Below are positions 1-64,000 of a DNA stretch of 64,000 nt, piece by piece; within the stretch, counting starts at the first letter, position 1, and every line of letters begins with the position of its first letter. The position numbers were made by a program, and so were the translations under genes. Source of the DNA: Isosphaera pallida ATCC 43644 (GTDB lineage Bacteria > Planctomycetota > Planctomycetia > Isosphaerales > Isosphaeraceae); NCBI RefSeq assembly GCF_000186345.1, contig NC_014962.1, forward strand, positions 1,736,001 to 1,800,000, read 5' to 3'. The notes beneath the pieces are model-generated. The model did no database searches. It saw nothing but the letters and a program-made list of their open reading frames with translations, and was not told where the DNA came from.

Positions 1-12
1 GGCTCTCTAAAG

Positions 13-1068
13 ATGAGTCGAAAGTGGAACCTCCGATCGGGTTTCACCCTGATCGAGTTGCTCGTGGTGATCGCCATCATCGCCGTCTTGATTGCTTTGC
101 TCCTGCCAGCGGTGCAATCGGCACGCGAGGCAGCCCGCCGGGCGCAATGTGTTAACAATCTCAAGCAGATTGGGCTTGCTCTTCATAACTACGAGAGTGT
201 GGAAAACACCTTCCCGGTCTTCATGATCCCCGCTCGGTGCGCGAACACGCCGCACAACGGGTCGGACATCTGGGGGCCGAGTGTATTCGTTCGCTTGCTC
301 AACTACATGGAAGGCACGGCGCTTTCCAACGCTTTCAACTTCACGATTTCAGGTACCTTTGGTTGTCCGGCAAGCGAAGGTGGCGCGTTGGCCAACACTA
401 CGGTACGGGAGAGTTCAGTGGCGGCGTTTTTGTGTCCTTCGGACTTTCCCACGCCGCGAACTGGGGGGAACTATGCCCCGTCGATCGGTCCGCAATATAA
501 TTACTGGAACTTGGACAGCCGAAACCGAGGTTTGGGATTGGGGATGTTCGCTCGCCGCAGTCATACCCCTTTGAACACTGTCACTGATGGGTTGAGCAAC
601 ACTCTGGTGATTGGCGAGCAACTCAAGGGTGGCAACGGCGAACGGCGCTTGGGTGGAGCGGATCGATTCCTTGGACTCGCCTGGCCCGGTGGTGAAGGCG
701 ACGGAACGGCTTTGGCCACGTCGATGCCTGAGGGGCTGGTCAACTTGCAGCAGTTCCAGCAATCCTGCAACCAGTTGCGTCAGGCCAACCAGAACGTAGG
801 CACCTCGGCCAACCTGTTCTGGGCAGCGGGTCGCGCTGATGTCGGTCCGGTTTTGAATTCCCTTCAGCCCCCCAACTCGCCCAACGCCGATTGCCACGGC
901 AACCAAGCTGCCGGAACGCTGACGGCGCGGAGTCGGCACCCTGGCGGCGTCAACGTGCTTATGGGCGATGGCTCGGTGCGGTTCATCAAGGATACGATCA
1001 ACCTGAACGTATGGTGGGCATTGTCCACCCGCAACCGAGGTGAGGTCATTAGCGCCAGTGATTTCTAA
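13..1068 (+). CDS. DUF1559 prepilin-like exported protein
   Basis: Type IV pilin/pseudopilin-like protein of the DUF1559 family, which is greatly expanded in Planctomycetes. Residues 10-36 hold the prepilin cleavage and methylation signal ([20 protein letters not shown]), with a Gly-Phe cleavage site and Glu at +5, followed by one hydrophobic helix. The motif [13 protein letters not shown] follows near residues 48-60, and the C-terminal family signature [16 protein letters not shown] lies near residue 309. Length (351 aa) is normal for the family. The ATG at 13 puts a short basic leader directly before the GFTLIE motif, so the start is well supported; any promoter lies left of the window. Two small lipoprotein genes follow on the same strand within 300 bases. 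The family is thought to be pseudopilin-like and surface-associated, but its function is not established. Confidence 0.93.
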
Positions 1069-1087
1069 TCACCGAGAGTATGTCATT

Positions 1088-1324
1088 GTGAGTGTGTTGA
1101 ACATCTTCTCGTCGAGGAGCCGCGTGGTCCAGGCGTTGTGTTTGGGAAGCCTGACGATGATGGGGTGCCATTCGCCCTCCTCACCATCAGCTTCATCGCC
1201 TCGCGTCACCCGAGAATCGTGTCCCGCTGCGGTCCTCAACCCGAGTGACGACGCGATCCGCAGCTTTTACCAACAGTACGAGACGAGTGAGGACCCTCGG
1301 TTCCAGCCGCTCGAGGGTTTCTGA
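1088..1324 (+). CDS. Small putative lipoprotein A
   Basis: Short exported protein of unknown function. Reading from the GTG at 1088, a basic N-terminus and a hydrophobic segment (VVQALCLGSLTMMGC) lead to a probable lipobox cysteine (MMGC), then a Ser/Pro-rich linker. The C-terminal part contains LNPSDDAIRSFY, which resembles NVTDESLKNFY in the next gene, so the two small proteins are probably related. The start is uncertain: GTG 1088 and GTG 1094 are alternatives, and the upstream GAGAG is a weak ribosome-binding site. The gene begins 20 bases after the DUF1559 stop, suggesting co-transcription. No family is recognised. Confidence 0.5.
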   Translation: MSVLNIFSSRSRVVQALCLGSLTMMGCHSPSSPSASSPRVTRESCPAAVLNPSDDAIRSFYQQYETSEDPRFQPLEGF

Positions 1325-1347
1325 TTCTTATCCCAAGGATCCGTTTA

Positions 1348-1581
1348 ATGTTGGAACATTCTTCCAAGGGTCTTCGCCGAACGATGCCTCGACTTGGATT
1401 GTTGGGAAGTCTCGGGTTGGTGGGACTCGCCGGCTGCGGCGTGGACGATTCCGGCCCGATTACCAAGGAAACTCAACCCGCGCCGATTATGAATGTGACC
1501 GACGAATCGCTCAAAAACTTTTATGGGGCGGGGGACGAGCAATTCATCGACGCCGCGAAGAAAACCAAGAAGGCTCGTTGA
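1348..1581 (+). CDS. Small putative lipoprotein B
   Basis: 77-residue probable lipoprotein. Basic residues (LRRTMPR) precede a hydrophobic stretch ending in the lipobox LAGC near residue 30, so the mature protein would be about 48 residues. The C-terminus is Lys-rich (AAKKTKKAR). The motif NVTDESLKNFY is shared with the preceding small protein. ATG 1348 is preceded by AAGGA with an 8-base spacer; ATG 1384 is an alternative that still keeps the signal peptide. It lies 23 bases after the previous stop and before a strong hairpin, so it is probably the last gene of a DUF1559-lipoprotein-lipoprotein transcript. Function unknown. Confidence 0.6.
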   Translation: MLEHSSKGLRRTMPRLGLLGSLGLVGLAGCGVDDSGPITKETQPAPIMNVTDESLKNFYGAGDEQFIDAAKKTKKAR

Positions 1582-1645
1582 ATCCTCTAGCCGGACGGTT
1601 TGCGACCGAGCGATGGAGATGACACGAACCTTCGCTTGCTTGAAA

Positions 1646-1680
1646 GGGTGGGGATCAGGGTTCGCCCGTGATCCCCACCC
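1646..1680. terminator. Hairpin between convergent genes
   Basis: Perfect 12-bp inverted repeat (GGGTGGGGATCA / TGATCCCCACCC) with an 11-base loop, between the lipoprotein stop at 1581 and the convergent gene ending at 1743. The T content after the stem is modest (TGTCTCGTTG). The position fits a terminator serving one or both directions. Confidence 0.7.
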
Positions 1681-1742
1681 TGTCTCGTTGTCGTGTGGAA
1701 ACGGCTTGGGAGTTCGACGCTTCCGACGCAACGCCATTGCCG

Positions 1743-4700
1743 TCATGGCGTCCAACGGGGTAGCGAGCGGCCGGGGGTCCAGGGCGCGCCGGCTTCTTCG
1801 AGGCGGTTGCCAAGTGCGGGCAGATCGGTCTCAATCGCGTTGCGGATCGCTTCATAAACCGGCTTGAACCCTTCAGCGGCCAACTCGTACTGACGACGAT
1901 GGGTGTGAGTCGGCCCCGTAGTGATGGTCCAGGTGCCGGAGACCGCTGTGTTGAGCCGATCCATGAGACTTTCGGGAACCGGCTCCGAACGGCGGGCGCG
2001 GGTCGGGTCGCCATTGAGCAACTCGCTCAAGTCGATCAAACGACGCTTGAGCGCTCGTGCTTCCTTGCGCAGTTCGCCGCCGACGCCGGGAGCCGTATCG
2101 GCGGCCAGAATCATCGCCTCGACTTGGGTTTGCGCCTCGCGCAACGCGGCGTTGGTCCCGAGCATCACCCGTTGCAACTGGGCCAGCTTATTTTGGAAGG
2201 CGAGGGTTTCAGCGCGGTCCTGAGCAGGGAGAGCCGGGTCGAGTCCCAACGGCTGAGCTTCAAAGCCGACCGGCTCGACCAGACGGGTCGGTTCGCCGTC
2301 CACCACCGTCTCCAAACTCACGGTGTAGGTTCCAGGCAACGCGAGTGGACCAAAATCATCGCCGGGCCGGGTGACCCCAGCATGACGCAGATCCCAAGTC
2401 AGCCGATGCACACCCGACGAGGTTGAACCCTTGAGACGCCTCACCATCCGGCCCTCAGCGTCCTGAATCGTCACCATCACCGCGGGCGGTTCTTCACGGT
2501 CCTCGGCTTTGAGATCCTCCCAAGACGGGTAGGGGGTGTCCTTGCCCTCCTTCGCCAGCAAACGCTCCCGTTCCTGGCGCGACGCCTTACGGGTCTTAAG
2601 ACCATCCTTGAGATAATAGGTGAAAGTCACTCCCAACGGGGGATTAGGCGCGGTGAAGAACCCGGACCCCTGATAGCCCTTTTCCGAGGCCGACAGCGGC
2701 TCAGACGGCACGAACAACCGACCCGGCTTGATCGGCGCGATCATCGCCGGACGCGCTAGGTTCTCGGGCGTCAACGCCCGAAGGGGGGAATAGTCGTCGA
2801 GGATGTAAATGCCCCGACCGAAGGTGCCGATGACAAGGTCCTCCTCTCGGCGTTGGATTTCCAGGTCGCGCACCGCGATGACCGGCATCCCGGCCGGCAA
2901 GGGCCGCCAATGAATCCCGCCGTCGAGCGTGACGTGCAGGCCGAATTCGGTTCCCACAAAGAGGATGTTCTCATTCACATGGTCGATGGCCAGACAGTAC
3001 ACCGAACCCCGCTCAGGTAGTCCCTTGGAGATCAAGGTCCAAGTTTGTCCCCGATCGGTCGTCTTGAGGAGATAGGGTTTGAAATCGCCATTCTTATAAT
3101 TCTGCACTGCTACATATGCGATGTCGGGCGAGAGGGGGGAACATTCGATGTCCGCGATGTATCCGTCGGCCGGAGCCTCGGCGAAGCCGTAACCATCCAC
3201 CTTGCGCCAGGTTTGGCCGCCGTCCTCGGAAATTTGAACCAGGCCGTCGTCGGTGCCGACGTAGAGCAGATTCTCAACCTTGGGCGATTCGGCGATCGCG
3301 GTGATATTACCATAAAAACTGGTCGAATTGTTTTTGGCCACGGCATCCACTGACTGAATCCGGCCCATCACCTTGAGACTGTTGCGGTCGATTTGACGGG
3401 TCAGGTCGGGACTGACCGCCCGCCAGGTCATGCCCCGGTCATCGCTGCGAAACAGTTTCTGGGCGGCGTAGTAGATTCGGGTCGGCGAATGCGGCGAGAT
3501 CAACAGCGGCGAATCCCAATTCCAGCGCAGGGGTTCCTCCTCCTTCTCCTCACGGGGCTTGATGTCCAGGGTCTCGCCGGTCTTGCGATCGTGCCGCACC
3601 AGTCCGCCGTATTGCCACTGGGAATAGACCACGTCGGGGTTGCCTGGCTCGACGGCCGGATCGAAACCATCGCCGAAGACGGTTACGAACCAGTCGGAGT
3701 TGCGAATACCATGCACGTTGTTGGTCCGCGAAGGACCGCCCTGGGTGGCGTTGTCCTGTGTCCCGCCGTAGACGTTGTAAAACGGCGTCGCGTCGTCTAC
3801 TGCGATCTTATAGAACTGGGTGATCGGCAGATTGGCGAAAAAGGTGTAGTTGCGTCCTCGGTCGAACGTCTCGTACAACCCCCCGTCGCAGCCGACCAAC
3901 AGGTGTTCGGGATCGTGGGGATCGATCACCAGCGCGTGGTTGTCCACATGCTTCCACTTCTCACCGACGTTGACAAACGTCTTGCCACCGTCCTCGGTCA
4001 CCTTGAGATAGGTGTCCATCGCGTACACTCGGTCGAAGACGTGGGGGTCGGCCACGATCTCCTGATAGTATTGCGGACTTGTGCTGATGAACGAACTCAT
4101 CTTGACGAAGGATTCGCCCTTGTCGCTGGAGCGGAAGAAGCCGGATTGGTCATCGGCAGCCTCGACCCAGGCGTAAACCACGTCGGGACGGATCGGCGAG
4201 ACGGCTAGACCAATGCGTCCTCGTTCGACCGTGGGCAAACCGCGATCGATCTTCTTCCAGGTTTTGCCGCCGTCGGTTGATTTGTGCACCCCAGAACCAG
4301 GGCCGCCGTTGACGAGCGTCCAGACATGGCGACGACGTTGATAGGTCGCGGCGTAAATCAGGTCGGGGTCGCGGGGGTCGAAGGCAATGTCAGTCACGCC
4401 GGTATCGTCGTCGATGTGAAGCACCCGGTTCCAGGACGCGCCGCCGTCAGTTGTCTTGTAGAGTCCGCGCTCGCCTCCGGAGTTCCAAAGCGGCCCCTGA
4501 GCCGCGACGTACACCACGTTGGTGTTGCGCGGATCAATCAGAATCTTGGCGATGTGTTCCGACATTTCCAGACCGACCTTGCGGAAGCTCTTGCCGCCGT
4601 CGATCGACTTGTACAGGCCATCGCCGTAGCCGACGCTGCGTTGGGAGTTGTTTTCACCGGTGCCCACCCAGACCACCAACGGGTCCTTGGGATCAATCGC

Positions 4701-5285
4701 CAGGCAACCAATCGAGTAGGAGCCATACGAGTCGAAGATGGGCGTCCAGGTCGCGCCCCGGTTTTCCGTTTTCCAAACGCCACCGGAGCTGGCGGCGACA
4801 TACCAGGTCGACGGTTGATCGGGATGAATGGCGATGTCGCCGATGCGTCCCGACATGAACGCCGGACCAATTGAACGGGCTTTCAGATCCGCCAGCAGGT
4901 TCGGCGGGACTTCGAACGCTTCGGGCGTCTTGGACACGGCCTCGCTCTGGTCCTTCTCCTTGGCATCCGGTTGGGCGTTGTCTTGATTCGACGTCGCTTT
5001 GTCCTGGTGGTTGGACGGATCCAAGGCGGCTGCCGTTGACGTCAACAGAGCATCCTGTCCCTTTTGGGAGTCTCTGGGTTCCAGCGAAGCCGGTTGGGGA
5101 TCGGTCTTAGCGGCCGGTTCGGTCATGGGAGGATGATCGGTTGGCGGTTGCGCGTCAACTTGAGCGGATGACTCCTCCTGGCGTGCCGGAACCCCGCCCC
5201 AAGACGGGGCGATCGGTCCCATCGCGACCACCAACGTTATGACCATCCGCCCCAGCGGAGCGTGTTTGCGCGTCGGACTCATCAT
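1743..5285 (-). CDS. Secreted Asp-box (BNR/VPS10-like) repeat protein
   Basis: 1180-residue exported protein built mainly of beta-propeller Asp-box repeats, as in sortilin/VPS10-like and sialidase-like proteins. A signal peptide is visible (TRKHAPLGRMVITLVVAMGPIAPSWGG), followed by an acidic, Gln-rich low-complexity linker to about residue 125. At least nine Asp boxes follow, among them STDGGKSFRKV, TTDGGASWNRV, STDGGKTWKKI, SSDKGESFVKM, TEDGGKTFVNV, SDDRGMTWRAV, SEDGGQTWRKV and TTDRGQTWTLI. The C-terminal third contains GVHRLTWDLRHAG, similar to the FlgD-like Ig domain that often ends such proteins, and a helical tail. Proteins of this layout are common in Planctomycetes and Bacteroidetes and are often annotated as glycosyl hydrolases without proof of activity. 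It is transcribed alone and diverges from the COG0523 gene. Confidence 0.85.
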   Translation of the reverse strand: MMSPTRKHAPLGRMVITLVVAMGPIAPSWGGVPARQEESSAQVDAQPPTDHPPMTEPAAKTDPQPASLEPRDSQKGQDALLTSTAAALDPSNHQDKATSNQDNAQPDAKEKDQSEAVSKTPEAFEVPPNLLADLKARSIGPAFMSGRIGDIAIHPDQPSTWYVAASSGGVWKTENRGATWTPIFDSYGSYSIGCLAIDPKDPLVVWVGTGENNSQRSVGYGDGLYKSIDGGKSFRKVGLEMSEHIAKILIDPRNTNVVYVAAQGPLWNSGGERGLYKTTDGGASWNRVLHIDDDTGVTDIAFDPRDPDLIYAATYQRRRHVWTLVNGGPGSGVHKSTDGGKTWKKIDRGLPTVERGRIGLAVSPIRPDVVYAWVEAADDQSGFFRSSDKGESFVKMSSFISTSPQYYQEIVADPHVFDRVYAMDTYLKVTEDGGKTFVNVGEKWKHVDNHALVIDPHDPEHLLVGCDGGLYETFDRGRNYTFFANLPITQFYKIAVDDATPFYNVYGGTQDNATQGGPSRTNNVHGIRNSDWFVTVFGDGFDPAVEPGNPDVVYSQWQYGGLVRHDRKTGETLDIKPREEKEEEPLRWNWDSPLLISPHSPTRIYYAAQKLFRSDDRGMTWRAVSPDLTRQIDRNSLKVMGRIQSVDAVAKNNSTSFYGNITAIAESPKVENLLYVGTDDGLVQISEDGGQTWRKVDGYGFAEAPADGYIADIECSPLSPDIAYVAVQNYKNGDFKPYLLKTTDRGQTWTLISKGLPERGSVYCLAIDHVNENILFVGTEFGLHVTLDGGIHWRPLPAGMPVIAVRDLEIQRREEDLVIGTFGRGIYILDDYSPLRALTPENLARPAMIAPIKPGRLFVPSEPLSASEKGYQGSGFFTAPNPPLGVTFTYYLKDGLKTRKASRQERERLLAKEGKDTPYPSWEDLKAEDREEPPAVMVTIQDAEGRMVRRLKGSTSSGVHRLTWDLRHAGVTRPGDDFGPLALPGTYTVSLETVVDGEPTRLVEPVGFEAQPLGLDPALPAQDRAETLAFQNKLAQLQRVMLGTNAALREAQTQVEAMILAADTAPGVGGELRKEARALKRRLIDLSELLNGDPTRARRSEPVPESLMDRLNTAVSGTWTITTGPTHTHRRQYELAAEGFKPVYEAIRNAIETDLPALGNRLEEAGAPWTPGRSLPRWTP

Positions 5286-5473
5286 TGAGGCCTGCCTCTC
5301 TTATGGAAAATGCCCCGGTGTCGATCCAGGAGGCGCATCGCATCCACGCCACCCCGACTTCCCGGCTCGCTTGTCAGTCGAGCCGATCCCCCGACCTAAC
5401 GCAACCCCCGCCTCTCTCCCAAACCGACTCCACCGACTCCCGTTCCAGTTCCCGACCCCGCGACGGGTCCCTC

Positions 5474-5501
5474 TTGACAAGCCAAACTTCTTCCTGATAA
5501 T
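5474..5501 (+). promoter_or_regulatory. Sigma-70-type promoter for the COG0523/DUF4198 unit
   Basis: TTGACA at 5474-5479 and GATAAT at 5496-5501 are separated by 16 bases. This is a near-consensus housekeeping promoter in otherwise GC-rich DNA, reading toward the COG0523 gene. The transcript start would be near 5508, leaving a leader of about 160-215 bases depending on the true gene start. Confidence 0.55.
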
Positions 5502-5510
5502 TGATTCTCA
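5495..5510. promoter_or_regulatory. Imperfect palindrome over the -10 box, possible Fur/Zur-type operator
   Basis: TGATAAT-TG-ATTCTCA has two 7-base arms with one mismatch (a perfect arm would be ATTATCA) around a 2-base centre. The arm resembles the TGATAAT half-site of Fur-family operators, though classical boxes are 7-1-7. It overlaps the -10 element, a typical repressor position, and the downstream gene family is commonly metal-regulated. The assignment is an inference. Confidence 0.35.
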
Positions 5511-5724
5511 GTACTCCCAACCGACATGAGCGTTGGGATTGCCCAGGGAGGGATCTATGAAAACCGCGGATTAGGATGACCCTCACGAACCGGATTCCTG
5601 CTTGCGGCGTAGCGCATGACATGGCCACCCCCGCGCCTCGGGCTAGGCCCATCTCCTGAGTCCAATGAGTTTTGAGATGACCATACTTTATAACCCAATC
5701 GGGTCGGAATCCGGCGCATCGGAC
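5511..5724 (+). other. Long leader with tiny open reading frames
   Basis: Probable 5' leader of the COG0523 gene. It holds a 5-codon reading frame at 5557-5574 (MKTAD, stop TAG) preceded by GGGAGGG with a 5-base spacer, which is the best ribosome-binding site in the region. A second 27-codon frame at 5576-5659 ends five bases before the upstream in-frame ATG (5665) of the GTPase. These could be regulatory uORFs or chance. No known riboswitch pattern was recognised. Confidence 0.3.
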
Positions 5725-6966
5725 ATGGCGGCCACGACGGCGCGTAAACTGCCCGTCACGGTGCTGTCGGGCTTCCTGGGAGCGGGCAAAACCACCTTGC
5801 TCAACGAAGTGCTGCGCAACCGCGCTGGCATGAAGGTCGCGGTGATTGTCAACGACATGAGCGAAGTCAACATCGACGCTCAACTGATTGAGCAGGGAGG
5901 CGCGGCGCTCTCGCGGACCGAGGAAACCCTGGTTGAGCTCTCCAACGGCTGCATCTGCTGTACCTTACGGGAGGATCTAGTTCGTGAAGTGGCGGCGTTG
6001 GCGGCCCAAGGACGATTCGACTACCTCTTGATTGAATCGACCGGCATTTCTGAACCCCGTCCGGTGGCCGAAACCTTCCTGTTCGAGATCGAAGGGGCGC
6101 GTGCGCTCAAGGATGTGGCCGAACTCGACACCCTGGTGACGGTGGTGGATGGCTACAACTTCCTTCATGATTTCATTGAGGCCGAAGACCTCAAAAGCCG
6201 CGGTCAAGCCGCGAGCGAAAACGACGAGCGGACCGTCGCTGATCTTTTGATTGATCAGATCGAGTACGCCGATGTCGTGATCCTCAACAAAATCGACCTG
6301 ATCAGCCCGACTCAAAAGGCGCGGCTTCGAGGAATTCTTCGGTCGCTCAACCCCCGGGCGCGTCTCATCGAAGCCGAATTTGGTCGGGTTCCTCTCGACG
6401 CGATCCTGAACACGGGTCGATTTGACCTGGAGCGTCTGGTGTTGGAGTCGGGCTGGCGTTTGGCCGCGCGGGGCGAGGTGGTTTCCGAAGCCGAGGAATA
6501 CGGCGTGAGGCATTTCGTGTACCGGGCGCGTCGGCCCTTCCACCCAGCGCGGTTTTGGGCTTGCCTCAACGCCGGATGGCCAGGGGTGATTCGCTCCAAG
6601 GGCTTTTTCTGGCTGGCGAGCCGCCCGGATCGAGTCGGCGTCTGGTCGCAAGCCAGTCGCATTGCTCGGATCGACGCCGGCGGCTTTTGGTGGGCGGCCG
6701 TCCCGCCCGAAGCCCGGCCCGACACTCCAGCGTTCCGCGCTGCTTTGGAACGGCTCTGGGACGAGCATGTGGGCGATTGCCGTCAAGAACTCGTTTTGAT
6801 CGGCGTAGGTCTTGATCCTGTTGAGCTGACTCAACGGCTCGACGCCTGCCTACTCAATGACGAAGAATACCGTCAAGGCCCACCCGCGTGGATTGGCTAC
6901 GACGATCCGTTCCCCGAATGGCCCAACCCGGCCACCCCGTCATCTACTGCGACGAACTTGGCGTGA
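5725..6966 (+). CDS. COG0523 (CobW/P47K) family GTPase, probable metal chaperone
   Basis: G3E-family P-loop GTPase that probably delivers or allocates a metal, most often zinc in this family, using GTP hydrolysis. Near the start are the Walker A motif GFLGAGKTT and the CxCC metal-binding motif (GCICCTLRED). Further motifs are ESTGISEP and NKID, and the second half matches the CobW C-terminal domain. Counting from ATG 5725 gives 413 residues with LPVTVLSGFLGAGKTT close to the N-terminus, as usual. ATG 5665 would add 20 residues; neither start has a good ribosome-binding site. The gene is followed within 80 bases by an exported DUF4198 protein with a His-rich tail, which supports a metal-homeostasis role. 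The metal itself cannot be read from the sequence. Confidence 0.9.
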   Translation: MAATTARKLPVTVLSGFLGAGKTTLLNEVLRNRAGMKVAVIVNDMSEVNIDAQLIEQGGAALSRTEETLVELSNGCICCTLREDLVREVAALAAQGRFDYLLIESTGISEPRPVAETFLFEIEGARALKDVAELDTLVTVVDGYNFLHDFIEAEDLKSRGQAASENDERTVADLLIDQIEYADVVILNKIDLISPTQKARLRGILRSLNPRARLIEAEFGRVPLDAILNTGRFDLERLVLESGWRLAARGEVVSEAEEYGVRHFVYRARRPFHPARFWACLNAGWPGVIRSKGFFWLASRPDRVGVWSQASRIARIDAGGFWWAAVPPEARPDTPAFRAALERLWDEHVGDCRQELVLIGVGLDPVELTQRLDACLLNDEEYRQGPPAWIGYDDPFPEWPNPATPSSTATNLA

Positions 6967-7042
6967 TCGTGTCGCGCCTGGTTCTCCCTCTTCTCATCGC
7001 GTCAGGTCCCTCGAAATCGTTTCGATGGTTTGGAGTCATCCC

Positions 7043-7867
7043 ATGCGTCGATTTCTCAAGGCGTCCGTTTGGGTCGCCCTCATTGGTGTTCTGTCCGTCA
7101 ACCTCGCCGAGGCGCACTCGTTGAGGATCATTGTCTCCTCGACTCACGGCAAACCGGGCACACCGGCAACCGCCTACCTCTCTTGGGGTCACGGTCTCCC
7201 CGTGGACGAACTTTACAACGGCTCGAACCTGGCCCGCTACGAACTCCTAGCCGGAACCCAGGTTGTCGAATCCTGGAATGTCGAGGGTTTGGGATTGCAT
7301 GAACAGGCCCTCAAACTCAAAGACCCAGGAATTTACCAGGTGCGCCTCGTAACCAAGCCGGTGATCTTCAGTACCTTCCGCGGCCCCGACAACAAGAATG
7401 GTTTCGTCCGCGGCGGGCGGGACGCGGTTCCCCAAGGGGCGAAGGATGTCAAGGTGATCAAGAGCGTCACCTTCGCCAAGGCGGTGGTGACTCGCGGCGA
7501 CGTGGAGGATGAGGCGATTCCCGCTTTGGGCGACGACTTCGAGATTGTTCCGATCACCAAGACCGAACATGGCGCGTTCTGCATGGAGGCCCCGATCACC
7601 TTCCAGGTTCGGCTTCGCGGCGCTCCGGTGGCGGGCGTGAAGGTGTCGGCGGCCCATACCGGCCTGAACTCCGACGGCTCCCCCGCGCTGACCGAACAAA
7701 CCGACGCTCAGGGGCTCGTCAAGCTTAAGCTCGATGACCCGGGAACCTGGGTGCTTGAGGCCTATTATGAGGCTCCCGCCTCCGCGGAGTCTCAAGGATC
7801 GTACGACGTGGAATCATTCTCCGCCGCCTTGACCCTCGGCGTCACCGAACACGACCACGATCATTGA
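7043..7867 (+). CDS. Exported DUF4198-type protein, possible metal-uptake component
   Basis: 274-residue periplasmic or membrane-associated protein. ATG 7043 has GGAG with a 7-base spacer and gives a clean signal peptide (MRRFLKASVWVALIGVLSVNLAEA) before mature HSLRI. The body resembles DUF4198 proteins, which are often linked to nickel or cobalt uptake: an Ig-like beta domain with GxPATAYLSWGHGLPVDEL, a middle region, and a C-terminal domain containing FQVRLRGAPVAGVKVSAAHTG. The tail TEHDHDH could bind metal. The longer frame reaching back to 6857 overlaps the GTPase and is not needed. With the COG0523 gene 76 bases upstream, the pair looks like a GTPase plus exported metal-handling protein. 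Confidence 0.8.
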   Translation: MRRFLKASVWVALIGVLSVNLAEAHSLRIIVSSTHGKPGTPATAYLSWGHGLPVDELYNGSNLARYELLAGTQVVESWNVEGLGLHEQALKLKDPGIYQVRLVTKPVIFSTFRGPDNKNGFVRGGRDAVPQGAKDVKVIKSVTFAKAVVTRGDVEDEAIPALGDDFEIVPITKTEHGAFCMEAPITFQVRLRGAPVAGVKVSAAHTGLNSDGSPALTEQTDAQGLVKLKLDDPGTWVLEAYYEAPASAESQGSYDVESFSAALTLGVTEHDHDH

Positions 7868-8065
7868 TCCGTGACGCTCCCAGCGCCATAACGACGACCG
7901 GGGGAGCGGAGCGTTTCCAGTCTAAGACGACGGTCCGCAACTCGACCCGCTTTGTTCCCAAACCAAGCTTAGGTCGGCTGGATCGATCTCCACTTCCAGT
8001 GGTTTGATCGGGCCCCAAGGTGGTGTGTGGGTCAATCAAGCGTTTGGTGAATGAGAATCAACGAC
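7868..8065 (+). other. Untranslated stretch between DUF4198 gene and terminator
   Basis: No convincing gene. A weak inverted repeat (ACGCTCC at 7874-7880 and GGAGCGT at 7908-7914, loop 27, then TTT) lies just after the DUF4198 stop. The strong terminator at 8066 is about 200 bases downstream, so this interval is either an unusually long 3' UTR or encodes a small RNA. Confidence 0.3.
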
Positions 8066-8114
8066 GACGCCTTGACGTGAGGAATTCACCCACGCCAAGG
8101 CGTCTTTTGATTTT
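8066..8114 (+). terminator. Strong Rho-independent terminator
   Basis: GACGCCTTGACGTG (8066-8079) pairs with CACGCCAAGGCGTC (8091-8104): 9 bp, one mismatch, then 4 bp, with an 11-base loop. TTTTGATTTT follows at 8105-8114. The T-run shows it acts on plus-strand transcripts. It is the clearest intrinsic terminator in the window. Confidence 0.8.
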
Positions 8115-8298
8115 GGTTGCGATTGAGCGGGTGTCAAATCGCGAAGGCCGCCCGGTTTCCATCCACGATCATATCGAGTTGGAACCATCACCCTGCGGGA
8201 GTCGCCGACCAGAGCTGTTCCAACCGGATCACGATGAAGATCTCACAGGCGAGCTGAACGAACAAGATGAGGGGAGGGGGGTGGGAGTGTGGATCGGC

Positions 8299-8574
8299 TC
8301 ACGTCTTGACATTCTTCCCCCAACCCACCGCGGCAATCACCACCTCCTCTAGGTCCACGCTGGTCAACGCGCGAAGCCGAGAGGAGAATTTGCTGGAGTC
8401 GGATTCCGCCAAGTCCGACGAGGCCGTGGAGGCCGAGGAGGAGGATGAGGAGGGAGTTGAGCCGCCGACCGCTTCGGCGGAAGCGGGCGACCCAACCGAC
8501 GTGGCACGGAGAGTGTTTACGTTCATGGCCTTAGGCGAACGAAAAGCAGACGCTTCGACTCCAGCCGCATCCAA
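8299..8574 (-). CDS. Doubtful small Ser-rich protein
   Basis: Possible 91-residue protein (or 75 from the inner ATG at 8526) with a Ser-rich low-complexity centre and a C-terminus containing LEEVVIAAVGWGK. Third codon positions are GC-rich as in real genes here, but the opposite plus-strand frame is similarly biased, so composition does not settle the strand. No good ribosome-binding site, signal peptide or known family is seen. The rest of 8115-8855 holds no supported gene. Confidence 0.25.
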   Translation of the reverse strand: MDAAGVEASAFRSPKAMNVNTLRATSVGSPASAEAVGGSTPSSSSSSASTASSDLAESDSSKFSSRLRALTSVDLEEVVIAAVGWGKNVKT

Positions 8575-8855
8575 CCCGGATGGTTTGTCTCAGCGTCTCA
8601 CGGGTGGGTTCTAGTGGATTCTACTACCAAGGGCCAGACTGTGTTGGCGCAGTTTGGAAAAATCGGCGCGATCACCGAAGGCCCGACCGACCCGATCCGC
8701 GTGGCAACACGCTTGATCCTCCCATGCTGGACAACCGAACCAGTGACACTTGGAAATCCGTCTGGTTTTCGGGCAGAGTTGGGCCTCGACTTCAGCGATC
8801 GGGAGTTGGGAACGATCGTCGAGCGTTTAAGGGGAAGGGTTAGAAGGGAACGGGG

Positions 8856-9533
8856 TCACGTGTGGAATTGGCGGTCGCCAGCGTCCCCGAGACCCGGTAC
8901 GATGAAGCCCACGTCGTTGATCCGCTCATCCAGCGCGGCGATGCAGAGGTGGAGGTCGGAAAACTCGCTGAGGAGACGCTCGACACCCTCGGGAGCAGCG
9001 ATGAGGGAGAGAAACTGCACCGCGGACGGGTCCACTCCGCGCTCGATGAGGAGGCGGCAGGTTCGCACAGCGCTTCCTCCAGTAGCGAGCATAGGATCGA
9101 CCACCAAAACCCTTCGACAAGCCAACGAGCGGGGCAGCTTGTTGTAATACTCGGTTGGTTGAAGGGTTTGCTCGTCGCGGAACAAGCCAACATGCCAAAC
9201 CTGAGCGTCGGGCAGCAATTCTAAAAGGGCGTCGGCCATGCCCAGACCGGCTCGGAGGATGGGCACGATGGCCACCTGATCGACCAGAGCCTGGGCGATG
9301 GTTTCCGCTAGGGGGGTGGTGACCTGGGTTGGCTCGGTGGGCCAATGAGCGGTCGCTTCGACGGCGAGAAGGTTGGTAATTCCACGCACCATCCGACGAA
9401 ACTCGGCCGGGGGGGTGGTCTGATCCCTCAGGCGAACCAGCATATGCTGGACCAGGGGATGATTCGAGACCCGAAGACGTTGACCGAACCGGGCACAGGC
9501 ATGAGGAGCGGCCTTGGGGGTTGAGGAAAACAT
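8856..9533 (-). CDS. upp: Uracil phosphoribosyltransferase
   Basis: Pyrimidine salvage enzyme that makes UMP from uracil and PRPP in the cytoplasm. The 225-residue protein shows AIVPILRAGLGMADALLELLP, GLFRDEQTLQPTEYYNKLP, the PRPP-binding loop VLVVDPMLATGGSA, and GVDPSAVQFLSLIAAPEGVERL, all in the order expected for Upp. ATG 9533 gives a length near the usual 208-210 residues; the open frame to 9671 is rejected because its extra residues do not look like Upp. The GNAT gene ends about 110 bases upstream on the same strand, so the two could be co-transcribed. Confidence 0.95.
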   Translation of the reverse strand: MFSSTPKAAPHACARFGQRLRVSNHPLVQHMLVRLRDQTTPPAEFRRMVRGITNLLAVEATAHWPTEPTQVTTPLAETIAQALVDQVAIVPILRAGLGMADALLELLPDAQVWHVGLFRDEQTLQPTEYYNKLPRSLACRRVLVVDPMLATGGSAVRTCRLLIERGVDPSAVQFLSLIAAPEGVERLLSEFSDLHLCIAALDERINDVGFIVPGLGDAGDRQFHT

Positions 9534-9642
9534 GACGGAGGGTTCTCTGAGGTTCCAGGTCCGTGGGTCAAAGATGGAACAAGGGGATCTGATCCGGTTC
9601 GGCCTTGCCAGGGTGAGTGAACTGGTGTCGGTGTTGGGTTGC

Positions 9643-11145
9643 TCAACGCTCGGCCAGGTCGAGCGGACCACGCCAAAACGGCTGGGGTGGGAACAAGCGT
9701 CGGGCCGCCTCCACCGCGGAGCGTCCCGAGGCGGATGAGGTGGAGTCGGCGGCGATTAAGGCGGCGGGGTCTTCAACACCGCCCAAGACGAGTTGGGTGA
9801 AGCTGGGGGCCGACAGCTGAAACCGACGGCGTCCGACCCGGTCCAGCTCGATCCGGGCTTGGCCCGGTTCCGTTCCCAGTTTCACTAACGCTTTTCGGCT
9901 TTCAACCTGAAAGCCCAACTCCAGTGGTTCGCCAGGATGGTCGGCTAGATGGCGCTGCTCCAGCTCGGGCAGCAGATCAAGAAGAAGTCGCACGGGATCA
10001 ACCACGCGAACCATCGCAACGATTTCATCAGGGTCGGCGGGGTCAAAGGCGGTCCACGAAGGCGGACCGCCGCGGCTCAAGCTCGACGCCGACGGCTCCA
10101 CGACCAGCCGCCGCGCTGGGTGATTTTCGGGCGCGAACAGAGCTACCACGGGATAGGCCCGTTCCAGAGCTTCGGCCCGCACCCGACCGAGCAACGCCGT
10201 CAACGCCGAGGGTCGTGCGGGGTTGTGGGCGATTTCCAGCACGCGATGGTCTTTGATGAATACATAGCCGCCCACCTCATCCCCTACGCAGGCGACTAGA
10301 ACCGCGTGAGCCAGGCGGCGGGAGACCAGCCATCTCCAGTGTTCTTCGGAGCGTTCGAGCGCGCCGGTCGTGGAACCGAACTGAATCTGGTAAAGCCGCA
10401 TGAGATCAAGCAGTTCGACCTGACGCCAGGGACGGACCCGCCAGGATTCCGGGCGGTCGGGATCGACCTCGTGACGCTCCAGCGGGGCATCGGCAATCGC
10501 CGGCAGGATGCGGCTAGGAATCGCCAACGCGCGGGGACGGCCCACTGGCGTCCAGCCCAGAGCCTGGAAGAAGGCCGGCATGGTGGTGGCGATGGTCAGC
10601 AAGCCCGCCGAAGCGATCGGAAGACTCGAACCGAGCGGATGCGACCCGGTGGACTTCCAAACCGCCGGCGAAGGCGTAACAACCGATCCGCCTGCTGGGG
10701 TCGCGGGACGCTGCGCGTCAGGTCGGCGTCGGGCCAGCGCTTCGGCCAGACGCACGAGATTTTGCGCGTAACCACGACCGCGGTACTCTGGAAGCGTCCC
10801 CACTCCTCGAATGTCCTGACAGGCCACCCGCGCCGCACCGATAATCAGGCGTCGAGGAATCATGGTCAACTGACTAACCAGGCGGCCCGCCCATTCCACC
10901 ACGAGACGACGTTCGGGGCGGTACCCCGGTTCGGTCAACGCGCCAAGAAACATCTCCCGGTCGTAGCCGGGAGCCAACTCTTTGAGAAGTTCAAAGGCAG
11001 CGTCTTCATCGTTCTCGGTTCCCGGACGATAAACCGCGCCCTGATGATGAATCGGGAACGTCGTCTGATGGGCCCAAAACGGTGGGAAGGCGGGGTCGTT
11101 GGAGGTCAACCTGTTGGGTGTGGAGGAGTCAGAGGAGGAATTCAT
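9643..11145 (-). CDS. GNAT acetyltransferase, Eis-like
   Basis: About 500-residue protein with an N-terminal GNAT domain. The acetyl-CoA-binding region IRGVGTLPEYRGRGYAQNLVRLAEAL contains the R/Q-x-x-G-x-G/A type pyrophosphate loop. A second GNAT-like half follows, and the C-terminal about 110 residues resemble an SCP2-type sterol-carrier domain, an architecture typical of Eis-family N-acetyltransferases. A Gly/Pro-rich insertion (PATPAGGSVVTPSPAVW) breaks the first domain. ATG 11145 is preceded by a GGGAGGGAG-type site; the frame extends upstream to 11247 but without a better start. The substrate cannot be predicted; some Eis proteins acetylate aminoglycosides or peptide amines. Confidence 0.75.
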   Translation of the reverse strand: MNSSSDSSTPNRLTSNDPAFPPFWAHQTTFPIHHQGAVYRPGTENDEDAAFELLKELAPGYDREMFLGALTEPGYRPERRLVVEWAGRLVSQLTMIPRRLIIGAARVACQDIRGVGTLPEYRGRGYAQNLVRLAEALARRRPDAQRPATPAGGSVVTPSPAVWKSTGSHPLGSSLPIASAGLLTIATTMPAFFQALGWTPVGRPRALAIPSRILPAIADAPLERHEVDPDRPESWRVRPWRQVELLDLMRLYQIQFGSTTGALERSEEHWRWLVSRRLAHAVLVACVGDEVGGYVFIKDHRVLEIAHNPARPSALTALLGRVRAEALERAYPVVALFAPENHPARRLVVEPSASSLSRGGPPSWTAFDPADPDEIVAMVRVVDPVRLLLDLLPELEQRHLADHPGEPLELGFQVESRKALVKLGTEPGQARIELDRVGRRRFQLSAPSFTQLVLGGVEDPAALIAADSTSSASGRSAVEAARRLFPPQPFWRGPLDLAER

Positions 11146-11683
11146 GTGATTGAGCCGCTCCCTCCCCTTGTCACCGATCGCCCGCAACACCGACTCGCCC
11201 ACGACTAACCCGGCTTGGTTGAGACGGTCCCGCTCAGTTCGGTTCAAGGCGTTCCCAGGAAACGAGTTCGATGGGAGGTTCCGCCCTTATTGATCGCCGG
11301 GACGTGTTTGGTTTTTGAGTGCTTTCGAACGGTCGCTGACAACGTCGGCGACTGATTCGTTCCCGTCCGTCGATGAGACTCGAATTCGAAACGGAAGAGC
11401 CGCTGGATTTTAGGAGGTGGACGTGATGAATTCGAGTGGATGCTCTTGCGAATTCCTCGGAAGCTCGAACAAGGTGCCGAGACCAGGATTGGTCTCCAGC
11501 CCGTCGCGTTATAAAATCAGACTGGACGAGTCAAGACATCGAGAGAACGAGTTGTCACCTCACGCCCGCTCGCAATCCTCGCCGAATCGGGCCAACCCGC
11601 CCGCTCCCACGCCTTCCTCACCGCCTTCCCCCTGACCACCGCGTCTTCCCTCCCCACGACTCCGCGATGGAGGCGATCCCGCC
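11146..11683. other. Divergent intergenic region
   Basis: 538 bases between the minus-strand GNAT gene and the plus-strand DUF1549/1553 gene, with no convincing gene. A possible plus-strand promoter is TTGGTC at 11489-11494 and TATAAA at 11510-11515, but its 15-base spacer is short. Confidence 0.4.
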
Positions 11684-14600
11684 ATGACATCCGTGTTCTA
11701 TCCCCATCGTTCCGATTTCGCTTCGCATTGTGATTTTGGAGGAAGGGAAGGGGGGCGGCGTCTGGCCATTACGATGGCGTTGTTGACATGCGCGGGAGCG
11801 AGTTTTGTTTTCCCTACCCAGTCGTTGGGTCAGACGGACAATCCTTCAGCAACGGTAACAAACTCGTCCGTCACTTCAAACTCCGCGAAACCAATTGACT
11901 ACGCCACTCAGGTTCGTCCCATCCTCGCGGTCTCCTGCTACCGCTGTCATGGGGAGGATCGCGTTGAGGGGGGTCTGAGGCTGGATGTCCGTGAGGATGC
12001 GTTGGAACTCGGCGGCGTCTCGGGCCCGGCGATCACCCCCGGCGACTCGCACCGGAGCAGTCTGATCCGGCGAGTCAAAGGAAAGGGCGTCAAGCGGATG
12101 CCGCCAGAAGGGCCGCCGCTCAGCCCTGAGCAAATCGAGTTGCTGGCCCGTTGGATTGACCAAGGGGCGACCTGGCCCGAGGACGAGGGCCTCGGCGCGA
12201 TTGTGGCGGCTCATTGGTCATATCGTCCGCCGGTTCGTCCCCACCCCCCTCAAGCCGTGGTCGCCGAGGACGAACACCTCGATCCGATTGACCGCTTCGT
12301 GCTGAACCGTCTGCGCTCCGAGGGGATCACTCCATCCGGACCGGCCGCCCGGACCACTCTGATCCGCCGTCTGTCGCTGGACCTAATCGGTCTGCCGCCC
12401 ACGCCCCAGGAAGTCGAAGCGTTCCTCGCCGACGAGTCGCCCCAGGCGGTCGAGCGGGTGGTGGACCGCTTGCTCGCTTCCCCCCGTTTCGGCGAGCGCT
12501 GGGCATCCTGGTGGCTCGACCTGGCCCGCTACGCCGACACCCACGGCTTCGAGAAGGACCCCCGCCGCACTATGTGGCGCTACCGCGATTGGGTCATCGA
12601 CGCCTTCAACCGCGATCTGCCATTCGATCAATTCACGATCGAGCAACTCGCCGGCGACATGCTGCCCAACGCGACCCTGGAACAACGCATCGCCTCTGGT
12701 TTCCACCGCAACACCATGATCAACACCGAAGGGGGCGTCGATCCCGAAGAAGCGCGACACCACACTATCGTCGATCGGGTCAACACCACCGCGACCGTCT
12801 GGCTCGCTTCGACCCTCGGATGCGCGCAGTGCCACTCTCATAAATACGACCCCTACCGCCATGACGAGTATTACCGAGTCTACGCCCTCTTTAACAACGC
12901 CGACGAGCCGGAGATCCCCACTCCGACCGCCGCTGACCTGGCCGCCGCCGAAGCCCACCGCGCCCGGGTCGCTCAGGCGGAGGCCCGATTGCATGAGCGA
13001 ACCCCCGAACGTCTCGCGCGGCTAGCCGCCTGGGAAGCCACCGTCCTCAACCAGACCGCTTGGCGTTACTCCATCCCTTCCTTGGCCCGGTCGCTAGGCG
13101 GCGCGAGCTTGACGGTTCGCCCCGACGGCTCAGTCCTGGTCTCGGGCACCAATCCCGACTTCGATACCTACGAGGTCGTCTTCGAGGGCCTCCAGGGCTC
13201 CATCACGGCGCTGCGTTTGGACGTGCTGCCCGACCCAACCCTGCCAGAAGCCGGCGTGGGCCGTCACCCCAACGGCAGCTTCGTTCTCAACCGGATTGAA
13301 GTCGAGGCCCAGCCGCCCGACGAGGCAAGCCCGTTGCCGATCCCGTTGGCCTCAGCGCGGGCCGACCATACCCAACCCGGCCACGACGCCGCCCACCTCG
13401 TCGCCGACCTCAACGACCCCAAGGCTAAGGCGGGCTGGGCGATCGGAGCCTACGAACCCTCGGGACGGGTCCGACGTTCGGTCATCCTTACCCCCAAAAC
13501 CCCAATCGACTTCGGCGACGCGGTGTCCTATCGCCTGGTCGTCAGGTTGATCCACCGCTCTTCGTGGCCCCAGGCTAACCTTGGCGCATTTCGCCTCGGC
13601 TTCACCAATCAACCCCACCCCGACTTCTCCTTTGATCCCCCCGATGAGATTCGCCAAATCCTGGCCGTCGCCCCGGATCAACGCGACGACGCTCAGCGCC
13701 ATCGTCTTTGGAACCACTTCCTGTCCGTGGACCCAGAACTTAAAGCGCTCCGCGCCGAGCTGGAAACCCTCAAGCAACAGGCCCCCCAACCCACTACCAC
13801 CCTGGTCATGGCCGAACGCGAGGTACCACGCACGACTGTCATTCGTCTCCGAGGCGAGTTCCTCTCGCCCGGCGACCCGGTCGAGCCGGGAATTCCGGCG
13901 GCCTGGGGACGTTTGCCCGAGGATCAACCGGCGAATCGTCTGACCTTCGCTCGCTGGCTCGTCGCGCCCGACAACCCCCGGACTTCCCGCGTCCTGGTCA
14001 ATCGCCTCTGGGAACAGCTCTTTGGAATCGGCCTCGTCCGCACCGTCGAGGACTTTGGCACGCAGGGGGAATCCCCCAGCCATCCTGAACTGCTCGACGA
14101 ACTCGCCACCGGTTTGGTCGCCGACGGCTGGAGCGTCAAACGGTTGCTCAAACGCATCGTGATGTCGCAAACCTACCAGCGCGACTCGCGCGTTCGGCCC
14201 GACCTCGTCGAGCGCGACCCTGACAATCGGTTGCTGGCTCGTGGACCTCGCTTCCGTCTGCCGGCGGAGATTCTCCGAGATAATGCGTTGGCGATCGCCG
14301 GGCTGTTGTCCGACAAGATCGGCGGCCCCAGCGTTTTCCCGCCCCAGCCCGAAGGGATCTGGACCATGATCTACTCCAACGACAAGTGGATCGAGTCCCA
14401 AGGCGAGGACCGCTATCGTCGCGGACTCTACACCTTCTGGCGACGCACCGCGCCCTATCCCACCTTCCTGATGTTCGACGCCCCCAGCCGCGAAGTCTGC
14501 ACGGTGGGCCGCAATCGTTCCAACACCCCGTTGCAAGCGTTGGCCACACTCAACGACCCCGGCTTCTTCGAACCCGCGCGGGCCTTCGGCGCGCGGATCG

Positions 14601-14863
14601 CCGCCCACGACGCGGCTGACGACGCCCAACGGATCGACTACGCTTACCGCCTCGCCGTGGCGCGGCCCGCCCGTCCCCGCGAAATCGAGCGCCTAGGCCA
14701 ACTCCTCGACCTGGAACGTACCCGCCTCGCCAACGACCCCCGCGCTGTCGAAAACCTCGCCTGGCCCCAACGCGACCCCAAGGTGTCCGCCCTCGACGCG
14801 GCCGCCTGGGCGGTGGTCGCCAACGTGGTGCTCAACCTCGATGAAACCCTCACCAAGGAATAA
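11684..14863 (+). CDS. Planctomycete cytochrome C / DUF1549 / DUF1553 exported protein
   Basis: 1059-residue exported protein of the PSCyt1-PSCyt2-PSD1 type found almost only in Planctomycetes and relatives. An N-terminal membrane or signal segment (LAITMALLTCAGASFVFPTQSLG) is followed by a c-type heme motif CYRCH in the PSCyt1 domain. DUF1549 includes LIRRLSLDLIGLPPTPQEVEAFL and a second CxxCH (GCAQCHSHKYDP). A central concanavalin-like segment follows, and the C-terminal DUF1553 contains TSRVLVNRLWEQLFGIGLV and NTPLQALATLNDP. ATG 11684 has GGAGG with a 10-base spacer. It is followed after 125 bases by a DUF1501 protein, the usual partner. The pair is thought to act in periplasmic polysaccharide or redox metabolism, but no activity is firmly established. 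Confidence 0.92.
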   Translation: MTSVFYPHRSDFASHCDFGGREGGRRLAITMALLTCAGASFVFPTQSLGQTDNPSATVTNSSVTSNSAKPIDYATQVRPILAVSCYRCHGEDRVEGGLRLDVREDALELGGVSGPAITPGDSHRSSLIRRVKGKGVKRMPPEGPPLSPEQIELLARWIDQGATWPEDEGLGAIVAAHWSYRPPVRPHPPQAVVAEDEHLDPIDRFVLNRLRSEGITPSGPAARTTLIRRLSLDLIGLPPTPQEVEAFLADESPQAVERVVDRLLASPRFGERWASWWLDLARYADTHGFEKDPRRTMWRYRDWVIDAFNRDLPFDQFTIEQLAGDMLPNATLEQRIASGFHRNTMINTEGGVDPEEARHHTIVDRVNTTATVWLASTLGCAQCHSHKYDPYRHDEYYRVYALFNNADEPEIPTPTAADLAAAEAHRARVAQAEARLHERTPERLARLAAWEATVLNQTAWRYSIPSLARSLGGASLTVRPDGSVLVSGTNPDFDTYEVVFEGLQGSITALRLDVLPDPTLPEAGVGRHPNGSFVLNRIEVEAQPPDEASPLPIPLASARADHTQPGHDAAHLVADLNDPKAKAGWAIGAYEPSGRVRRSVILTPKTPIDFGDAVSYRLVVRLIHRSSWPQANLGAFRLGFTNQPHPDFSFDPPDEIRQILAVAPDQRDDAQRHRLWNHFLSVDPELKALRAELETLKQQAPQPTTTLVMAEREVPRTTVIRLRGEFLSPGDPVEPGIPAAWGRLPEDQPANRLTFARWLVAPDNPRTSRVLVNRLWEQLFGIGLVRTVEDFGTQGESPSHPELLDELATGLVADGWSVKRLLKRIVMSQTYQRDSRVRPDLVERDPDNRLLARGPRFRLPAEILRDNALAIAGLLSDKIGGPSVFPPQPEGIWTMIYSNDKWIESQGEDRYRRGLYTFWRRTAPYPTFLMFDAPSREVCTVGRNRSNTPLQALATLNDPGFFEPARAFGARIAAHDAADDAQRIDYAYRLAVARPARPREIERLGQLLDLERTRLANDPRAVENLAWPQRDPKVSALDAAAWAVVANVVLNLDETLTKE

Positions 14864-14988
14864 TCAACCACGACGGCGCACGGTCAGCCCAAGCTCGCTT
14901 GCTATAGTGATCGTTTTGGACGTGCGCGATCTCCAAATTCGCTCATTCAAAGACGGAAAACCATCTTCCAACGCGGAGGTCTTCTCTT

Positions 14989-16491
14989 ATGAACGTGGTC
15001 TCCAACACCGATCCGCTCGCCCCCCTGGAGCCGGCGGAACGCCGCCGGGTGGTTCGTGAAGCCCTCCGCGCCACGACGCGCCGCCACTTCTTCCGCGAGT
15101 GTCGGTTGGGTCTTGGTTCCCTAGCGCTGGCCTCGTTACTCAACCCCAACCTTTTTAAGGCCACGGCCCGCGGCGACGAGCCATCTCGAACTCGCGCCCC
15201 CCATTTCGCCCCCAAGGTTAAACGGGTGATTTATCTTTTTATGGAAGGCGCGCCGAGCCAACTCGACTTGTTCGATTACAAGCCCAAACTCAACGAGCTC
15301 AACGGTCAACCGATTCCCGAGAGCTACACCAAAAACGAGCGGTTCGCCTTCATCAAGGGGACGCCCAAGCTGTTAGGGTCGCCCCACTCGTTCGCCAAAC
15401 ATGGCGAATGCGGTATGGAGCTTTCCGCGCTTCTCCCCCATCTGGCTTCGATCGCCGATGACATCACGTTAATTCGTTCGGTGAAGACCGACGCTTTCAA
15501 CCACGCCCCAGCGCAACTTTTCCTCAATACTGGCTCGCCTCAATTCGGGCGGCCTTCGATGGGCTCGTGGCTAACTTACGGTCTGGGCAGCGAAGCCGAG
15601 GATTTGCCCGGTTTCATCGTGCTGCTTTCGGGTGGCGGCCAGCCCTCGGGAGGGGCTGCCTGCTGGTCCTCCGGCTTCCTGCCCACGACTCATCAAGGGG
15701 TGCAGTTCCGATCCCAAGGCGATCCCGTCCTGTTCCTGTCCAACCCCGCTGGCATCGACGACGCCTGCCGACGACGCACCCTCGACGCGCTGCGCGACCT
15801 CAACGCCGACCACCTCGACACCGTGGGTGACCCCGAAATTGCTACCCGGATCAACGCCTTTGAAATGGCTTATCGGATGCAAACCTCTGCGCCCGGCCTG
15901 ATCGATCTGGGAAACGAACCGCGGTCGATCTTGGAGATGTATGGCGCGGAACCGGGCGTGGCGTCGTTCGCCAACAACTGTCTGCTGGCCCGCCGCCTGG
16001 TCGAACGCGGCGTCCGCTTCGTCCAATTGTACCATCGCGGTTGGGACTCGCACGGCACCGGTCCCGACACTGACCTGCTCACTGGTCTGCCCCGACAAAC
16101 CCGCGACACCGACCGACCCGCCGCGGCGCTGGTCAAAGACCTCAAACAACGTGGCTTGCTTGAGGAAACCCTGGTCATCTTCAGCGGAGAGTTTGGTCGA
16201 ACTCCTATGAACGAGGAGCGCAATGGCTCCAAGTTCCTAGGACGCGACCATCACCCCCACGCCTTTTCGCTCTGGATGGCCGGCGGAGGACTCAAGCCCG
16301 GCCTGACCTACGGCGCAACCGACGAACTCGGCTACTTCGTCACCGAAAACTTAGTGCATGTGCATGATCTTCAAGCCACGATCCTGCACCTCATGGGAAT
16401 CGATCACACTCGTCTGACCTATCGCTTCCAGGGCCGTGATTTCCGCCTCACCGATGTCCACGGGCGTGTGGTTTACGACCTGCTCGCCTGA
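14989..16491 (+). CDS. DUF1501 exported protein
   Basis: 500-residue protein of the DUF1501 (sulfatase-like fold) family. A Tat-type signal lies near residues 30-45: [21 protein letters not shown]. The family core is recognisable as [31 protein letters not shown] and [20 protein letters not shown] 14989 follows GGAGG with a 9-base spacer. It lies directly downstream of the DUF1549/1553 gene, a pairing repeated many times in planctomycete genomes and suggesting that the two work together outside the cytoplasm. The substrate is unknown. Confidence 0.93.
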
Positions 16492-16680
16492 CCGACATTT
16501 TCACGGCCAGATGCTTGTCGTCGTTCGGACCTGACTCCATCCAACCAAGCCGCGCCGCCGCATCCGCCAGATCAAGACGGAACGCAGCAACTCGCTTGGA
16601 TTGATGTTGACCTTGTTGCAATCCACACCGGATGATCGGTGCGAAATCAATCCTTTTCGAGTCCGAAGGCCCGAAACGCG

Positions 16681-17778
16681 ATGCCTCCTTTTCCACCCAG
16701 CCGAGCCGACGCTTCAAACCGCTCGACGTCCGCCGTCGCCCCGGCCCAAACTCAGCGCGACGCGCGATTCGTGGTCCTCATCCCGATTCGGGACGACTGG
16801 GAATCGGCCCGCCTCCTTTTGGATGCGCTAGACGACGCCTTGGGCGGGGCCGGTTTGACGGCGGAGGTTCTCATGGTGGACGACGGCTCCGAACAACCGT
16901 GGACCACCTGGGATTGGCCCACGTGTTACAACCATCTCGAACGGGTTGAAGTGCTGCCATTGCGACGCAACCTCGGCCACCAACGCGCCATTGCGCTGGG
17001 ATTGGCCTACCTGGAGGCCGAACGCGACCGCCCGGCGGTGGTGGTCATGGATGGCGACGGCGAGGACAACCCCCGGGATGTCCCTATGCTTTGGCGTCGC
17101 TGCGTGGACGAAGGGATGACGAAAATCGTCTTTGCCGGACGAGCGCGACGCTCCGAATCCAGGGTGTTTCAGGTGGGCTATCGAACCTATCAGGTGTTGC
17201 ACCGCGTTTTGACCGGCATCCCGGTGCGGTTTGGCAACTTTAGCGTGATCCCGCCAGTTCGTTTGGCCAGCCTCACCACCGTGACCGAGTTGTGGAACCA
17301 CTATGCCGCAGCGGCGGTCCGTTCACGTCAGCCCCATGTCGTGGTGCCAACCCATCGCGCGAAACGGCTCAAGGGCCAATCGCGGATGAACTTTCCAGCG
17401 TTGGTGATTCATGGCCTCAGCGCCGTGTCGGTCTTCAGCGAGATCGTGGGGGTTCGCCTACTCATTCTGGCGTCGTTGCTGTTAGGAGCGTTGAGCGGCG
17501 CGGCGCTTGGTCTTGGGGTCTACGTTTGGTGGACCGGCCAGGTGGTGCCCAAATCCTGGATCGTGGGAATTGGCCTCATTCTAGGTCTGCCCGCATTTTT
17601 GGCCCTCTTAGCGTTAGGGTTCTGCGTGCTGGTGCTGGCCAGTCGCAGCAGCGCGGGCTTCCTGCCCTGCCGGGATTACCACTTCTTCTTCGACCCACCT
17701 CAGCCTGTGGCCCCACGACTAACCACCGCGCTGCCCGCCGAATCCGCCTCGATCCCATCGAGCCGTCGTGCATCGTAA
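16681..17778 (+). CDS. Family 2 glycosyltransferase, membrane-anchored
   Basis: GT-A fold glycosyltransferase resembling polyprenyl-phosphate sugar transferases. After a 20-residue low-complexity lead come VVLIPIRDDWESARLLLDAL, the nucleotide-binding VDDGSE and the metal-binding VVMDGDGEDNP (DxD-type). Two C-terminal hydrophobic helices (LLILASLLLGALSGAALGLG and IVGIGLILGLPAFLALLALG) anchor it in the membrane. ATG 16681 is preferred; a GTG at 16639 would add 14 residues and has no ribosome-binding site. It precedes the double-DUF1080 gene by 55 bases on the same strand. The acceptor is probably a lipid carrier; the sugar is unknown. Confidence 0.87.
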   Translation: MPPFPPSRADASNRSTSAVAPAQTQRDARFVVLIPIRDDWESARLLLDALDDALGGAGLTAEVLMVDDGSEQPWTTWDWPTCYNHLERVEVLPLRRNLGHQRAIALGLAYLEAERDRPAVVVMDGDGEDNPRDVPMLWRRCVDEGMTKIVFAGRARRSESRVFQVGYRTYQVLHRVLTGIPVRFGNFSVIPPVRLASLTTVTELWNHYAAAAVRSRQPHVVVPTHRAKRLKGQSRMNFPALVIHGLSAVSVFSEIVGVRLLILASLLLGALSGAALGLGVYVWWTGQVVPKSWIVGIGLILGLPAFLALLALGFCVLVLASRSSAGFLPCRDYHFFFDPPQPVAPRLTTALPAESASIPSSRRAS

Positions 17779-17833
17779 CTCGTTCAAATCACCATACACT
17801 TTCGCTCTCTTGTCACCATTCGAGCTTCCAACC

Positions 17834-19054
17834 ATGGATGTCGCACCACGCCCAAGACACCACCTCGTCGGTCTCGTCCTGCTCGCCTCACTGCTGACGT
17901 TCCCCACGCAGGCCGCGAGCGACGAACCAGTCCAAATCACCCAAGAAGACGGCTTTACGCCGCTGTTCGACGGTAAGACGACCGACGGTTGGTACAACCC
18001 CTACGAATGGGGGAAGGTGACCGTTGAGGAGGGGGAACTGCGTCTCACCGCCAACCGCAAGTTTTTTCTGGTGACCCGCGAGCGATTCGGCGACTTCGTG
18101 TTTGAGGGGGAAGTCAAGGTGCCCGATGGCCCAGCCAACTCCGGCTTCATGCTGCGGGCAATCGTCGGCCCCAACCAGGTCATCGGCTACCAAGCTGAGG
18201 TCGATCCCTCCGAACGTCGCTGGTCGGGCGGGCTCTACGACGAAGGCCGTCGCGCCTGGCTCCACCCGCTCAAGGACCAAGCCCAAGCCCAGGCCGCCTT
18301 CGATCGGACCACATGGAATCATTATCGGATTGAATGCGTGGGCGATCACATCAAAATTTACGTTAACGGTGTCTTGACGACTGACTACCGCGATCCTCTC
18401 GACCAATACGGCCCGTTGGCGGTCCAGCACCACGGCGAGAAGGGCCAGACGTATCGCTTTCGCAACCTCAAGGTGAAGCGGTTGGGTCGTCATGGGTGGA
18501 CGCCGATTTTCGACGGTCGAAGTCTGGAAGGCTGGACAATCCAGCCAGGTGGCTCGTGGAGGGTAGAGGATGGTGTGATTGTCGGCGAGAACAACGCCGA
18601 GGAACCGCGTCACGGTTTGTTGGTCTGGAATCAACCGGTGGAGGATTTCACCCTGCGTCTCAAGTTCCGCGCGGTTCGAGGCAACTCGGGGGTTTACTTC
18701 CGTTCTCGTCTGGTTGAGAACGACCCAGTGGCGATCCACGGCCTCCAGGCTGAGATCGACTCCTCCCGCGATGTGGGCGGGCTCTACGAGACTGGTGGAC
18801 GCGGTTGGGTCGTCCAACCCCCGGAGGAATTGGTCGCCAAGCACCTCAAGACTGGCGACGCTTGGAATGAACTGGCAATCTCGGCCCACGGCGAGCGGAT
18901 CGTCACCCACCTCAACGGCCAACTGATCATCGACCATCGCGATGAGTCGGCACCCCGGCGCGGCGTTCTGGCTCTCCAGCTCCACGGCGGCCAGACGATG
19001 CGGGTTGAGTTCAAAGACCTAGAGATGTTGACTCCTGTCGAGCACGCGCGTTGA
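17834..19054 (+). CDS. Exported protein with two DUF1080 (3-keto-disaccharide hydrolase-like) domains
   Basis: 406-residue exported protein. A signal peptide (LVGLVLLASLLTFPTQA) is followed by two tandem DUF1080 domains, each starting with a parallel motif: GFTPLFDGKTTDGWYNP and GWTPIFDGRSLEGWTIQPGG. Each repeats the order NSGF/NSGVYFRS, a Q-AEID/VD segment, GGLYDEGRRAW/GGLYETGGRGW, WNHYRIECVG/WNELAISAHG and YVNG/HLNGQ. DUF1080 proteins have a concanavalin-like fold and include 3-keto-glycoside hydrolases acting with Gfo/Idh/MocA oxidases, a family abundant in this window. ATG 17834 is chosen because it starts just before the signal peptide; the frame overlapping the glycosyltransferase from 17768 is less likely. 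Confidence 0.87.
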   Translation: MDVAPRPRHHLVGLVLLASLLTFPTQAASDEPVQITQEDGFTPLFDGKTTDGWYNPYEWGKVTVEEGELRLTANRKFFLVTRERFGDFVFEGEVKVPDGPANSGFMLRAIVGPNQVIGYQAEVDPSERRWSGGLYDEGRRAWLHPLKDQAQAQAAFDRTTWNHYRIECVGDHIKIYVNGVLTTDYRDPLDQYGPLAVQHHGEKGQTYRFRNLKVKRLGRHGWTPIFDGRSLEGWTIQPGGSWRVEDGVIVGENNAEEPRHGLLVWNQPVEDFTLRLKFRAVRGNSGVYFRSRLVENDPVAIHGLQAEIDSSRDVGGLYETGGRGWVVQPPEELVAKHLKTGDAWNELAISAHGERIVTHLNGQLIIDHRDESAPRRGVLALQLHGGQTMRVEFKDLEMLTPVEHAR

Positions 19055-19109
19055 ACCTTGGCCGCGGGGATACCTTCCTCGAACGGGTCCTCTCATCGCG
19101 TTGGTTCTC

Positions 19110-19156
19110 CGACCCCATCGGGGTCGTTCAAGAGCCCAGGGCGAAACCCTGGGCTC
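19110..19156. terminator. Tandem hairpins between convergent genes
   Basis: Two perfect stem-loops lie between the double-DUF1080 gene and the ferrochelatase gene that ends at 19201. The first is a 7-bp stem with a 3-base loop (19110-19126). The second is a 10-bp stem GAGCCCAGGG/CCCTGGGCTC with a 5-base loop (19132-19156). Neither has a real T-run, so termination is inferred from position and symmetry. Confidence 0.6.
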
Positions 19157-19200
19157 GGCTGGATCTTTGGTTCGAAGAACCCGGTGATGGTTAGGAGAGC

Positions 19201-20328
19201 CTAGGCGGTCTGACCACCAATGGCCGGCGCGGGCTGACGACCTGGCGGCAGACAGCAGTTCACTGGGCAAAAGTCGTGACTGGGACCATACTTGCCAATG
19301 GCTCGACGAGTCGAGCCGGGGGTGATCCGTTCTTGGATCAATTCGGCCAACATCGCCACGAAGGTGGGGTGGACCCCCACGGTGGCGGCCCGTTCCATCC
19401 TCATGCCGTGTTCCTCGGCGCGGTGTTTGGCTTCCTCGTCGAGGTCGTACATCACCTCCATATGGTCAGACAAAAACCCAATGGGATGGATGATCAGATT
19501 CTTGACGCCAGCTTCATGCAAGGCATCAAGATGGTCGAGAATATCGGGCTCCAACCAGGGATCTTGGGGTCGTCCACTGCGGCTTTGGTAAACCAGCTTC
19601 CAACGCTCCTCGGGCAGACCGAGGGTCTCGGCGGTCAGGCGGCAGGCTTCGGTGAGCTGCAGGGCGTAGTTGCAGGAATCGGCCATGACCGAGGGGATGC
19701 TGTGGGCAGTGAAGGCGACATGGACTGCGTCGCGTTCCTCGACAGGAAAGCGTTCGAGCGCCTCGCGGACGCGGTCGGCGTTGCTGGCGATGAAGTCGGG
19801 GTGGTTGTAGTACACCCGCATCTTCTCGAAGATCGGCATCTGTTGACCTTCGGGCAGGTTGGCGGCGACTTCGCGGCGGGCGGCCTCGACATTCTCGCGG
19901 TACTGGCGGCAGCTGGAGTAACTGGAGTAGGCGGCGAGGACCACCGCTAAGACCCGCTTGGCTCCCCGCTCGGTCAACTCACGGACGGCGTCGGTCAAGA
20001 ACGGCTTCCAGTTGCGGTTGCCCCAAGCGATCGGCAGATCGACACCCCGTCGGCGCAGTTCCGGCTGAAGTTCGGCGATGAGGGCGCGGACTTGGTTGTT
20101 GAGCGGGCTGACCCCACCAAAATGATAGTAGTGTTCGGCCACCTCCAGCATCCGTTCGCGGGGAACGTTGCGACCCCGCAACACATTTTCAAGGAAAGGC
20201 ATCACCTCGTCGGGACCTTCGGGTCCGCCAAAACCGACGATCAACAGCCCATCGAAGGGTGGCAATTCGGTGGCGGCGGGCGAGGTGGTTGGGTTGGCTT
20301 GAGGGGGGGGAGTCGCAATCACGCTCAT
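19201..20328 (-). CDS. hemH: Ferrochelatase (possibly coproporphyrin type)
   Basis: Inserts Fe2+ into a porphyrin at the end of heme synthesis. The 375-residue protein has an 22-residue extra N-terminus, then DGLLIVGFGGPEGPDEVMPFL. The catalytic His lies in FTAHSIPSVMADSC and the metal-path Glu in GFLSDHMEVMYDLDEEA. The AHSIP and SDHMEVMYDLD forms resemble the actinobacterial/firmicute coproporphyrin III ferrochelatases more than the protoporphyrin enzymes. The C-terminus has a Cys cluster, CPVNCC, which could be part of an iron-sulfur site as in some bacterial ferrochelatases. It is alone on the minus strand, diverging from the PxpC-like gene. Confidence 0.93.
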   Translation of the reverse strand: MSVIATPPPQANPTTSPAATELPPFDGLLIVGFGGPEGPDEVMPFLENVLRGRNVPRERMLEVAEHYYHFGGVSPLNNQVRALIAELQPELRRRGVDLPIAWGNRNWKPFLTDAVRELTERGAKRVLAVVLAAYSSYSSCRQYRENVEAARREVAANLPEGQQMPIFEKMRVYYNHPDFIASNADRVREALERFPVEERDAVHVAFTAHSIPSVMADSCNYALQLTEACRLTAETLGLPEERWKLVYQSRSGRPQDPWLEPDILDHLDALHEAGVKNLIIHPIGFLSDHMEVMYDLDEEAKHRAEEHGMRMERAATVGVHPTFVAMLAELIQERITPGSTRRAIGKYGPSHDFCPVNCCLPPGRQPAPAIGGQTA

Positions 20329-20568
20329 CGTCGAACCTGGGGTTGTTGGAGTCGAACACGAACACGATCAGCGCCATTCCAACGCGGAAATCCAACTCCG
20401 CGAGTTGGAAGGTGAACTTGCTCGAAGGCGAGACGGTCGAGCGGGTGAGACACTGCAATGCCCTTTCCGTCTCGTGTTGCTTTCAGTGTAGTCTGGACGG
20501 AAACCGGCAACCTCGCGTGCGCAAACCGAACGGGAGCGCAATCGCGTGGTTGGAGGAGGCGACGCGGA

Positions 20569-21573
20569 GTGAAACCTGGCGACGAGACACCTCGGGGGCT
20601 GCGGTTGATCGGCCTGGGGGGACCCACGCGAGTCGTGGACCTAGGGCGGTTTGGCCGCCGCGCCCTGGGGGTCCCGTGGAGTGGTGCGTTCGATCTCGAG
20701 TCGCATCGGATGGCGAATGCATGTGTGAACAACGGGCAAGAGGCGGCCACGCTGGAACTGGCGGGAGCGGGTGGGATTTACGTTGCGGAGGGTCCGCCGG
20801 GCGGCCATCTCCGATTGGGCTGGGCCGGAGCGTGTTGGTCCGCCTGGATTGACAAGGTCCCCCTCGCCTTTGGTCCGCCAATGGCCTTCGACCTACCGGT
20901 GGGGTCGCTTCTGAAACTCGGAGGACCAGTGCGTGGACGGGCGGGGCAGGCCCGCCTTTACCTGGCGGTCGCGGGAGGTTGGACCACTCCCACCCAGCTG
21001 GGTTCACGGTCTTGTGAGGAACCCTTGGGTCTGCACGAACTGATTCCCTGTGGTCCCCAACCCGCCCCGCAACACCGGCTCAGCTGGAATCTCGACCCGA
21101 CTTCGAGATGGACCACGCCTCGAAACGACCAGCCGACCACTCTACGGCTGCTGAACGGACCCGACCTAGCCGATGAGGTCGGTGTCGTGACGTGGCCGAT
21201 CTGTCGGGTCTCGTCTCGAAGCGATCGAGTAGGTGTGCGTTTGGAGCCTCTGGAGCCATTCCATCCGTCTGGATGGGATCCACATCGTCTCACCCTGCGA
21301 CGCTCGACGCCAATGATTCCAGGAGCGCTGCAATGGACCGGGACCGAGTTCCTCGCGCTGGGGCCGGCCTCGGGAACCACCGGGGGCTATCCTCACCTCG
21401 GCCAAATTGCCGTGGTCGATCATCCACGTCTAGCCCAGCTTGCGCCAGGCGACCTGGTGAGATTCCAGCCACTTGGACTGGACCACGCCCGGCGTCTGGA
21501 CCAACTTCAACGCGCTGCCTGGGCCCGGCGCGACCTGCTAACTCGAGTGGCAACCGGCTTGGCGCGTGCTTAG
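20569..21573 (+). CDS. PxpC/KipA-like carboxyltransferase-family protein
   Basis: About 334-residue member of the biotin-dependent carboxyltransferase C/KipA family, which includes the large subunit of prokaryotic 5-oxoprolinase. The family opening is seen as GPTRVVDLGRFGRRALGVPWSGAFD with ANACVNNGQEAATLEL and GAGGIYVAEGP; a later ALGPASGTTGGYPHLGQIAVVD stretch fits the C-terminal lobe. GTG 20569 has GGAGGAGG with a 9-base spacer, much better than the ATG at 20458, and gives the usual length. In most genomes pxpA, pxpB and pxpC are adjacent; here neither partner is next to it, since hemH diverges on one side and apt follows on the other. Activity on 5-oxoproline is therefore unproven. Confidence 0.82.
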   Translation: MKPGDETPRGLRLIGLGGPTRVVDLGRFGRRALGVPWSGAFDLESHRMANACVNNGQEAATLELAGAGGIYVAEGPPGGHLRLGWAGACWSAWIDKVPLAFGPPMAFDLPVGSLLKLGGPVRGRAGQARLYLAVAGGWTTPTQLGSRSCEEPLGLHELIPCGPQPAPQHRLSWNLDPTSRWTTPRNDQPTTLRLLNGPDLADEVGVVTWPICRVSSRSDRVGVRLEPLEPFHPSGWDPHRLTLRRSTPMIPGALQWTGTEFLALGPASGTTGGYPHLGQIAVVDHPRLAQLAPGDLVRFQPLGLDHARRLDQLQRAAWARRDLLTRVATGLARA

Positions 21574-21772
21574 GAACCGATCACCACCCGCCGGGACCGT
21601 CCAACACCCTCTGTCGATCTTCCAGGCGACGTGATACAACCAACCCCGTCGGCCTCGTGACCCCCTTTGCGCCGCGTCAAGCGGGACGGAATGGTGGGAG
21701 GTGAGCCCGACAAGGACGCCTGGACGAATTTCCGCCGCTCGATCTTAAGTTAAGTCCCAGGGATACTGATCC

Positions 21773-22300
21773 ATGAGTTCGATCAACTGGAACGATTACA
21801 TCCGGGATGTGCGGGATTTTCCCAAACCGGGAATCATCTTCAAAGACATCACGCCCTTGTTGGCCGCGCCGCATGCCTTTCGGGCGGCGATCGATCAGTT
21901 GAGCGAACGTTGCTCCGTCCTGGGTCCAATCGACGCGATCGGTGCGGCTGAGGCCCGTGGGTTCCTCTTCGCTGCGCCGTTGGCCTACACGTTGGGCGTG
22001 GGTCTGGTACCTATCCGGAAACCGGGCAAACTGCCTTACGCTACGCTGTCGATGGAGTATCAACTCGAATACGGTTCCGACGCGCTGGAGGTCCATTCTG
22101 ACGCGCTTAAGCCCGGAGCCCGCCTGCTGCTGGTGGACGATGTGCTGGCCACCGGCGGCACCATCAAAGCCTGCGCTGACCTCGCCCGGATGGCTCAGGC
22201 CGACGTGGTGGGATTCGCCTTCCTCATGGAGTTGACCTTCCTAGGCGGGCGATCTCGACTCGATGACGGAGCGCGGGTCATCAGCCTCATCGAATGCTGA
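21773..22300 (+). CDS. apt: Adenine phosphoribosyltransferase
   Basis: Purine salvage enzyme converting adenine and PRPP to AMP. The 175-residue length is typical. Motifs in order: YIRDVRDFPKPGIIFKDITPLL, AIGAAEARGFLFAAPLAY, RKPGKLP, the YQLEYGSDALEVHSDAL region and the PRPP loop LLLVDDVLATGGTI. ATG 21773 follows AGGGA at a suitable distance. It stands 200 bases after the PxpC-like gene and 175 before the MFS gene, so it is probably a single gene. Confidence 0.96.
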   Translation: MSSINWNDYIRDVRDFPKPGIIFKDITPLLAAPHAFRAAIDQLSERCSVLGPIDAIGAAEARGFLFAAPLAYTLGVGLVPIRKPGKLPYATLSMEYQLEYGSDALEVHSDALKPGARLLLVDDVLATGGTIKACADLARMAQADVVGFAFLMELTFLGGRSRLDDGARVISLIEC

Positions 22301-22474
22301 CCAGCATCACGTCAGGGTGTCGTCATGGGTCAGAGCGAGGCGTAACCAAATCAAACCACCGGGTTGCCAACGCCACAGAACCGACTAAACTCTCATCTGT
22401 CTGAATGCGTGACCGCGACTCAGTTGCGACCCAGCGCTTTCCCGGGGTTTCCGATGTGATCCGCGGAGTCCGGC

Positions 22475-23821
22475 GTGTCTCAAACCAGGTCGATTTCCCC
22501 CCAAGCGTTGCTGGTGATGATCGTCTTGGTGGACCTGATGGGGTTCACCCTGGTGATGCCACTGTTGCAGCGGTTCGCTTCGGACTATGGCTTCAAGCCC
22601 TGGCAGATTGGGGCCATTCTAGCTGCCTTTCCCTTGTTCCAACTTATCGCCGGTCCGATCCTGGGACGTTTGAGCGACCGTTACGGACGTCGCCCAGTGC
22701 TGGTCGCCAGTCAGTTTGGCACCGCCCTGTCGTTTGCGCTGATGGCGGTCTCACGCGAGTTTTGGGTACTCTTGCTGGCAAGGGCGATCGATGGAGCGTC
22801 GGGTGGAAATGTGCTGGTGGCTCAAGCCTACCTGGCCGACGTGACCAAGCCGGAGGAACGAGGCAAGGCGCTCGGACTGCTTGGGGCCGCTTTCGGGGTC
22901 GGCTTCGTCCTGGGTCCACTTCTGGGAGGCGTCCTGGTCAAACTCCCGATCGACCCCGACTGGCAGTTACGTTTGCCGTTCGTCGTAGCCGCCCTGTTCT
23001 CGACGGTCGCGTGGGTTCTGGTTTGGCTCAAACTCCCCGAATCGTTACCCCGAGAGAAACGCGCCGCGAGGTTCACCCTGTCGCGCGGCGGACCACTGTC
23101 GGTGGTAAGGGTGGTTCGCGCTCCTAAGATCGGACGGTTGGTTGTAGTCAGTGCCTTGTTGACCCTGACTTTCTCATCACTCGAGGGCACGTTCTCCAAC
23201 TACCTCAAAAGCCGAGTCGGCTGGGACGCGGCCGAGGCCGCTTGGGCGTTCGCTTTTCTGGGACTCATGAGCGCGATGGTTCAAGGCGGATTGATCCGTC
23301 CCCTCATCAGCCGCTTTGGCGAACCCCGTCTGGTGATCTTTGGTGTGACCACGCTGGCGTTGGGGATGGTGGCCATGGCGCTGATGAGCGATTGGTGGGG
23401 CTACCTGGCCGCCTGCATCCTGATCGCGCTGGGCTACGGAACCTCTGGTCCTTCGGTCAACGGATTGCTGTCCCGCTCGGTCAGTCCGGTCGATCAGGGA
23501 CTTGTTTTCGGCGTGGTCGCCTCCTGTCAAACCTTAGCGCGAATGATCAACTACATGGTCGCCAATCTCTTACTGGGCTCGGAGGGATCCTCAGCTCCTT
23601 ATTGGGAAGCCGCGTTCCTGGCGCTGGTGGCGCTGGCGGTCGCTTGGCCGGTCGTGGTGGGTGTCGGGCCCTCCACTGACCACGACGCCACTCTTCCCTC
23701 TGAGACCCTTTGGAGTTCCGACGCCGCAGACAACCTGGGGCGAATGCCTTCTTTGGAACCCAACGGTGCGTCCAACGTCCCCCGTCAACCGTCCGAGTCG
23801 CCCACCTCTGCCGCGCGCTAA
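22475..23821 (+). CDS. MFS transporter, TetA/drug-efflux-like
   Basis: 448-residue major facilitator protein with about 12 hydrophobic segments. The loop after helix 2 has the MFS signature GRLSDRYGRRPVLVASQ. Helix 1 (VMIVLVDLMGFTLVMPLLQRF) and helix 5 (GAAFGVGFVLGPLLGGVL) match DHA1-type efflux pumps related to TetA. GTG 22475 has GGAG with a 6-base spacer. The last 50 residues form a soluble Ser/Pro-rich tail. Substrate unknown; it converges on purD. Confidence 0.88.
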   Translation: MSQTRSISPQALLVMIVLVDLMGFTLVMPLLQRFASDYGFKPWQIGAILAAFPLFQLIAGPILGRLSDRYGRRPVLVASQFGTALSFALMAVSREFWVLLLARAIDGASGGNVLVAQAYLADVTKPEERGKALGLLGAAFGVGFVLGPLLGGVLVKLPIDPDWQLRLPFVVAALFSTVAWVLVWLKLPESLPREKRAARFTLSRGGPLSVVRVVRAPKIGRLVVVSALLTLTFSSLEGTFSNYLKSRVGWDAAEAAWAFAFLGLMSAMVQGGLIRPLISRFGEPRLVIFGVTTLALGMVAMALMSDWWGYLAACILIALGYGTSGPSVNGLLSRSVSPVDQGLVFGVVASCQTLARMINYMVANLLLGSEGSSAPYWEAAFLALVALAVAWPVVVGVGPSTDHDATLPSETLWSSDAADNLGRMPSLEPNGASNVPRQPSESPTSAAR

Positions 23822-23896
23822 GAGACGGCGGGCGTTCCAAGAGGACAGGCCACGGACTTCGACATGACGTGAAACGGTCGCGGTGTGGAGTTTGGC

Positions 23897-25450
23897 TCAA
23901 CCGTGTTCCACGGCATGGAGGGCAATGTCGCTGCGATAGCGACGGCCCTGAAAACGGATGAGCGCGGCTGCTTGGTAGGCGCGGTCGCGTGCTTGGGCAA
24001 GGGTGTCGCCCAGACCCACTACGTTGAGAACCCGACCGCCATCGGTGAGCACTCGGCCTTCGTGGTTGGTTTTGGTACCGGCGTGGAACACCAGCACGTC
24101 GGGTAGCCGCGCGGCTTCCTCCAAACCGGAAATTGCCTTGTCCTTCTCGAACGGACCAGGGTATCCCTCCGACACCAGGGTGACGCAGACCGACGCCCGC
24201 GTGTCCCACTGGAGTTCAACCTCCTCCAGACGTTCCTCAACCACTGCCTCTAGCAAGTCGTATAAGTCGCTTTTGAGACGCGGCAGCAACACCTGACATT
24301 CTGGGTCGCCGAACCGTACATTGAATTCAAGCACTTTCGGGCCTTGCTCGGTGAGGATCAACCCGGCGTATAACACCCCTTGAAACGGCCGCCGTCGCTT
24401 TTTCATAAAGTGGACCGCCGGCACTAACACCTGTTCCTCGATCCGAGCCATCACCTCGGGCGTGATGAGTTTGGTGGTGGGGGAATACGCCCCCATGCCG
24501 CCCGTGTTGGGACCCTCATCATTGTCAAAGGCTCGTTTGAAGTCCTGAGCAATGTCGAAGGGAGCAATCGTGCGGCCGTCGGTTAGCGCCAAGACACTGG
24601 CCTCGGGTCCTTCTAACCGTTCTTCGATGAGAATTTTATCGCCGGCCTTGCCGAACTCGCGGCGCACCATGATGCGTTGGATCGCGTCCAGGGCGCTTCG
24701 GAAGTCGTCGCACACCTCGACCCCTTTGCCAGCCGCCAAGCCATCGGCCTTGACCACCAGACCCAGTGGTTGCCGCAACACGAACTCGCGGGCTTCGGGA
24801 CCCTTGCGGAACACCTGTTTTTGATTGCGGCCAATGATCTCGACCTCCAACGCGGGATTGGGATAATCGCGTGGGTCGAAAACGGCGTTGATCATCTCGA
24901 GACAGTCCGCGGCGGTGCGACACGAGCTGGCCTGGCGGATCGAGTGATGATTGCGTGGCCGAATAGTGAGCATCACTTCGCGAGACAATACGTAAGTTTC
25001 CGCATCCTTAGCGTTGTCGAACACCTTAGCCTCAGCGGTGGGGATACCCGCTTGCTTCATGAGGTCTTTGGCGAAGAGTTTGGAGCCCTCCAATTCGGCG
25101 GCTTCTGCTGAGGGACCAAAGACCTTGAGTCCCTGGTCACGAAGATGGTCGGCCAGTCCTTGACAAAGCGGCTCCTCGGGGCCAATCACGACTAGGTCGA
25201 TCTCCTCGTGACGGGCGAAGCGGGCCAAGCCTTTGAAGTCGGATGGTTCCAACGCGACGTTGCGACCCAACTGGGCGGTCCCGGCGTTGCCCGGAGCGCA
25301 GAAGACGCGCTCCACTCTCGGCGAGCGGCTTAAGGCCCAGCACAGAGCGTGTTCCCGCCCTCCTTTGCCGATCACCAGAACGCGCTTGGTTTTGCCGGTG
25401 GTCCGTTCGGCGTGGGGTTGTCCAACCTCAGTTCGCTTGACCTCGCTCAC
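23897..25450 (-). CDS. purD: Phosphoribosylamine-glycine ligase with an internal insertion
   Basis: GAR synthetase, second step of purine synthesis. Motifs: RVLVIGKGGREHALCWAL, CAPGNAGTAQ, VVIGPEEPLCQGLAD, GPSAEAAELEGSKLFAKDLM, VVKADGLAAGKGV, ILIEERLEGPEASVLALTDG, NTGGMGAYSP and FNVRFGDPECQVLLP. GTG 25450 is preceded by GGGAGGGG with a 7-base spacer and gives 517 residues, longer than the usual 420-430. The excess is about 28 residues at the N-terminus and roughly 65 residues inserted before VVKADGLAAGKG (about 24767-24991). The insertion is in frame with normal codon use and contains a His/Arg-rich start and two Cys residues; the catalytic ATP-grasp motifs around it are intact. Confidence 0.95.
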   Translation of the reverse strand: MSEVKRTEVGQPHAERTTGKTKRVLVIGKGGREHALCWALSRSPRVERVFCAPGNAGTAQLGRNVALEPSDFKGLARFARHEEIDLVVIGPEEPLCQGLADHLRDQGLKVFGPSAEAAELEGSKLFAKDLMKQAGIPTAEAKVFDNAKDAETYVLSREVMLTIRPRNHHSIRQASSCRTAADCLEMINAVFDPRDYPNPALEVEIIGRNQKQVFRKGPEAREFVLRQPLGLVVKADGLAAGKGVEVCDDFRSALDAIQRIMVRREFGKAGDKILIEERLEGPEASVLALTDGRTIAPFDIAQDFKRAFDNDEGPNTGGMGAYSPTTKLITPEVMARIEEQVLVPAVHFMKKRRRPFQGVLYAGLILTEQGPKVLEFNVRFGDPECQVLLPRLKSDLYDLLEAVVEERLEEVELQWDTRASVCVTLVSEGYPGPFEKDKAISGLEEAARLPDVLVFHAGTKTNHEGRVLTDGGRVLNVVGLGDTLAQARDRAYQAAALIRFQGRRYRSDIALHAVEHG

Positions 25451-25660
25451 GTCACCGCCCCTCCCAAGACACACCTTCCGCGCCGAATGCGTCATCCACC
25501 CTCCCCGCGATGCCGGGCGGCGGTGATTCGGCACGTTTGAACTTCACCTGATTCGACCCGGGCCGAAACGGATTGTAGGGAGCGACCTCCGCTTAAGACA
25601 AGCCGCCCCGCGCGTTGGCCTGGTCGAGTGGGGGCCAGACCAACCAAACCCCGCTCACCC

Positions 25661-27019
25661 CTAGCAGGATCTCGACGCGCGGCGGCGGGCCAACAGTCGT
25701 CCAAAGCGGGTTAGATGCCGCGACTCGTTCCAAATCTCCCAACGGGCGCGGTGGCCGCGGCGTCCCAACGCCTTACGCAGCGCGTCGTCGTGGCTCAGAC
25801 ACGTTAGAGCGTGAACGAGCGACGCCTCGTCGTCGAACACCAGACCACCCTGGCTGAGTTCCACGAGTTCCGGCGGCGCGCCCAGGTCGCGCACGATCAC
25901 CGGAGTCGCTTCATGAAACGCCTCTAAAATCACGTAGCCGAAGGTCTCGGGAACCCGCGAGGGCACCACCACCGCCCGCGCGTGGCGAAACAGGTTGGCC
26001 ACTCCGGAGGCGTTCAACGCTCCCTCAAAGTAAACATTGGTCAGACCAAGCCGGGCCACTAACCCCCGTAGCGCCTGCTCTTGGTCTCCGACCCCGGCAA
26101 GCCGAAGATCGAGCTTGGGGAGCAATCGCATGGCGCGAATCGCGTCGTCGAACCCTTTGTAATCGACCAACCGGCCGGCGGCGGCCACATAGGGACGGCA
26201 CCCCTTCCAACCTCCGCGTGACGACGGGGAGTCGGAACCGTCTTGATGGTCGTCGGGGAGAAAGTAGGGGAGGACATCGATTGGTCGGGTCACGCCCCGT
26301 TCGTGGTGGGCGCGTCGGGTGGCCTCGCTGGGCACGATGAGCGCGTCGAGGGTGTCCAGTCCCCGTCGAATCAAGCCATCCCCCGCGCGCCAGAGTTGGG
26401 GAGGGCGTTTGGCCCGAAGGGTACAGGAGACGCAGCGGGGACGCTCGCAAAGCCGCCGATCATGGGTCCAAAGAACCGACAGGGGACAAACTAGCCAATG
26501 CTCATGCGCGGTCATCACCCGCAGCGCATCAGGCACGACTTGGGCGGCCAGGTCGATCAGGCCGGGACCACCGATCAGTGAGAGATTATGAAAGTGAATC
26601 AAGTCGGGCCGGATCGTCCGCCAAAGCTGGCGGATCGGTTCGGTTTTCAGCATGGGACGCCCGGTCTGGTGGGTCAAGAGCGGCGAGAGCACGCCCAGAC
26701 CGCTTTTCAATGGATGAAGCGTTACTCCCGGCGGCGGCTCGTAAGCGCGGGGACCCACCCCTCCCCGCGTCGCCTCGAAAGCGTCCTGACAGTGGATCAC
26801 ATGAACCTCGTGTCCCCTGCGCGCTAGCGCGCGCGCCAGGCGATCGACGAAGGCCGCGTCGCCGCCGAAGCTGTGCGAGCCGAAGAAGGTGGTCATCATG
26901 CAGACCACCCGCGGACGCTCCGCCAGCCAATCCTCTGTGGCTACGGACGGTTCGCGCGAGCTTGTCGCGGCGGTCGGATCGGCGGAGGAAGACGAATGAG
27001 GGAACGGAACGCGGTTCAC
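25661..27019 (-). CDS. Family 4 glycosyltransferase (second of a coupled pair)
   Basis: GT-B fold glycosyltransferase of about 452 residues. Visible are VVCMMTTFFGSHSFGGDAAFVD and LARALARRGHEVHVIH at the N-terminal lobe. The C-terminal nucleotide-sugar lobe has VAAAGRLVDYKGFDDAIRA, LAGVGDQEQALRGL and VVPSRVPETFGYVILEAFHEATPVI (E-x7-E type motif). GTG 27019 overlaps the upstream glycosyltransferase stop in a GTGA arrangement and has GGAGG with a 5-base spacer, so the pair is translationally coupled. The much longer open frame to 27343 is a shadow of the upstream gene. A Cys cluster (CPLSVLWTHDRRLCERPRCVSC) occurs mid-protein, as in several GT4 enzymes that bind a metal or fold around it. Likely role: surface glycan assembly. 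Confidence 0.88.
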   Translation of the reverse strand: MNRVPFPHSSSSADPTAATSSREPSVATEDWLAERPRVVCMMTTFFGSHSFGGDAAFVDRLARALARRGHEVHVIHCQDAFEATRGGVGPRAYEPPPGVTLHPLKSGLGVLSPLLTHQTGRPMLKTEPIRQLWRTIRPDLIHFHNLSLIGGPGLIDLAAQVVPDALRVMTAHEHWLVCPLSVLWTHDRRLCERPRCVSCTLRAKRPPQLWRAGDGLIRRGLDTLDALIVPSEATRRAHHERGVTRPIDVLPYFLPDDHQDGSDSPSSRGGWKGCRPYVAAAGRLVDYKGFDDAIRAMRLLPKLDLRLAGVGDQEQALRGLVARLGLTNVYFEGALNASGVANLFRHARAVVVPSRVPETFGYVILEAFHEATPVIVRDLGAPPELVELSQGGLVFDDEASLVHALTCLSHDDALRKALGRRGHRARWEIWNESRHLTRFGRLLARRRASRSC

Positions 27020-28269
27020 GCCGTCCTCCGCACGCGGGGGCCAAGAACCGGGTCGCGGGCAGCCCGCTCCAGAATGGCGATGAGGCTGCGGGCAGTCTCG
27101 TCCCGATGAAACAAGCGGGCGCGGACGAGCGCCCGTTGTTCCAAGTCGCTCCGAAGACCAGGGTCTCCAACAATGGCCACGAGAGCGCGGGCGATGTCGG
27201 CCACGTCGTAGGGGTCGAACAACAACCCCGCTCCACCGGCGACCTCGGGAAGCGACCCAGCGTTGCTGGCGGCGACCGCTCTGCCGCAGGCCATCGCCTC
27301 GGCCACCGGGAGGCCGAACCCCTCCATGAGCGAGGGGTGACAATACATCAACGCAGCGTTATACAGCCCCACCAGGTCGTCGTCGCCGACGAATCCGGGC
27401 AACACCAACCGATCTCCCAGGTTGGCCCGGACCCCAGCGGCGCGGATTTCGGGGATGTGGGTGGCGAACTTGTCGCGGTGGTCACCCACCAACACCAGTT
27501 GCAACCGATCGAAGTCAGCGGAAGGGGCGCGGGCCATCAATTCGAGACGCGCCAACCCAAACGCCTCGACCAGCCGAACGAGGTTTTTATGCGGATTCAA
27601 GCCGCCGACATAGAGGACGAAGGCTGCCGAGGGATCGATCCCCAGACGGCTCAAAAGGCCGCGCCGATCGGCCACACGGGGGTCGTGGGCGTCGAGAGGC
27701 CGAAAGATCGGCTCGGGTCCTTCGGGAATGAGGTCAATCCGGTCCGCCGTCAGGCCAAACCAACGTATGAGGTCACGTTTGGCCGACTCCGCCCCAGTGA
27801 CGACCCGATCGGCCCAAGCGGCGGCAAGACGCTCCTTACAAGTGTAGAACCAGCGTCGGCGGGCGTTGAGGAAGATTTTCTCGGGGAAATCCAACGCCAG
27901 GGTGTCGTGGATCATGACCACGACCGCCCCGACGTTCCAGACTGGAAAGAAGCTGTAGGAGGCGGGGAAGAACATCACGTCGAGCCGGGCGGAGGCCGCT
28001 GCCCAGCTCATGGTGAGGAGATCGCTCACCGAGCGCCGTCCCTGGGCGGAGGCTGCCTCGCTGGGAGCCTGACGAACTGGAGCGCAGACCACCTCGAACC
28101 GCGGCGGGACCGGCACTCGGTCGCGCGACGGTTCATCCAAAATGAGTACGAAGTCGTGTTGAGTTTCCCCACGCGCCTTGAGTTCCTCTAGCGCGTCGAT
28201 GATGCGTCGGGCGAACCGACCAAACCCGCGGCGATTGGCGAGCGAACCGCCGTCAATGCCGATCCTCAT
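27016..28269 (-). CDS. Family 4 glycosyltransferase (first of a coupled pair)
   Basis: 417-residue GT4-type glycosyltransferase. N-terminal MRIGIDGGSLANRRGFGRFAR resembles mannosyl- and other group 1 transferases. The donor-binding lobe shows FVLYVGGLNPHKNLVRLVEAFG, LVLVGDHRDKF, LPGFVGDDDLVGLYNAALMY and CHPSLMEGFGLPVAEAMACGRAVAAS, with the conserved E-x7-E pair. The stop overlaps the start of the next glycosyltransferase by four bases. The two are probably an operon for a cell-surface or exported glycan; donor and acceptor are unknown. Confidence 0.9.
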   Translation of the reverse strand: MRIGIDGGSLANRRGFGRFARRIIDALEELKARGETQHDFVLILDEPSRDRVPVPPRFEVVCAPVRQAPSEAASAQGRRSVSDLLTMSWAAASARLDVMFFPASYSFFPVWNVGAVVVMIHDTLALDFPEKIFLNARRRWFYTCKERLAAAWADRVVTGAESAKRDLIRWFGLTADRIDLIPEGPEPIFRPLDAHDPRVADRRGLLSRLGIDPSAAFVLYVGGLNPHKNLVRLVEAFGLARLELMARAPSADFDRLQLVLVGDHRDKFATHIPEIRAAGVRANLGDRLVLPGFVGDDDLVGLYNAALMYCHPSLMEGFGLPVAEAMACGRAVAASNAGSLPEVAGGAGLLFDPYDVADIARALVAIVGDPGLRSDLEQRALVRARLFHRDETARSLIAILERAARDPVLGPRVRRTA

Positions 28270-28443
28270 AGCGTGGAATCCCTTCCGGTGTCATCGAAGC
28301 GCGTCCTTGCGAGTTGGGTCGCCAGTCTAGCCGATCAATCCTCAGTCGGGAAGGCAAGTCGGAGGGATCGAATCCCCATCAGGAGCCCGGCGAATCTGCG
28401 AGACAAGGCGAGACACCATGAGCTCAGCGATCGAAACCGCAAC

Positions 28444-30498
28444 TCAATCGGCCAGATGGAAAACTCTCATGGCGAAGGTGATCGGTCTGAGTTGAGGGTT
28501 AAGGAATCGTAACGAGGCGTTGAGCGTCTGACCGATTCCCCAGGGGCTTGTCAGGCTAACCTCGACGAACGGATGGCCGTTGGGGGTGGTACCCGAACGA
28601 TTCGCCAGCGCCACACCTACAGGCAGGTTCTCCAACGCGATGCGAACCCGCCCCGTCAGTGCGATCGAACCTTGGTTGACGATTTGGGCCGTGGTGAGAT
28701 ACTGACGCGAGGCGCGGTTGAAGAGAATCGCCGAACGACCGCGGTTGGTCACGGCGTTGATGTCGCGGGCGATTCGGGCCACTCCGTGAGCGGTGGCGGT
28801 GCGATTGGTGGGGGTGTGGGTGATCCTCACCGTCGGCTCGTAGCGTCCGCCCAGGTTGTAGGTGGACGCGCCTCGGACCGCCAGCTGGCCTCCGACCAAA
28901 GCCACCGTCGCCAGCTGGGGACCGTGGCCGTCCTTCCAGTCGATCGTGGCCGTGTACTCGGCGGGGTTGGGATTGGTCCCATCGGAAAATCGGGCCATCT
29001 CGGTTGGGGCCAACGCCGTCCCCGGCCAACCTTCGACGACCCCGGTTGAAACCACCGCAATCGCGCCAGGAGCCGGCGTGCTGGTCCCTCCCCATGCCGC
29101 CAGGTAGGCCGCCGGTGTCGTCGCGCTGGATTGAAGCGCCTGATGGGTGATCAGACTCCCACTGGTGTTTTGCAAGACCACTGCGTGAACGCCATTGGAG
29201 ATCGCCGCGGCTGGGGCGTTGCCGTTGCCGCCCGTGGCTCCGCCGAAGACGGTGTAGACCTCGCGGGCGTTGAAGTTCGCTGAGGCCACCATCACGAACC
29301 CTTCGCCCCCGGTGTAGGGTCCGACGGTCGTTGCGGCGATCTGTTGAACATCCCGCGCCGCGATCCGAGCAAACGCCTGACCGCTAACAATCACCCGCCC
29401 GGTCTGGTCGGCGGCGATCGAACCGTTAGAGACTCCGATGGTGTTCTGACGACCCGAGCCATCGGCGGCCAACCGCGCGAGCAGGAATTGACCTCGAAGC
29501 GCCTCGCCGGTGGCCGGATTCAACCGGACGTAGTAGGCCAACCGGGAGGAACCCGAAAGTGCGATTGGGCGATTGTAGTTGTCGAAACCAACGTTACGCG
29601 ATCCCATCGGAGTCGTGAGGTTTTGGGGATCGCGGGCAAACGGGTTGTTGCCGCCGTCGGTCGAGGCTAGCATATACAGGTTATCATCTCTCCCTATCTG
29701 AACCCGATACGCCTCGGAATCGGCCATGAGGTTCTGGGCGGTCAGTTCAGCGTTGGTCCAGTCGTAGGCCCGCCACTTGAACGTGCCGTCGTAGGCGTAA
29801 GCCCGCACGAACGGAGTTTTGAGGATCGGAGAAACCTGTTGATACCCGCTGACGAACACCGATTGCGTCACCGAGTCGATCGCCACGTCGGTCACGCTGG
29901 TGTCGGTCAAAGTCCAACTGCCCGCCGGAGCGCCGGTGGGCGTGAAGACCGAGATCGTCTTGCTGGCCAGGACCGCCACTTCGCCGTTGCGCGCGATCGA
30001 AACCCGGCTAGGATTGGCCGGCGTCGCCGAAGACCAGACCACCGACCCGCCGTCGGGCGCTAACACCGCCACCCCGAAATTGCCCCCTACAGCGATTCGC
30101 CCATTGCTCGCGCTGACCTCCATGTCATTGACGACGTTGCCGATCCGCGTGAGCGACTGCACCGTCTGGCCAGTGGCGTCCAAACGCACCACCACCGCGT
30201 CTCCACCACCCAATAAGTTGACCGGCGTGGTTCCCAGGTTCTCCCCGGCGAGAATTCCGGCGTACACGATCGTGCTATCCGGCGCGATGTCCACTGCCCG
30301 CGCCAGACTCCCGCCAGGTCCATGCAAATACGTAGCCGTTGTCACCGGTAAATTCGAGAGCAGTTGCCGGACCTCCAGCTCATTGCCTCCCCTGCCCGGT
30401 TTCCAAGAACGCCGCGGACGCTTCTCTAAACCCCCCCTCGCTTCCATCCGCGACGTTGTTGATTTCGCGCGTTCCGCCCACGAAGTTGTCTTGACCAT
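28444..30498 (-). CDS. Large extracellular protein of unknown function
   Basis: 684-residue protein. The N-terminus is strongly basic, then carries LEVRQLLS near residue 45, resembling the L-E-x-R-x-L-L element seen near the start of many large planctomycete extracellular proteins. The body is rich in Gly, Ala, Ser, Thr and Val and is predicted to be mostly beta, with repeated units such as IAVGGNFGVAVLAPDGGSV, VFTPTGAPAG and VLASKTISV suggesting a propeller. An Ig-like segment follows (ARFSDGTNPNPAEYTATIDWKDG), then a CARDB-like tail (YLTTAQIVNQGSIALTGRVRIALENLPVG). No classical signal peptide is obvious. AAGGA lies 7 bases before ATG 30498. Function unknown. Confidence 0.75.
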   Translation of the reverse strand: MVKTTSWAERAKSTTSRMEARGGLEKRPRRSWKPGRGGNELEVRQLLSNLPVTTATYLHGPGGSLARAVDIAPDSTIVYAGILAGENLGTTPVNLLGGGDAVVVRLDATGQTVQSLTRIGNVVNDMEVSASNGRIAVGGNFGVAVLAPDGGSVVWSSATPANPSRVSIARNGEVAVLASKTISVFTPTGAPAGSWTLTDTSVTDVAIDSVTQSVFVSGYQQVSPILKTPFVRAYAYDGTFKWRAYDWTNAELTAQNLMADSEAYRVQIGRDDNLYMLASTDGGNNPFARDPQNLTTPMGSRNVGFDNYNRPIALSGSSRLAYYVRLNPATGEALRGQFLLARLAADGSGRQNTIGVSNGSIAADQTGRVIVSGQAFARIAARDVQQIAATTVGPYTGGEGFVMVASANFNAREVYTVFGGATGGNGNAPAAAISNGVHAVVLQNTSGSLITHQALQSSATTPAAYLAAWGGTSTPAPGAIAVVSTGVVEGWPGTALAPTEMARFSDGTNPNPAEYTATIDWKDGHGPQLATVALVGGQLAVRGASTYNLGGRYEPTVRITHTPTNRTATAHGVARIARDINAVTNRGRSAILFNRASRQYLTTAQIVNQGSIALTGRVRIALENLPVGVALANRSGTTPNGHPFVEVSLTSPWGIGQTLNASLRFLNPQLRPITFAMRVFHLAD

Positions 30499-30808
30499 CT
30501 CCTCGTCCTTCTTCCTGACTTCGATGAACCACTCACGTTAAAGGGAGTCTAAGCCAAAAATCGGGATAAAACCATGAAAAATGGGCGGTGTGTTTCTCAA
30601 TCTCACCGAAATCTGGAAGCCTGGCCTCTTATTTTGAGACGGTGGAAAGACACCGAGTGGCGTTCTTTGCGTTTCGTCTTGGCCTCCGGGGGACGTCTTG
30701 ATGCTTAGGGCTTGCGACATATGCTTTCAAGAATGCCCTCAACGGGGATGGAGACATGAGGACCGTTTGGTTGAAACTTACGGTTGGGGAGCCGGAGCCA
30801 GCGTTGGG
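30499..30808. other. Intergenic region without a gene
   Basis: 310 bases between two minus-strand genes, relatively A/T-rich near 30550-30640. It should contain the promoter of the 684-residue extracellular protein, but no clear -35/-10 pair was found. Confidence 0.4.
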
Positions 30809-31936
30809 TTAGGGGCGGGAGGGACCGGGGAGGGGTTCGATTCGGCCCGTCCGAGCGCTTCGTTGAGCGGCGTCCACCAAGCGTTGCCCTTGCCAGGAGG
30901 TCACGACTGAGAGCGGACCTTCGATCGGGGCGTCGGTGTCAAGACAGTGGATGACATATTCAACCGGGTCGCGGTGAGGCGGTTCGATCGTCTCGACAGG
31001 GTGATCGTACCCCTCGGGATGGTCTCGGGTTTGAACCCGAAGAGTGGGCGCATAGTCGGGGCTGGAGATCGTGCCATCGGTGCCGACCAGGGTGAAGCCG
31101 CACATCGGTTGGGGCTGGTGGGTCCAGGGATCGGTGAAGGTTCCCCAGCGGGTTTGGAAGGTGGAAAGACCTAAAGGGGGGGCGTAGCGGGCGATGGTAA
31201 CGCTCTGCTCGTCCACCTCCAGACCCTCGGGACGATCGGTCATGGCGACGACCTCCAATGGGTCGGCTCCGTTGAGGAACCACGCGCTCAAGGTCGCGCC
31301 GTAGCCAAGATAATCCAGCAACGAGCCGCCGCCGTGGTCGGCGCGATAAAACCAGCTCGTCGGCTTTTGGGCAGCGACGGTGGCCGCGTCGATCTCGGCC
31401 TTGCCGGCGGTGTGCCAGAGCGGGCCGCGGTTGCCATCGTAGTAGTGAACCTCGCGCAACGCCCCAATGACGCCTCGATCAATCAACCGTTTGGCGGTGA
31501 TATGAGCGGGCACCCAGGCCAGAGGCCAGTTGATCGCCAGCCGCAACCCAGCGGCCTCAACAGCACGGACGATCCGGGCGGCCTGGTCGAGATTGGCGGC
31601 AAACGGCTTTTCGAGCAAGATCGCCCCACCGGGAGCCACCAGACCCGAGCCGGCGATCCGCTCGACCCACTCGGCATGGGCGGCGGTCGCGGGGCAGAGC
31701 AACACCAAGTCCGGCCGCGCTGTCTCCAAACAGGCCCGCCAGTCCTCGAAGCGAACCGACTCGGGCAGGTTGAGCTTCCTGCGGACCGGCTCGACCCGCT
31801 GGGGGTCGTGGTCCCAAAGGCCGATCACCTCGACCCGGGGATGCCGCGCGGCCATTGCTAGATTGTCTCCCATGTGCATATGATCGAAATTGATTCCAAC
31901 GACACGGACGGGAGAACGTGGCGGGCTCATGCTCAT
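30809..31936 (-). CDS. Gfo/Idh/MocA family oxidoreductase
   Basis: NAD(P)-dependent sugar or inositol oxidoreductase family, about 375 residues, cytoplasmic (no Tat signal, unlike the other two in this window). The N-terminal Rossmann domain starts VRVVGINFDHMHMGDNLAMA, with VEVIGLWDHDPQRV. The family motif appears as ILLEKPFAANLDQA. The catalytic-domain start includes HYYDGNRGPLWHTAGKAE. ATG 31936 is chosen as the closest start before the Rossmann strand; the frame opens at 32002. A divergent gene, dapA, starts about 335 bases away. Substrate unknown. Confidence 0.87.
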   Translation of the reverse strand: MSMSPPRSPVRVVGINFDHMHMGDNLAMAARHPRVEVIGLWDHDPQRVEPVRRKLNLPESVRFEDWRACLETARPDLVLLCPATAAHAEWVERIAGSGLVAPGGAILLEKPFAANLDQAARIVRAVEAAGLRLAINWPLAWVPAHITAKRLIDRGVIGALREVHYYDGNRGPLWHTAGKAEIDAATVAAQKPTSWFYRADHGGGSLLDYLGYGATLSAWFLNGADPLEVVAMTDRPEGLEVDEQSVTIARYAPPLGLSTFQTRWGTFTDPWTHQPQPMCGFTLVGTDGTISSPDYAPTLRVQTRDHPEGYDHPVETIEPPHRDPVEYVIHCLDTDAPIEGPLSVVTSWQGQRLVDAAQRSARTGRIEPLPGPSRP

Positions 31937-32270
31937 GGCGATCTGACAAATGGGGTTCGACAAGAGGGGAAACGCCCGGTTTGGGCCATCGGCGCGGACC
32001 AAGCACCGTCCACGATATCCCCGTCAGCGTGCGGTCGCTAGGGTTGGCAAATCGTTCCTCCCAAGAAACACGGCTTGGCACGCTGGGAACGGCATAGCCG
32101 ATCGCGTACACTGACCGACTCAGGTCGGACCCGAGGAGATCGGATCCAAGCACGGCGTGCTCGTTTCCATGTCGTCCGCCGCGCCGGTTTGATCCCCACG
32201 CCTCCCTCTCGATTCGACCGTGCAAATGCGCGTTCTGTTTCCAATCAATCAATCAACCTTCTCGACTTCC

Positions 32271-33173
32271 ATGAGCAACGACATGGCGACCAAAGGAAGA
32301 CTGTTCGCGGGCTGCACCGTGGCGTTGGCCACTCCATTTCGTGATGGTCAAGTGGATTATGACGCGCTCAAGCGTTTGGTGGAATGGCAGATCGCGCGGG
32401 GCACCGCAGTGCTGAGTCCCTGCGGAACCACAGGGGAGTCGCCCACGCTCTCGCACGAGGAACACGAGAAGGTCATCGCGGTGGTGGTCGAGACGACCGC
32501 AGGTCGGGCCAAGGTGCTGGCGGGGACTGGCTCCAACGCCACCTCCGAGGCAATCTCGTTGACCAAATTCGCCCAGCGGGTCGGAGCCGACGGCACGCTC
32601 CAGGTCACTCCTTACTACAATCGTCCAACTCAGGAGGGAATGTACGCCCATTTTGCCCGAATCGCCGAAGTGTGCGACCTGCCGATGATGCTGTACAATA
32701 TCCCGTCGCGTTGTGGGCGGAACCTTGAGCCCGAAACGGTCGCGCGACTCGCCGAACTCCCTCAGGTGGTGGCGATCAAAGAGGCATCCGGCTCACTCGA
32801 TCAAGTGTCCGAGCTTGTGCGTTCCACCAACCTGACGGTCGTTTCCGGCGACGATTCCCTAACTTTGCCGATGCTGGCCGTCGGTGGCGAGGGGGTTGTC
32901 TCGGTGGTGGCCAACCTCGCGCCTCAGCGCGTGCAGGCGATGATCGACGCCTTCCAGCAAGGCCAGCTGGCCGAAGCCCGCGCCATCCATCAAGAACTCT
33001 TCACGTTAAGTCGCAACCTACTGGGACTGTCGGTCAACCCAGTCCCCGTCAAGGCGGCGTTGGAGGAACTGGGACTCTGCTCGTCCGAGGTGCGACTCCC
33101 TCTGACCGGCCTCACCCCCCCGCAACGCGACCAACTCCGCAAAGCGTTGGCCGAAGCCCGCATCCAGGCTTAG
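32271..33173 (+). CDS. dapA: 4-hydroxy-tetrahydrodipicolinate synthase
   Basis: Condenses pyruvate and aspartate semialdehyde in lysine/diaminopimelate synthesis. The 300-residue TIM-barrel protein has CTVALATPFRDGQVDYDAL, the pyruvate-binding SPCGTTGESPTLSHEEH, the catalytic Tyr in VTPYYNRPTQEGMYAHF, and the Schiff-base Lys in VVAIKEASGSLDQV. GDDSLTLPMLAVGGEGVVSV lies in the C-terminal half. ATG 32271 gives normal length; ATG 32283 is equally possible and upstream starts add a non-homologous lead. None has a clear ribosome-binding site. Confidence 0.95.
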   Translation: MSNDMATKGRLFAGCTVALATPFRDGQVDYDALKRLVEWQIARGTAVLSPCGTTGESPTLSHEEHEKVIAVVVETTAGRAKVLAGTGSNATSEAISLTKFAQRVGADGTLQVTPYYNRPTQEGMYAHFARIAEVCDLPMMLYNIPSRCGRNLEPETVARLAELPQVVAIKEASGSLDQVSELVRSTNLTVVSGDDSLTLPMLAVGGEGVVSVVANLAPQRVQAMIDAFQQGQLAEARAIHQELFTLSRNLLGLSVNPVPVKAALEELGLCSSEVRLPLTGLTPPQRDQLRKALAEARIQA

Positions 33174-33285
33174 CCAAATCTTCGTCCGCCGTTACGGCAA
33201 AATCACGATCAAGAAAGGCCAGTGAGCTCGGGAATCAAGGTGGCTGGTGCAAGTGCTTAGTTCCATTGAGTCCGCGGACACCTCG

Positions 33286-34947
33286 TCAACCTCGCTTGGC
33301 CGGGACGCTGTCGCATCCGCGCGTCCCGTCAAGACCGGATTGGGTTGAGACGTTTGCAATCGCTCTTGGATTGGTCGATGGGGAGGCGTGTTTCACAGCG
33401 CGACCGAACACCATAGCGATCAGCGCGCCGGTCACGACGGTTATTCCGGTTCCTCCGACAATTGTCCACCAGGGATGGAGTGGGTTGCGGGTTCCTGGTG
33501 GCATCCAGTCCTGGGAGGGGGAGAGGGTCATCCAGGCGATCACGCTCACTCCCGCCAATGCGGCGAACACCGCGCCTCCGCGTTGCGGCCGAACCCATTT
33601 CGGCAACCGTCCAAGCAGGAAGAGTCCCAAAGTACCGCCCCCAAAGACTCCAGCCCAGGTCCACCACCAATCCAATGCCGAGGCCACGCGAGTCATCGCC
33701 AAGGCCGCTAACGTGGCGGTCAGTCCCCAAGCGACCACCGCGCCGCGCAACCAGATCAATTCCCGTCGATCCGTCGTCGCTCCCAACGTGGTAGATCGAC
33801 CGGATCCCTCCTCGTGAGGGGCGCGGAGGGATCGCAACGCCAATCCCCACCCCAGTCCGGTCCTCAAATCGCTGGCGGTAAGGGTCGCCAGCGCGTGCAG
33901 ACTGGAACTGATCGTGCTCATGGCCGCCGCGAAGACCGCAGCAATGACGAGTCCCCCCAAGCCGGTCGGCAGTTGGGTCGCAAGAAACCAAGGGAGGACC
34001 TCATCGGGGCGCGACAAGGGATCAAGTCCCTCGGGCAAACGACCAGGTTGGTCATGAATGAGGACGAACAGACCCGTGCCCATCAAAAGAAACAGCGCCG
34101 AGACCGGCACGTAAACCCAAGCGCCCAACCAGATCGAACGTCGCGCTGCCTTGTCGTCGCGGGCGGTGAGATAACGTTGAACGAAATTCTGATCAATCCC
34201 GAAGTTTTGAAGATTGATGCAAAGACCGTAGGCCATCGTGGTCCAGATGGTGGCCTCGGTCCAATTCCAGGACCATCCCCCCAGACTGAACTTGTCAAAG
34301 GCGACCGCCACGCTCCACCAACGTTCCGGTCCACCCAGCGCCGCGGCCAGAGCCCCTAGGCAGATGAGGGGTCCGGTAACGAGAATCAGACTTTGGGCTG
34401 CGTCGGTCCAGATGACCGCCTCGATGCCGCCGACCCATGTGGAAACCACCACGGTCAACCCGATGACTAGGATGATCCACTCCACCGGCAGGGTCAGCAA
34501 CGGAGCCGTCACCAGGGCGACCAAGTAGAGAATCGTGGCCACTCGACCCAGCTGAATGAGAAGAAAACAGATCACTGTATAAAATTGCGCCCATGAGCCG
34601 AAACGATCGCCGAGATGGGCGAACGCCGAGATCGACCCTGAAGCGCGGTACCACGGCATGAACCAACGCGAGGCGATCCAGGCGGCGGGGATCAAGGTTA
34701 AGCTAAAGACGAATGGGTTCCAATTGGATGCCAACGCTTTGCTGGGCAAGGCGAGAAAACTGATGCTGCTGACGAAGGTGCCAAAGATCGACAGACCCAC
34801 CAGAACCGGTCCCAACTGCCCTCCCGCAATCAAGTATCGCGCGGGATCGCGCGTCTTGCGGCCCGCCCACAATCCTAACACCACGGTCCCCACCAAATAC
34901 GCCACCAGAATCGCCACGTCCACCCAAGCCAGTGCATGTGGTTTCAT
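33286..34947 (-). CDS. Sodium:solute symporter (SSS family)
   Basis: Membrane transporter of about 553 residues with 13 or so hydrophobic segments. The N-terminal AILVAYLVGTVVLGLWAGRKTRDPARYLIAGGQL and FVSSISFLALPSKA are characteristic of SSS symporters. Helix 5-type TWVGGIEAVIWTDAAQSLILV and the conserved AAVFAAAMSTISSSLHALATLTASDL carry the Na+-site Ser/Thr residues. ATG 34947 is preferred; a TTG at 34986 overlaps the upstream gene's stop (TTGA) but lacks a ribosome-binding site. It follows the deoxyribosyltransferase-like gene closely, which hints at a nucleoside or related substrate, though this is only context. Confidence 0.88.
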   Translation of the reverse strand: MKPHALAWVDVAILVAYLVGTVVLGLWAGRKTRDPARYLIAGGQLGPVLVGLSIFGTFVSSISFLALPSKALASNWNPFVFSLTLIPAAWIASRWFMPWYRASGSISAFAHLGDRFGSWAQFYTVICFLLIQLGRVATILYLVALVTAPLLTLPVEWIILVIGLTVVVSTWVGGIEAVIWTDAAQSLILVTGPLICLGALAAALGGPERWWSVAVAFDKFSLGGWSWNWTEATIWTTMAYGLCINLQNFGIDQNFVQRYLTARDDKAARRSIWLGAWVYVPVSALFLLMGTGLFVLIHDQPGRLPEGLDPLSRPDEVLPWFLATQLPTGLGGLVIAAVFAAAMSTISSSLHALATLTASDLRTGLGWGLALRSLRAPHEEGSGRSTTLGATTDRRELIWLRGAVVAWGLTATLAALAMTRVASALDWWWTWAGVFGGGTLGLFLLGRLPKWVRPQRGGAVFAALAGVSVIAWMTLSPSQDWMPPGTRNPLHPWWTIVGGTGITVVTGALIAMVFGRAVKHASPSTNPRAIANVSTQSGLDGTRGCDSVPAKRG

Positions 34948-34982
34948 CTGAAGCAACTCTTGTTCAGGAATTCTGACATCAA

Positions 34983-35471
34983 TCAATGATTGAAATTGGA
35001 TTTACTCTGGTTTGTCAATCGTTGACCGACGCGATCCAGCGCCGCGAGAACCGCGGCGACGACGGCTTCGGGGTTTGTGCGAGGACCGACCAGCTCAATT
35101 GCTTCGGTCACTGCCTGGGAGAGCATAAGATTGATTGTTGGCATCTTTTGGCCGGGCAGCGCGTCGCCCCCAGCTCGGAAGTCGGTGCGAACCGCCACAA
35201 TGGGGCGTCCCAAGGCGTAAGCCACCCCGCACTCGAAGCAGGTCCCGCTGTCGGGGTCGGCACCATCCAGCACTGCCACCAACGCCTCGGCCGCTCGGAC
35301 GCCGTCCAGGTCCAGTTCAAAGATCGTTGCGGCCTCGAGGGACTCCAACTCGGCGATCGCCTCCTGGGGAAGAAACACCTCGTGGCCCGCAAGGCGCAAT
35401 CCTTGGACGATGGTGTGATTCCACAACCGTTCGGCCTGGGTGAACAACGGTCCGGCGAAGTAGAGACGCAT
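34983..35471 (-). CDS. Nucleoside 2-deoxyribosyltransferase-like protein
   Basis: 162-residue protein of the nucleoside 2-deoxyribosyltransferase family, which exchanges or hydrolyses deoxyribosyl-base bonds. It starts MRLYFAGPLFTQAERLWN, a typical opening. The active-site region reads VAVLDGADPDSGTCFECGVAYALGRPIVAVRTDFR, with the conserved D-x(3)-SGT-x(2)-E-x-G pattern in which the Glu is the nucleophile. ATG 35471 sits right before this core; the open frame continues to 35585 but the extra residues do not fit the family. The stop lies 35 bases from the symporter start. Confidence 0.88.
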   Translation of the reverse strand: MRLYFAGPLFTQAERLWNHTIVQGLRLAGHEVFLPQEAIAELESLEAATIFELDLDGVRAAEALVAVLDGADPDSGTCFECGVAYALGRPIVAVRTDFRAGGDALPGQKMPTINLMLSQAVTEAIELVGPRTNPEAVVAAVLAALDRVGQRLTNQSKSNFNH

Positions 35472-35781
35472 GGGCAAACCAATCCGCTTGGGTGGGTTCA
35501 AGCTGGCCAAAGCTGCGCCCAACGCTGTCGAAACGCATGGACGACCAAGTGATTGAAGCGTGGGACGCGGTCGAAGCGATTGCAACCAACTCGCCGGATT
35601 TTTGCAAGGTAGCGGTGGATTCGCGCCGATGGATTGGAGTGGGACGCCGGTTCACTCGAACTGATCGTCTCGTTATGTCGTGGATCAGGCAACGTTCCGT
35701 CGCGCGGGGACGCGACTTGACGGAACGCCCGCCAGAGTGGAGTGGTCATGCCCGCGCGACGCGGGGAAGGAGTCCTGGTCG
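35472..35781. other. Divergent intergenic region
   Basis: 310 bases between the deoxyribosyltransferase-like gene (minus) and the first exported protein of the next cluster (plus). No gene or clear promoter was identified. Confidence 0.35.
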
Positions 35782-36522
35782 ATGAGTCCCCAGCCCGGCG
35801 GGAGTGGCTCCCGCATGTTCGCCTCGGTGGCCTTGACGCTGACGGCGACCCTCCATGTTGTGTTTGTGACGCCCGAGGCGCAGGCACAATCCGCCCGCGC
35901 GGTCCATCCCACGCCTTCTGATCCCTCGATGATGCGAGTATCCGCCCCCTCCGCGTCGGCTCCAAGCACGAGCCGGTTTTATCCAGGTCTGGTCAACCCG
36001 CCTCGTCTGGATCAGACGGGGATGGGACTTGCCCAGTCCGGCGCGCCGATTCCAACTCCGGTTCCTTACGCCGAAGCTCCGATGCCGCCGACGACGCCGG
36101 GCGGACCAATGCCGATCGGACGGATGGAAAACGTCAATCGAATCCATCCCACGCCCCCGGTTGCTCCCACCCACCGCGGGATTGCTGCTCCCGTCCCCAT
36201 GTCCCCGTCAATGGGTTCGCTCCCTTCGGCGAATCCCGCAATGCTGCCGCCTTCCGCGCCGGCTGGCTCCAGGCCGATGGCGGCGACGACTCCTCAGCCC
36301 TACGCCCCCATCATGATTCCCGAGGCACCGGTGTACATCAGCCGTGATTCGGGTGGTCCGCGAATTCTCCGCGCCCTGTTGGGTCTGCCCTCGTGGCCCA
36401 GCCGTCAGGCCCGGCAGCGTCAAGCCGAGTTGGAAGCTCGCCGCATGGAGGTCATCCGCCGCAACGCGCTGAGGGATCCCTCCTTCGCTCCAGCCTCGAT
36501 GGTTTACGGCGACCGTTTTTGA
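35782..36522 (+). CDS. Exported Pro/Ala/Met-rich protein
   Basis: 246-residue protein of unknown function. ATG 35782 has GGAAGGAG with a 9-base spacer and gives a signal peptide (RMFASVALTLTATLHVVFVTPEAQAQ). The mature protein is rich in Pro, Ala, Ser and Met with loose repeats such as GAPIPTPVPYAEAPMPP and is probably disordered. The last 60 residues are basic and helical (WPSRQARQRQAELEARRM). It opens a run of four exported proteins on the plus strand. No known domain is recognised; a cell-surface or structural role would be a guess. Confidence 0.72.
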   Translation: MSPQPGGSGSRMFASVALTLTATLHVVFVTPEAQAQSARAVHPTPSDPSMMRVSAPSASAPSTSRFYPGLVNPPRLDQTGMGLAQSGAPIPTPVPYAEAPMPPTTPGGPMPIGRMENVNRIHPTPPVAPTHRGIAAPVPMSPSMGSLPSANPAMLPPSAPAGSRPMAATTPQPYAPIMIPEAPVYISRDSGGPRILRALLGLPSWPSRQARQRQAELEARRMEVIRRNALRDPSFAPASMVYGDRF

Positions 36523-36867
36523 GTTGAGTTGACTTGATCAGACTTGCTCTCAAAGTCAACGTCAAATTCATTCATACCGCCCACCGCCATTGACCCAGCC
36601 CGATCTCCGCCCGCGCCCCGCAACAAAATCCGCTCAAGACCCCACCTACCCAAGGATGGGTCTTCGGGACGTTTCGGGGCGGGGTGGTCCTTTTCCTCCA
36701 GTCCACCCCCCTTTTGGGCCGAAAGGATGGGTGTGTGTCAAGGGGAGGTCGCCCGAGTCAGGACGAAGCGGGACTCACCCCCCCACCACGATCGATCGAC
36801 GCGAGTCGAGGATGACTCCAGGAGGGAGCGGCCACGACGAAGGAACTCGTTGTGAAGGGAGTCACCC
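36523..36867. other. Intergenic region between exported-protein genes
   Basis: 345 bases without a supported gene. It contains GTTGACTT/AAGTCAAC (36528-36535 and 36553-36560), an 8-bp inverted repeat just after the preceding stop. A second inverted repeat, AAGACCC/GGGTCTT, lies at 36636-36642 and 36658-36664. Either may act as a terminator, but neither has a T-run. Confidence 0.35.
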
Positions 36868-37683
36868 ATGCGAACTTTTCGCATGAGGCGGCTGGCTCGG
36901 AAATTGAGCCTGGCCGGTTTTTCGATGGCGGTGTGCATGTTGACCTCGACCGCTTCTGCGGCGAACCATCATGAGGACAAGGGCAAAATCATTCCCAACC
37001 GGATTGATGGCCTGTATTACAAAGGTGGCCACTTCTGGTATGATGATGGCTCGTCGCATGTCTACCACGGCGGCAAGCTCGGCAAGGCGGTGAGTCAGGC
37101 TGGAGCACACAGCCACAGCCTACTTGGTGCGTTGTCTCCATTCCATTTCGGACATGGATATGGTCACGGATATGGACTGGGACATGGTGGCCACGGCCTG
37201 GGTCTGAATCATCACGGCATCGGTTTGGTCGGTGACGCCACGCACAGCTTGGGTTTTGGACCTGGCGGCGCGGTGGTTGACCACGGTTATGCTGGTCATG
37301 GCGGTGTAATTCACACCGGCGTGGTCACTCAGCCAAGCTACAGCAAGCACTGTCCCGTCCCTGTCGGGACACCGATTGGTTGCGGTTTTCCCGGTCCGGG
37401 CCAGATCCACTCCGGAATGTCTGGTCATCCCGGCATCGTGATGGGCCATCCTGGCATGGGACATGGCGGCCACGGTCTGGGTTTGGGACATGGCGGCCAC
37501 GGTCTGGGTTTGGTTCACAGGCTCAAGGCCGGATTGCTGGGCCACAGCACAAAAGACGCGGTCTTCGTGGGTCCGGGTGGTCCCGTTCCGCTGGCCCCAG
37601 GAGCCTCCAACGGTTACATCAACCCACTCAAGTCGCCGCGCGACTTTCTGGCCTATCCGCCATTCGCCACTAACGTCCCTTGA
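36868..37683 (+). CDS. Exported Gly/His-rich repeat protein
   Basis: 271-residue protein. GGGAG lies 7 bases before ATG 36868. A signal peptide (KLSLAGFSMAVCMLTSTASA) is followed by a short conserved-looking segment, RIDGLYYKGGHFWYDDGSSHVYHGGKLG. From about residue 95 the protein is dominated by Gly and His, with units such as GHGYGHGYGLGHGGHGLGL. A perfect 27-base tandem duplication lies at 37458-37511. The high His content suggests metal binding or a pH-sensitive surface material, but this is an inference. No family recognised. Confidence 0.75.
   Translation: MRTFRMRRLARKLSLAGFSMAVCMLTSTASAANHHEDKGKIIPNRIDGLYYKGGHFWYDDGSSHVYHGGKLGKAVSQAGAHSHSLLGALSPFHFGHGYGHGYGLGHGGHGLGLNHHGIGLVGDATHSLGFGPGGAVVDHGYAGHGGVIHTGVVTQPSYSKHCPVPVGTPIGCGFPGPGQIHSGMSGHPGIVMGHPGMGHGGHGLGLGHGGHGLGLVHRLKAGLLGHSTKDAVFVGPGGPVPLAPGASNGYINPLKSPRDFLAYPPFATNVP
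37458..37511 (+). repeat. Perfect 27-bp tandem duplication inside the Gly/His-rich gene
   Basis: Two identical 27-base units (37458-37484 and 37485-37511), each nine codons long and encoding a GHGGHGLGL-type unit. Perfect identity including wobble positions indicates recent slippage or duplication. Confidence 0.92.
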
Positions 37684-37951
37684 GATGACTCAACCACGTT
37701 TCGAATTCGTGGTCAGGTCGGTCGCATCGTTCCAGCCCTTTGAACAGCTTGGGACGACAGCCTGAAACGGATTTGCACTCCGGTTTCGGTGAACCAACCG
37801 ATCAACTCGAACTTGCAACTTAGGGAAAAGGGTTGAGCTTCCATATCGCCACATGCCGCCAATCCCTTGCCGGATGCCCCTTCGAGTCATCGAGGGTTGC
37901 CGGCAGGGGTCTTCCTTCTGCGCCATCCTTAATACCGGAGGTTGGATCATC

Positions 37952-38677
37952 ATGACGACGCACTGGACCAAACGTGGGGGAATCGCTACCCTCAGCGTCA
38001 TCAGTTGCTGCCTGGCGGGACTTGGCGGCAAATCTGCGACGGCTCAAACAAGAGGAGCCGTCTCATCCTACGACACCTACCCTGGCGTTTCGGCTCGGGA
38101 AGGTGCGGGGTCGATCAACGGAATGGGAACTGATCCAGCCTTCAGCGCAATATTAGGCGAAGGGATGGAGATGACGTCCAACGGGTTGGGAGGACGTGGC
38201 CCCTCAGGTATGGAACTCCCCACCCCGATCAACCCAAGCCTCGCGGTCCGCGGCGGAGGCTACGCCCGTAGCGGTTTGATCGCGCGGTTTACCCAACCAC
38301 CTCGGCCGTTGCCTCCCGATCGAGATCGCGACGTTTTCACGGGCACCAAGTACGTCGATCGCAATGTTCGCCCTCCCCTCCATCCCAACCTTCCTTGGCG
38401 GGGTGGCCTTTACGGTGAGCTGCTACCGACCGAATGCGCCCAGTGCTACGACGGTTACTTCCGAGGCGATCCCGGCTCCAGCTTCGGAACCCAACCGCCC
38501 TGCCGAACCAGCCGCCCGCTGACTCGGATGTATCACTCGATTTTCAAACCATTCAAGCCGGTTGGGTATTATTACGCGGGAGGCTGCCACGTCCCCATCT
38601 ATGACCTCGACGCTTGGACCATCGGGCCAGGGACCTTTCCCTATCCCTACAAATTCGACCATCTTCGAGGTGGTTAA
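37952..38677 (+). CDS. Exported protein of unknown function
   Basis: 241-residue protein. GGAGG lies 10 bases before ATG 37952, and the signal peptide (GGIATLSVISCCLAGLGGKSATAQ) then begins, so the longer frame from 37853 is rejected. The mature protein is Gly/Pro/Tyr/Arg-rich with a Cys-containing stretch (LPTECAQCYDGYFRGDPG, then PPCRTSR) and a Tyr/His-rich end (YYYAGGCHVPIYDLDAW). It is the third of four exported proteins in a row. No known family is recognised. Confidence 0.72.
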   Translation: MTTHWTKRGGIATLSVISCCLAGLGGKSATAQTRGAVSSYDTYPGVSAREGAGSINGMGTDPAFSAILGEGMEMTSNGLGGRGPSGMELPTPINPSLAVRGGGYARSGLIARFTQPPRPLPPDRDRDVFTGTKYVDRNVRPPLHPNLPWRGGLYGELLPTECAQCYDGYFRGDPGSSFGTQPPCRTSRPLTRMYHSIFKPFKPVGYYYAGGCHVPIYDLDAWTIGPGTFPYPYKFDHLRGG

Positions 38678-38794
38678 CCTCCCCCGGCCAGAGTTGTCCC
38701 TTGCCGACATTGCCGACTTGGGAACCCCCACGTTCCCAGGATCGGCATTGTGTCCATTTCGTTGCCGCCTCTTTGGTGAAACACATTTGATCTC

Positions 38795-39553
38795 ATGATG
38801 ATGCTCACGTTTTTCCTATTCGTATCCTCTACTATTTGTCTGTATATTTTCGACGATGCCCCGATTCAACGCGCGGGCATGGTCGAATACGTGGGACGCC
38901 AGGCGTCGATTCTGGAAACCGGTCGCGCCGAGGGGGCTTTTAACTTAAGTCGCCTAAAGGGGCGGCCCAACCTTTTCGGCGTCGGCGCGGTTGAAGGGTT
39001 AGATGGGGAAATCACGATTTGGGACTCTCGACTTTTGGTGACTCGTGTTCGTGAGCAACGTCTGGAACCGGCCGAGGGGTGGAACCATCGGGCGATCTTT
39101 CTGGTCTGGGCGGAGGTGGCCAGATGGGTCGATCAACCGATTCCCGACGAGATACGAACCCAGGGGCAGCTTCAGCAGTTGGTGCGAGCCAAGGCGACCG
39201 AGGCGGGAATTGATCCCGACGACCCGTTTCCCTTTCGTGTGACAGGTCGTGTCGCCTCGCTCGAATGGCATGTGAATGTCGATCAAACCGATGGCCAACC
39301 AATTGATCAGCGGCGCTTTGAACGCTCTAAGGAACGGTTTCAGGAAACGGATCTCATGGTGGAAATCCTGGGTTTTCACTCGACGGCCCACGCCGGCGTG
39401 TTCATTAAGAACAGCTCAACTGACGCGAACCAACCGCCCGACGCGCTTCACCTGCATGTGCGTCCCCAAAACCGTCCGGGGGTGACGGGTCACGTGGATC
39501 GGTTGACCTTAGGCAAAGGGATGACGTTGAGCCTTCCCGCGATCAATCAGTAA
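38795..39553 (+). CDS. Exported acetolactate decarboxylase-like protein
   Basis: 252 residues with a hydrophobic N-terminus (MLTFFLFVSSTICLYIF). The body resembles acetolactate decarboxylase (BudA): PNLFGVGAVEGLDGEITIWDS matches the conserved Gly-x-Leu-Asp-Gly-Glu region, and PFPFRVTGRVASLEWHV matches the strand bearing the catalytic Arg. LHLHVRPQ followed by GHVDRLTLGKG supplies the His-x-His plus His set expected to bind zinc. BudA makes acetoin from acetolactate, usually in the cytoplasm, so an exported homologue may act on another molecule. The stop overlaps the convergent FabF gene by 11 bases. It is the last of four exported proteins. Confidence 0.7.
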   Translation: MMMLTFFLFVSSTICLYIFDDAPIQRAGMVEYVGRQASILETGRAEGAFNLSRLKGRPNLFGVGAVEGLDGEITIWDSRLLVTRVREQRLEPAEGWNHRAIFLVWAEVARWVDQPIPDEIRTQGQLQQLVRAKATEAGIDPDDPFPFRVTGRVASLEWHVNVDQTDGQPIDQRRFERSKERFQETDLMVEILGFHSTAHAGVFIKNSSTDANQPPDALHLHVRPQNRPGVTGHVDRLTLGKGMTLSLPAINQ

Positions 39554-40784
39554 ATTTTTTCACGATCAAGCATGCGTTGTGTCCACCAAAACCAAAGCTG
39601 TTGGTCAATACCACGCGTGGGCGGATCGCGCGGGCGACAAGGGGAACGAAGTCGAGGTCGCAGCGTGGGTCGGGGTTGTCGAGGTTGATGGTGGGAGGGA
39701 TCACTCCGTGTTGGATCGCCTGGACGCAAGCGATCAACTCCACTCCGCCCGAGGCACCCAAGAGGTGTCCCAGATGACTCTTGGTCGAGGAGACTGGGAT
39801 CGAGCCGATCGCCGGGCCAAACACTGCTTTGAGGGCGCGGGTCTCGACCACGTCGCCCAACACGGTGCCGGTGCCGTGGGCATTGATGTAGTCGATGGCG
39901 TCGGCGGGAAGTTCTGCGTCCGCAAGGCATTGCCGCATGGCTTGAGCCGGTCCTTGGCCCTGTTCCTGGGGAACCAGAAAGCCGAAGGCGTCGGAAGAGG
40001 TACCGTAACCGACCAGTTCAGCCAGAATGGTCGCGCGACGGTTGCGAGCATGGTCGAGCTCTTCGAGGACCAGCAGACCGGCTCCTTCGGACAACACGAA
40101 GCCGTCGCGGTCGCGGTCAAAGGGACGCGAGGCCCGGGTCGGCTCGTCGTTGCGAAACGACAACGTCCAGAGCGAAGCAAAACAGGCCAGCCCTAATGGA
40201 GAGAGCGCAGTTTCCGTCCCACCTGTGAGGATCACGTCGGCCGTGCCAGCTTGAATTTGACGGGTTGCTTCTCCAATCGCGTTGGTGGCTGAGGCGCACG
40301 CGGTGCAGATCGTCAAGCAAGGGCCGTGCCATCCCCACTCGATCGCTAACTGGCTGGCGGTAGACCCGGCGAACGAACGAGCGAACGCCCAAGGACTCAC
40401 CCGATCTGGTCCGGTATGCCGCAGAAATGTCAGCTGGGTTTCCAGTTCGGTCATTCCCCCCACGCCCGTACCGATAACGACTCCTAAACGATTGGGGTTG
40501 ATCCGTCCAGGCTCGAGCCCAGCTTGCCGAACCGCAGCACGGGCGGCCACCACGGCAAATTGAGCGTTGCGATGAAGTTGGTTGAGCCGATCCTGCTCGA
40601 AATGGTCGTGGGGATCGAATTGGGTTACTTCGCCGCCGAAGGTGACCGAGTGGTCTTGGGTCGCAAATCGAGTGATCGGACCCACACCGCTTCGGCCTTC
40701 TACCAAACTGTCCCAATACGAATCCAGAGTCTGACCCAACGCGGTCACCACCCCCATTCCCGTAATCACCACCCGCCGTCTCAT
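39543..40784 (-). CDS. fabF: Beta-ketoacyl-ACP synthase II, copy 2
   Basis: Condensing enzyme of fatty-acid elongation, 413 residues. It opens RRVVITGMGVVTALGQTLDSYW. The catalytic Cys is in ICTACASATNAIGEA, and the two His are in DYINAHGTGT and STKSHLGHLLGASGG, followed by NSFGFGGHNACLI. ATG 40784 starts directly before the family core. It lies 145 bases downstream of a second fabF; the C-terminal parts of the two are almost identical at the DNA level while the N-terminal halves differ. This copy has lower similarity in 45-140 (for example GGMTELETQLTFLRH) and may differ in chain-length preference. Confidence 0.95.
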   Translation of the reverse strand: MRRRVVITGMGVVTALGQTLDSYWDSLVEGRSGVGPITRFATQDHSVTFGGEVTQFDPHDHFEQDRLNQLHRNAQFAVVAARAAVRQAGLEPGRINPNRLGVVIGTGVGGMTELETQLTFLRHTGPDRVSPWAFARSFAGSTASQLAIEWGWHGPCLTICTACASATNAIGEATRQIQAGTADVILTGGTETALSPLGLACFASLWTLSFRNDEPTRASRPFDRDRDGFVLSEGAGLLVLEELDHARNRRATILAELVGYGTSSDAFGFLVPQEQGQGPAQAMRQCLADAELPADAIDYINAHGTGTVLGDVVETRALKAVFGPAIGSIPVSSTKSHLGHLLGASGGVELIACVQAIQHGVIPPTINLDNPDPRCDLDFVPLVARAIRPRVVLTNSFGFGGHNACLIVKKFTD

Positions 40785-40928
40785 GACCAAATACCTCAAA
40801 ACCGATGATCGGACACTCATTGGGGAACATGGCCGATCGCGGAGAGGAAACGACTTCGGCGCAGGGAGGGAGGGATGCGAGAAACGCCGTACTCGGACAA
40901 CGCGAACCGATGTTGGACAAATCGGGTC

Positions 40929-42173
40929 TCAGCCTTTGAATTTCCGAGCGATCAGACAGGCGTTATGACCGCCGAATCCAAACGAGTTGGAGAGCGCGAC
41001 CTCGACTTTGGCCTCGCGGGCGGTGTGAGGGACGTGGAGCAAGTCCATGCAGTCGGGGTCGGGGTTGTCGAGGTTGATGGTCGGGGGGATGACTCCGTGT
41101 TGGATCGCCTGGACGCAAGCAATCAACTCCACTCCGCCCGAGGCACCCAAGAGGTGCCCTAGGTGGCTCTTGGTCGAGGAGACTGGGATCGAGCCGATCG
41201 CCGGGCCAAACACCGCTTTGATGGCGCGGGTCTCCGCCACGTCCCCCAGGCCGGTGCTGGTGCCGTGGGCGTTGATGTAGTCGATGGCATCGATCGGCAG
41301 TCGCGCGTCCTCCAGACAGGACCTCATCGCCTGAGCCGCGCCGCGGCCGTGTTCGTCGGGCGCGGTGATGTGATGGGCATCGGAGGACATGCCGTAACCA
41401 ACCAGCTCGGCCAAGATGGTCGCGCCGCGTTTGCGGGCGTGGTCGAGCTCTTCAAGGACCAGCAGACCGGCTCCTTCGGACAACACGAAGCCGTCGCGGT
41501 CGCGGTCGAAGGGACGCGAGGCCCGGGTTGGCTCGTCGTTGCGGGTGGACAGAGCCCTCATGGCGGCGAAACAAGCCAGACCCAGTGGAGTCAACGCCGC
41601 CTCGGTGCCGCCGGTGAGCATCACGTCGGCCCGACCAGATTGAATCAGTCGATAGGATTCCCCAATCGCGTTGGCAGCCGAGGCGCACGCGGTGGCGATC
41701 GCGGTCGAAGGCCCTTTGAAACCAAACTCGATCGAAATATGACCCGCTGCCGCGTTGACGATGAGCTTGGGAATGGCAAAGGGACTGATCCGGGAGGGAC
41801 CCTTCTGCAGGAAAATCGTTTGTTGAGCTTCAAGCTCAGCCAGGCCGCCGATGCCCGACCCGATGATGACTCCCGCTCGCTCTGGATTGACCCGAGTAGG
41901 TTCCAAACCTGAGTGCGCCACAGCAGCGCGGGCGGCGACTTGAGCGAACTGCGCGTTACGATCCAGTCGACGCGACTCCTTAGGACCAAGGTGCGCCTCA
42001 GCGTCGAAGTCGCGGATCTCGCCGCCGAAATGGACCCGACAACCCTCGGTGGAAAACGCTGTTAGGGTGGAAACGCCGCTGCGTCCCTCCACCAGACCGT
42101 TCCAGTACGAGTCCAGGGTTTGACCCAACGCGGTCACCACCCCCATTCCGGTAATCGCCACTCGTCGCGTCAT
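40929..42173 (-). CDS. fabF: Beta-ketoacyl-ACP synthase II, copy 1
   Basis: 414-residue condensing enzyme, start MTRRVAITGMGVVTALGQTLDSYWNG. Catalytic Cys in IATACASAANAIGES, His in DYINAHGTSTGLGD and STKSHLGHLLGASGG, C-terminal NSFGFGGHNACLIARKF. ATG 42173 has GAGG close upstream and fits the usual N-terminus; the frame opens at 42443 but the additional 90 residues overlap the acyl carrier protein gene and do not resemble FabF. Located between acpP and the second fabF, this copy matches the common acpP-fabF order and is likely the housekeeping enzyme. Confidence 0.96.
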   Translation of the reverse strand: MTRRVAITGMGVVTALGQTLDSYWNGLVEGRSGVSTLTAFSTEGCRVHFGGEIRDFDAEAHLGPKESRRLDRNAQFAQVAARAAVAHSGLEPTRVNPERAGVIIGSGIGGLAELEAQQTIFLQKGPSRISPFAIPKLIVNAAAGHISIEFGFKGPSTAIATACASAANAIGESYRLIQSGRADVMLTGGTEAALTPLGLACFAAMRALSTRNDEPTRASRPFDRDRDGFVLSEGAGLLVLEELDHARKRGATILAELVGYGMSSDAHHITAPDEHGRGAAQAMRSCLEDARLPIDAIDYINAHGTSTGLGDVAETRAIKAVFGPAIGSIPVSSTKSHLGHLLGASGGVELIACVQAIQHGVIPPTINLDNPDPDCMDLLHVPHTAREAKVEVALSNSFGFGGHNACLIARKFKG

Positions 42174-42342
42174 GGCCGCCTCGTTGCCAACCGGCTCACC
42201 TCTCCTCGGCTCGTCGCGTGGATCCGTTCTGCTTCCCTCGAACCGTCCCGCCGGACTCGACGAAACGCGAGTCGGCGGGCCGGGTTGGAACGAATCAGGC
42301 GGCGCGTTGCAGGGAGCGATCCGAGCGTGAGTCTGGATTAGA

Positions 42343-42582
42343 TCACTTCTTCTTGTGTTCTTCGATGTAGTCAATCGCTTGACCGACCGTCTTGATCTTC
42401 TCTGCCGCGTCGTCGGGGATTTGAATCCCGAACTCCTCTTCAAATTGCATTACCAACTCGACCGTATCCAGCGAGTCGGCCCCGAGGTCGGCAACAAATG
42501 AGGTGTCGCGGGTGATCTGCTCTTTGGATTGAGCGAGCTTCTCGCCGACGATGGTGATAACCCTTTCTTCAACCGATGCCAC
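42343..42582 (-). CDS. acpP: Acyl carrier protein
   Basis: 79-residue carrier for fatty-acid synthesis. The phosphopantetheine Ser lies in [20 protein letters not shown], and the surrounding acidic helices are typical. GTG 42582 is preceded by AGGAG with an 8-base spacer, which decides the start; the open frame to 42723 is not part of the protein. The C-terminus is Lys-rich (EEHKKK). It is followed by the two fabF genes on the same strand with gaps of 170 and 145 bases. Confidence 0.97.
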
Positions 42583-42813
42583 GATCGAGTCTCCTGAAAA
42601 ATCCGGGGCAGCGTCCCCTCGTCTCCATAAGACAGGGACGCGACATCTGACCAACTGGTTGCCGAACTTCCAAGCCCAATTCCACCACCGATCCCGGATC
42701 GACTTCACAACGCCGCGCGTCATAAAACGACTGAGGCGGTCTCATCAAGGGAGTGACGGTGACGAACCAACGGCATGCGGGAGTCGCGCTGGATGGCAAA
42801 GCGTAGCAACCCT

Positions 42814-44355
42814 TCACGCGGAAGTCCATCCGAACCCGCTGTGACGATCCGAGTCGCCAGGTTTGGCCAACTCCGCCCCGTCTCCTACCGCGACCTTCGC
42901 CACCACGTCCCGCAGGATCACTTGCTCCGACTCGGACAAGCCATGCGGGTTAAGCCAAAGACGCCCCCGCCGCACCCGTCCCAGCACCGCGGGGGTGCCG
43001 CGCCTTAATGCCTGAGCTAGAGCCTCGACTTCGCTGCTGGACGACCGCTCTCGCGCAATGACCACCGACCAAGAGGGAAGTTCCCATCCCGGCAGGCTAC
43101 CACCGCCGACCTGGACCCGATCCGGTTCGACTGTCACCACCCATCCGGGATGCGCGGCCCAAGCATGAGCCAGCGCTTCGGCGCTTCGCTTTATGAGGGA
43201 CGGCTCGACGCTCAGAAATCGCCACAAGGGAATCGGAGCCGACGGTCCCCAAAGCGCGATAAGGTCCAGGGTCGCCTCCAAAGCGGCCAGGGTGAGCTTG
43301 TCCACACGAAACGCCCGCGCTAGAGGATGGCGCTTCAATCGTTCCACGAGGTCGGCCCGTCCCACCACCAAACCACCCTGGGGCCCTCCTAACAACTTAT
43401 CCGTCGAACACAGCGCTAGGTCGGCTCCGTCCTGGAGCGATCCGCAAAGCGTGGGTTCCTCGCAATCCTGAGGAAGACCGGGAGGGAGGTGTCGGTTGAG
43501 ACGTCCCGACCCAATGTCGTCGATCGTCCAAATCCCTCGGGACCGGCCCAATTCGGCCAACTCCGCGATCCCCACCGTCTCGGTGAACCCGACGATCTGA
43601 TAGTTGCCGGTGTGAACCCGCAACAACCCGGCGGTTCGTTCGGTGATTGCCCGCTCGTAGTCTGATAATCGAGTCTTGTTGGTCGTCCCCACCTCGACCA
43701 ACCGCGCTCCGGAGATCTCGAAAATCTCAGGCAAACGAAACGCGCCGCCAATCTCCACCAGTTGGCCCCGCGAGACGATCACCTCCCGATCCTTGGCCAA
43801 CGCCCCCAGCGTCAAGATGGTGGCGGCGGCGTTGTTGTTCACCACGAGCGAGGCTTCCGCGCCGGTCAAGCGGTTGATCAACGCAGCGATCCGTTGTCCA
43901 CGTTCGCCGCGACGCCCCTCGACTAGGTCGAACTCTAGGTCGCACCCGGTTCCGGCGGTTCGGGCAATGGCCGCGATCGCCTCGGCCGCTAAGGGAGCGC
44001 GGCCCAGACCAGTATGAAGCAACACGCCGCTGGCGTTGAGGACCGGTCTGAGGATGGGATGCGAAACTTCGAGTTGGGAACCTCCGCGTTCAAGTCGATC
44101 CCAAGCGCGCTGAGCGATCCAATCGGGTTGGATCTCGTGTTCGGCGACCGGATTGGCCCCGTCGTTTCCGGCTCGTAGTCGCGTCCTCAACGCCTCGAGT
44201 TCCTGGCGGATCGCGGCAGTGCGAAGCGTCGGGGGAATTGCGAGAGCTTCAGGACGTACCCAGATCGGTTCAGCCAACACCCGATGCACCGGTGGAAGCC
44301 GTCGTGCAGGATCGGATCCGGGGCCGGAATAGGAACGGGACGCCGAATCAGTCAA
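42814..44355 (-). CDS. selA: L-seryl-tRNA(Sec) selenium transferase
   Basis: PLP enzyme that converts Ser-tRNA(Sec) to selenocysteinyl-tRNA. 513 residues. Motifs: HPILRPVLNASGVLLHTGLGRAPL, CDLEFDLVEGRRGERG, ASLVVNNNAAATILTL, VSRGQLVEIGGAFRLPEI, TIDDIGSGRL, and the PLP-binding Lys in LCSTDKLLGGPQGGLVVG. The ATG at 44355 overlaps the stop of the preceding gene (ATGA), so it is translationally coupled to it. selB, selD and tRNA-Sec are not within the window. Its presence implies that this organism makes selenoproteins. Confidence 0.95.
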   Translation of the reverse strand: MTDSASRSYSGPGSDPARRLPPVHRVLAEPIWVRPEALAIPPTLRTAAIRQELEALRTRLRAGNDGANPVAEHEIQPDWIAQRAWDRLERGGSQLEVSHPILRPVLNASGVLLHTGLGRAPLAAEAIAAIARTAGTGCDLEFDLVEGRRGERGQRIAALINRLTGAEASLVVNNNAAATILTLGALAKDREVIVSRGQLVEIGGAFRLPEIFEISGARLVEVGTTNKTRLSDYERAITERTAGLLRVHTGNYQIVGFTETVGIAELAELGRSRGIWTIDDIGSGRLNRHLPPGLPQDCEEPTLCGSLQDGADLALCSTDKLLGGPQGGLVVGRADLVERLKRHPLARAFRVDKLTLAALEATLDLIALWGPSAPIPLWRFLSVEPSLIKRSAEALAHAWAAHPGWVVTVEPDRVQVGGGSLPGWELPSWSVVIARERSSSSEVEALAQALRRGTPAVLGRVRRGRLWLNPHGLSESEQVILRDVVAKVAVGDGAELAKPGDSDRHSGFGWTSA

Positions 44356-45293
44356 GGGCTTGACTCCTGACCTGTGGAGGAAGAGGAATCACTCTCCAGC
44401 CAGTCGCGCAGATCGTCCCGAGGCACGCCAGGGAAGCCCACGAGCAAGACGCGAACGAGTTGCCGCACCCGGCGCTCAGAGGCGACCCCCGGCAACTGAT
44501 CGAGTTCGCGGGCGACTCGTTGGGGCTGGGCGAAACGAAAGCGTTGGGTGTGGAAGGCGTGTCGCCAGAACCGCTCCAGGAAGGGCCACAACACCCGGTC
44601 GCGGGGCGAGAGGTTGATGGGCAGGATGAAGTCGAGATAGGGCAGGGCGGGCAATTGGAGCAAGAAAGCGTCGTCGGCGGCGACGCGGGGCGCGATTGAT
44701 CGGAATAAATGCGCCAGCGCGGGCAGATGCCGCCGAGATGGGTCACACTCCGCCTCAATCCGTTCCACCCGACGACCCTCGGGATCGGCAGCGTTGTCGC
44801 CGGTCTGGGTCTCGAACAACTCGGCGGCGCGGATCCAGAGGTCGCGGTCCACCGCCACGCCACCCTCATAGGAAGTCGAATCGGTTTGAGCTGAAGGCTC
44901 CAACCGCTGGCGACACCACTGGGCCACCCGCGCGGCCAAGTCGGACGGTTCCGGCCCCGACCAACAGGTTGGGTCGCAACGTCCCCGAGCAATCACCAAT
45001 CCCCAAGGAACCAACCCAAGCGCTGCGGCGTGATCCTCGGCCGCCTGACGCTCGGTTAGATCGAGTTGACGGACCGGCTTGCCAGTCCGTTTAGCGACCA
45101 ATGCCAACGCGAGATCCCACGCAGAGCGCAACAAATCCTCGACGCGATGCTCCTCGATCAAATGATCGGCCTTTCGAGACCAAAGAAGGATGAGCAACGC
45201 CGACTCGGGATTGGTCGGAACTGTCGCCGGAACCCTCGCCAGAGTCTCCGAACCGGGCGTTGCGGCGACATGGTTAGAAGGTTGGTCGGTCAT
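44352..45293 (-). CDS. Unknown protein coupled to selA
   Basis: 313-residue cytoplasmic-looking protein with no recognised domain. It is rich in Arg, Leu and acidic residues and mainly helical. Conserved-looking stretches are LLILLWSRKADHLIEEHRVEDLLRSAWDLAL, LGLVPWGLVIARGRCDPTCW and LPALPYLDFILPINLSPRDRVLWPFLERFWRHAF. The tail is Ser-rich (DSSSSTG). The stop overlaps the selA start by four bases, so its translation is tied to selA. It has no signal peptide or membrane helix and no known selenium-pathway motif. ATG 45293 is the only reasonable start. Confidence 0.75.
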   Translation of the reverse strand: MTDQPSNHVAATPGSETLARVPATVPTNPESALLILLWSRKADHLIEEHRVEDLLRSAWDLALALVAKRTGKPVRQLDLTERQAAEDHAAALGLVPWGLVIARGRCDPTCWSGPEPSDLAARVAQWCRQRLEPSAQTDSTSYEGGVAVDRDLWIRAAELFETQTGDNAADPEGRRVERIEAECDPSRRHLPALAHLFRSIAPRVAADDAFLLQLPALPYLDFILPINLSPRDRVLWPFLERFWRHAFHTQRFRFAQPQRVARELDQLPGVASERRVRQLVRVLLVGFPGVPRDDLRDWLESDSSSSTGQESSP

Positions 45294-46224
45294 CGTCTTG
45301 AGTCGCTCACTTGGCAGGTCGTGGTGGGAATCGTGTTGACAAGAAGGGAAGGAGGTCGTGGGTGGGTCGGCCCCACTTGGTCAGGACCACGCCGATGACG
45401 TTGTATGAGAAGATCGTCGCGGCTCGCCGCCTATCCGTCTTTCAGTGTGGAACCGGTCAACTCGATTGGCAACCGGCTCGGAACCAAACTCCCCTACTTG
45501 CTCTCGACACCCCTTCGCAACCAACCCCGGACTCGTCGCGGATTCGGGCGTCAAGGGGCAACGCGACCACCAGCCATCGACCTTGATGGTCGAACTTCAC
45601 AGAATGGAACATATCAATTCAATAATGTTAGAGTGGATTTCCATAAAAAAGTTGATCTCAACACCAGGGAGGGAGCCGGTATCGTTCGAGGCAAGCATCG
45701 TGGGATTCGGACGCTCAATCCGATGACGGACGAGTGGAGCATCATCAAGGCGTGGCTCAAGGCGCTTGAAAATTCCCATACGCCGACTCGATTAGGAGTT
45801 GGGTTTGAGTCTGAAAGCCGATTGGTCCTCAGAGAGTTCCGTTCCACGAGACTTGCTTTACTCGCTTTGGAGCGGAGACTCGGAAGGATCATCAGCGAGG
45901 TGAACCGACGCTTCCTGTACCTTAGTTGGAAACGTCCCCGATTCCATGAGGACGCAGCTTGCGGACGGAAACGCGGCACCCTAGACTCGGAACCAAGTCG
46001 AGTAACGATGGCCCAGACGCCGACAGTTCCGCCCCAAGGTGAGAACTGGGATGAGCTGATGAAGACACGCGGGGAACCGAGACCACGCTGGGACACAACG
46101 TGGCCATGCGACCCGCTTTCATCCAGATGATGGCGAAACTTTTCAAACCGGGGTGTTGTCTGTTCGTCCGGTCTCGTTGGGCCTTTCCTCTTCCTGCTCG
46201 CTTTGACTTCATGGGAGCCTCGCC
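45294..46224. other. Long intergenic region without a supported gene
   Basis: 931 bases between the divergent selA-partner gene and the Gfo/Idh/MocA gene. Open frames of up to 241 codons exist on both strands, but their third-position composition is not that of real genes here and nothing resembles a known protein. An A/T-rich patch at about 45600-45660 could hold promoter elements. No tRNA-Sec or other RNA gene was recognised. Confidence 0.55.
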
Positions 46225-47565
46225 ATGCTAAACCGCCGCGCCTTTGTCCGCGCCGGAGCTGCCGCCACGATGGCCGGAACCTGGGGTTTGAGTCGGACTG
46301 AGCACGTCGTCTCGGCCGCTCCGGCGGTTCACACCGCCCGGCGGGTACTTCCCACGTTCAAAACCGCTCTGATTGGTTCGGGCTGGTGGGGACGCAACAT
46401 TTTGCGCGAAGCGGTTGCTTCGGGACGTTGCAAACCCGTGGCGCTGGCCGACGTGGATCAAAACCAACTCAAACCAGCCCTTTCCGAAGCCGAATCCTAT
46501 GGCATGGGCCGCCCCAAAGGCTACAAGGACTATCTCGAACTGCTGGACCGCGAAAAGCCTGAGATCGTCATCGTCGCCACTCCCGATCACTGGCATCCCC
46601 TAGCGACCATCGACGCCCTTAAAGCCGGGGCGCACGTCTACGTGGAAAAGCCGATCGGTCATACCATCCGCGAAGGCCGCGCGATGGTTCAGACCGCCCG
46701 CGCTACCGGCAAAATCGTCCAGGTCGGCACTCACCGTCGAGTCTCGCCCCACAACGTCTCCGGGATGGAATTCCTTAAGTCGGGCAAGCTCGGCAAAATC
46801 GGCATGGTTCGCGCCTTCGTCCACTATCCTGGCGGCCCCGGCACCCCCATTCCCGACTCCGACCCGCCCGCCGGTCTCGACTGGGATATGTGGTGCGGAC
46901 CCGCCCCGTTGGTGCCTTTCAATCGCGCCATTCACCCTAAAGGCTTCCGTCAGTTCCTCCACTTCGCCAACGGCCAACTCGGCGACTGGGGGATTCACTG
47001 GATGGATCAAATCCTTTGGTGGACCGAGGAACGTTATCCCAAGTCGATCAGTTCCACTGGCGGACGATTCATCAAAGTGGACAACACCGACGCCCCCGAC
47101 ACCCAAGTGGCTCAGTTCCAGTTCGACTCCTTCACCGCCGTCTGGGAGCATCGACTCTACGGCGCGAATAACGCCGAGAAGACCAACATCGGTTGTTATT
47201 TCTACGGCACCGAGGGCACCTTCCACATGGGTTGGCTGGACGGTTGGACCTTCTACCCCAACGATTCCCGTAAAGCCGTCATCCATCAAGACCCCATGCT
47301 CAACGAGCCAGACGCCCAAAACATCAAGGAACTCTGGGCCGACTTCCTGGACGCCATCGACCATCAACGCCCACCGGTCTGCGACATCGAGATCGGCCAT
47401 CGCTCCACTAACATGAGCCTCCTGGCCATGATCGCGCTCAAACTGGGCCGCACCTTGAATTGGGACGGCCGCACCGAAACCTTCATCAACGACTCCGAAG
47501 CCAACGCCTTGTTGGAACGTCCCTATCGCGCCCCTTACGTCTATCCCAAGATCGACCATGTCTGA
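46225..47565 (+). CDS. Tat-exported Gfo/Idh/MocA oxidoreductase
   Basis: 446 residues. The N-terminus LNRRAFVRAGAAATMAG is a twin-arginine signal, so the folded, cofactor-loaded enzyme is exported. The Rossmann motif is ALIGSGWWGRNILREAV, with ADVDQNQLKP, then VATPDHWHPLATIDALKAGAHVYVEKPIGHT holding the EKP motif. GDWGIHWMDQILWWTEE lies in the second domain. ATG 46225 has GGGAG with a 7-base spacer. It leads a plus-strand unit with a Tat-exported sugar-isomerase-like protein 57 bases downstream. Probably oxidises a sugar or cyclitol; substrate unknown. Confidence 0.92.
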   Translation: MLNRRAFVRAGAAATMAGTWGLSRTEHVVSAAPAVHTARRVLPTFKTALIGSGWWGRNILREAVASGRCKPVALADVDQNQLKPALSEAESYGMGRPKGYKDYLELLDREKPEIVIVATPDHWHPLATIDALKAGAHVYVEKPIGHTIREGRAMVQTARATGKIVQVGTHRRVSPHNVSGMEFLKSGKLGKIGMVRAFVHYPGGPGTPIPDSDPPAGLDWDMWCGPAPLVPFNRAIHPKGFRQFLHFANGQLGDWGIHWMDQILWWTEERYPKSISSTGGRFIKVDNTDAPDTQVAQFQFDSFTAVWEHRLYGANNAEKTNIGCYFYGTEGTFHMGWLDGWTFYPNDSRKAVIHQDPMLNEPDAQNIKELWADFLDAIDHQRPPVCDIEIGHRSTNMSLLAMIALKLGRTLNWDGRTETFINDSEANALLERPYRAPYVYPKIDHV

Positions 47566-47622
47566 GGCCCCAATCAACCATAGATCTTCTTCCCTGCCTT
47601 GCTTTCTAGGTGAGATCCTTCG

Positions 47623-48534
47623 ATGAACCGTCGCCAATTCGTCGCTGCGAGCCTTGCTAGCGCCACGGCCCTACAGGTCCACCCCGCCTCGGCGAGTTCC
47701 AACCACATTGGGGCCGCCGGGCGGTTCAAGCTGGCTTACGCCCCCCACTTCGGCATGTTTCGCGCTTCGGCCGGCGAGGATCTGATCGACCAACTCAAGT
47801 TCATGGCCGATCAGGGTTTTACCGCCCTGGAGGACAACCCGATGAAGGGACGTCCCATCCAGGAACAGGAGCGCATCGCGTCCGAACTCGAACGTCTCAA
47901 GATGCGCATGGGCGTCTTCGTTGCTCATGGCGACTTCAAGAGGCCCACCTTCGCTTCCGGCGACAAGGCTATGGCCGACCAAGTCCTCAAGGACATCGCC
48001 GACTCGATCGAGGTCGCCAAGCGGGTCAACGCCACGTGGATGACCGTGGTTCCCGGCGCGTTCGATCCCCGGCTGGAACCCGGCTACCAAACCGCCAACG
48101 TCGTGGAGCTTTTGCGTCGTTGTGTGGAACTCTGCGAACCGGCTGGGGTCGTCATGGTCCTGGAGCCGCTCAACCCCTGGCGGGATCATCCTGGCTTGTT
48201 CCTGACCAAAGCCCCTCAAGCCTACGAAATTTGCCGGGCGGTCAATTCGCCTTCCTGTAAAATCCTCTTCGATATTTATCATCAGCAGATCACCGAAGGC
48301 AACCTGATTCCTAACATCGAACGCTGCTGGAATGAAATTGGTTACTTCCAAACCGGCGACAACCCCGGCCGAAAGGAACCAACCACGGGTGAAATCAACT
48401 ACAAAACTATCTTCAAATTCCTTTACTCCAAGGGCTACGACGGCATCATCGGCATGGAACACGGCAACTCTCGCCCCGGAGTCGAAGGCGAACAAGCCGT
48501 CATCAACGCCTATCTCGAATGCGACTCGTTCTAA
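47623..48534 (+). CDS. Tat-exported sugar-phosphate isomerase/epimerase-like TIM barrel protein
   Basis: 303 residues of the xylose-isomerase-like TIM-barrel superfamily, closest to hydroxypyruvate isomerase-like proteins. The Tat signal is MNRRQFVAASLASATALQVHPASA. Metal-binding strands are visible: VVMVLEPLNPW (Glu), CKILFDIYHQQITEGN (Asp and His) and GIIGMEHGNSRPG (Glu). AGGTGAG precedes ATG 47623. It is 57 bases downstream of the Tat-exported oxidoreductase, so the two likely act in one extracytoplasmic sugar-conversion step. Substrate unknown. Confidence 0.88.
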   Translation: MNRRQFVAASLASATALQVHPASASSNHIGAAGRFKLAYAPHFGMFRASAGEDLIDQLKFMADQGFTALEDNPMKGRPIQEQERIASELERLKMRMGVFVAHGDFKRPTFASGDKAMADQVLKDIADSIEVAKRVNATWMTVVPGAFDPRLEPGYQTANVVELLRRCVELCEPAGVVMVLEPLNPWRDHPGLFLTKAPQAYEICRAVNSPSCKILFDIYHQQITEGNLIPNIERCWNEIGYFQTGDNPGRKEPTTGEINYKTIFKFLYSKGYDGIIGMEHGNSRPGVEGEQAVINAYLECDSF

Positions 48535-48633
48535 GACTGTTCCCTCCTTGATGCCTTCGCAGCCAACCTCATCGCCGAGGCGGAGAATTCGCTCGTCTCA
48601 AGCCTCTTGTCACGATTACCAGGAGCTCCATCG

Positions 48634-49098
48634 ATGTTGATCGTGCATCACTTTCGTCATCGCGTTGGCTCGCTGATGTTGGTCACATTCGTCTGCGCCA
48701 CGCTTGCAACCTCGAATCACGCCACCCGCGCTCAACCGCCCGACCCGAACTCCAACGACCAACTCATCGCCATGCAAGGGGTTTGGTATTCGACCGACTC
48801 TAGCGGCGAAACCCGTTGGACCTTCAAGGGAAACCTCCTCGAAGTCGATTCGCCCACCCGAGATTACAAATTCCGAATCACCCTTGACGCTCAGGCCAAA
48901 CCCCACAAGCACTTCGATTTCGAGGCTCTGGAGGACTCCCCGAATTCACCAGGCGCGAAGTCGCTGGGAATCTACAAGTTCGACGGTCCTCAGAAGCTGT
49001 TCATCTGTTTTGCCGTCCCAGGCGCTTCCCGTCCTAAGGCGTTCGCCAACGAGATGTTTGAAACGTTCGTGTTTGAATTGTCTCGCCGGCCGGACTAG
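48634..49098 (+). CDS. Exported TIGR03067-like protein
   Basis: 154-residue exported protein. AGGAG lies 8 bases before ATG 48634, and a signal peptide follows (RVGSLMLVTFVCATLATSNHATRAQ). The mature domain begins LIAMQGVWYSTDSSGET and contains LGIYKFDGPQKLFICFAVPGASRPKAF, matching the planctomycete TIGR03067 domain (W-x-V near the start and a late C-x-A-x-P-G-x-x-RP). This family is lineage-specific and of unknown function. It follows the isomerase-like gene by 100 bases on the same strand. Confidence 0.78.
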   Translation: MLIVHHFRHRVGSLMLVTFVCATLATSNHATRAQPPDPNSNDQLIAMQGVWYSTDSSGETRWTFKGNLLEVDSPTRDYKFRITLDAQAKPHKHFDFEALEDSPNSPGAKSLGIYKFDGPQKLFICFAVPGASRPKAFANEMFETFVFELSRRPD

Positions 49099-49556
49099 GC
49101 TGTGCTGCCAATCCTGGCGGGAAGATCGGCACCGAAGTCGTTCCAACCCCAGACCAATTTTGCAGAGGCGACTCAATCACTTGATTGAGGCCCATGCTTC
49201 CCCGACCCCGCCGGAGTCGCTCCCCAAGCCCAGGGCTTTGGAAACGACCTCGTCAGGGTCGGAACCTACGGAATCGATTGGGAACGAGTCGCGTCTGCTC
49301 GCGTTCTCATATTGGACCTTGGATGGAACGACCTGGGTGATGGTCAGCATAGCCCCACCCACCCCTCGATCATCGCGGATCACGCGGGGAATTGCTTGAG
49401 GGCATCGTGGTGCGGTGGTCGGATTGTCGTGACTGACTCCTTACTTATCCAAGCCGGTTTGAGCCTGTTGCGTCAACGTGCTTCGCAAAAACCAGATTCG
49501 GGTGATGCAACCATAGACGCGACGCGGTTATTGTTGGTTTCGGCGGCGGGGCGAGA
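49099..49556. other. Intergenic region between convergent genes
   Basis: 458 bases with no supported gene. Short open frames exist but none has a ribosome-binding site or recognisable product, and no strong terminator hairpin was found. Confidence 0.45.
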
Positions 49557-51236
49557 TTATGGGGTAGAGGGAGAGGGAATTCGATCCGGTTCGATCGCTG
49601 CGAAGGTGCGGAGGATCGTTTCGACCTCACGGCGGAACGGTTCGGCGGCCTCACCGTCGGGGACGATCGCCTCGGCGTAAAGACCTCCGCGGGGAGGATC
49701 GTTGACGACGTAGCCGTAGAACAATAACGGCAGGTCCTCGTCATTGAAAGGACCGGCCGCGGGACCCCCTCTAGGATCTGCCGGGGCGAACCGAGCGCTG
49801 AAGCGTTGACCAGGACGAATTGCCCATTCCTCGAAGTCGAGGCGATCCGTTGCTCCGGGCTTGAAGGGAACCTGTTCCTTTTTCCAAGCGTCGAACCGTC
49901 CGCGACGTTGGGCTTCTAGATCGACCGTCTGGTCGGGGAAGATTTGCAGACTCAGCACAAACGGCCCGCCGGGACGAACTCGAACCAAGTCGAATCCGTT
50001 GGTTCGTGGGTTGAGGATTGGCTGAAGGTCTGGCGGAGCGAGTACCTGGAACCGACCGCTCGGCTCGACCAATTGGAGCCAGCTGTTTTGAATCGTGGGC
50101 CGGGGGGGAGCGCTGATCGGCAACAGAGTTGCCCGCGCTTGGTTGTCGTAACGCCGGTTGAGCACCATGAGGCGTTCCAACACTCGACGGCGTTCTAGTG
50201 CGGAACCGGATTCGGCTTGCGGCGGGATGGGAGCAGAAGTCGCCTCGCTGGGCAAAGGTTGAGCGAACACCTGGCTGAGGGCAATTTTGACGATCGACCC
50301 ACGCGCGTTGATCACGGTGTCGGCCCGAGTGGTGCCGGAGGACGGGTCGAGGGCGAGGTTGAGCTGTTCGTCCAGACCAGGGGGACGATCGATCAACTCG
50401 AAGTCATATTCGACCCGGACTTTGAGCGCGTACTGTGACGGATCGCCCGAGGCGGCCCGATCTTCGACCAAAAACACGGCGATCCGTCGATTGGGGCTGT
50501 CTCCCGGCTTGATTGCGTCAAAGGTCACCCGTGGATCCTGGTTGCGTTCCACTTGAGCGGGATTGAGCGAAAGCGTGGCGGTTTGACTCAGACGCCACGA
50601 TTCTCCCACTCGCACCGGTAACGGTGTGACGAGGTTGGAAAGGCCAGGTAGAAATGGCTGAGTGGCCGCCAGCCGCGCTTCTTCGTAGCGGAGCGGTCGC
50701 GCGACGTTGAGTTGGATGAGTTGAAGACCGACTCCTCCCTCTGTATCCCGTCTGCACCAGAGGGTCAGATTCTCCAACGGCTTGGTCAAAGACGTTTGGG
50801 CCGCGTCCACCTGGGACGACTCGTAGCGACGCACCACCGCCGACACTGCCTGACGATGATCGACCATCGCCGGGCGCTCCGAGTACACGAACTTTTGCTT
50901 GGCTTGATTCACCGAACCGGCGATCGGCTTGAAGGTCTCGGTTTGAGGATCATACACCTCGTCCCGAATCGTAATGGTTTCGACCAACGTCACCCGATAC
51001 TGGGGCGAATTGGTTTTGAGATCTTGGCCGGGCGGCAGCCCGTAACTTTCGCGGAACCGCAATGCAACGGGAACTGTGCCGCGGGGCGCGACTCGTTTGG
51101 GCTGCTCCTCAATCACCTGTGCCGAGGCGTTCCTGGCAACCCAAGCGGCATCGGCCAGCGAGGCGACCACCGCGAGAACCCCTCCACTCAGGAAACGAAC
51201 CACGCGGTATGATCGAGCAGGCGGACGGGCATTCAT
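49557..51236 (-). CDS. Exported protein of unknown function
   Basis: 559-residue protein. A basic N-terminus and hydrophobic segment (VVRFLSGGVLAVVASLADA) form a signal peptide, followed by VARNASAQ. The rest is soluble, with alternating beta-strand-like stretches, for example YRVTLVETITIRDEVYDPQTETF, LENLTLWCRRDTEGGVGLQLI, VRVGESWRLSQTATLSL and YALKVRVEYDFELID. The C-terminal 150 residues include FQVLAPPDLQPIL and a DEDLPLLFYGYVVND region. No known domain is recognised. It lies 269 bases downstream of gyrA on the same strand and is probably an independent gene. Confidence 0.78.
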   Translation of the reverse strand: MNARPPARSYRVVRFLSGGVLAVVASLADAAWVARNASAQVIEEQPKRVAPRGTVPVALRFRESYGLPPGQDLKTNSPQYRVTLVETITIRDEVYDPQTETFKPIAGSVNQAKQKFVYSERPAMVDHRQAVSAVVRRYESSQVDAAQTSLTKPLENLTLWCRRDTEGGVGLQLIQLNVARPLRYEEARLAATQPFLPGLSNLVTPLPVRVGESWRLSQTATLSLNPAQVERNQDPRVTFDAIKPGDSPNRRIAVFLVEDRAASGDPSQYALKVRVEYDFELIDRPPGLDEQLNLALDPSSGTTRADTVINARGSIVKIALSQVFAQPLPSEATSAPIPPQAESGSALERRRVLERLMVLNRRYDNQARATLLPISAPPRPTIQNSWLQLVEPSGRFQVLAPPDLQPILNPRTNGFDLVRVRPGGPFVLSLQIFPDQTVDLEAQRRGRFDAWKKEQVPFKPGATDRLDFEEWAIRPGQRFSARFAPADPRGGPAAGPFNDEDLPLLFYGYVVNDPPRGGLYAEAIVPDGEAAEPFRREVETILRTFAAIEPDRIPSPSTP

Positions 51237-51437
51237 GGACGCGGTTCCTTGTCATTGAACCGACTCAAGCAAGAGAACGGAGCCAGGACCTGGGAGCGAC
51301 GCGACTCAAAAGCCGTTCCTCTCCGTACCAACAAACCGGCCGCGACTGCAAGTCGCTTCTTCTACGTTCGGTCGGCGGAGGGCCTTTCCGAGCATCTGCT
51401 TCGCGCTTCATCGCTTCATGGGAACGATCCACCTGGT

Positions 51438-51456
51438 AGGGGGCGAATCGCCCCCT
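51438..51456. terminator. Hairpin downstream of gyrA
   Basis: Perfect 7-bp stem AGGGGGC/GCCCCCT with a 5-base loop, 49 bases beyond the gyrA stop. No T-run follows on the minus strand, so termination is inferred from position. Confidence 0.45.
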
Positions 51457-51504
51457 TCGATTTGATCTGGATCGGGTGTGGTGAGACTCAGGCAAGTTGT
51501 TGAG

Positions 51505-54249
51505 TTAGTCGTCGGCGGCGACACCATCGTCCTCGGCCGGTTCCAGACCGTCCCCGCCGGTGTCGAAGGGAATTTCCTCCTCCTTCTCGTGGGATGCGGA
51601 GTCCGTTCCAGACAGGTCGTCCAAAGCAAGAATCCCGTTGGCGAGGAGGCGATCGGAAGGAGCGAGAGGCGGAGCGTTCGAGTCGGGTGGCGGCTCGACT
51701 TCGGCGACATCGGGTTGGTCTTGGGAGAGTTCGGATTCGGGCAATTTGGCCAAAGCGACGACCCGATCTCCTTCATCAACCCGGATCAACCTGACCCCTT
51801 GGGTATTGCGGCCAATGTCGCGGGTTTCGCTCAAACCAGTGCGGATGAGGATCCCGCGCTCGGTAGTGAGCATGACCTCGTCGGCGTCGGTGACTTTGGC
51901 GATCGCCACCACTGGGCCATTGCGTTCGGTGGTTTTGATGTCGATAAGTCCCTTGCCGCCTCGATGTTGGGCGCGATATTCGGACAGGCGGGTTCGCTTG
52001 CCGAAGCCGTTGGAGCAGACGGTCAAGAGGCTGGCCGGATCGTCGGGGCCGTTGGCGACGACCATGCCGACCACCTGGTCGTCCCCTTCCAGACGAATGC
52101 CGCGGACCCCGCAGGCGGGCCGTCCCATTGGTCGGACGTCCGATTCCTCAAAGCGGATTGCCATGCCATTGCGGGTGCTGAGAATGACATGGTCGCCGGG
52201 TTGGGTGCGGGCCACGGCGATGAGTTGGTCGCCCTCTTCGAGACCCAGCGCGATGATCCCGCCACGTTGGGGACGCGAGTAGGCGGAAAGCGGCGTCTTC
52301 TTGACGGTGCCGCGACGGGTCGCCATGAACAGGAATTCGTTATCGGGGAAGCGCCGCACCGGGATGACGCCGGTGATGCGTTCGCCCTCGCGCAGTTCCA
52401 GAAGGTTGACGATCGCCCGACCGGTGGCAGTGCGGGGAGCGATCGGCACGTCGTACACCTTGAGCCAATGGATAAGGCCTTGGTCGGTGAAGAAGAGGAG
52501 ATAGTCGTGGGTTAGCGCTACGAACATGTGGGCCAAGAAGTCCCCCTCCTTGGTCCCCGCGGCGGTCTTGCCCCGTCCGCCCCGCCCTTGGGCGCGGTAG
52601 GTTGAGGGCGGCAATCGCTTGATGTAGCCGCCGTCAGTGATGGTGACCACCATGTACTCCTCGCGGATCAACGCCTCCTTGTCGTAGCTGCCCAGTTCCT
52701 CGTCGCTGATGACCGTGCGGCGGGGATCGGCGTATTTCCGCTTGAGTTCTTCGAGGTCGGCCTTGATGATCTCCCGCACTCGGACCTCGCGGGCCAGGAT
52801 GTCCTCCGCATCGGCGATGGCGGCGCGAAGTTCGCGGTATTCGGCCACGAGCTTATCGAGCTCCAGCCCGGTAAGCTGTTGGAGCCGCATCGCCAAAATC
52901 GCGTCGGCCTGGTTGCGGGTCAGCCCGGTCGTGGCCTGGGCCTCGGGGTCGTTGAGCGCTCGACGCATCACGTCGGGACCAACTGCCATGCCCATCAGAC
53001 GTGTGCGGGCTTCGGTCGGGTTGGGGCTGGAACGGATGATATGGATGATCTCGTCGATCATGTCCAGCGCGATCAGCAACCCTTCAACCACGTGCGCCCG
53101 CGCCCGGTCGCGTCTGAGAAGGAACGCGGTGCGACGACGGATCACGTTAGCCCGGTGATCGAGATAAATTTTGAGCAATTCGCGGAGTGTCAGGGTCTTC
53201 GGGCGGCCGTCCACCAGCGCCAGCATGATAACACCGAAGGTGTCCTGAAGCGGCGAATACTGGTAGAGCTGGTTGAGGATCACGTTGGGATCCTCGTTGC
53301 GTTTGAGCTTGACGACGATCCGCACCGGCTGGCGACGATCGGACTCGTCCACCACGTCGGCAATCCCCTTGATTCGATCGGTGTTGACCAAATCACCCAG
53401 CTTTTTGAGCAGGGGTTCCTTCATAAGTTGGTAGGGGATTTCGGTAAAGACGATTTGAGTGCGGCCGTCGCGGGTCTCCTCGACGACATGCTTGGCGCGG
53501 AGGACGATTCGGCCCCGTCCGGTCAAGTAGGCTTCGCGGATGCCCATACGCCCGCAAATGACCCCGCCGGTAGGGAAATCGGGACCGGGCAGCTTTTCAA
53601 TCAGGTCCTCGAAGTCGATCGCCGGGTTGTCGATGAGGGCGATCAGGGCGTCGCAGACTTCGCCGAGGTTGTGGGGCGGGATCGAAGTGGCCATCCCCAC
53701 GGCAATACCACCCGAGCCATTGACCAGCAGGTTGGGGAACCGCGCGGGCAAAACCCGCGGCTCCTGGTGCTTTTCGTCGTAGGAAGGTTGAAAATCCACC
53801 GTGTCAAGTTTGATATCGTCAAGCATCTCGGCGGCCACTGGGCTGAGTTTCGCCTCGGTGTAGCGCATCGCCGCCGGGGGCAGACCGTGGATTGAGCCAA
53901 AGTTGCCTTGGCCGGTCACCAAAAGGTGCCGCATATTCCACCACTGGGCCATCCGTGCCAGGGTGGGGTAGATCGAGTTGTCGCCGTGGGGGTGGTAGCG
54001 CTTCATCGTCTCGCCGACGATGCCCGCGCACTTGGAGGTCGAGCCGCCGGGGGTGAGGCCTAGATCGAGCATGGCAGCCAAAATCCGCCGCTGCGACGGT
54101 TTGAGGCCGTCGCGGGCGTCCGGCAAGGCGCGGCTGACAATAACCGACATCGCGTAGGTGAGGTAACTCTCTTTGAGTTCCTCCTCGATGTTCAGCGGCA
54201 GCGGCTCCCGGGGTTCCGACGGCGGCGGGGTTGCGACGGCGATGGACAC
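51505..54249 (-). CDS. gyrA: DNA gyrase subunit A
   Basis: Cleaving and DNA-wrapping subunit of gyrase, 914 residues. The catalytic Tyr is Y130 in AAMRYTEAKLS (E. coli Y122, offset 8). The winged-helix and tower domains follow, e.g. ARFPNLLVNGSGGIAVGMATSIPPHNL, and the C-terminal beta-pinwheel starts near residue 510 with a GyrA-box-like QGRGGRGKTA; a second QHRGGKG occurs later, supporting gyrase over topoisomerase IV. At the positions of E. coli S83 and D87 this protein has N91 and P95 (HPHGDNSIYPTLARM). The C-terminus ends in an acidic tail (EPAEDDGVAADD). gyrB is not adjacent. Confidence 0.96.
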   Translation of the reverse strand: MSIAVATPPPSEPREPLPLNIEEELKESYLTYAMSVIVSRALPDARDGLKPSQRRILAAMLDLGLTPGGSTSKCAGIVGETMKRYHPHGDNSIYPTLARMAQWWNMRHLLVTGQGNFGSIHGLPPAAMRYTEAKLSPVAAEMLDDIKLDTVDFQPSYDEKHQEPRVLPARFPNLLVNGSGGIAVGMATSIPPHNLGEVCDALIALIDNPAIDFEDLIEKLPGPDFPTGGVICGRMGIREAYLTGRGRIVLRAKHVVEETRDGRTQIVFTEIPYQLMKEPLLKKLGDLVNTDRIKGIADVVDESDRRQPVRIVVKLKRNEDPNVILNQLYQYSPLQDTFGVIMLALVDGRPKTLTLRELLKIYLDHRANVIRRRTAFLLRRDRARAHVVEGLLIALDMIDEIIHIIRSSPNPTEARTRLMGMAVGPDVMRRALNDPEAQATTGLTRNQADAILAMRLQQLTGLELDKLVAEYRELRAAIADAEDILAREVRVREIIKADLEELKRKYADPRRTVISDEELGSYDKEALIREEYMVVTITDGGYIKRLPPSTYRAQGRGGRGKTAAGTKEGDFLAHMFVALTHDYLLFFTDQGLIHWLKVYDVPIAPRTATGRAIVNLLELREGERITGVIPVRRFPDNEFLFMATRRGTVKKTPLSAYSRPQRGGIIALGLEEGDQLIAVARTQPGDHVILSTRNGMAIRFEESDVRPMGRPACGVRGIRLEGDDQVVGMVVANGPDDPASLLTVCSNGFGKRTRLSEYRAQHRGGKGLIDIKTTERNGPVVAIAKVTDADEVMLTTERGILIRTGLSETRDIGRNTQGVRLIRVDEGDRVVALAKLPESELSQDQPDVAEVEPPPDSNAPPLAPSDRLLANGILALDDLSGTDSASHEKEEEIPFDTGGDGLEPAEDDGVAADD

Positions 54250-54355
54250 GTCCTCAATTCCTCTCGACTCGATCCCACTTCATGGCTCGACGCGCTTGTG
54301 CCCATCAAGACCACGTCACTGCTTGGTCGATTGTACACGATCACCCCTTCCCAAT

Positions 54356-55006
54356 TCAACCGGTCCGCGTCTCGGTGGAGATGGTTCTGGACTCGCGCGC
54401 TGCGCCATTGGATTTGCCGCGTTCGACCCCGGGAATGACGGTGGCGGGGTCATCGGGCAGTTCGACCGAGCCGACGGTGGAACAGACTTCCAGACGTTGG
54501 CGGCTTTGGTCGATCAGGTGGCCGACGTAAGCCATTTCCTGAAGGCTAGTGTGAATCGCCAGACGGGTTTCCCCCAGAAGTTGCACACTGGCTCCCAGCA
54601 GCGAAGCGCACCCACACAAACCCAAAATCACCACTGGCCAATCGAAGCTCCAGGAGAGGGCGGCCGTCACGCCGATGGCCACTCCGGTGGAAAGCAATAG
54701 CGCGATGCCAGTATAAATGAGAGTCAAAGCGGATCGAAGTTTCACCACGCGCCGTCCCAATCGCGACAATTGATCAATGATGACCCGTAAACGAGTGTTG
54801 TCTATCGGTTCGGAGGAACTGTGTCGAGTCATCGACTCCACTTCAGCGCTGAGTTGGCGAACCCGGTCCACCACTCGGCTCAACCGCGTCGAAGTCGAGG
54901 CCGCCAACGAGGACGAGCCGGTGAGCAACAACGCGGGGGTGATCATCGCCGTGAGAACTTCGAGCGCGTAGGACTTCCCCACGCTGGAGAGCAACTCGCC
55001 AGACAT
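54356..55006 (-). CDS. DUF2721 membrane protein
   Basis: 216 residues. N-terminal ALEVLTAMITPALLLTGSSSLAASTSTRLSRVVDRVRQL matches the DUF2721 opening (I-S-P-A-L-L-type segment followed by R-L-x-R-x-x-D-R). Two further hydrophobic helices are ALTLIYTGIALLLSTGVAIGV and WPVVILGLCGCASLLGASVQLL. The last 35 residues are soluble. Cytoplasmic-membrane protein of unknown function. It ends about 107 bases upstream of the gyrA start on the same strand. Confidence 0.82.
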   Translation of the reverse strand: MSGELLSSVGKSYALEVLTAMITPALLLTGSSSLAASTSTRLSRVVDRVRQLSAEVESMTRHSSSEPIDNTRLRVIIDQLSRLGRRVVKLRSALTLIYTGIALLLSTGVAIGVTAALSWSFDWPVVILGLCGCASLLGASVQLLGETRLAIHTSLQEMAYVGHLIDQSRQRLEVCSTVGSVELPDDPATVIPGVERGKSNGAARESRTISTETRTG

Positions 55007-55173
55007 GAACTTATCCCTTGATGAGCATAGTCATTAAAGTGTGGGGAAGTGGAAACGACGCGGCCAAAGCGGTGACTGCATGAGTCAAGCCGACCAACCG
55101 AGCTGGTGGGGCGACTCAGTTGTTCCTGGGGGGTTCTCGACGGCACGCGACGCTTGATCACGTCAGACCACCA

Positions 55174-56766
55174 TTATTCCGACTCGTCGCGGTTCAGACG
55201 GGGCGCAGGCACGTCGGCCACGGCGTCACGGGGCAGGGCGGCAACGAAGCGCCTGAGAGTCAACTCCAAACGCTCGACCACCTCGGGGTGGCTTTCGGCC
55301 ACATTGTCGCGTTCCCAGCGGTCCTCGGGCTTGCGGTAAAGCTGGGTGGGACGTGGCGGACCATCGGCGTCCGGATCGATCGGCAGGATCAGCAACCAGT
55401 CGCGGGTCCGAATGGCGTATTCTTCGGCGTCCATTCCCATGCAGGCGAATTCTCGAACCGAATGGATCCGTCCTCTAGCCAGTGGGAGCAGGTCTTTGCC
55501 GTGCAATGGGTCCACTTGGTCGCGGATTTCGCTTCGCGGAGCGTCCCAATCCGCGTCCCCAATCGAGTTGGACCGGGTCGCGTCTTTGGGGGCGGCTTCC
55601 CCATCCTCGTCCAAAGCGCCCGGAGGCCGGATGCCTAAGGCCGACAGAATCGTAGGGGCGAGATCGACCGCCTGAGTCAGCGCGTCCACCCTTCGACCCG
55701 CCTCGGCCGCGCCCGGCAAGCGGAGAATCAACGGGGTGTGGATCAATTCCTCGTGCAACCAGGGCAGGTAACGCCTCACAAAGTCATGTTCGCCCAGTGG
55801 TTCGCCCTGGTCAGCGGTGAAGAGGATCAGACTGTCTTCGGTGCGTCCCGTGGATTCCAAGGTCTCGAAAAGGCGTCCCAGACAATGGTCGAGGAAAGCG
55901 ACGGCCCCGGCGTAGGTTTTGCGGAGTCGGAGCAGTTCGGCGTCGGAGATTACGTCGCCGACCCAACCGGCAGGCACGTCGATGAGGGCGCGGATTTCCT
56001 CGGGCGATTCGTCGAACGAAGGGTCATCCACCAGGTCACCCTCCTGGTCGGCTCGGAAATCCTCAGGGTCGAGGGTAACGTAACGGTCACGGAAGGCCTC
56101 AGGCGCGTCCCAGGGACCATGAGGCGCGAAAAGGTCGATCCACAACAGGAACGGGTCAGGGCGTGGTCCCAGGCGCTCCAAACATTGGCAAGCCGCCGCC
56201 ACGGTTCGCGCAACGGGGAACCCTTCGGGGCGGCGTTCAGGGTTGAACACCGCTCGATTGCGTAAGAATTGCTCCCAGCGGGTCTTCCAGAGCGAGCGGT
56301 CAGGGTCGTCGCGTTCCGGTAGACGGAACCCCGGTTCGTCCTTGAGCTTGGGTTCAACCCCGCCCAAACGGGGATCGCCGGGCGGGATGAACGGGTCGTA
56401 ACCTGCGCCCCGGATGAACCGCACCTCGTCGAAGCCCCGAGTCCAACCGCCGGTGGCCGGATCGCGTAGAAACGGGTTGTCGGTGACCAACATACTCATC
56501 ACGCCCTGGTCCCGGAGCAGATCGCCCAGCATGGTTTCTTCGGCGAGCGGCGCGGTCCACCCCTTGTCGGGGTCGGGGAAGCTGTAGCGCCCGGTCCACC
56601 AGGAGCGACGGGTGGGAATCGTGGTGGCGTTCTCAAGGAAGTGGTGATCGAAGACCACCCCTTGGGCCGCCAAACGATCGAGGTTGGGGGTGTGAATCCA
56701 CGGATTGCCATAGGTTCCCAGATAACCCAGGTGCAACCCGTTGCAAGCGATGACCACGACGTTCAT
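55174..56766 (-). CDS. Sulfatase-family protein lacking catalytic residues
   Basis: 530-residue protein with the overall sulfatase/alkaline phosphatase superfamily layout: YLGTYGNPWIHTPNLDRLAAQGVVFDHHF, the active-site region ending PTRRSWWTGRY, and LILFTADQGEPLGEHDFV. Key residues are missing. The N-terminal Asp-Asp metal pair is absent (no Asp before residue 30; the aligned position reads ACNG). The formylglycine Cys/Ser of C/S-x-P-x-R is Thr49 (TIPTR), and the late D-H/N is D-Q. No signal peptide is seen, unlike most planctomycete sulfatases. It may be inactive, regulatory, or a Thr-nucleophile enzyme of the same superfamily. It sits alone between gyrA/DUF2721 and the permease gene. Confidence 0.85.
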   Translation of the reverse strand: MNVVVIACNGLHLGYLGTYGNPWIHTPNLDRLAAQGVVFDHHFLENATTIPTRRSWWTGRYSFPDPDKGWTAPLAEETMLGDLLRDQGVMSMLVTDNPFLRDPATGGWTRGFDEVRFIRGAGYDPFIPPGDPRLGGVEPKLKDEPGFRLPERDDPDRSLWKTRWEQFLRNRAVFNPERRPEGFPVARTVAAACQCLERLGPRPDPFLLWIDLFAPHGPWDAPEAFRDRYVTLDPEDFRADQEGDLVDDPSFDESPEEIRALIDVPAGWVGDVISDAELLRLRKTYAGAVAFLDHCLGRLFETLESTGRTEDSLILFTADQGEPLGEHDFVRRYLPWLHEELIHTPLILRLPGAAEAGRRVDALTQAVDLAPTILSALGIRPPGALDEDGEAAPKDATRSNSIGDADWDAPRSEIRDQVDPLHGKDLLPLARGRIHSVREFACMGMDAEEYAIRTRDWLLILPIDPDADGPPRPTQLYRKPEDRWERDNVAESHPEVVERLELTLRRFVAALPRDAVADVPAPRLNRDESE

Positions 56767-56910
56767 AGCGACATGCTGATCCTTGATTAACTGACATCGA
56801 GGAGATGAGGCGGCTTAGAGGCTTTGGCCGTTGGGATGGTCTTCAGGGCTTCGGATGGTTTTCAGGGCCGCAAGGTTGAGGTGGTCGGGAGCGGTAGCGA
56901 CGAGATTCGG

Positions 56911-58914
56911 TCAGGCCACCAAGAGCAAGCCGACGGATTCGGGCAGTTGTTCGGCGACGCCGGAGATCACATCTCCCTTCATCGCCTTCCAGAGGGTTCC
57001 GCGGCGGGTTGCGCCGAGCATGAGCAGGTCGGCCCCGTGGGTCACGGCCATGTCGAGAATGGCGTCGGGGATGTCGCGGGCCACGCCGTAAAGCAGGCGG
57101 ATCGGCACGCCTTCCTTCTTGGCCTGTTCGCGCACCTGCTCGAAGAGCTTCAGGGCGTCCTCGTCCTCGTCGAGTTTGGGCGGTTCCACCAGGCCCATTG
57201 GCGTGACCGCCAGGTGCCTGAGGAAGAGGATCTGCAATTCGGCGTGACGGTTCTTCGCTTCCTCAAACGCGAACTTGAGCAATCGGGGATTGCCCTGAGT
57301 GGCCACCATCACCCGGGCTTTGGGTTTGTAGCCACCGGGCACCATCATCAACCGCTTGGGGCGGGTCTCTAAAGGCTTGCCGTCGGGACCCAGTTCCACC
57401 TCGACGCGGCGGGAACGATACGCCAGAATCTCGGGGCGAAACTGTTGGACCTTGTAGCTGGCCCCCGCCAAAACACAGACCAGAACCGCCGAAACCGCGA
57501 AGCCGCCCAAGGTGTCGTGAAAGGCGATTTCGACGAAGAGAACCGCGAGAGTCAACACGACTCCCGAAATCACATAGCCGCGGCGGGTCAACTGTCCCAA
57601 CGGCACGGCGGGGTGAATCGCCATCGTGCCCAGACGCGCTGAGAGACCCGCGGCCAAGACCACCAGGGCGAAACTGCGGGCGTCCGGCTTGTCAAAGACA
57701 ATTGTGATCTCGATGGCGATGAGCAACAACGTCACCCCGGCCATGAGGATCCGCTCGCCCCGGCGGATGTCCAGCGCCCGATTGGTGGCGATCGAACCGA
57801 GGTTGATCCCAATCGCTCCCACGATGCCGATGGCGTACAGGCCGCCTAACGACTCGACATAGGGAAACACCACCACCACAACGGCTGGCACCACCGCTGC
57901 GATCACCAGCGGCAGCTTGGGCATCCCGAACCGGTTGAGCCGTCCAAACGCCTCGGGCAATTCTCGGTCGCGCGAAAGCATGAACAGCACGGAGACCAAC
58001 GCCCCGACCGCGGTGTTGACCGCCGAGAACAGCAACGCCGCAAAACAGACCCCGCTGGCCGCAGCGAACGCCGGTCCCACGTAAGTCTCGGCGATGACCT
58101 TGATCATGTCGCCGGTATGAGCCGGCACGAGACCACCGGTCTCGGGATCGAGCCGATACAGCACGTCGTCGGCCAAGGTGAGCATGGCCGCGCAGAGGAT
58201 CAGGTTCAGCAGCACGATCTCGGTCATCACCGGCAGGATCGCCCGCTTGGCGGTTCGGCCCACTGGCTGAACCATCACCCCGGTCATGTTGGCGATCGCC
58301 TCGACGCCCGAGAGGGCCAAAATGATCTCGGTAAAGCCGACCCACGCCCGCCCCGGTCCTTCCTTAAAGGGCGATTCGACCACCATGTTGCCCAGATAAG
58401 GCAGGCAGGCCACGCCAATAATCAGCGTGAACACCACCGTCGCCATCGCCACGATCATCGCCGCCGTACCGGTCTTGGTCGGCCCCAGCACGTTGACCGC
58501 CCCAATCGCCAAGATGCCTAAGGCCGCTAAGGCCGCATCCACCGGCAGAATCCCCAGGATCGTGTAGTCTTTGATCCCGAGATAATGAAACGCCTCCAAA
58601 CATGAGAGGCTGGCGGTCACCACGTAATCAGCACAGAGCAGCAGGCCGCCGAAGACAGCAAGCAGCTGCGAGCGCTGTTGGGCGGAGGAATAAACGCCGC
58701 CGCCGTCGGGAAACAAGCGACAGGCAATGGTGTAGCACCAGCCCACGGCAATCAGCACCAGGCTCATCGCCGCGACCATCCAAAACGACGCCCGCCCGTT
58801 GAAGGCGAACGCCAAACCCAACACATAGAGGCGACTGGTCCCCCAGTCGCCAAACAAGATCGGCCCGGCGTGATACCACTTCAGTTCGCGGGGACGCTCT
58901 CCGAATCCGCTCAT
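56911..58914 (-). CDS. APC-type amino-acid permease fused to a universal-stress (UspA) domain
   Basis: About 667 residues. The first 480 residues form an APC-superfamily transporter with about 12 hydrophobic helices: GPILFGDWGTSRLYVLGLAFAF, GGVYSSAQQRSQLLAVFGGLL, FTEIILALSGVEAIANMTGV and AALLFSAVNTAVGALVSVLFMLSRD. The C-terminal 150 residues are a UspA domain: ARVMVATQGNPRLLKFAFEEA, AELQILFLRHLAV and the nucleotide-loop-like GADLLMLGATRRGTLWKAMKGDV. ATG 58914 is chosen because MSGFGERPRELKWYHAGP starts the protein; the frame upstream to 59322 is low-complexity. Similar permease-Usp fusions exist in several bacteria; the Usp domain may gate transport with ATP or stress signals. Confidence 0.88.
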   Translation of the reverse strand: MSGFGERPRELKWYHAGPILFGDWGTSRLYVLGLAFAFNGRASFWMVAAMSLVLIAVGWCYTIACRLFPDGGGVYSSAQQRSQLLAVFGGLLLCADYVVTASLSCLEAFHYLGIKDYTILGILPVDAALAALGILAIGAVNVLGPTKTGTAAMIVAMATVVFTLIIGVACLPYLGNMVVESPFKEGPGRAWVGFTEIILALSGVEAIANMTGVMVQPVGRTAKRAILPVMTEIVLLNLILCAAMLTLADDVLYRLDPETGGLVPAHTGDMIKVIAETYVGPAFAAASGVCFAALLFSAVNTAVGALVSVLFMLSRDRELPEAFGRLNRFGMPKLPLVIAAVVPAVVVVVFPYVESLGGLYAIGIVGAIGINLGSIATNRALDIRRGERILMAGVTLLLIAIEITIVFDKPDARSFALVVLAAGLSARLGTMAIHPAVPLGQLTRRGYVISGVVLTLAVLFVEIAFHDTLGGFAVSAVLVCVLAGASYKVQQFRPEILAYRSRRVEVELGPDGKPLETRPKRLMMVPGGYKPKARVMVATQGNPRLLKFAFEEAKNRHAELQILFLRHLAVTPMGLVEPPKLDEDEDALKLFEQVREQAKKEGVPIRLLYGVARDIPDAILDMAVTHGADLLMLGATRRGTLWKAMKGDVISGVAEQLPESVGLLLVA

Positions 58915-59439
58915 GACCTCGGGACTCCCCGTCTCCGAGCATTCCCGCCGCTTAATTGCGTTCGGCTCACGTTGATCGCGCCAATCATCCGGGTCGTGCG
59001 GCGTCGTTTGGGCTGAGCGATCGGTTCGGTTCGCTGCGCGCCCCCAGAACGAAGACCGGAGCAGTGAACCACCCGCCCCTTGCCCGTCCCACCCCGCCCG
59101 TGACGCCAAGAGGAACGGTGATGAGAATGGGGCTTGATTACACCAACCCTCCAACCCCCCCGTCAACCCGTCGTCCGACCACGTTCCCTCTTGACTGCCG
59201 GCCCTCCGCGTGGAACCATGATTTTTTAACAATCGTGGACGATTCCTCCTTCCGTAGGCCTCATCGGTTTGGTCCCGGCTTGCGGCGCGGTCCAAACATG
59301 TTGAGACATGTTGAGCCGCCACCCCCAGTCACCCATTCTTTCCCACTCTCCCCGATTGCGTCACACCCCACCGATTGTTTGGCCTCCCTCCCTTGCAGAC
59401 CATTCCACGCCACTCCATCCCACGCCAGGAGTTCATCTC
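58915..59439. other. Divergent intergenic region
   Basis: 525 bases between the permease-Usp gene (minus) and an oxidoreductase gene (plus). No convincing gene. TTGACT at 59191-59196 could be a -35 element for the plus-strand gene, but no good -10 follows at the right distance. Confidence 0.4.
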
Positions 59440-60813
59440 ATGCGCACACTCCAAGAATCATCCGGCTTGACCCGACGCGAGGCGCTTAGGACCACGACTC
59501 GGGTGGCCGCTGCCTCGGCCCTAACCGGGCTTTCGGTTCCCCTGGTCCACGCCGGCGAGACCAACACAATTCAAATCGCCCTGATCGGCTGCGGAGGTCG
59601 TGGCACCGGCGCGGTGGGCGACGCGCTGTCCACCCAGGCTGGGCCGGTCAAGCTGGTGGCAATGGCCGACTGTTTCGAGGATCGTCTGGAATCCAGCTAC
59701 GCCAATCTCTCCAAGCGTTACGCCGACCACATGGAGGTCAACTCCGACCGTAAGTTCGTCGGCCTGGACGCCTATAAGCATGCCATTGACTGCCTCAAGC
59801 CGGGCGACGTGGCGATCCTCGCTACCCCTCCAGCCTTCCGTTGGCCCCACTTCGCCTATGCCATCGAAAAAGGGGTCCACGTCTTTATGGAGAAGCCGGT
59901 CACCGTGGACGGCCCCACCACGAAACGGATGCTTGAACTCGGTGCCGAATCGGTCCGCAAAAACCTCAAGGTCGGCGTCGGCCTCATGTGCCGCCACTGC
60001 GAAGCCCGCGAGCAACTTTACCAGCGGATCATGGACGGTCAAATCGGCGAGATCCTACTGTTGCGGGCTTATCGCATGGTCGGCCCCACCGGCTCGGCTG
60101 CCACCGGTCCTAGACCCGAAGGCATGTCCGAACTGGAACACCAGATTCGTCGCTTCCACGCCTTCCTCTGGGCCAGCGGCGGATCCTTCTCTGACTTTTT
60201 GATCCACAACATCGACGAATGCTGCTGGATGAAGAACGCCTGGCCGATCAAAGCCCAAGGCTCCGGCGGTAACTTCGAGCGCGGCGACCGCGTGGATCAG
60301 AACTTCGACACCTACTCGGTCGAATACACCTTTGAAGACGGCTCCAAGCTGATGCTCGAAGGCCGCAACATGGAAGGCTGCCACCAGGAGTTCGCCTCTT
60401 ATGCCCACGGCACCAAGGGAGCCGCCGTTATCTCCACCTCGGGACATTCCCCGGCCAAGTGCCGTATCTCCAAAACCCAAAACTTCAACCGTTCCGACCT
60501 GACCTGGAGCTTCCCCGGACGCGAACCCTCTCCCTATCAACGCGAGTGGGACCACCTCATGGCCGCCATCCGCGAAGATCGCCCCTTCAACGAAGTCCAA
60601 CGCGGCTGCCAAGCCAGCCTCGTTACCTCAATGGGACGCATGGCCGCCCACACCGGCCAGGTCGTCACCTACGACGACATGCTCAACTGCCCCCATGAGT
60701 TTGCCCCCAACGTCGATCGCCTCTCCTTCGACGGTCCCGCCCCCCTCGTCGCCGACGAAACCGGCAAGTATCCCCGTCCTGCTCCCGGTATCAAGCGCGA
60801 TCGCGAATATTGA
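59440..60813 (+). CDS. Tat-exported Gfo/Idh/MocA oxidoreductase
   Basis: 457 residues. Tat signal TRREALRTTTRVAAASALTGLS, then the Rossmann motif IQIALIGCGGRGTGAVGDAL and MADCFEDRL. The catalytic motif is HVFMEKPVTVDGPTTKRML; VGVGLMCRHCEAREQLYQRI follows. SDFLIHNIDECCWMKNAWPIKAQ and GAAVISTSGHSPAKC lie in the C-terminal domain. AGGAG lies 8 bases before ATG 59440, and the frame from 59308 is rejected for that reason. Exported sugar dehydrogenases of this kind are numerous in Planctomycetes. Substrate unknown. Confidence 0.93.
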   Translation: MRTLQESSGLTRREALRTTTRVAAASALTGLSVPLVHAGETNTIQIALIGCGGRGTGAVGDALSTQAGPVKLVAMADCFEDRLESSYANLSKRYADHMEVNSDRKFVGLDAYKHAIDCLKPGDVAILATPPAFRWPHFAYAIEKGVHVFMEKPVTVDGPTTKRMLELGAESVRKNLKVGVGLMCRHCEAREQLYQRIMDGQIGEILLLRAYRMVGPTGSAATGPRPEGMSELEHQIRRFHAFLWASGGSFSDFLIHNIDECCWMKNAWPIKAQGSGGNFERGDRVDQNFDTYSVEYTFEDGSKLMLEGRNMEGCHQEFASYAHGTKGAAVISTSGHSPAKCRISKTQNFNRSDLTWSFPGREPSPYQREWDHLMAAIREDRPFNEVQRGCQASLVTSMGRMAAHTGQVVTYDDMLNCPHEFAPNVDRLSFDGPAPLVADETGKYPRPAPGIKRDREY

Positions 60814-60844
60814 TCCCCAATACCCGCCCTCAAACCTGTACCTT

Positions 60845-60874
60845 GTGGTTCCGGAGCTTCCACCCCGGAACCAC
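60845..60874. terminator. Hairpin between convergent genes
   Basis: Perfect 10-bp stem GTGGTTCCGG/CCGGAACCAC with a 10-base loop, 31 bases after the oxidoreductase stop. No T-run follows, so this is a probable but not certain terminator. Confidence 0.6.
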
Positions 60875-60950
60875 TCGGTCAAGACAAGAGCGAGGTTCGG
60901 GTCGCTTCACGAGAATGTCGTCACAGGAGCGGCTTGTCGCAGAGGTGTCC

Positions 60951-60990
60951 TTGCAAATATAAACTTGTTCTTCCAAATATAGACCTGTTT
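60951..60990. repeat. Two imperfect 20-bp tandem units in an AT-rich pocket
   Basis: TTGCAAATATAAACTTGTTC and TTCCAAATATAGACCTGTTT are adjacent 20-base units matching at 16 of 20 positions. The AT-rich patch is unusual here and lies just beyond the 3' end of the kinase gene. It may be a protein-binding site or chance. Confidence 0.4.
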
Positions 60991-61014
60991 ACACGGCCCT
61001 CTTGAACTCAACTA

Positions 61015-64000
61015 CTAGATCCTGGCCTTTGGTTTTAGACCGCTTGTTTCTCGATCGCCAACCCTTGAGATTGAAATCGCCTCATCGGTAGCGGGCAACT
61101 GTTGCAACCGCTTGGGATCGCGCACTGGAGCCAATCCGGGGAGGCCCCACAACTGTGAGCGTATCGAGGCCCGCGCGGTGGTGGCCAACGGCTCCAACCA
61201 ACTCCGGGCCCAATTACGAAGCGTGGCGGGCTGTCGCAACGACGTGGCCACCTTCTCAAAGGCTTCGATCTGGATTCGCCAGGAAACACCAACCCAGGAC
61301 TGCTCTCCCATTTCGACCAGTTTGAGCGCGGCCAATGCGAGCCCGAGGCGGGTTTCTTGGTCGGTGTCGAGCAAATTGAGCGTGGGGGTGAGCTGATCAG
61401 CGTCGTTGAGGCGCTGAGCCAGCGTCAAGGCGGGAACGATCCATCCCCGCGCGAGGGCGGCTTGGATCATCAACATGCTGAACTCGGGGTTGTGTTGCGG
61501 ATCGAACCCGCACAACTCGCCCCTACTCCAGACCTCGACCCATCGACAGGCTGTTTCCAACTGTCGGGCATGTTCAATCGCCCCCATCAGCTGCCGTTGG
61601 TTGCGAGGCGATTGCCGTGGTCCTTCGCGTTCACCGATCAACTTCAACGCACATTCGAGCATTTGAGCCGCCTCGGCGAATCGTCCGACCGTGCCCAGCA
61701 GATCTCCATAAACCAATGCCGGTTCAAACCAATCGGGGTGATCAGCCTGAACTTGGGCCGCAAGATCAACCGCTTCAGCGGTTTGTTGGCTTCGCATCAG
61801 TAAAACGGCCAGTGTCAAGCGGAGCGAAGGGTCGTGGGGCTGATTTTTCATGAGACCTCGCGTGACGTGGATGGCTCGGTTGAGATCGTCGTCATTTGCG
61901 AGAACCTCCAACAATGCCGAACGCACTTTGGGATGGGGCGGCTTGAAGGTACTTAGCCGTAGTAAGCTAGTTTCTGCGTCGCCAAACCGACCCGCCCGCG
62001 CTTGAGCCATCCCTAGGTTGTAGAGGTAGGCAGCGGTTTCTTCAAGAGGGATGTCTTGGCTGGAAGCGGCGTTGGTGAAGGCTCGCTCGAATAATTCGAT
62101 CGCTTCCCCCAGACGTCCTTGGCGAAACCTCAATAGGGCAAGTTGACCTGAGGCGCGGGGTTCGTTGGGGTTAAGAGCCAATGCGTGCCGCCAGCTGGCT
62201 TCTGCCTCGTCGATTCGGCCCAATTGGGCTAAGGCCATTCCCAAGGATGTAAATCCCAGGGCATGATCCGAATGAGACTCCAACACGCGCCGACACAAGG
62301 CGACCGCACGCTCAGGTTCGCCCAATCGTCTCAGTAACTCGGCAAGACGGATTAACTGCACATCCATCATCTCCGGGCGGCCTTCCAACCGCTCTTCGAT
62401 CCGATCCAGGGTTCGTCGAGCCGTTTCGGGGTCGCCCGCCTGCAATTGGAGTCGAGCCAAGGTGTAGCGGGCACCCCACGAGTCGCCGTCACATTCCACT
62501 GCCGCACGCGCCGCGTCGAGCGCCTCGGTTACACGCCCGCGACCCTCGATCGCCTGGGCGAGCATGAGCCAACCGCGGCTCTCCTTGGGATGGCGTTCCA
62601 AGATCGCTCTGGAGAACGCTTCCACGTCGTTGAATCGTTGATGAGCGAGCAACGAACCGGCGTGATTGAGTTGAACGCTCAGCGAATCGGGACGAAGCGC
62701 GAGGGCCACCGGTGAGCCCATTTGTCGGTTGTCGGAATGACGGATACGCTGACTTGCCAAGACAAGCTGAATCGCGTCAGGCATCCGGGCCAACGCGACT
62801 ACTCCCAATGATGCCGAACGATCGTCGTCCATGCTCAGGAGGGTTTGCAGCAACAAAACCACGGTCGTAGGTGACTCAACCCAGCTGGGCGGCGATGGCT
62901 CGGGAGACGATAGGAACGAGATCAACCCATCGAGCGCCCCGGCATCGCGATTGAGCAATGCCGCGCGGATCAAGATTCGAACCGGGTCGGGATCAAGCTG
63001 ATCGGTCGTAGCGCGAACTCGTTGGGCCAAGTCGCGGTGTTCGGGAACCGACCCAAGCCAGCCCAACCAGTCGTTCAGCGCGATGACCCAAATCGGCCGC
63101 TGCTCGTCAGCGAGCGAGACAGGGATCGGGCCAGGATCAGCCTGATTGGGGCCAGCGAACGACCAACCTCGTCGCTTAAAGAAGTCCCAATAGTTGCTGA
63201 GTACGCCGATCTCGTCGGCCGGGATGGTTTCGTAGGGACGAAGAGCGATGGATTCCACTTCGTTGAAGAGATCGCGTGCGGCGCGCGAGGCGGCCGCCCG
63301 TTCTCGAATGCGATCCACTCGCTGGCCGGCAAACCACCAGGACGAAACCCGAGCCGCGTCCTCCTCGGCGCGTTCGGCGACTTCGACGGCGTGTCGCCAA
63401 ACCTCGCCGATGTGTCGGGGGTCGGTTTGCGCGGCGGCCTGTTGGGCTTCGCGTTCAGCGCGAAGCCACGCCTCGTCCAACCGACGCATCCAATTAGCCC
63501 GCTCAGAACCGGCCAAAGTCGCCCCCAAACCAATGACGGCGGCCAACGCGACCAAGCCAACCAGAAAACGCCGCTGCTGACGTTCAGCAACGGCACGCTG
63601 CTTTGCTTCAACCGCCTCCAATTCAGCGCGTCGCAACCGTTCGCTGGTTTGGCGTCGATACTCACTCAACCAAGCCGCTACCACCCCGGCGTTTTGTGGA
63701 CGATCGTGAGGATGGACCGCAAGACAACGCTGAGTGAACCCGATTAACTCGGCATCGCCCGGATGAAATTGCAAGATCAGATGGATCATTGTTTGATTAT
63801 CAGGGATCATACCAGTGAGGATTCGGAAGAGGATGACGCCAAGACTATACACATCGGCACGCGCGTCAACCTGGGCGGCATTTCCCTGGACTTGCTCGGG
63901 GGCGGCGAAGCCGGGAGTGCCCAAACACATGCTTGGCGTCGTGACGGGCTCCAATGGTTCACCTTCAAGCCATCGCGGCGCGTCTTGGGACCGAGTTTCA
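61015..64000 (-). CDS. Serine/threonine protein kinase with TPR-type tail (5' end beyond window)
   Basis: C-terminal 995 or so residues of a Hanks-type kinase; the reading frame is open to the right edge, so the N-lobe and catalytic loop lie outside. The activation-segment end GTPGFAAPEQV and VDARADVYSLGVILFRILTG identify the C-lobe, followed by CLAVHPHDRP. A Gln/Arg/Glu coiled coil (RAELEAVEAKQRAVAERQQRR) leads to one membrane helix (FLVGLVALAAVIGLGATLAG). The extracytoplasmic part is about 800 residues with TPR-like helical repeats, for example EPRASGQLALLRFRQGRLGEAIELFERAF and LGMALAQLGRIDEAEASWRHALALNP. The planctomycete kinase-TPR architecture suggests a membrane sensor kinase; its ligand is unknown. 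Confidence 0.93.
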   Translation of the reverse strand, partial: ETRSQDAPRWLEGEPLEPVTTPSMCLGTPGFAAPEQVQGNAAQVDARADVYSLGVILFRILTGMIPDNQTMIHLILQFHPGDAELIGFTQRCLAVHPHDRPQNAGVVAAWLSEYRRQTSERLRRAELEAVEAKQRAVAERQQRRFLVGLVALAAVIGLGATLAGSERANWMRRLDEAWLRAEREAQQAAAQTDPRHIGEVWRHAVEVAERAEEDAARVSSWWFAGQRVDRIRERAAASRAARDLFNEVESIALRPYETIPADEIGVLSNYWDFFKRRGWSFAGPNQADPGPIPVSLADEQRPIWVIALNDWLGWLGSVPEHRDLAQRVRATTDQLDPDPVRILIRAALLNRDAGALDGLISFLSSPEPSPPSWVESPTTVVLLLQTLLSMDDDRSASLGVVALARMPDAIQLVLASQRIRHSDNRQMGSPVALALRPDSLSVQLNHAGSLLAHQRFNDVEAFSRAILERHPKESRGWLMLAQAIEGRGRVTEALDAARAAVECDGDSWGARYTLARLQLQAGDPETARRTLDRIEERLEGRPEMMDVQLIRLAELLRRLGEPERAVALCRRVLESHSDHALGFTSLGMALAQLGRIDEAEASWRHALALNPNEPRASGQLALLRFRQGRLGEAIELFERAFTNAASSQDIPLEETAAYLYNLGMAQARAGRFGDAETSLLRLSTFKPPHPKVRSALLEVLANDDDLNRAIHVTRGLMKNQPHDPSLRLTLAVLLMRSQQTAEAVDLAAQVQADHPDWFEPALVYGDLLGTVGRFAEAAQMLECALKLIGEREGPRQSPRNQRQLMGAIEHARQLETACRWVEVWSRGELCGFDPQHNPEFSMLMIQAALARGWIVPALTLAQRLNDADQLTPTLNLLDTDQETRLGLALAALKLVEMGEQSWVGVSWRIQIEAFEKVATSLRQPATLRNWARSWLEPLATTARASIRSQLWGLPGLAPVRDPKRLQQLPATDEAISISRVGDRETSGLKPKARI

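Follow-up and report, generated by a model that had tools for sequence, protein, structure and literature searches.

The alkaline phosphatase superfamily is well known, as are pseudo-members of enzyme families. In PMC5870055, Asp14, Asp296 and His297 are the expected metal ligands of the choline sulfatase SmCS, His201-Lys309 is its general-acid pair, and its active site is said to match that of SpAS1 completely. The SulfAtlas paper (PMC5066984) names His and Gln as the commonest letters replacing Asn318 in sulfatases, reports Thr at the formylglycine site in 30 of the 59 sequences of the PF00884 seed, and points out that oxidation of Thr would yield a ketone, not formylglycine. In the open PubMed Central literature, mostly judged from listings, we found no published account of a protein of the type that we describe here, P0001 of Isosphaera pallida ATCC 43644. 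What is unusual about it is that the order of the events that shaped its active site can be read and that their outcome was fixed across a bacterial family.

The window (the whole stretch of DNA analyzed here, 64,000 nucleotides) sits in the 5,472,964-base contig of a 5,529,304-base genome. P0001 (Table 1) matches the Pfam Sulfatase profile PF00884 with an E value of 2.5e-36 and a score of 126 bits (cut-off 25), which, together with its predicted fold, places it in that family and in the alkaline phosphatase superfamily. Its NCBIfam matches are all sub-threshold; the best of them, PehA (NF045661), reached 121.7 bits against 900, well short of the equivalog cut-off for PehA (phosphoric/sulfuric ester hydrolase) and phosphonate monoester hydrolases. 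An AlphaFold2 model was built on a 48-row alignment, A3, comprising 27 Isosphaeraceae rows, 20 relatives and L034, a sequence from a metagenome-assembled genome (MAG) contig labelled Fimbriimonadaceae. The model has a mean pLDDT of 87.8 and a pTM of 0.90. In VIA-align, the best among the PDB matches listed was 6hr5 (Z 39.2 over 351 residues, rmsd 2.7); SpAS2 (4upl) aligned over 413 residues (Z 38.7, rmsd 3.2), RlPMH (2vqr) gave Z 34.6 and 4upi gave Z 34.5. Nearly all of the 50 PDB matches listed, with Z scores from 32.8 to 39.2, are sulfatases or phosphonate monoester hydrolases. A profile search with A3 recovered SpAS2 (4upl) at 4e-65 and SpAS1 (4upi) at 7.4e-63. Because the structure matches and the profile matches to SpAS2 and SpAS1 agree, we regard P0001 as a full alkaline-phosphatase-superfamily domain in its predicted fold.

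A sequence-only reading of this gene had recorded three flanking sulfatase motifs and the lack of a signal peptide. TGRY, HTPNLDRL and GEH are indeed all present. A signal peptide would not fit, since the model places the start of its first beta strand at residue 2 and the reading frame extends just 16 codons upstream of the ATG; the absence of a leader may also be an old trait of the lineage.

Table 1. Features of P0001 and its immediate upstream neighbor in the window, with residue counts. "Relatives" are the 20 non-Isosphaeraceae relatives in A3 plus L034, except where they are given separately; "27" refers to the Isosphaeraceae rows of A3; "covered" refers to the 43-row fixation set (42 Isosphaeraceae genomes, one of them in two pieces), in which rows without coverage at a site are contig-edge fragments.
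Feature	Position in window	Strand	Observation
ORF of sulfatase-fold protein P0001, 530 aa	55174..56766	-	ATG start; PF00884; AlphaFold2 model; SpAS2 Z 38.7
Asn9 codon, metal-ligand Asp position	56740..56742	-	D 21/21 relatives; N 27/27 Isosphaeraceae; N 40/40 covered
Codons of sites 9-10	56737..56742	-	Asn then Gly or Ser in 38/40 covered orthologues
Thr48 codon, invariant Pro exchanged	56623..56625	-	P 21/21 relatives; T 27/27; T 40/40 covered
Thr49 codon, formylglycine Cys/Ser position	56620..56622	-	T 40/40 covered; A3 relatives T 11/20, C 9/20; L034 T
Arg53 codon, (C/T)xPxR motif, kept	56608..56610	-	R 40/41 covered; R 21/21 relatives
Phe99 codon, invariant His exchanged	56470..56472	-	H 21/21 relatives; L/F/M/Y in 27/27 Isosphaeraceae
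Gly122 codon, invariant Glu exchanged	56401..56403	-	G 27/27; G 41/41 covered
His216 codon (PHxP), kept	56119..56121	-	H 40/40 covered; H 21/21 relatives
Gly217 codon, invariant Glu exchanged	56116..56118	-	G 27/27; G 40/40 covered
Asp319 codon, metal-ligand Asp kept	55810..55812	-	D 41/41 covered; D 21/21 relatives
Gln320 codon, metal-ligand His/Asn position	55807..55809	-	H 21/21 relatives; Q 27/27; Q 41/41 covered
Arg332 codon, general-acid Lys position	55771..55773	-	K 21/21 relatives; R 27/27; R 41/41 covered
Upstream ORF	56911..59322	-	C-terminal universal stress domain PF00582, 7.3e-12

Residue roles in P0001 were taken from the SmCS account and were mapped through profile alignments to SpAS1 and SpAS2, in which sites 9, 49, 216, 319, 320 and 332 fall on corresponding residues and Arg332 aligns with the Lys of both proteins. 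This is the kind of alignment that the sequence-only reading had proposed as a check, and it bears out two of that reading's three active-site claims in full: Thr replaces the modifiable Cys or Ser, with TIPTR standing where CxPxR is expected, and Asp-Gln replaces Asp-His/Asn, both without exception in the covered orthologues (Table 1). The third, that the N-terminal Asp pair is absent, is correct for P0001, which has Asn9-Gly10, but overstates the change: the wider clade has Asp-Ser or Asp-Thr here, so a single Asp was lost. The one exception at Arg53 among the covered rows is a His. Site 99 lies near the arylsulfatase KxH segment with a register uncertain by one residue, and since the alignment is out by that one residue we do not equate the ancestral His, residue for residue, with the His that arylsulfatases have beside the nucleophile.

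Set against the described enzyme classes, these residues give a mixed picture. Of the marks of a formylglycine S1 sulfatase, P0001 has the metal-ligand pair Asp-Asn/His/Gln (as Asp319-Gln320) and lacks both the Cys/Ser of (C/S)xPxR (Thr49) and the N-terminal Asp pair. It departs from the phosphonate monoester hydrolase set of formylglycine Cys, metal-site Asp, Asp-His and Lys at Thr49, Asn9, Gln320 and Arg332. With the Thr-nucleophile metallo-esterases of the superfamily it shares the Thr itself, and it differs from them at the metal ligands, where Asn9 and Gln320 occupy the places of Asp9 and the His of Asp-His. Judged by these residues, P0001 is not a formylglycine sulfatase.

Twenty-seven positions of A3 are invariant among the 21 relatives (the 20 and L034). 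Seventeen of them are unchanged throughout the 27 Isosphaeraceae rows and three in 26 of these rows, while seven are wholly different: D9N, P48T, H99 to Leu, Phe, Met or Tyr, E122G, E217G, H320Q and K332R. At each of these seven sites L034 still carries the ancestral letter. The proportion of seven in 27 is a raw count, and conserved sites can also be struck when constraint is relaxed along a single long branch. Six of the seven positions, however, were fixed afterwards within the Isosphaeraceae, site 99 alone continuing to vary, and relaxed constraint does not explain this later invariance. By the roles assigned in the SmCS account, the exchanged set takes in the general-acid Lys as well as two residues of the metal site, and the three acids lost along with the metal-site residues may represent compensation for a departed cation. 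The retained set includes Arg53, Asp96, Arg119, Asp124, His216 and Asp319. As the alignment records it, the new event in the P0001 lineage is this seven-position exchange and neither the Thr nor the Asp-Gln.

Both of the latter features also occur outside this lineage. Relatives gathered with L038, the one match from outside the Isosphaeraceae at E <= 1e-55 in our Planctomycetota sample, as query came from 30 of 294 genomes of the phylum at E <= 1e-40, the window's own genome among them. The 20 relatives in A3 are divided between Thr and Cys at site 49 (Table 1), and all 20 have Ser or Thr after Asp9, as L034 has Thr. L034 carries Thr49 alongside D9 and D319-H320, and the metal ligands are likewise kept in the other Thr-type relatives (L059-L066, L068, L070, L071, L079 and L080). 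Four PF00884 proteins of the window's own genome (L099, L101, L102 and L105) have Thr as well, with Asp-Thr and Asp-His. Taken together, L034 and the Thr-type relatives give an order in which Thr49 is best read, from these sequences, as the older state, the metal-site letters having been lost later. Thr was inherited from relatives with intact metal ligands, and the suggestion that it marks a loss of function in P0001 is not supported. Nor is the same suggestion for Asp-Gln, which also occurs in L095, L096 and L106, PF00884 matches of the window's own genome that have Cys at site 49, and, in alignments, in two sulfatases of the PDB, 5g2v and 7p24.

A tree of 49 rows gathers the nine outgroup sulfatases, seven of them from the window's genome, into one group (100/100). 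Fourteen Isosphaeraceae rows, L034 and L035 are united at 100/100, and L034 falls outside the other 15 at 100/97. The Isosphaeraceae alone reach only 50/87, a consequence of the unsettled placement of L035 with its long branch; of the 46 inner branches, 13 are open. At least three changes are needed to account for Thr and Cys at site 49, although such change counts alone give no direction. In the group containing genus g61, Cys and Thr were exchanged more than once, since the Thr of L079 and L080, both of that genus, is nested within a mostly Cys-type clade.

Several observations were made in passing. L035 (ORF 5890-7335, plus strand, of contig JAIXLE010000147.1, labelled as a Bacteroidales MAG) is a second relative in which erosion has gone much further: it has His at site 9, Pro at site 49, Phe at site 320, an acidic insert and a branch of 2.58; its contig may be misbinned. 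Among the 18 PF00884 matches of the window's genome, L095 and L096 (G000:C2, about 1611613-1614189, minus strand) are adjacent Asp-Gln, Cys-type matches with identical active-site motifs; they look like tandem duplicates, or else like a single locus read in two overlapping frames. Another of the 18, L100 (G000:C2:3577412-3578323, plus strand), contains an in-frame TAA and may be a broken sulfatase gene.

The loss of catalytic letters could by itself hint that the P0001 gene is a decaying pseudogene, a possibility to which we give virtually no credence. We found one copy each in 42 of the 45 Isosphaeraceae genomes searched (match at E <= 1e-80), among them 25 of the 26 with a completeness of 90% or more and a contamination of 5% or less. 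Across 392 sampled Planctomycetota genomes only three carry a match at E <= 1e-55; two of these belong to the Isosphaeraceae, and the third is the source of L038. Its dN/dS in six orthologue pairs is 0.051-0.127, and the neighbor-gene controls gave 0.065 (PIG-L) and 0.141 (cNMP). This single-copy retention and these dN/dS values contradict drift or decay, and the open frame and the confidently predicted fold argue in the same direction. The gene is not decaying; it has exchanged catalytic residues under purifying selection, one of the two marks of a pseudoenzyme, the other of which would be a lack of catalytic activity.

The genes around P0001 offer less guidance. Immediately upstream in the window is the ORF listed in Table 1, whose N-terminal part looks permease-like by eye, although Pfam lists the stress domain only, and whose GTG start is probably placed too early; downstream lie a DUF2721 gene and gyrA. 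We searched 18 Isosphaeraceae contigs (L039-L056) by tblastn, with queries chosen from codon-model gene calls, which miss genes. A PIG-L deacetylase gene lies within ~6 kb downstream in 11 of the 18, a cNMP-binding gene near the target in 10, and a same-strand glucosamine-isomerase-like gene in 10. A gap of at least 1.3 kb separates the target from this cluster and contains long ORFs of doubtful status on the opposite or the same strand (contigs L039 and L045). The cluster is absent from seven of the 18 contigs, and in the window's genome the PIG-L orthologue is ~686 kb from P0001. L034 has a PIG-L gene immediately upstream that scarcely matches the Isosphaeraceae PIG-L (E 0.01). Directly upstream of the target there is a DUF2079 membrane-protein gene in 4 of the 18 contigs, and an acyltransferase gene lies upstream in 5. 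An assignment of function from the neighborhood was rejected, because the cluster and these upstream genes alike are patchy, and because the cluster is separated from the gene and lies far off in P0001's own genome.

We think it rather probable, on the residues exchanged and kept, that P0001 is a cytoplasmic, metal-free, anion-binding pseudoenzyme that was formerly a Thr-nucleophile esterase. An exchange that happened as a set and was then fixed almost throughout the family suggests that a former enzyme took on a binding or sensing role and was not simply broken. Two considerations count against this: Asn and Gln can hold metals weakly, and an equivalent of Gln320 is found in Cys-type sulfatases; moreover, the core of the nucleophilic site (Thr49, Arg53, His216 and Asp319) is kept, which a pure scaffold would not need. 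The same facts sustain the main rival, possible but not likely in our estimation, in which P0001 is an active enzyme of altered chemistry, with Thr49 as nucleophile, Arg332 in place of the Lys, a particular cytoplasmic substrate, and either no metal or one weakly held by Asn9, Asp319 and Gln320. The strictness with which the new residues are fixed, equal to that of catalytic ones, would fit such an enzyme. The rival is at odds with the joint change of D9 and H320 at the metal site, of the general-acid Lys and of His99, and Arg is, by established chemistry, a poor general acid. A version of this idea that we hold to be unlikely is a re-tooling, as a single event after the L034 split on the Isosphaeraceae side, into metal-free esterase or transferase chemistry with Thr as nucleophile, kept since then in nearly all genomes sampled.

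That P0001 is a conventional Thr-type metallo-phosphodiesterase in which the altered residues are neutral variants would agree with its position in the tree beside Thr-type relatives and with the fold that it has in common with phosphonate monoester hydrolases; that all 21 relatives agree at the altered sites, and that no covered Isosphaeraceae row shows a reversion there, makes this very doubtful. We consider it highly improbable that the fold serves as a structural subunit, a protein-protein scaffold with an empty pocket. Conserved WW (56-57), PWL (335-337) and C-terminal PEDRW (480-484) segments, none of which is a sulfatase catalytic motif, would suit a scaffold, but the segments that line the pocket in relatives (around sites 9, 49, 119-124, 216 and 319-332) are among the most conserved, and a surface scaffold would not need that. 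Asn-Gly and Asn-Ser dipeptides are prone to spontaneous deamidation, and deamidation of Asn9, which is nearly always followed by Gly or Ser (Table 1), could slowly restore the Asp and make P0001 self-activating; this is unlikely because H99, E122, E217, H320 and K332 were lost simultaneously.

For the anion-binding pseudoenzyme that we favor, the history would run as follows. The ancestor would have been a Thr-nucleophile, metal-dependent phospho- or sulfo-ester hydrolase with D9, T49, D319-H320 and K332. On the Isosphaeraceae side of the L034 split, one Asp and one His of the metal site were exchanged along with the general-acid Lys, another His, two acids and a Pro, and the new letters were then held fixed. 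Arg53, Arg119, His216 and the new Arg332 remain, together with D96, D124 and D319. The resulting pocket would have lost its divalent metal and ester turnover and would presumably still bind an anionic ligand, phosphorylated or sulfated, which might make P0001 a sensor or a regulatory subunit. The sequence-only reading had offered a choice between a dead scaffold and an altered cytoplasmic enzyme. Much of this survives, in that P0001 is no formylglycine sulfatase, has no leader and has exchanged its metal-site and general-acid residues; "dead" in the sense of drifting does not, given its presence in 42 of 45 genomes and a dN/dS of 0.05-0.13.

The order of events, with Thr first, then the seven-position exchange, and then fixation in a near-ubiquitous single-copy family gene, would make this lineage a natural experiment in which a metallo-esterase fold became a non-catalytic (or differently catalytic) protein, with the unaltered sister L034 as its control. 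A PF00884 match in a planctomycete is not in itself grounds for counting a sulfatase, and Asp-Gln is no test of sulfatase inactivity.

How P0001 stands to known systems can be stated for each in turn. Reportedly, PorX, a response regulator of type IX secretion, carries an alkaline-phosphatase-superfamily effector domain and is a phosphodiesterase. The two are placed side by side by description only, as an analogy for a possible regulatory role: PorX puts a domain of this superfamily in a signalling protein, by fusion to a response regulator, whereas P0001 has no such fusion. The formylglycine S1 sulfatases (SulfAtlas S1) share PF00884, the TGR and GEH motifs and, in 5g2v and 7p24, Asp-Gln with P0001, which lacks their formylglycine Cys/Ser and their Asp pair. 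SpAS1, SpAS2 and the phosphonate monoester hydrolases (RlPMH, BcPMH and SpPMH) are the nearest solved relatives by profile and have the fold in common with P0001; where they use a Cys-derived formylglycine, a metal-site Asp, Asp-His and a catalytic Lys, P0001 has Thr, Asn, Asp-Gln and Arg. The Thr-type PF00884 relatives of other Planctomycetota and L034 have the same nucleophile-site Thr as P0001 and the same R53, D96, R119, D124, H216 and D319, but retain D9, P48, H99, E122, E217, H320 and K332.
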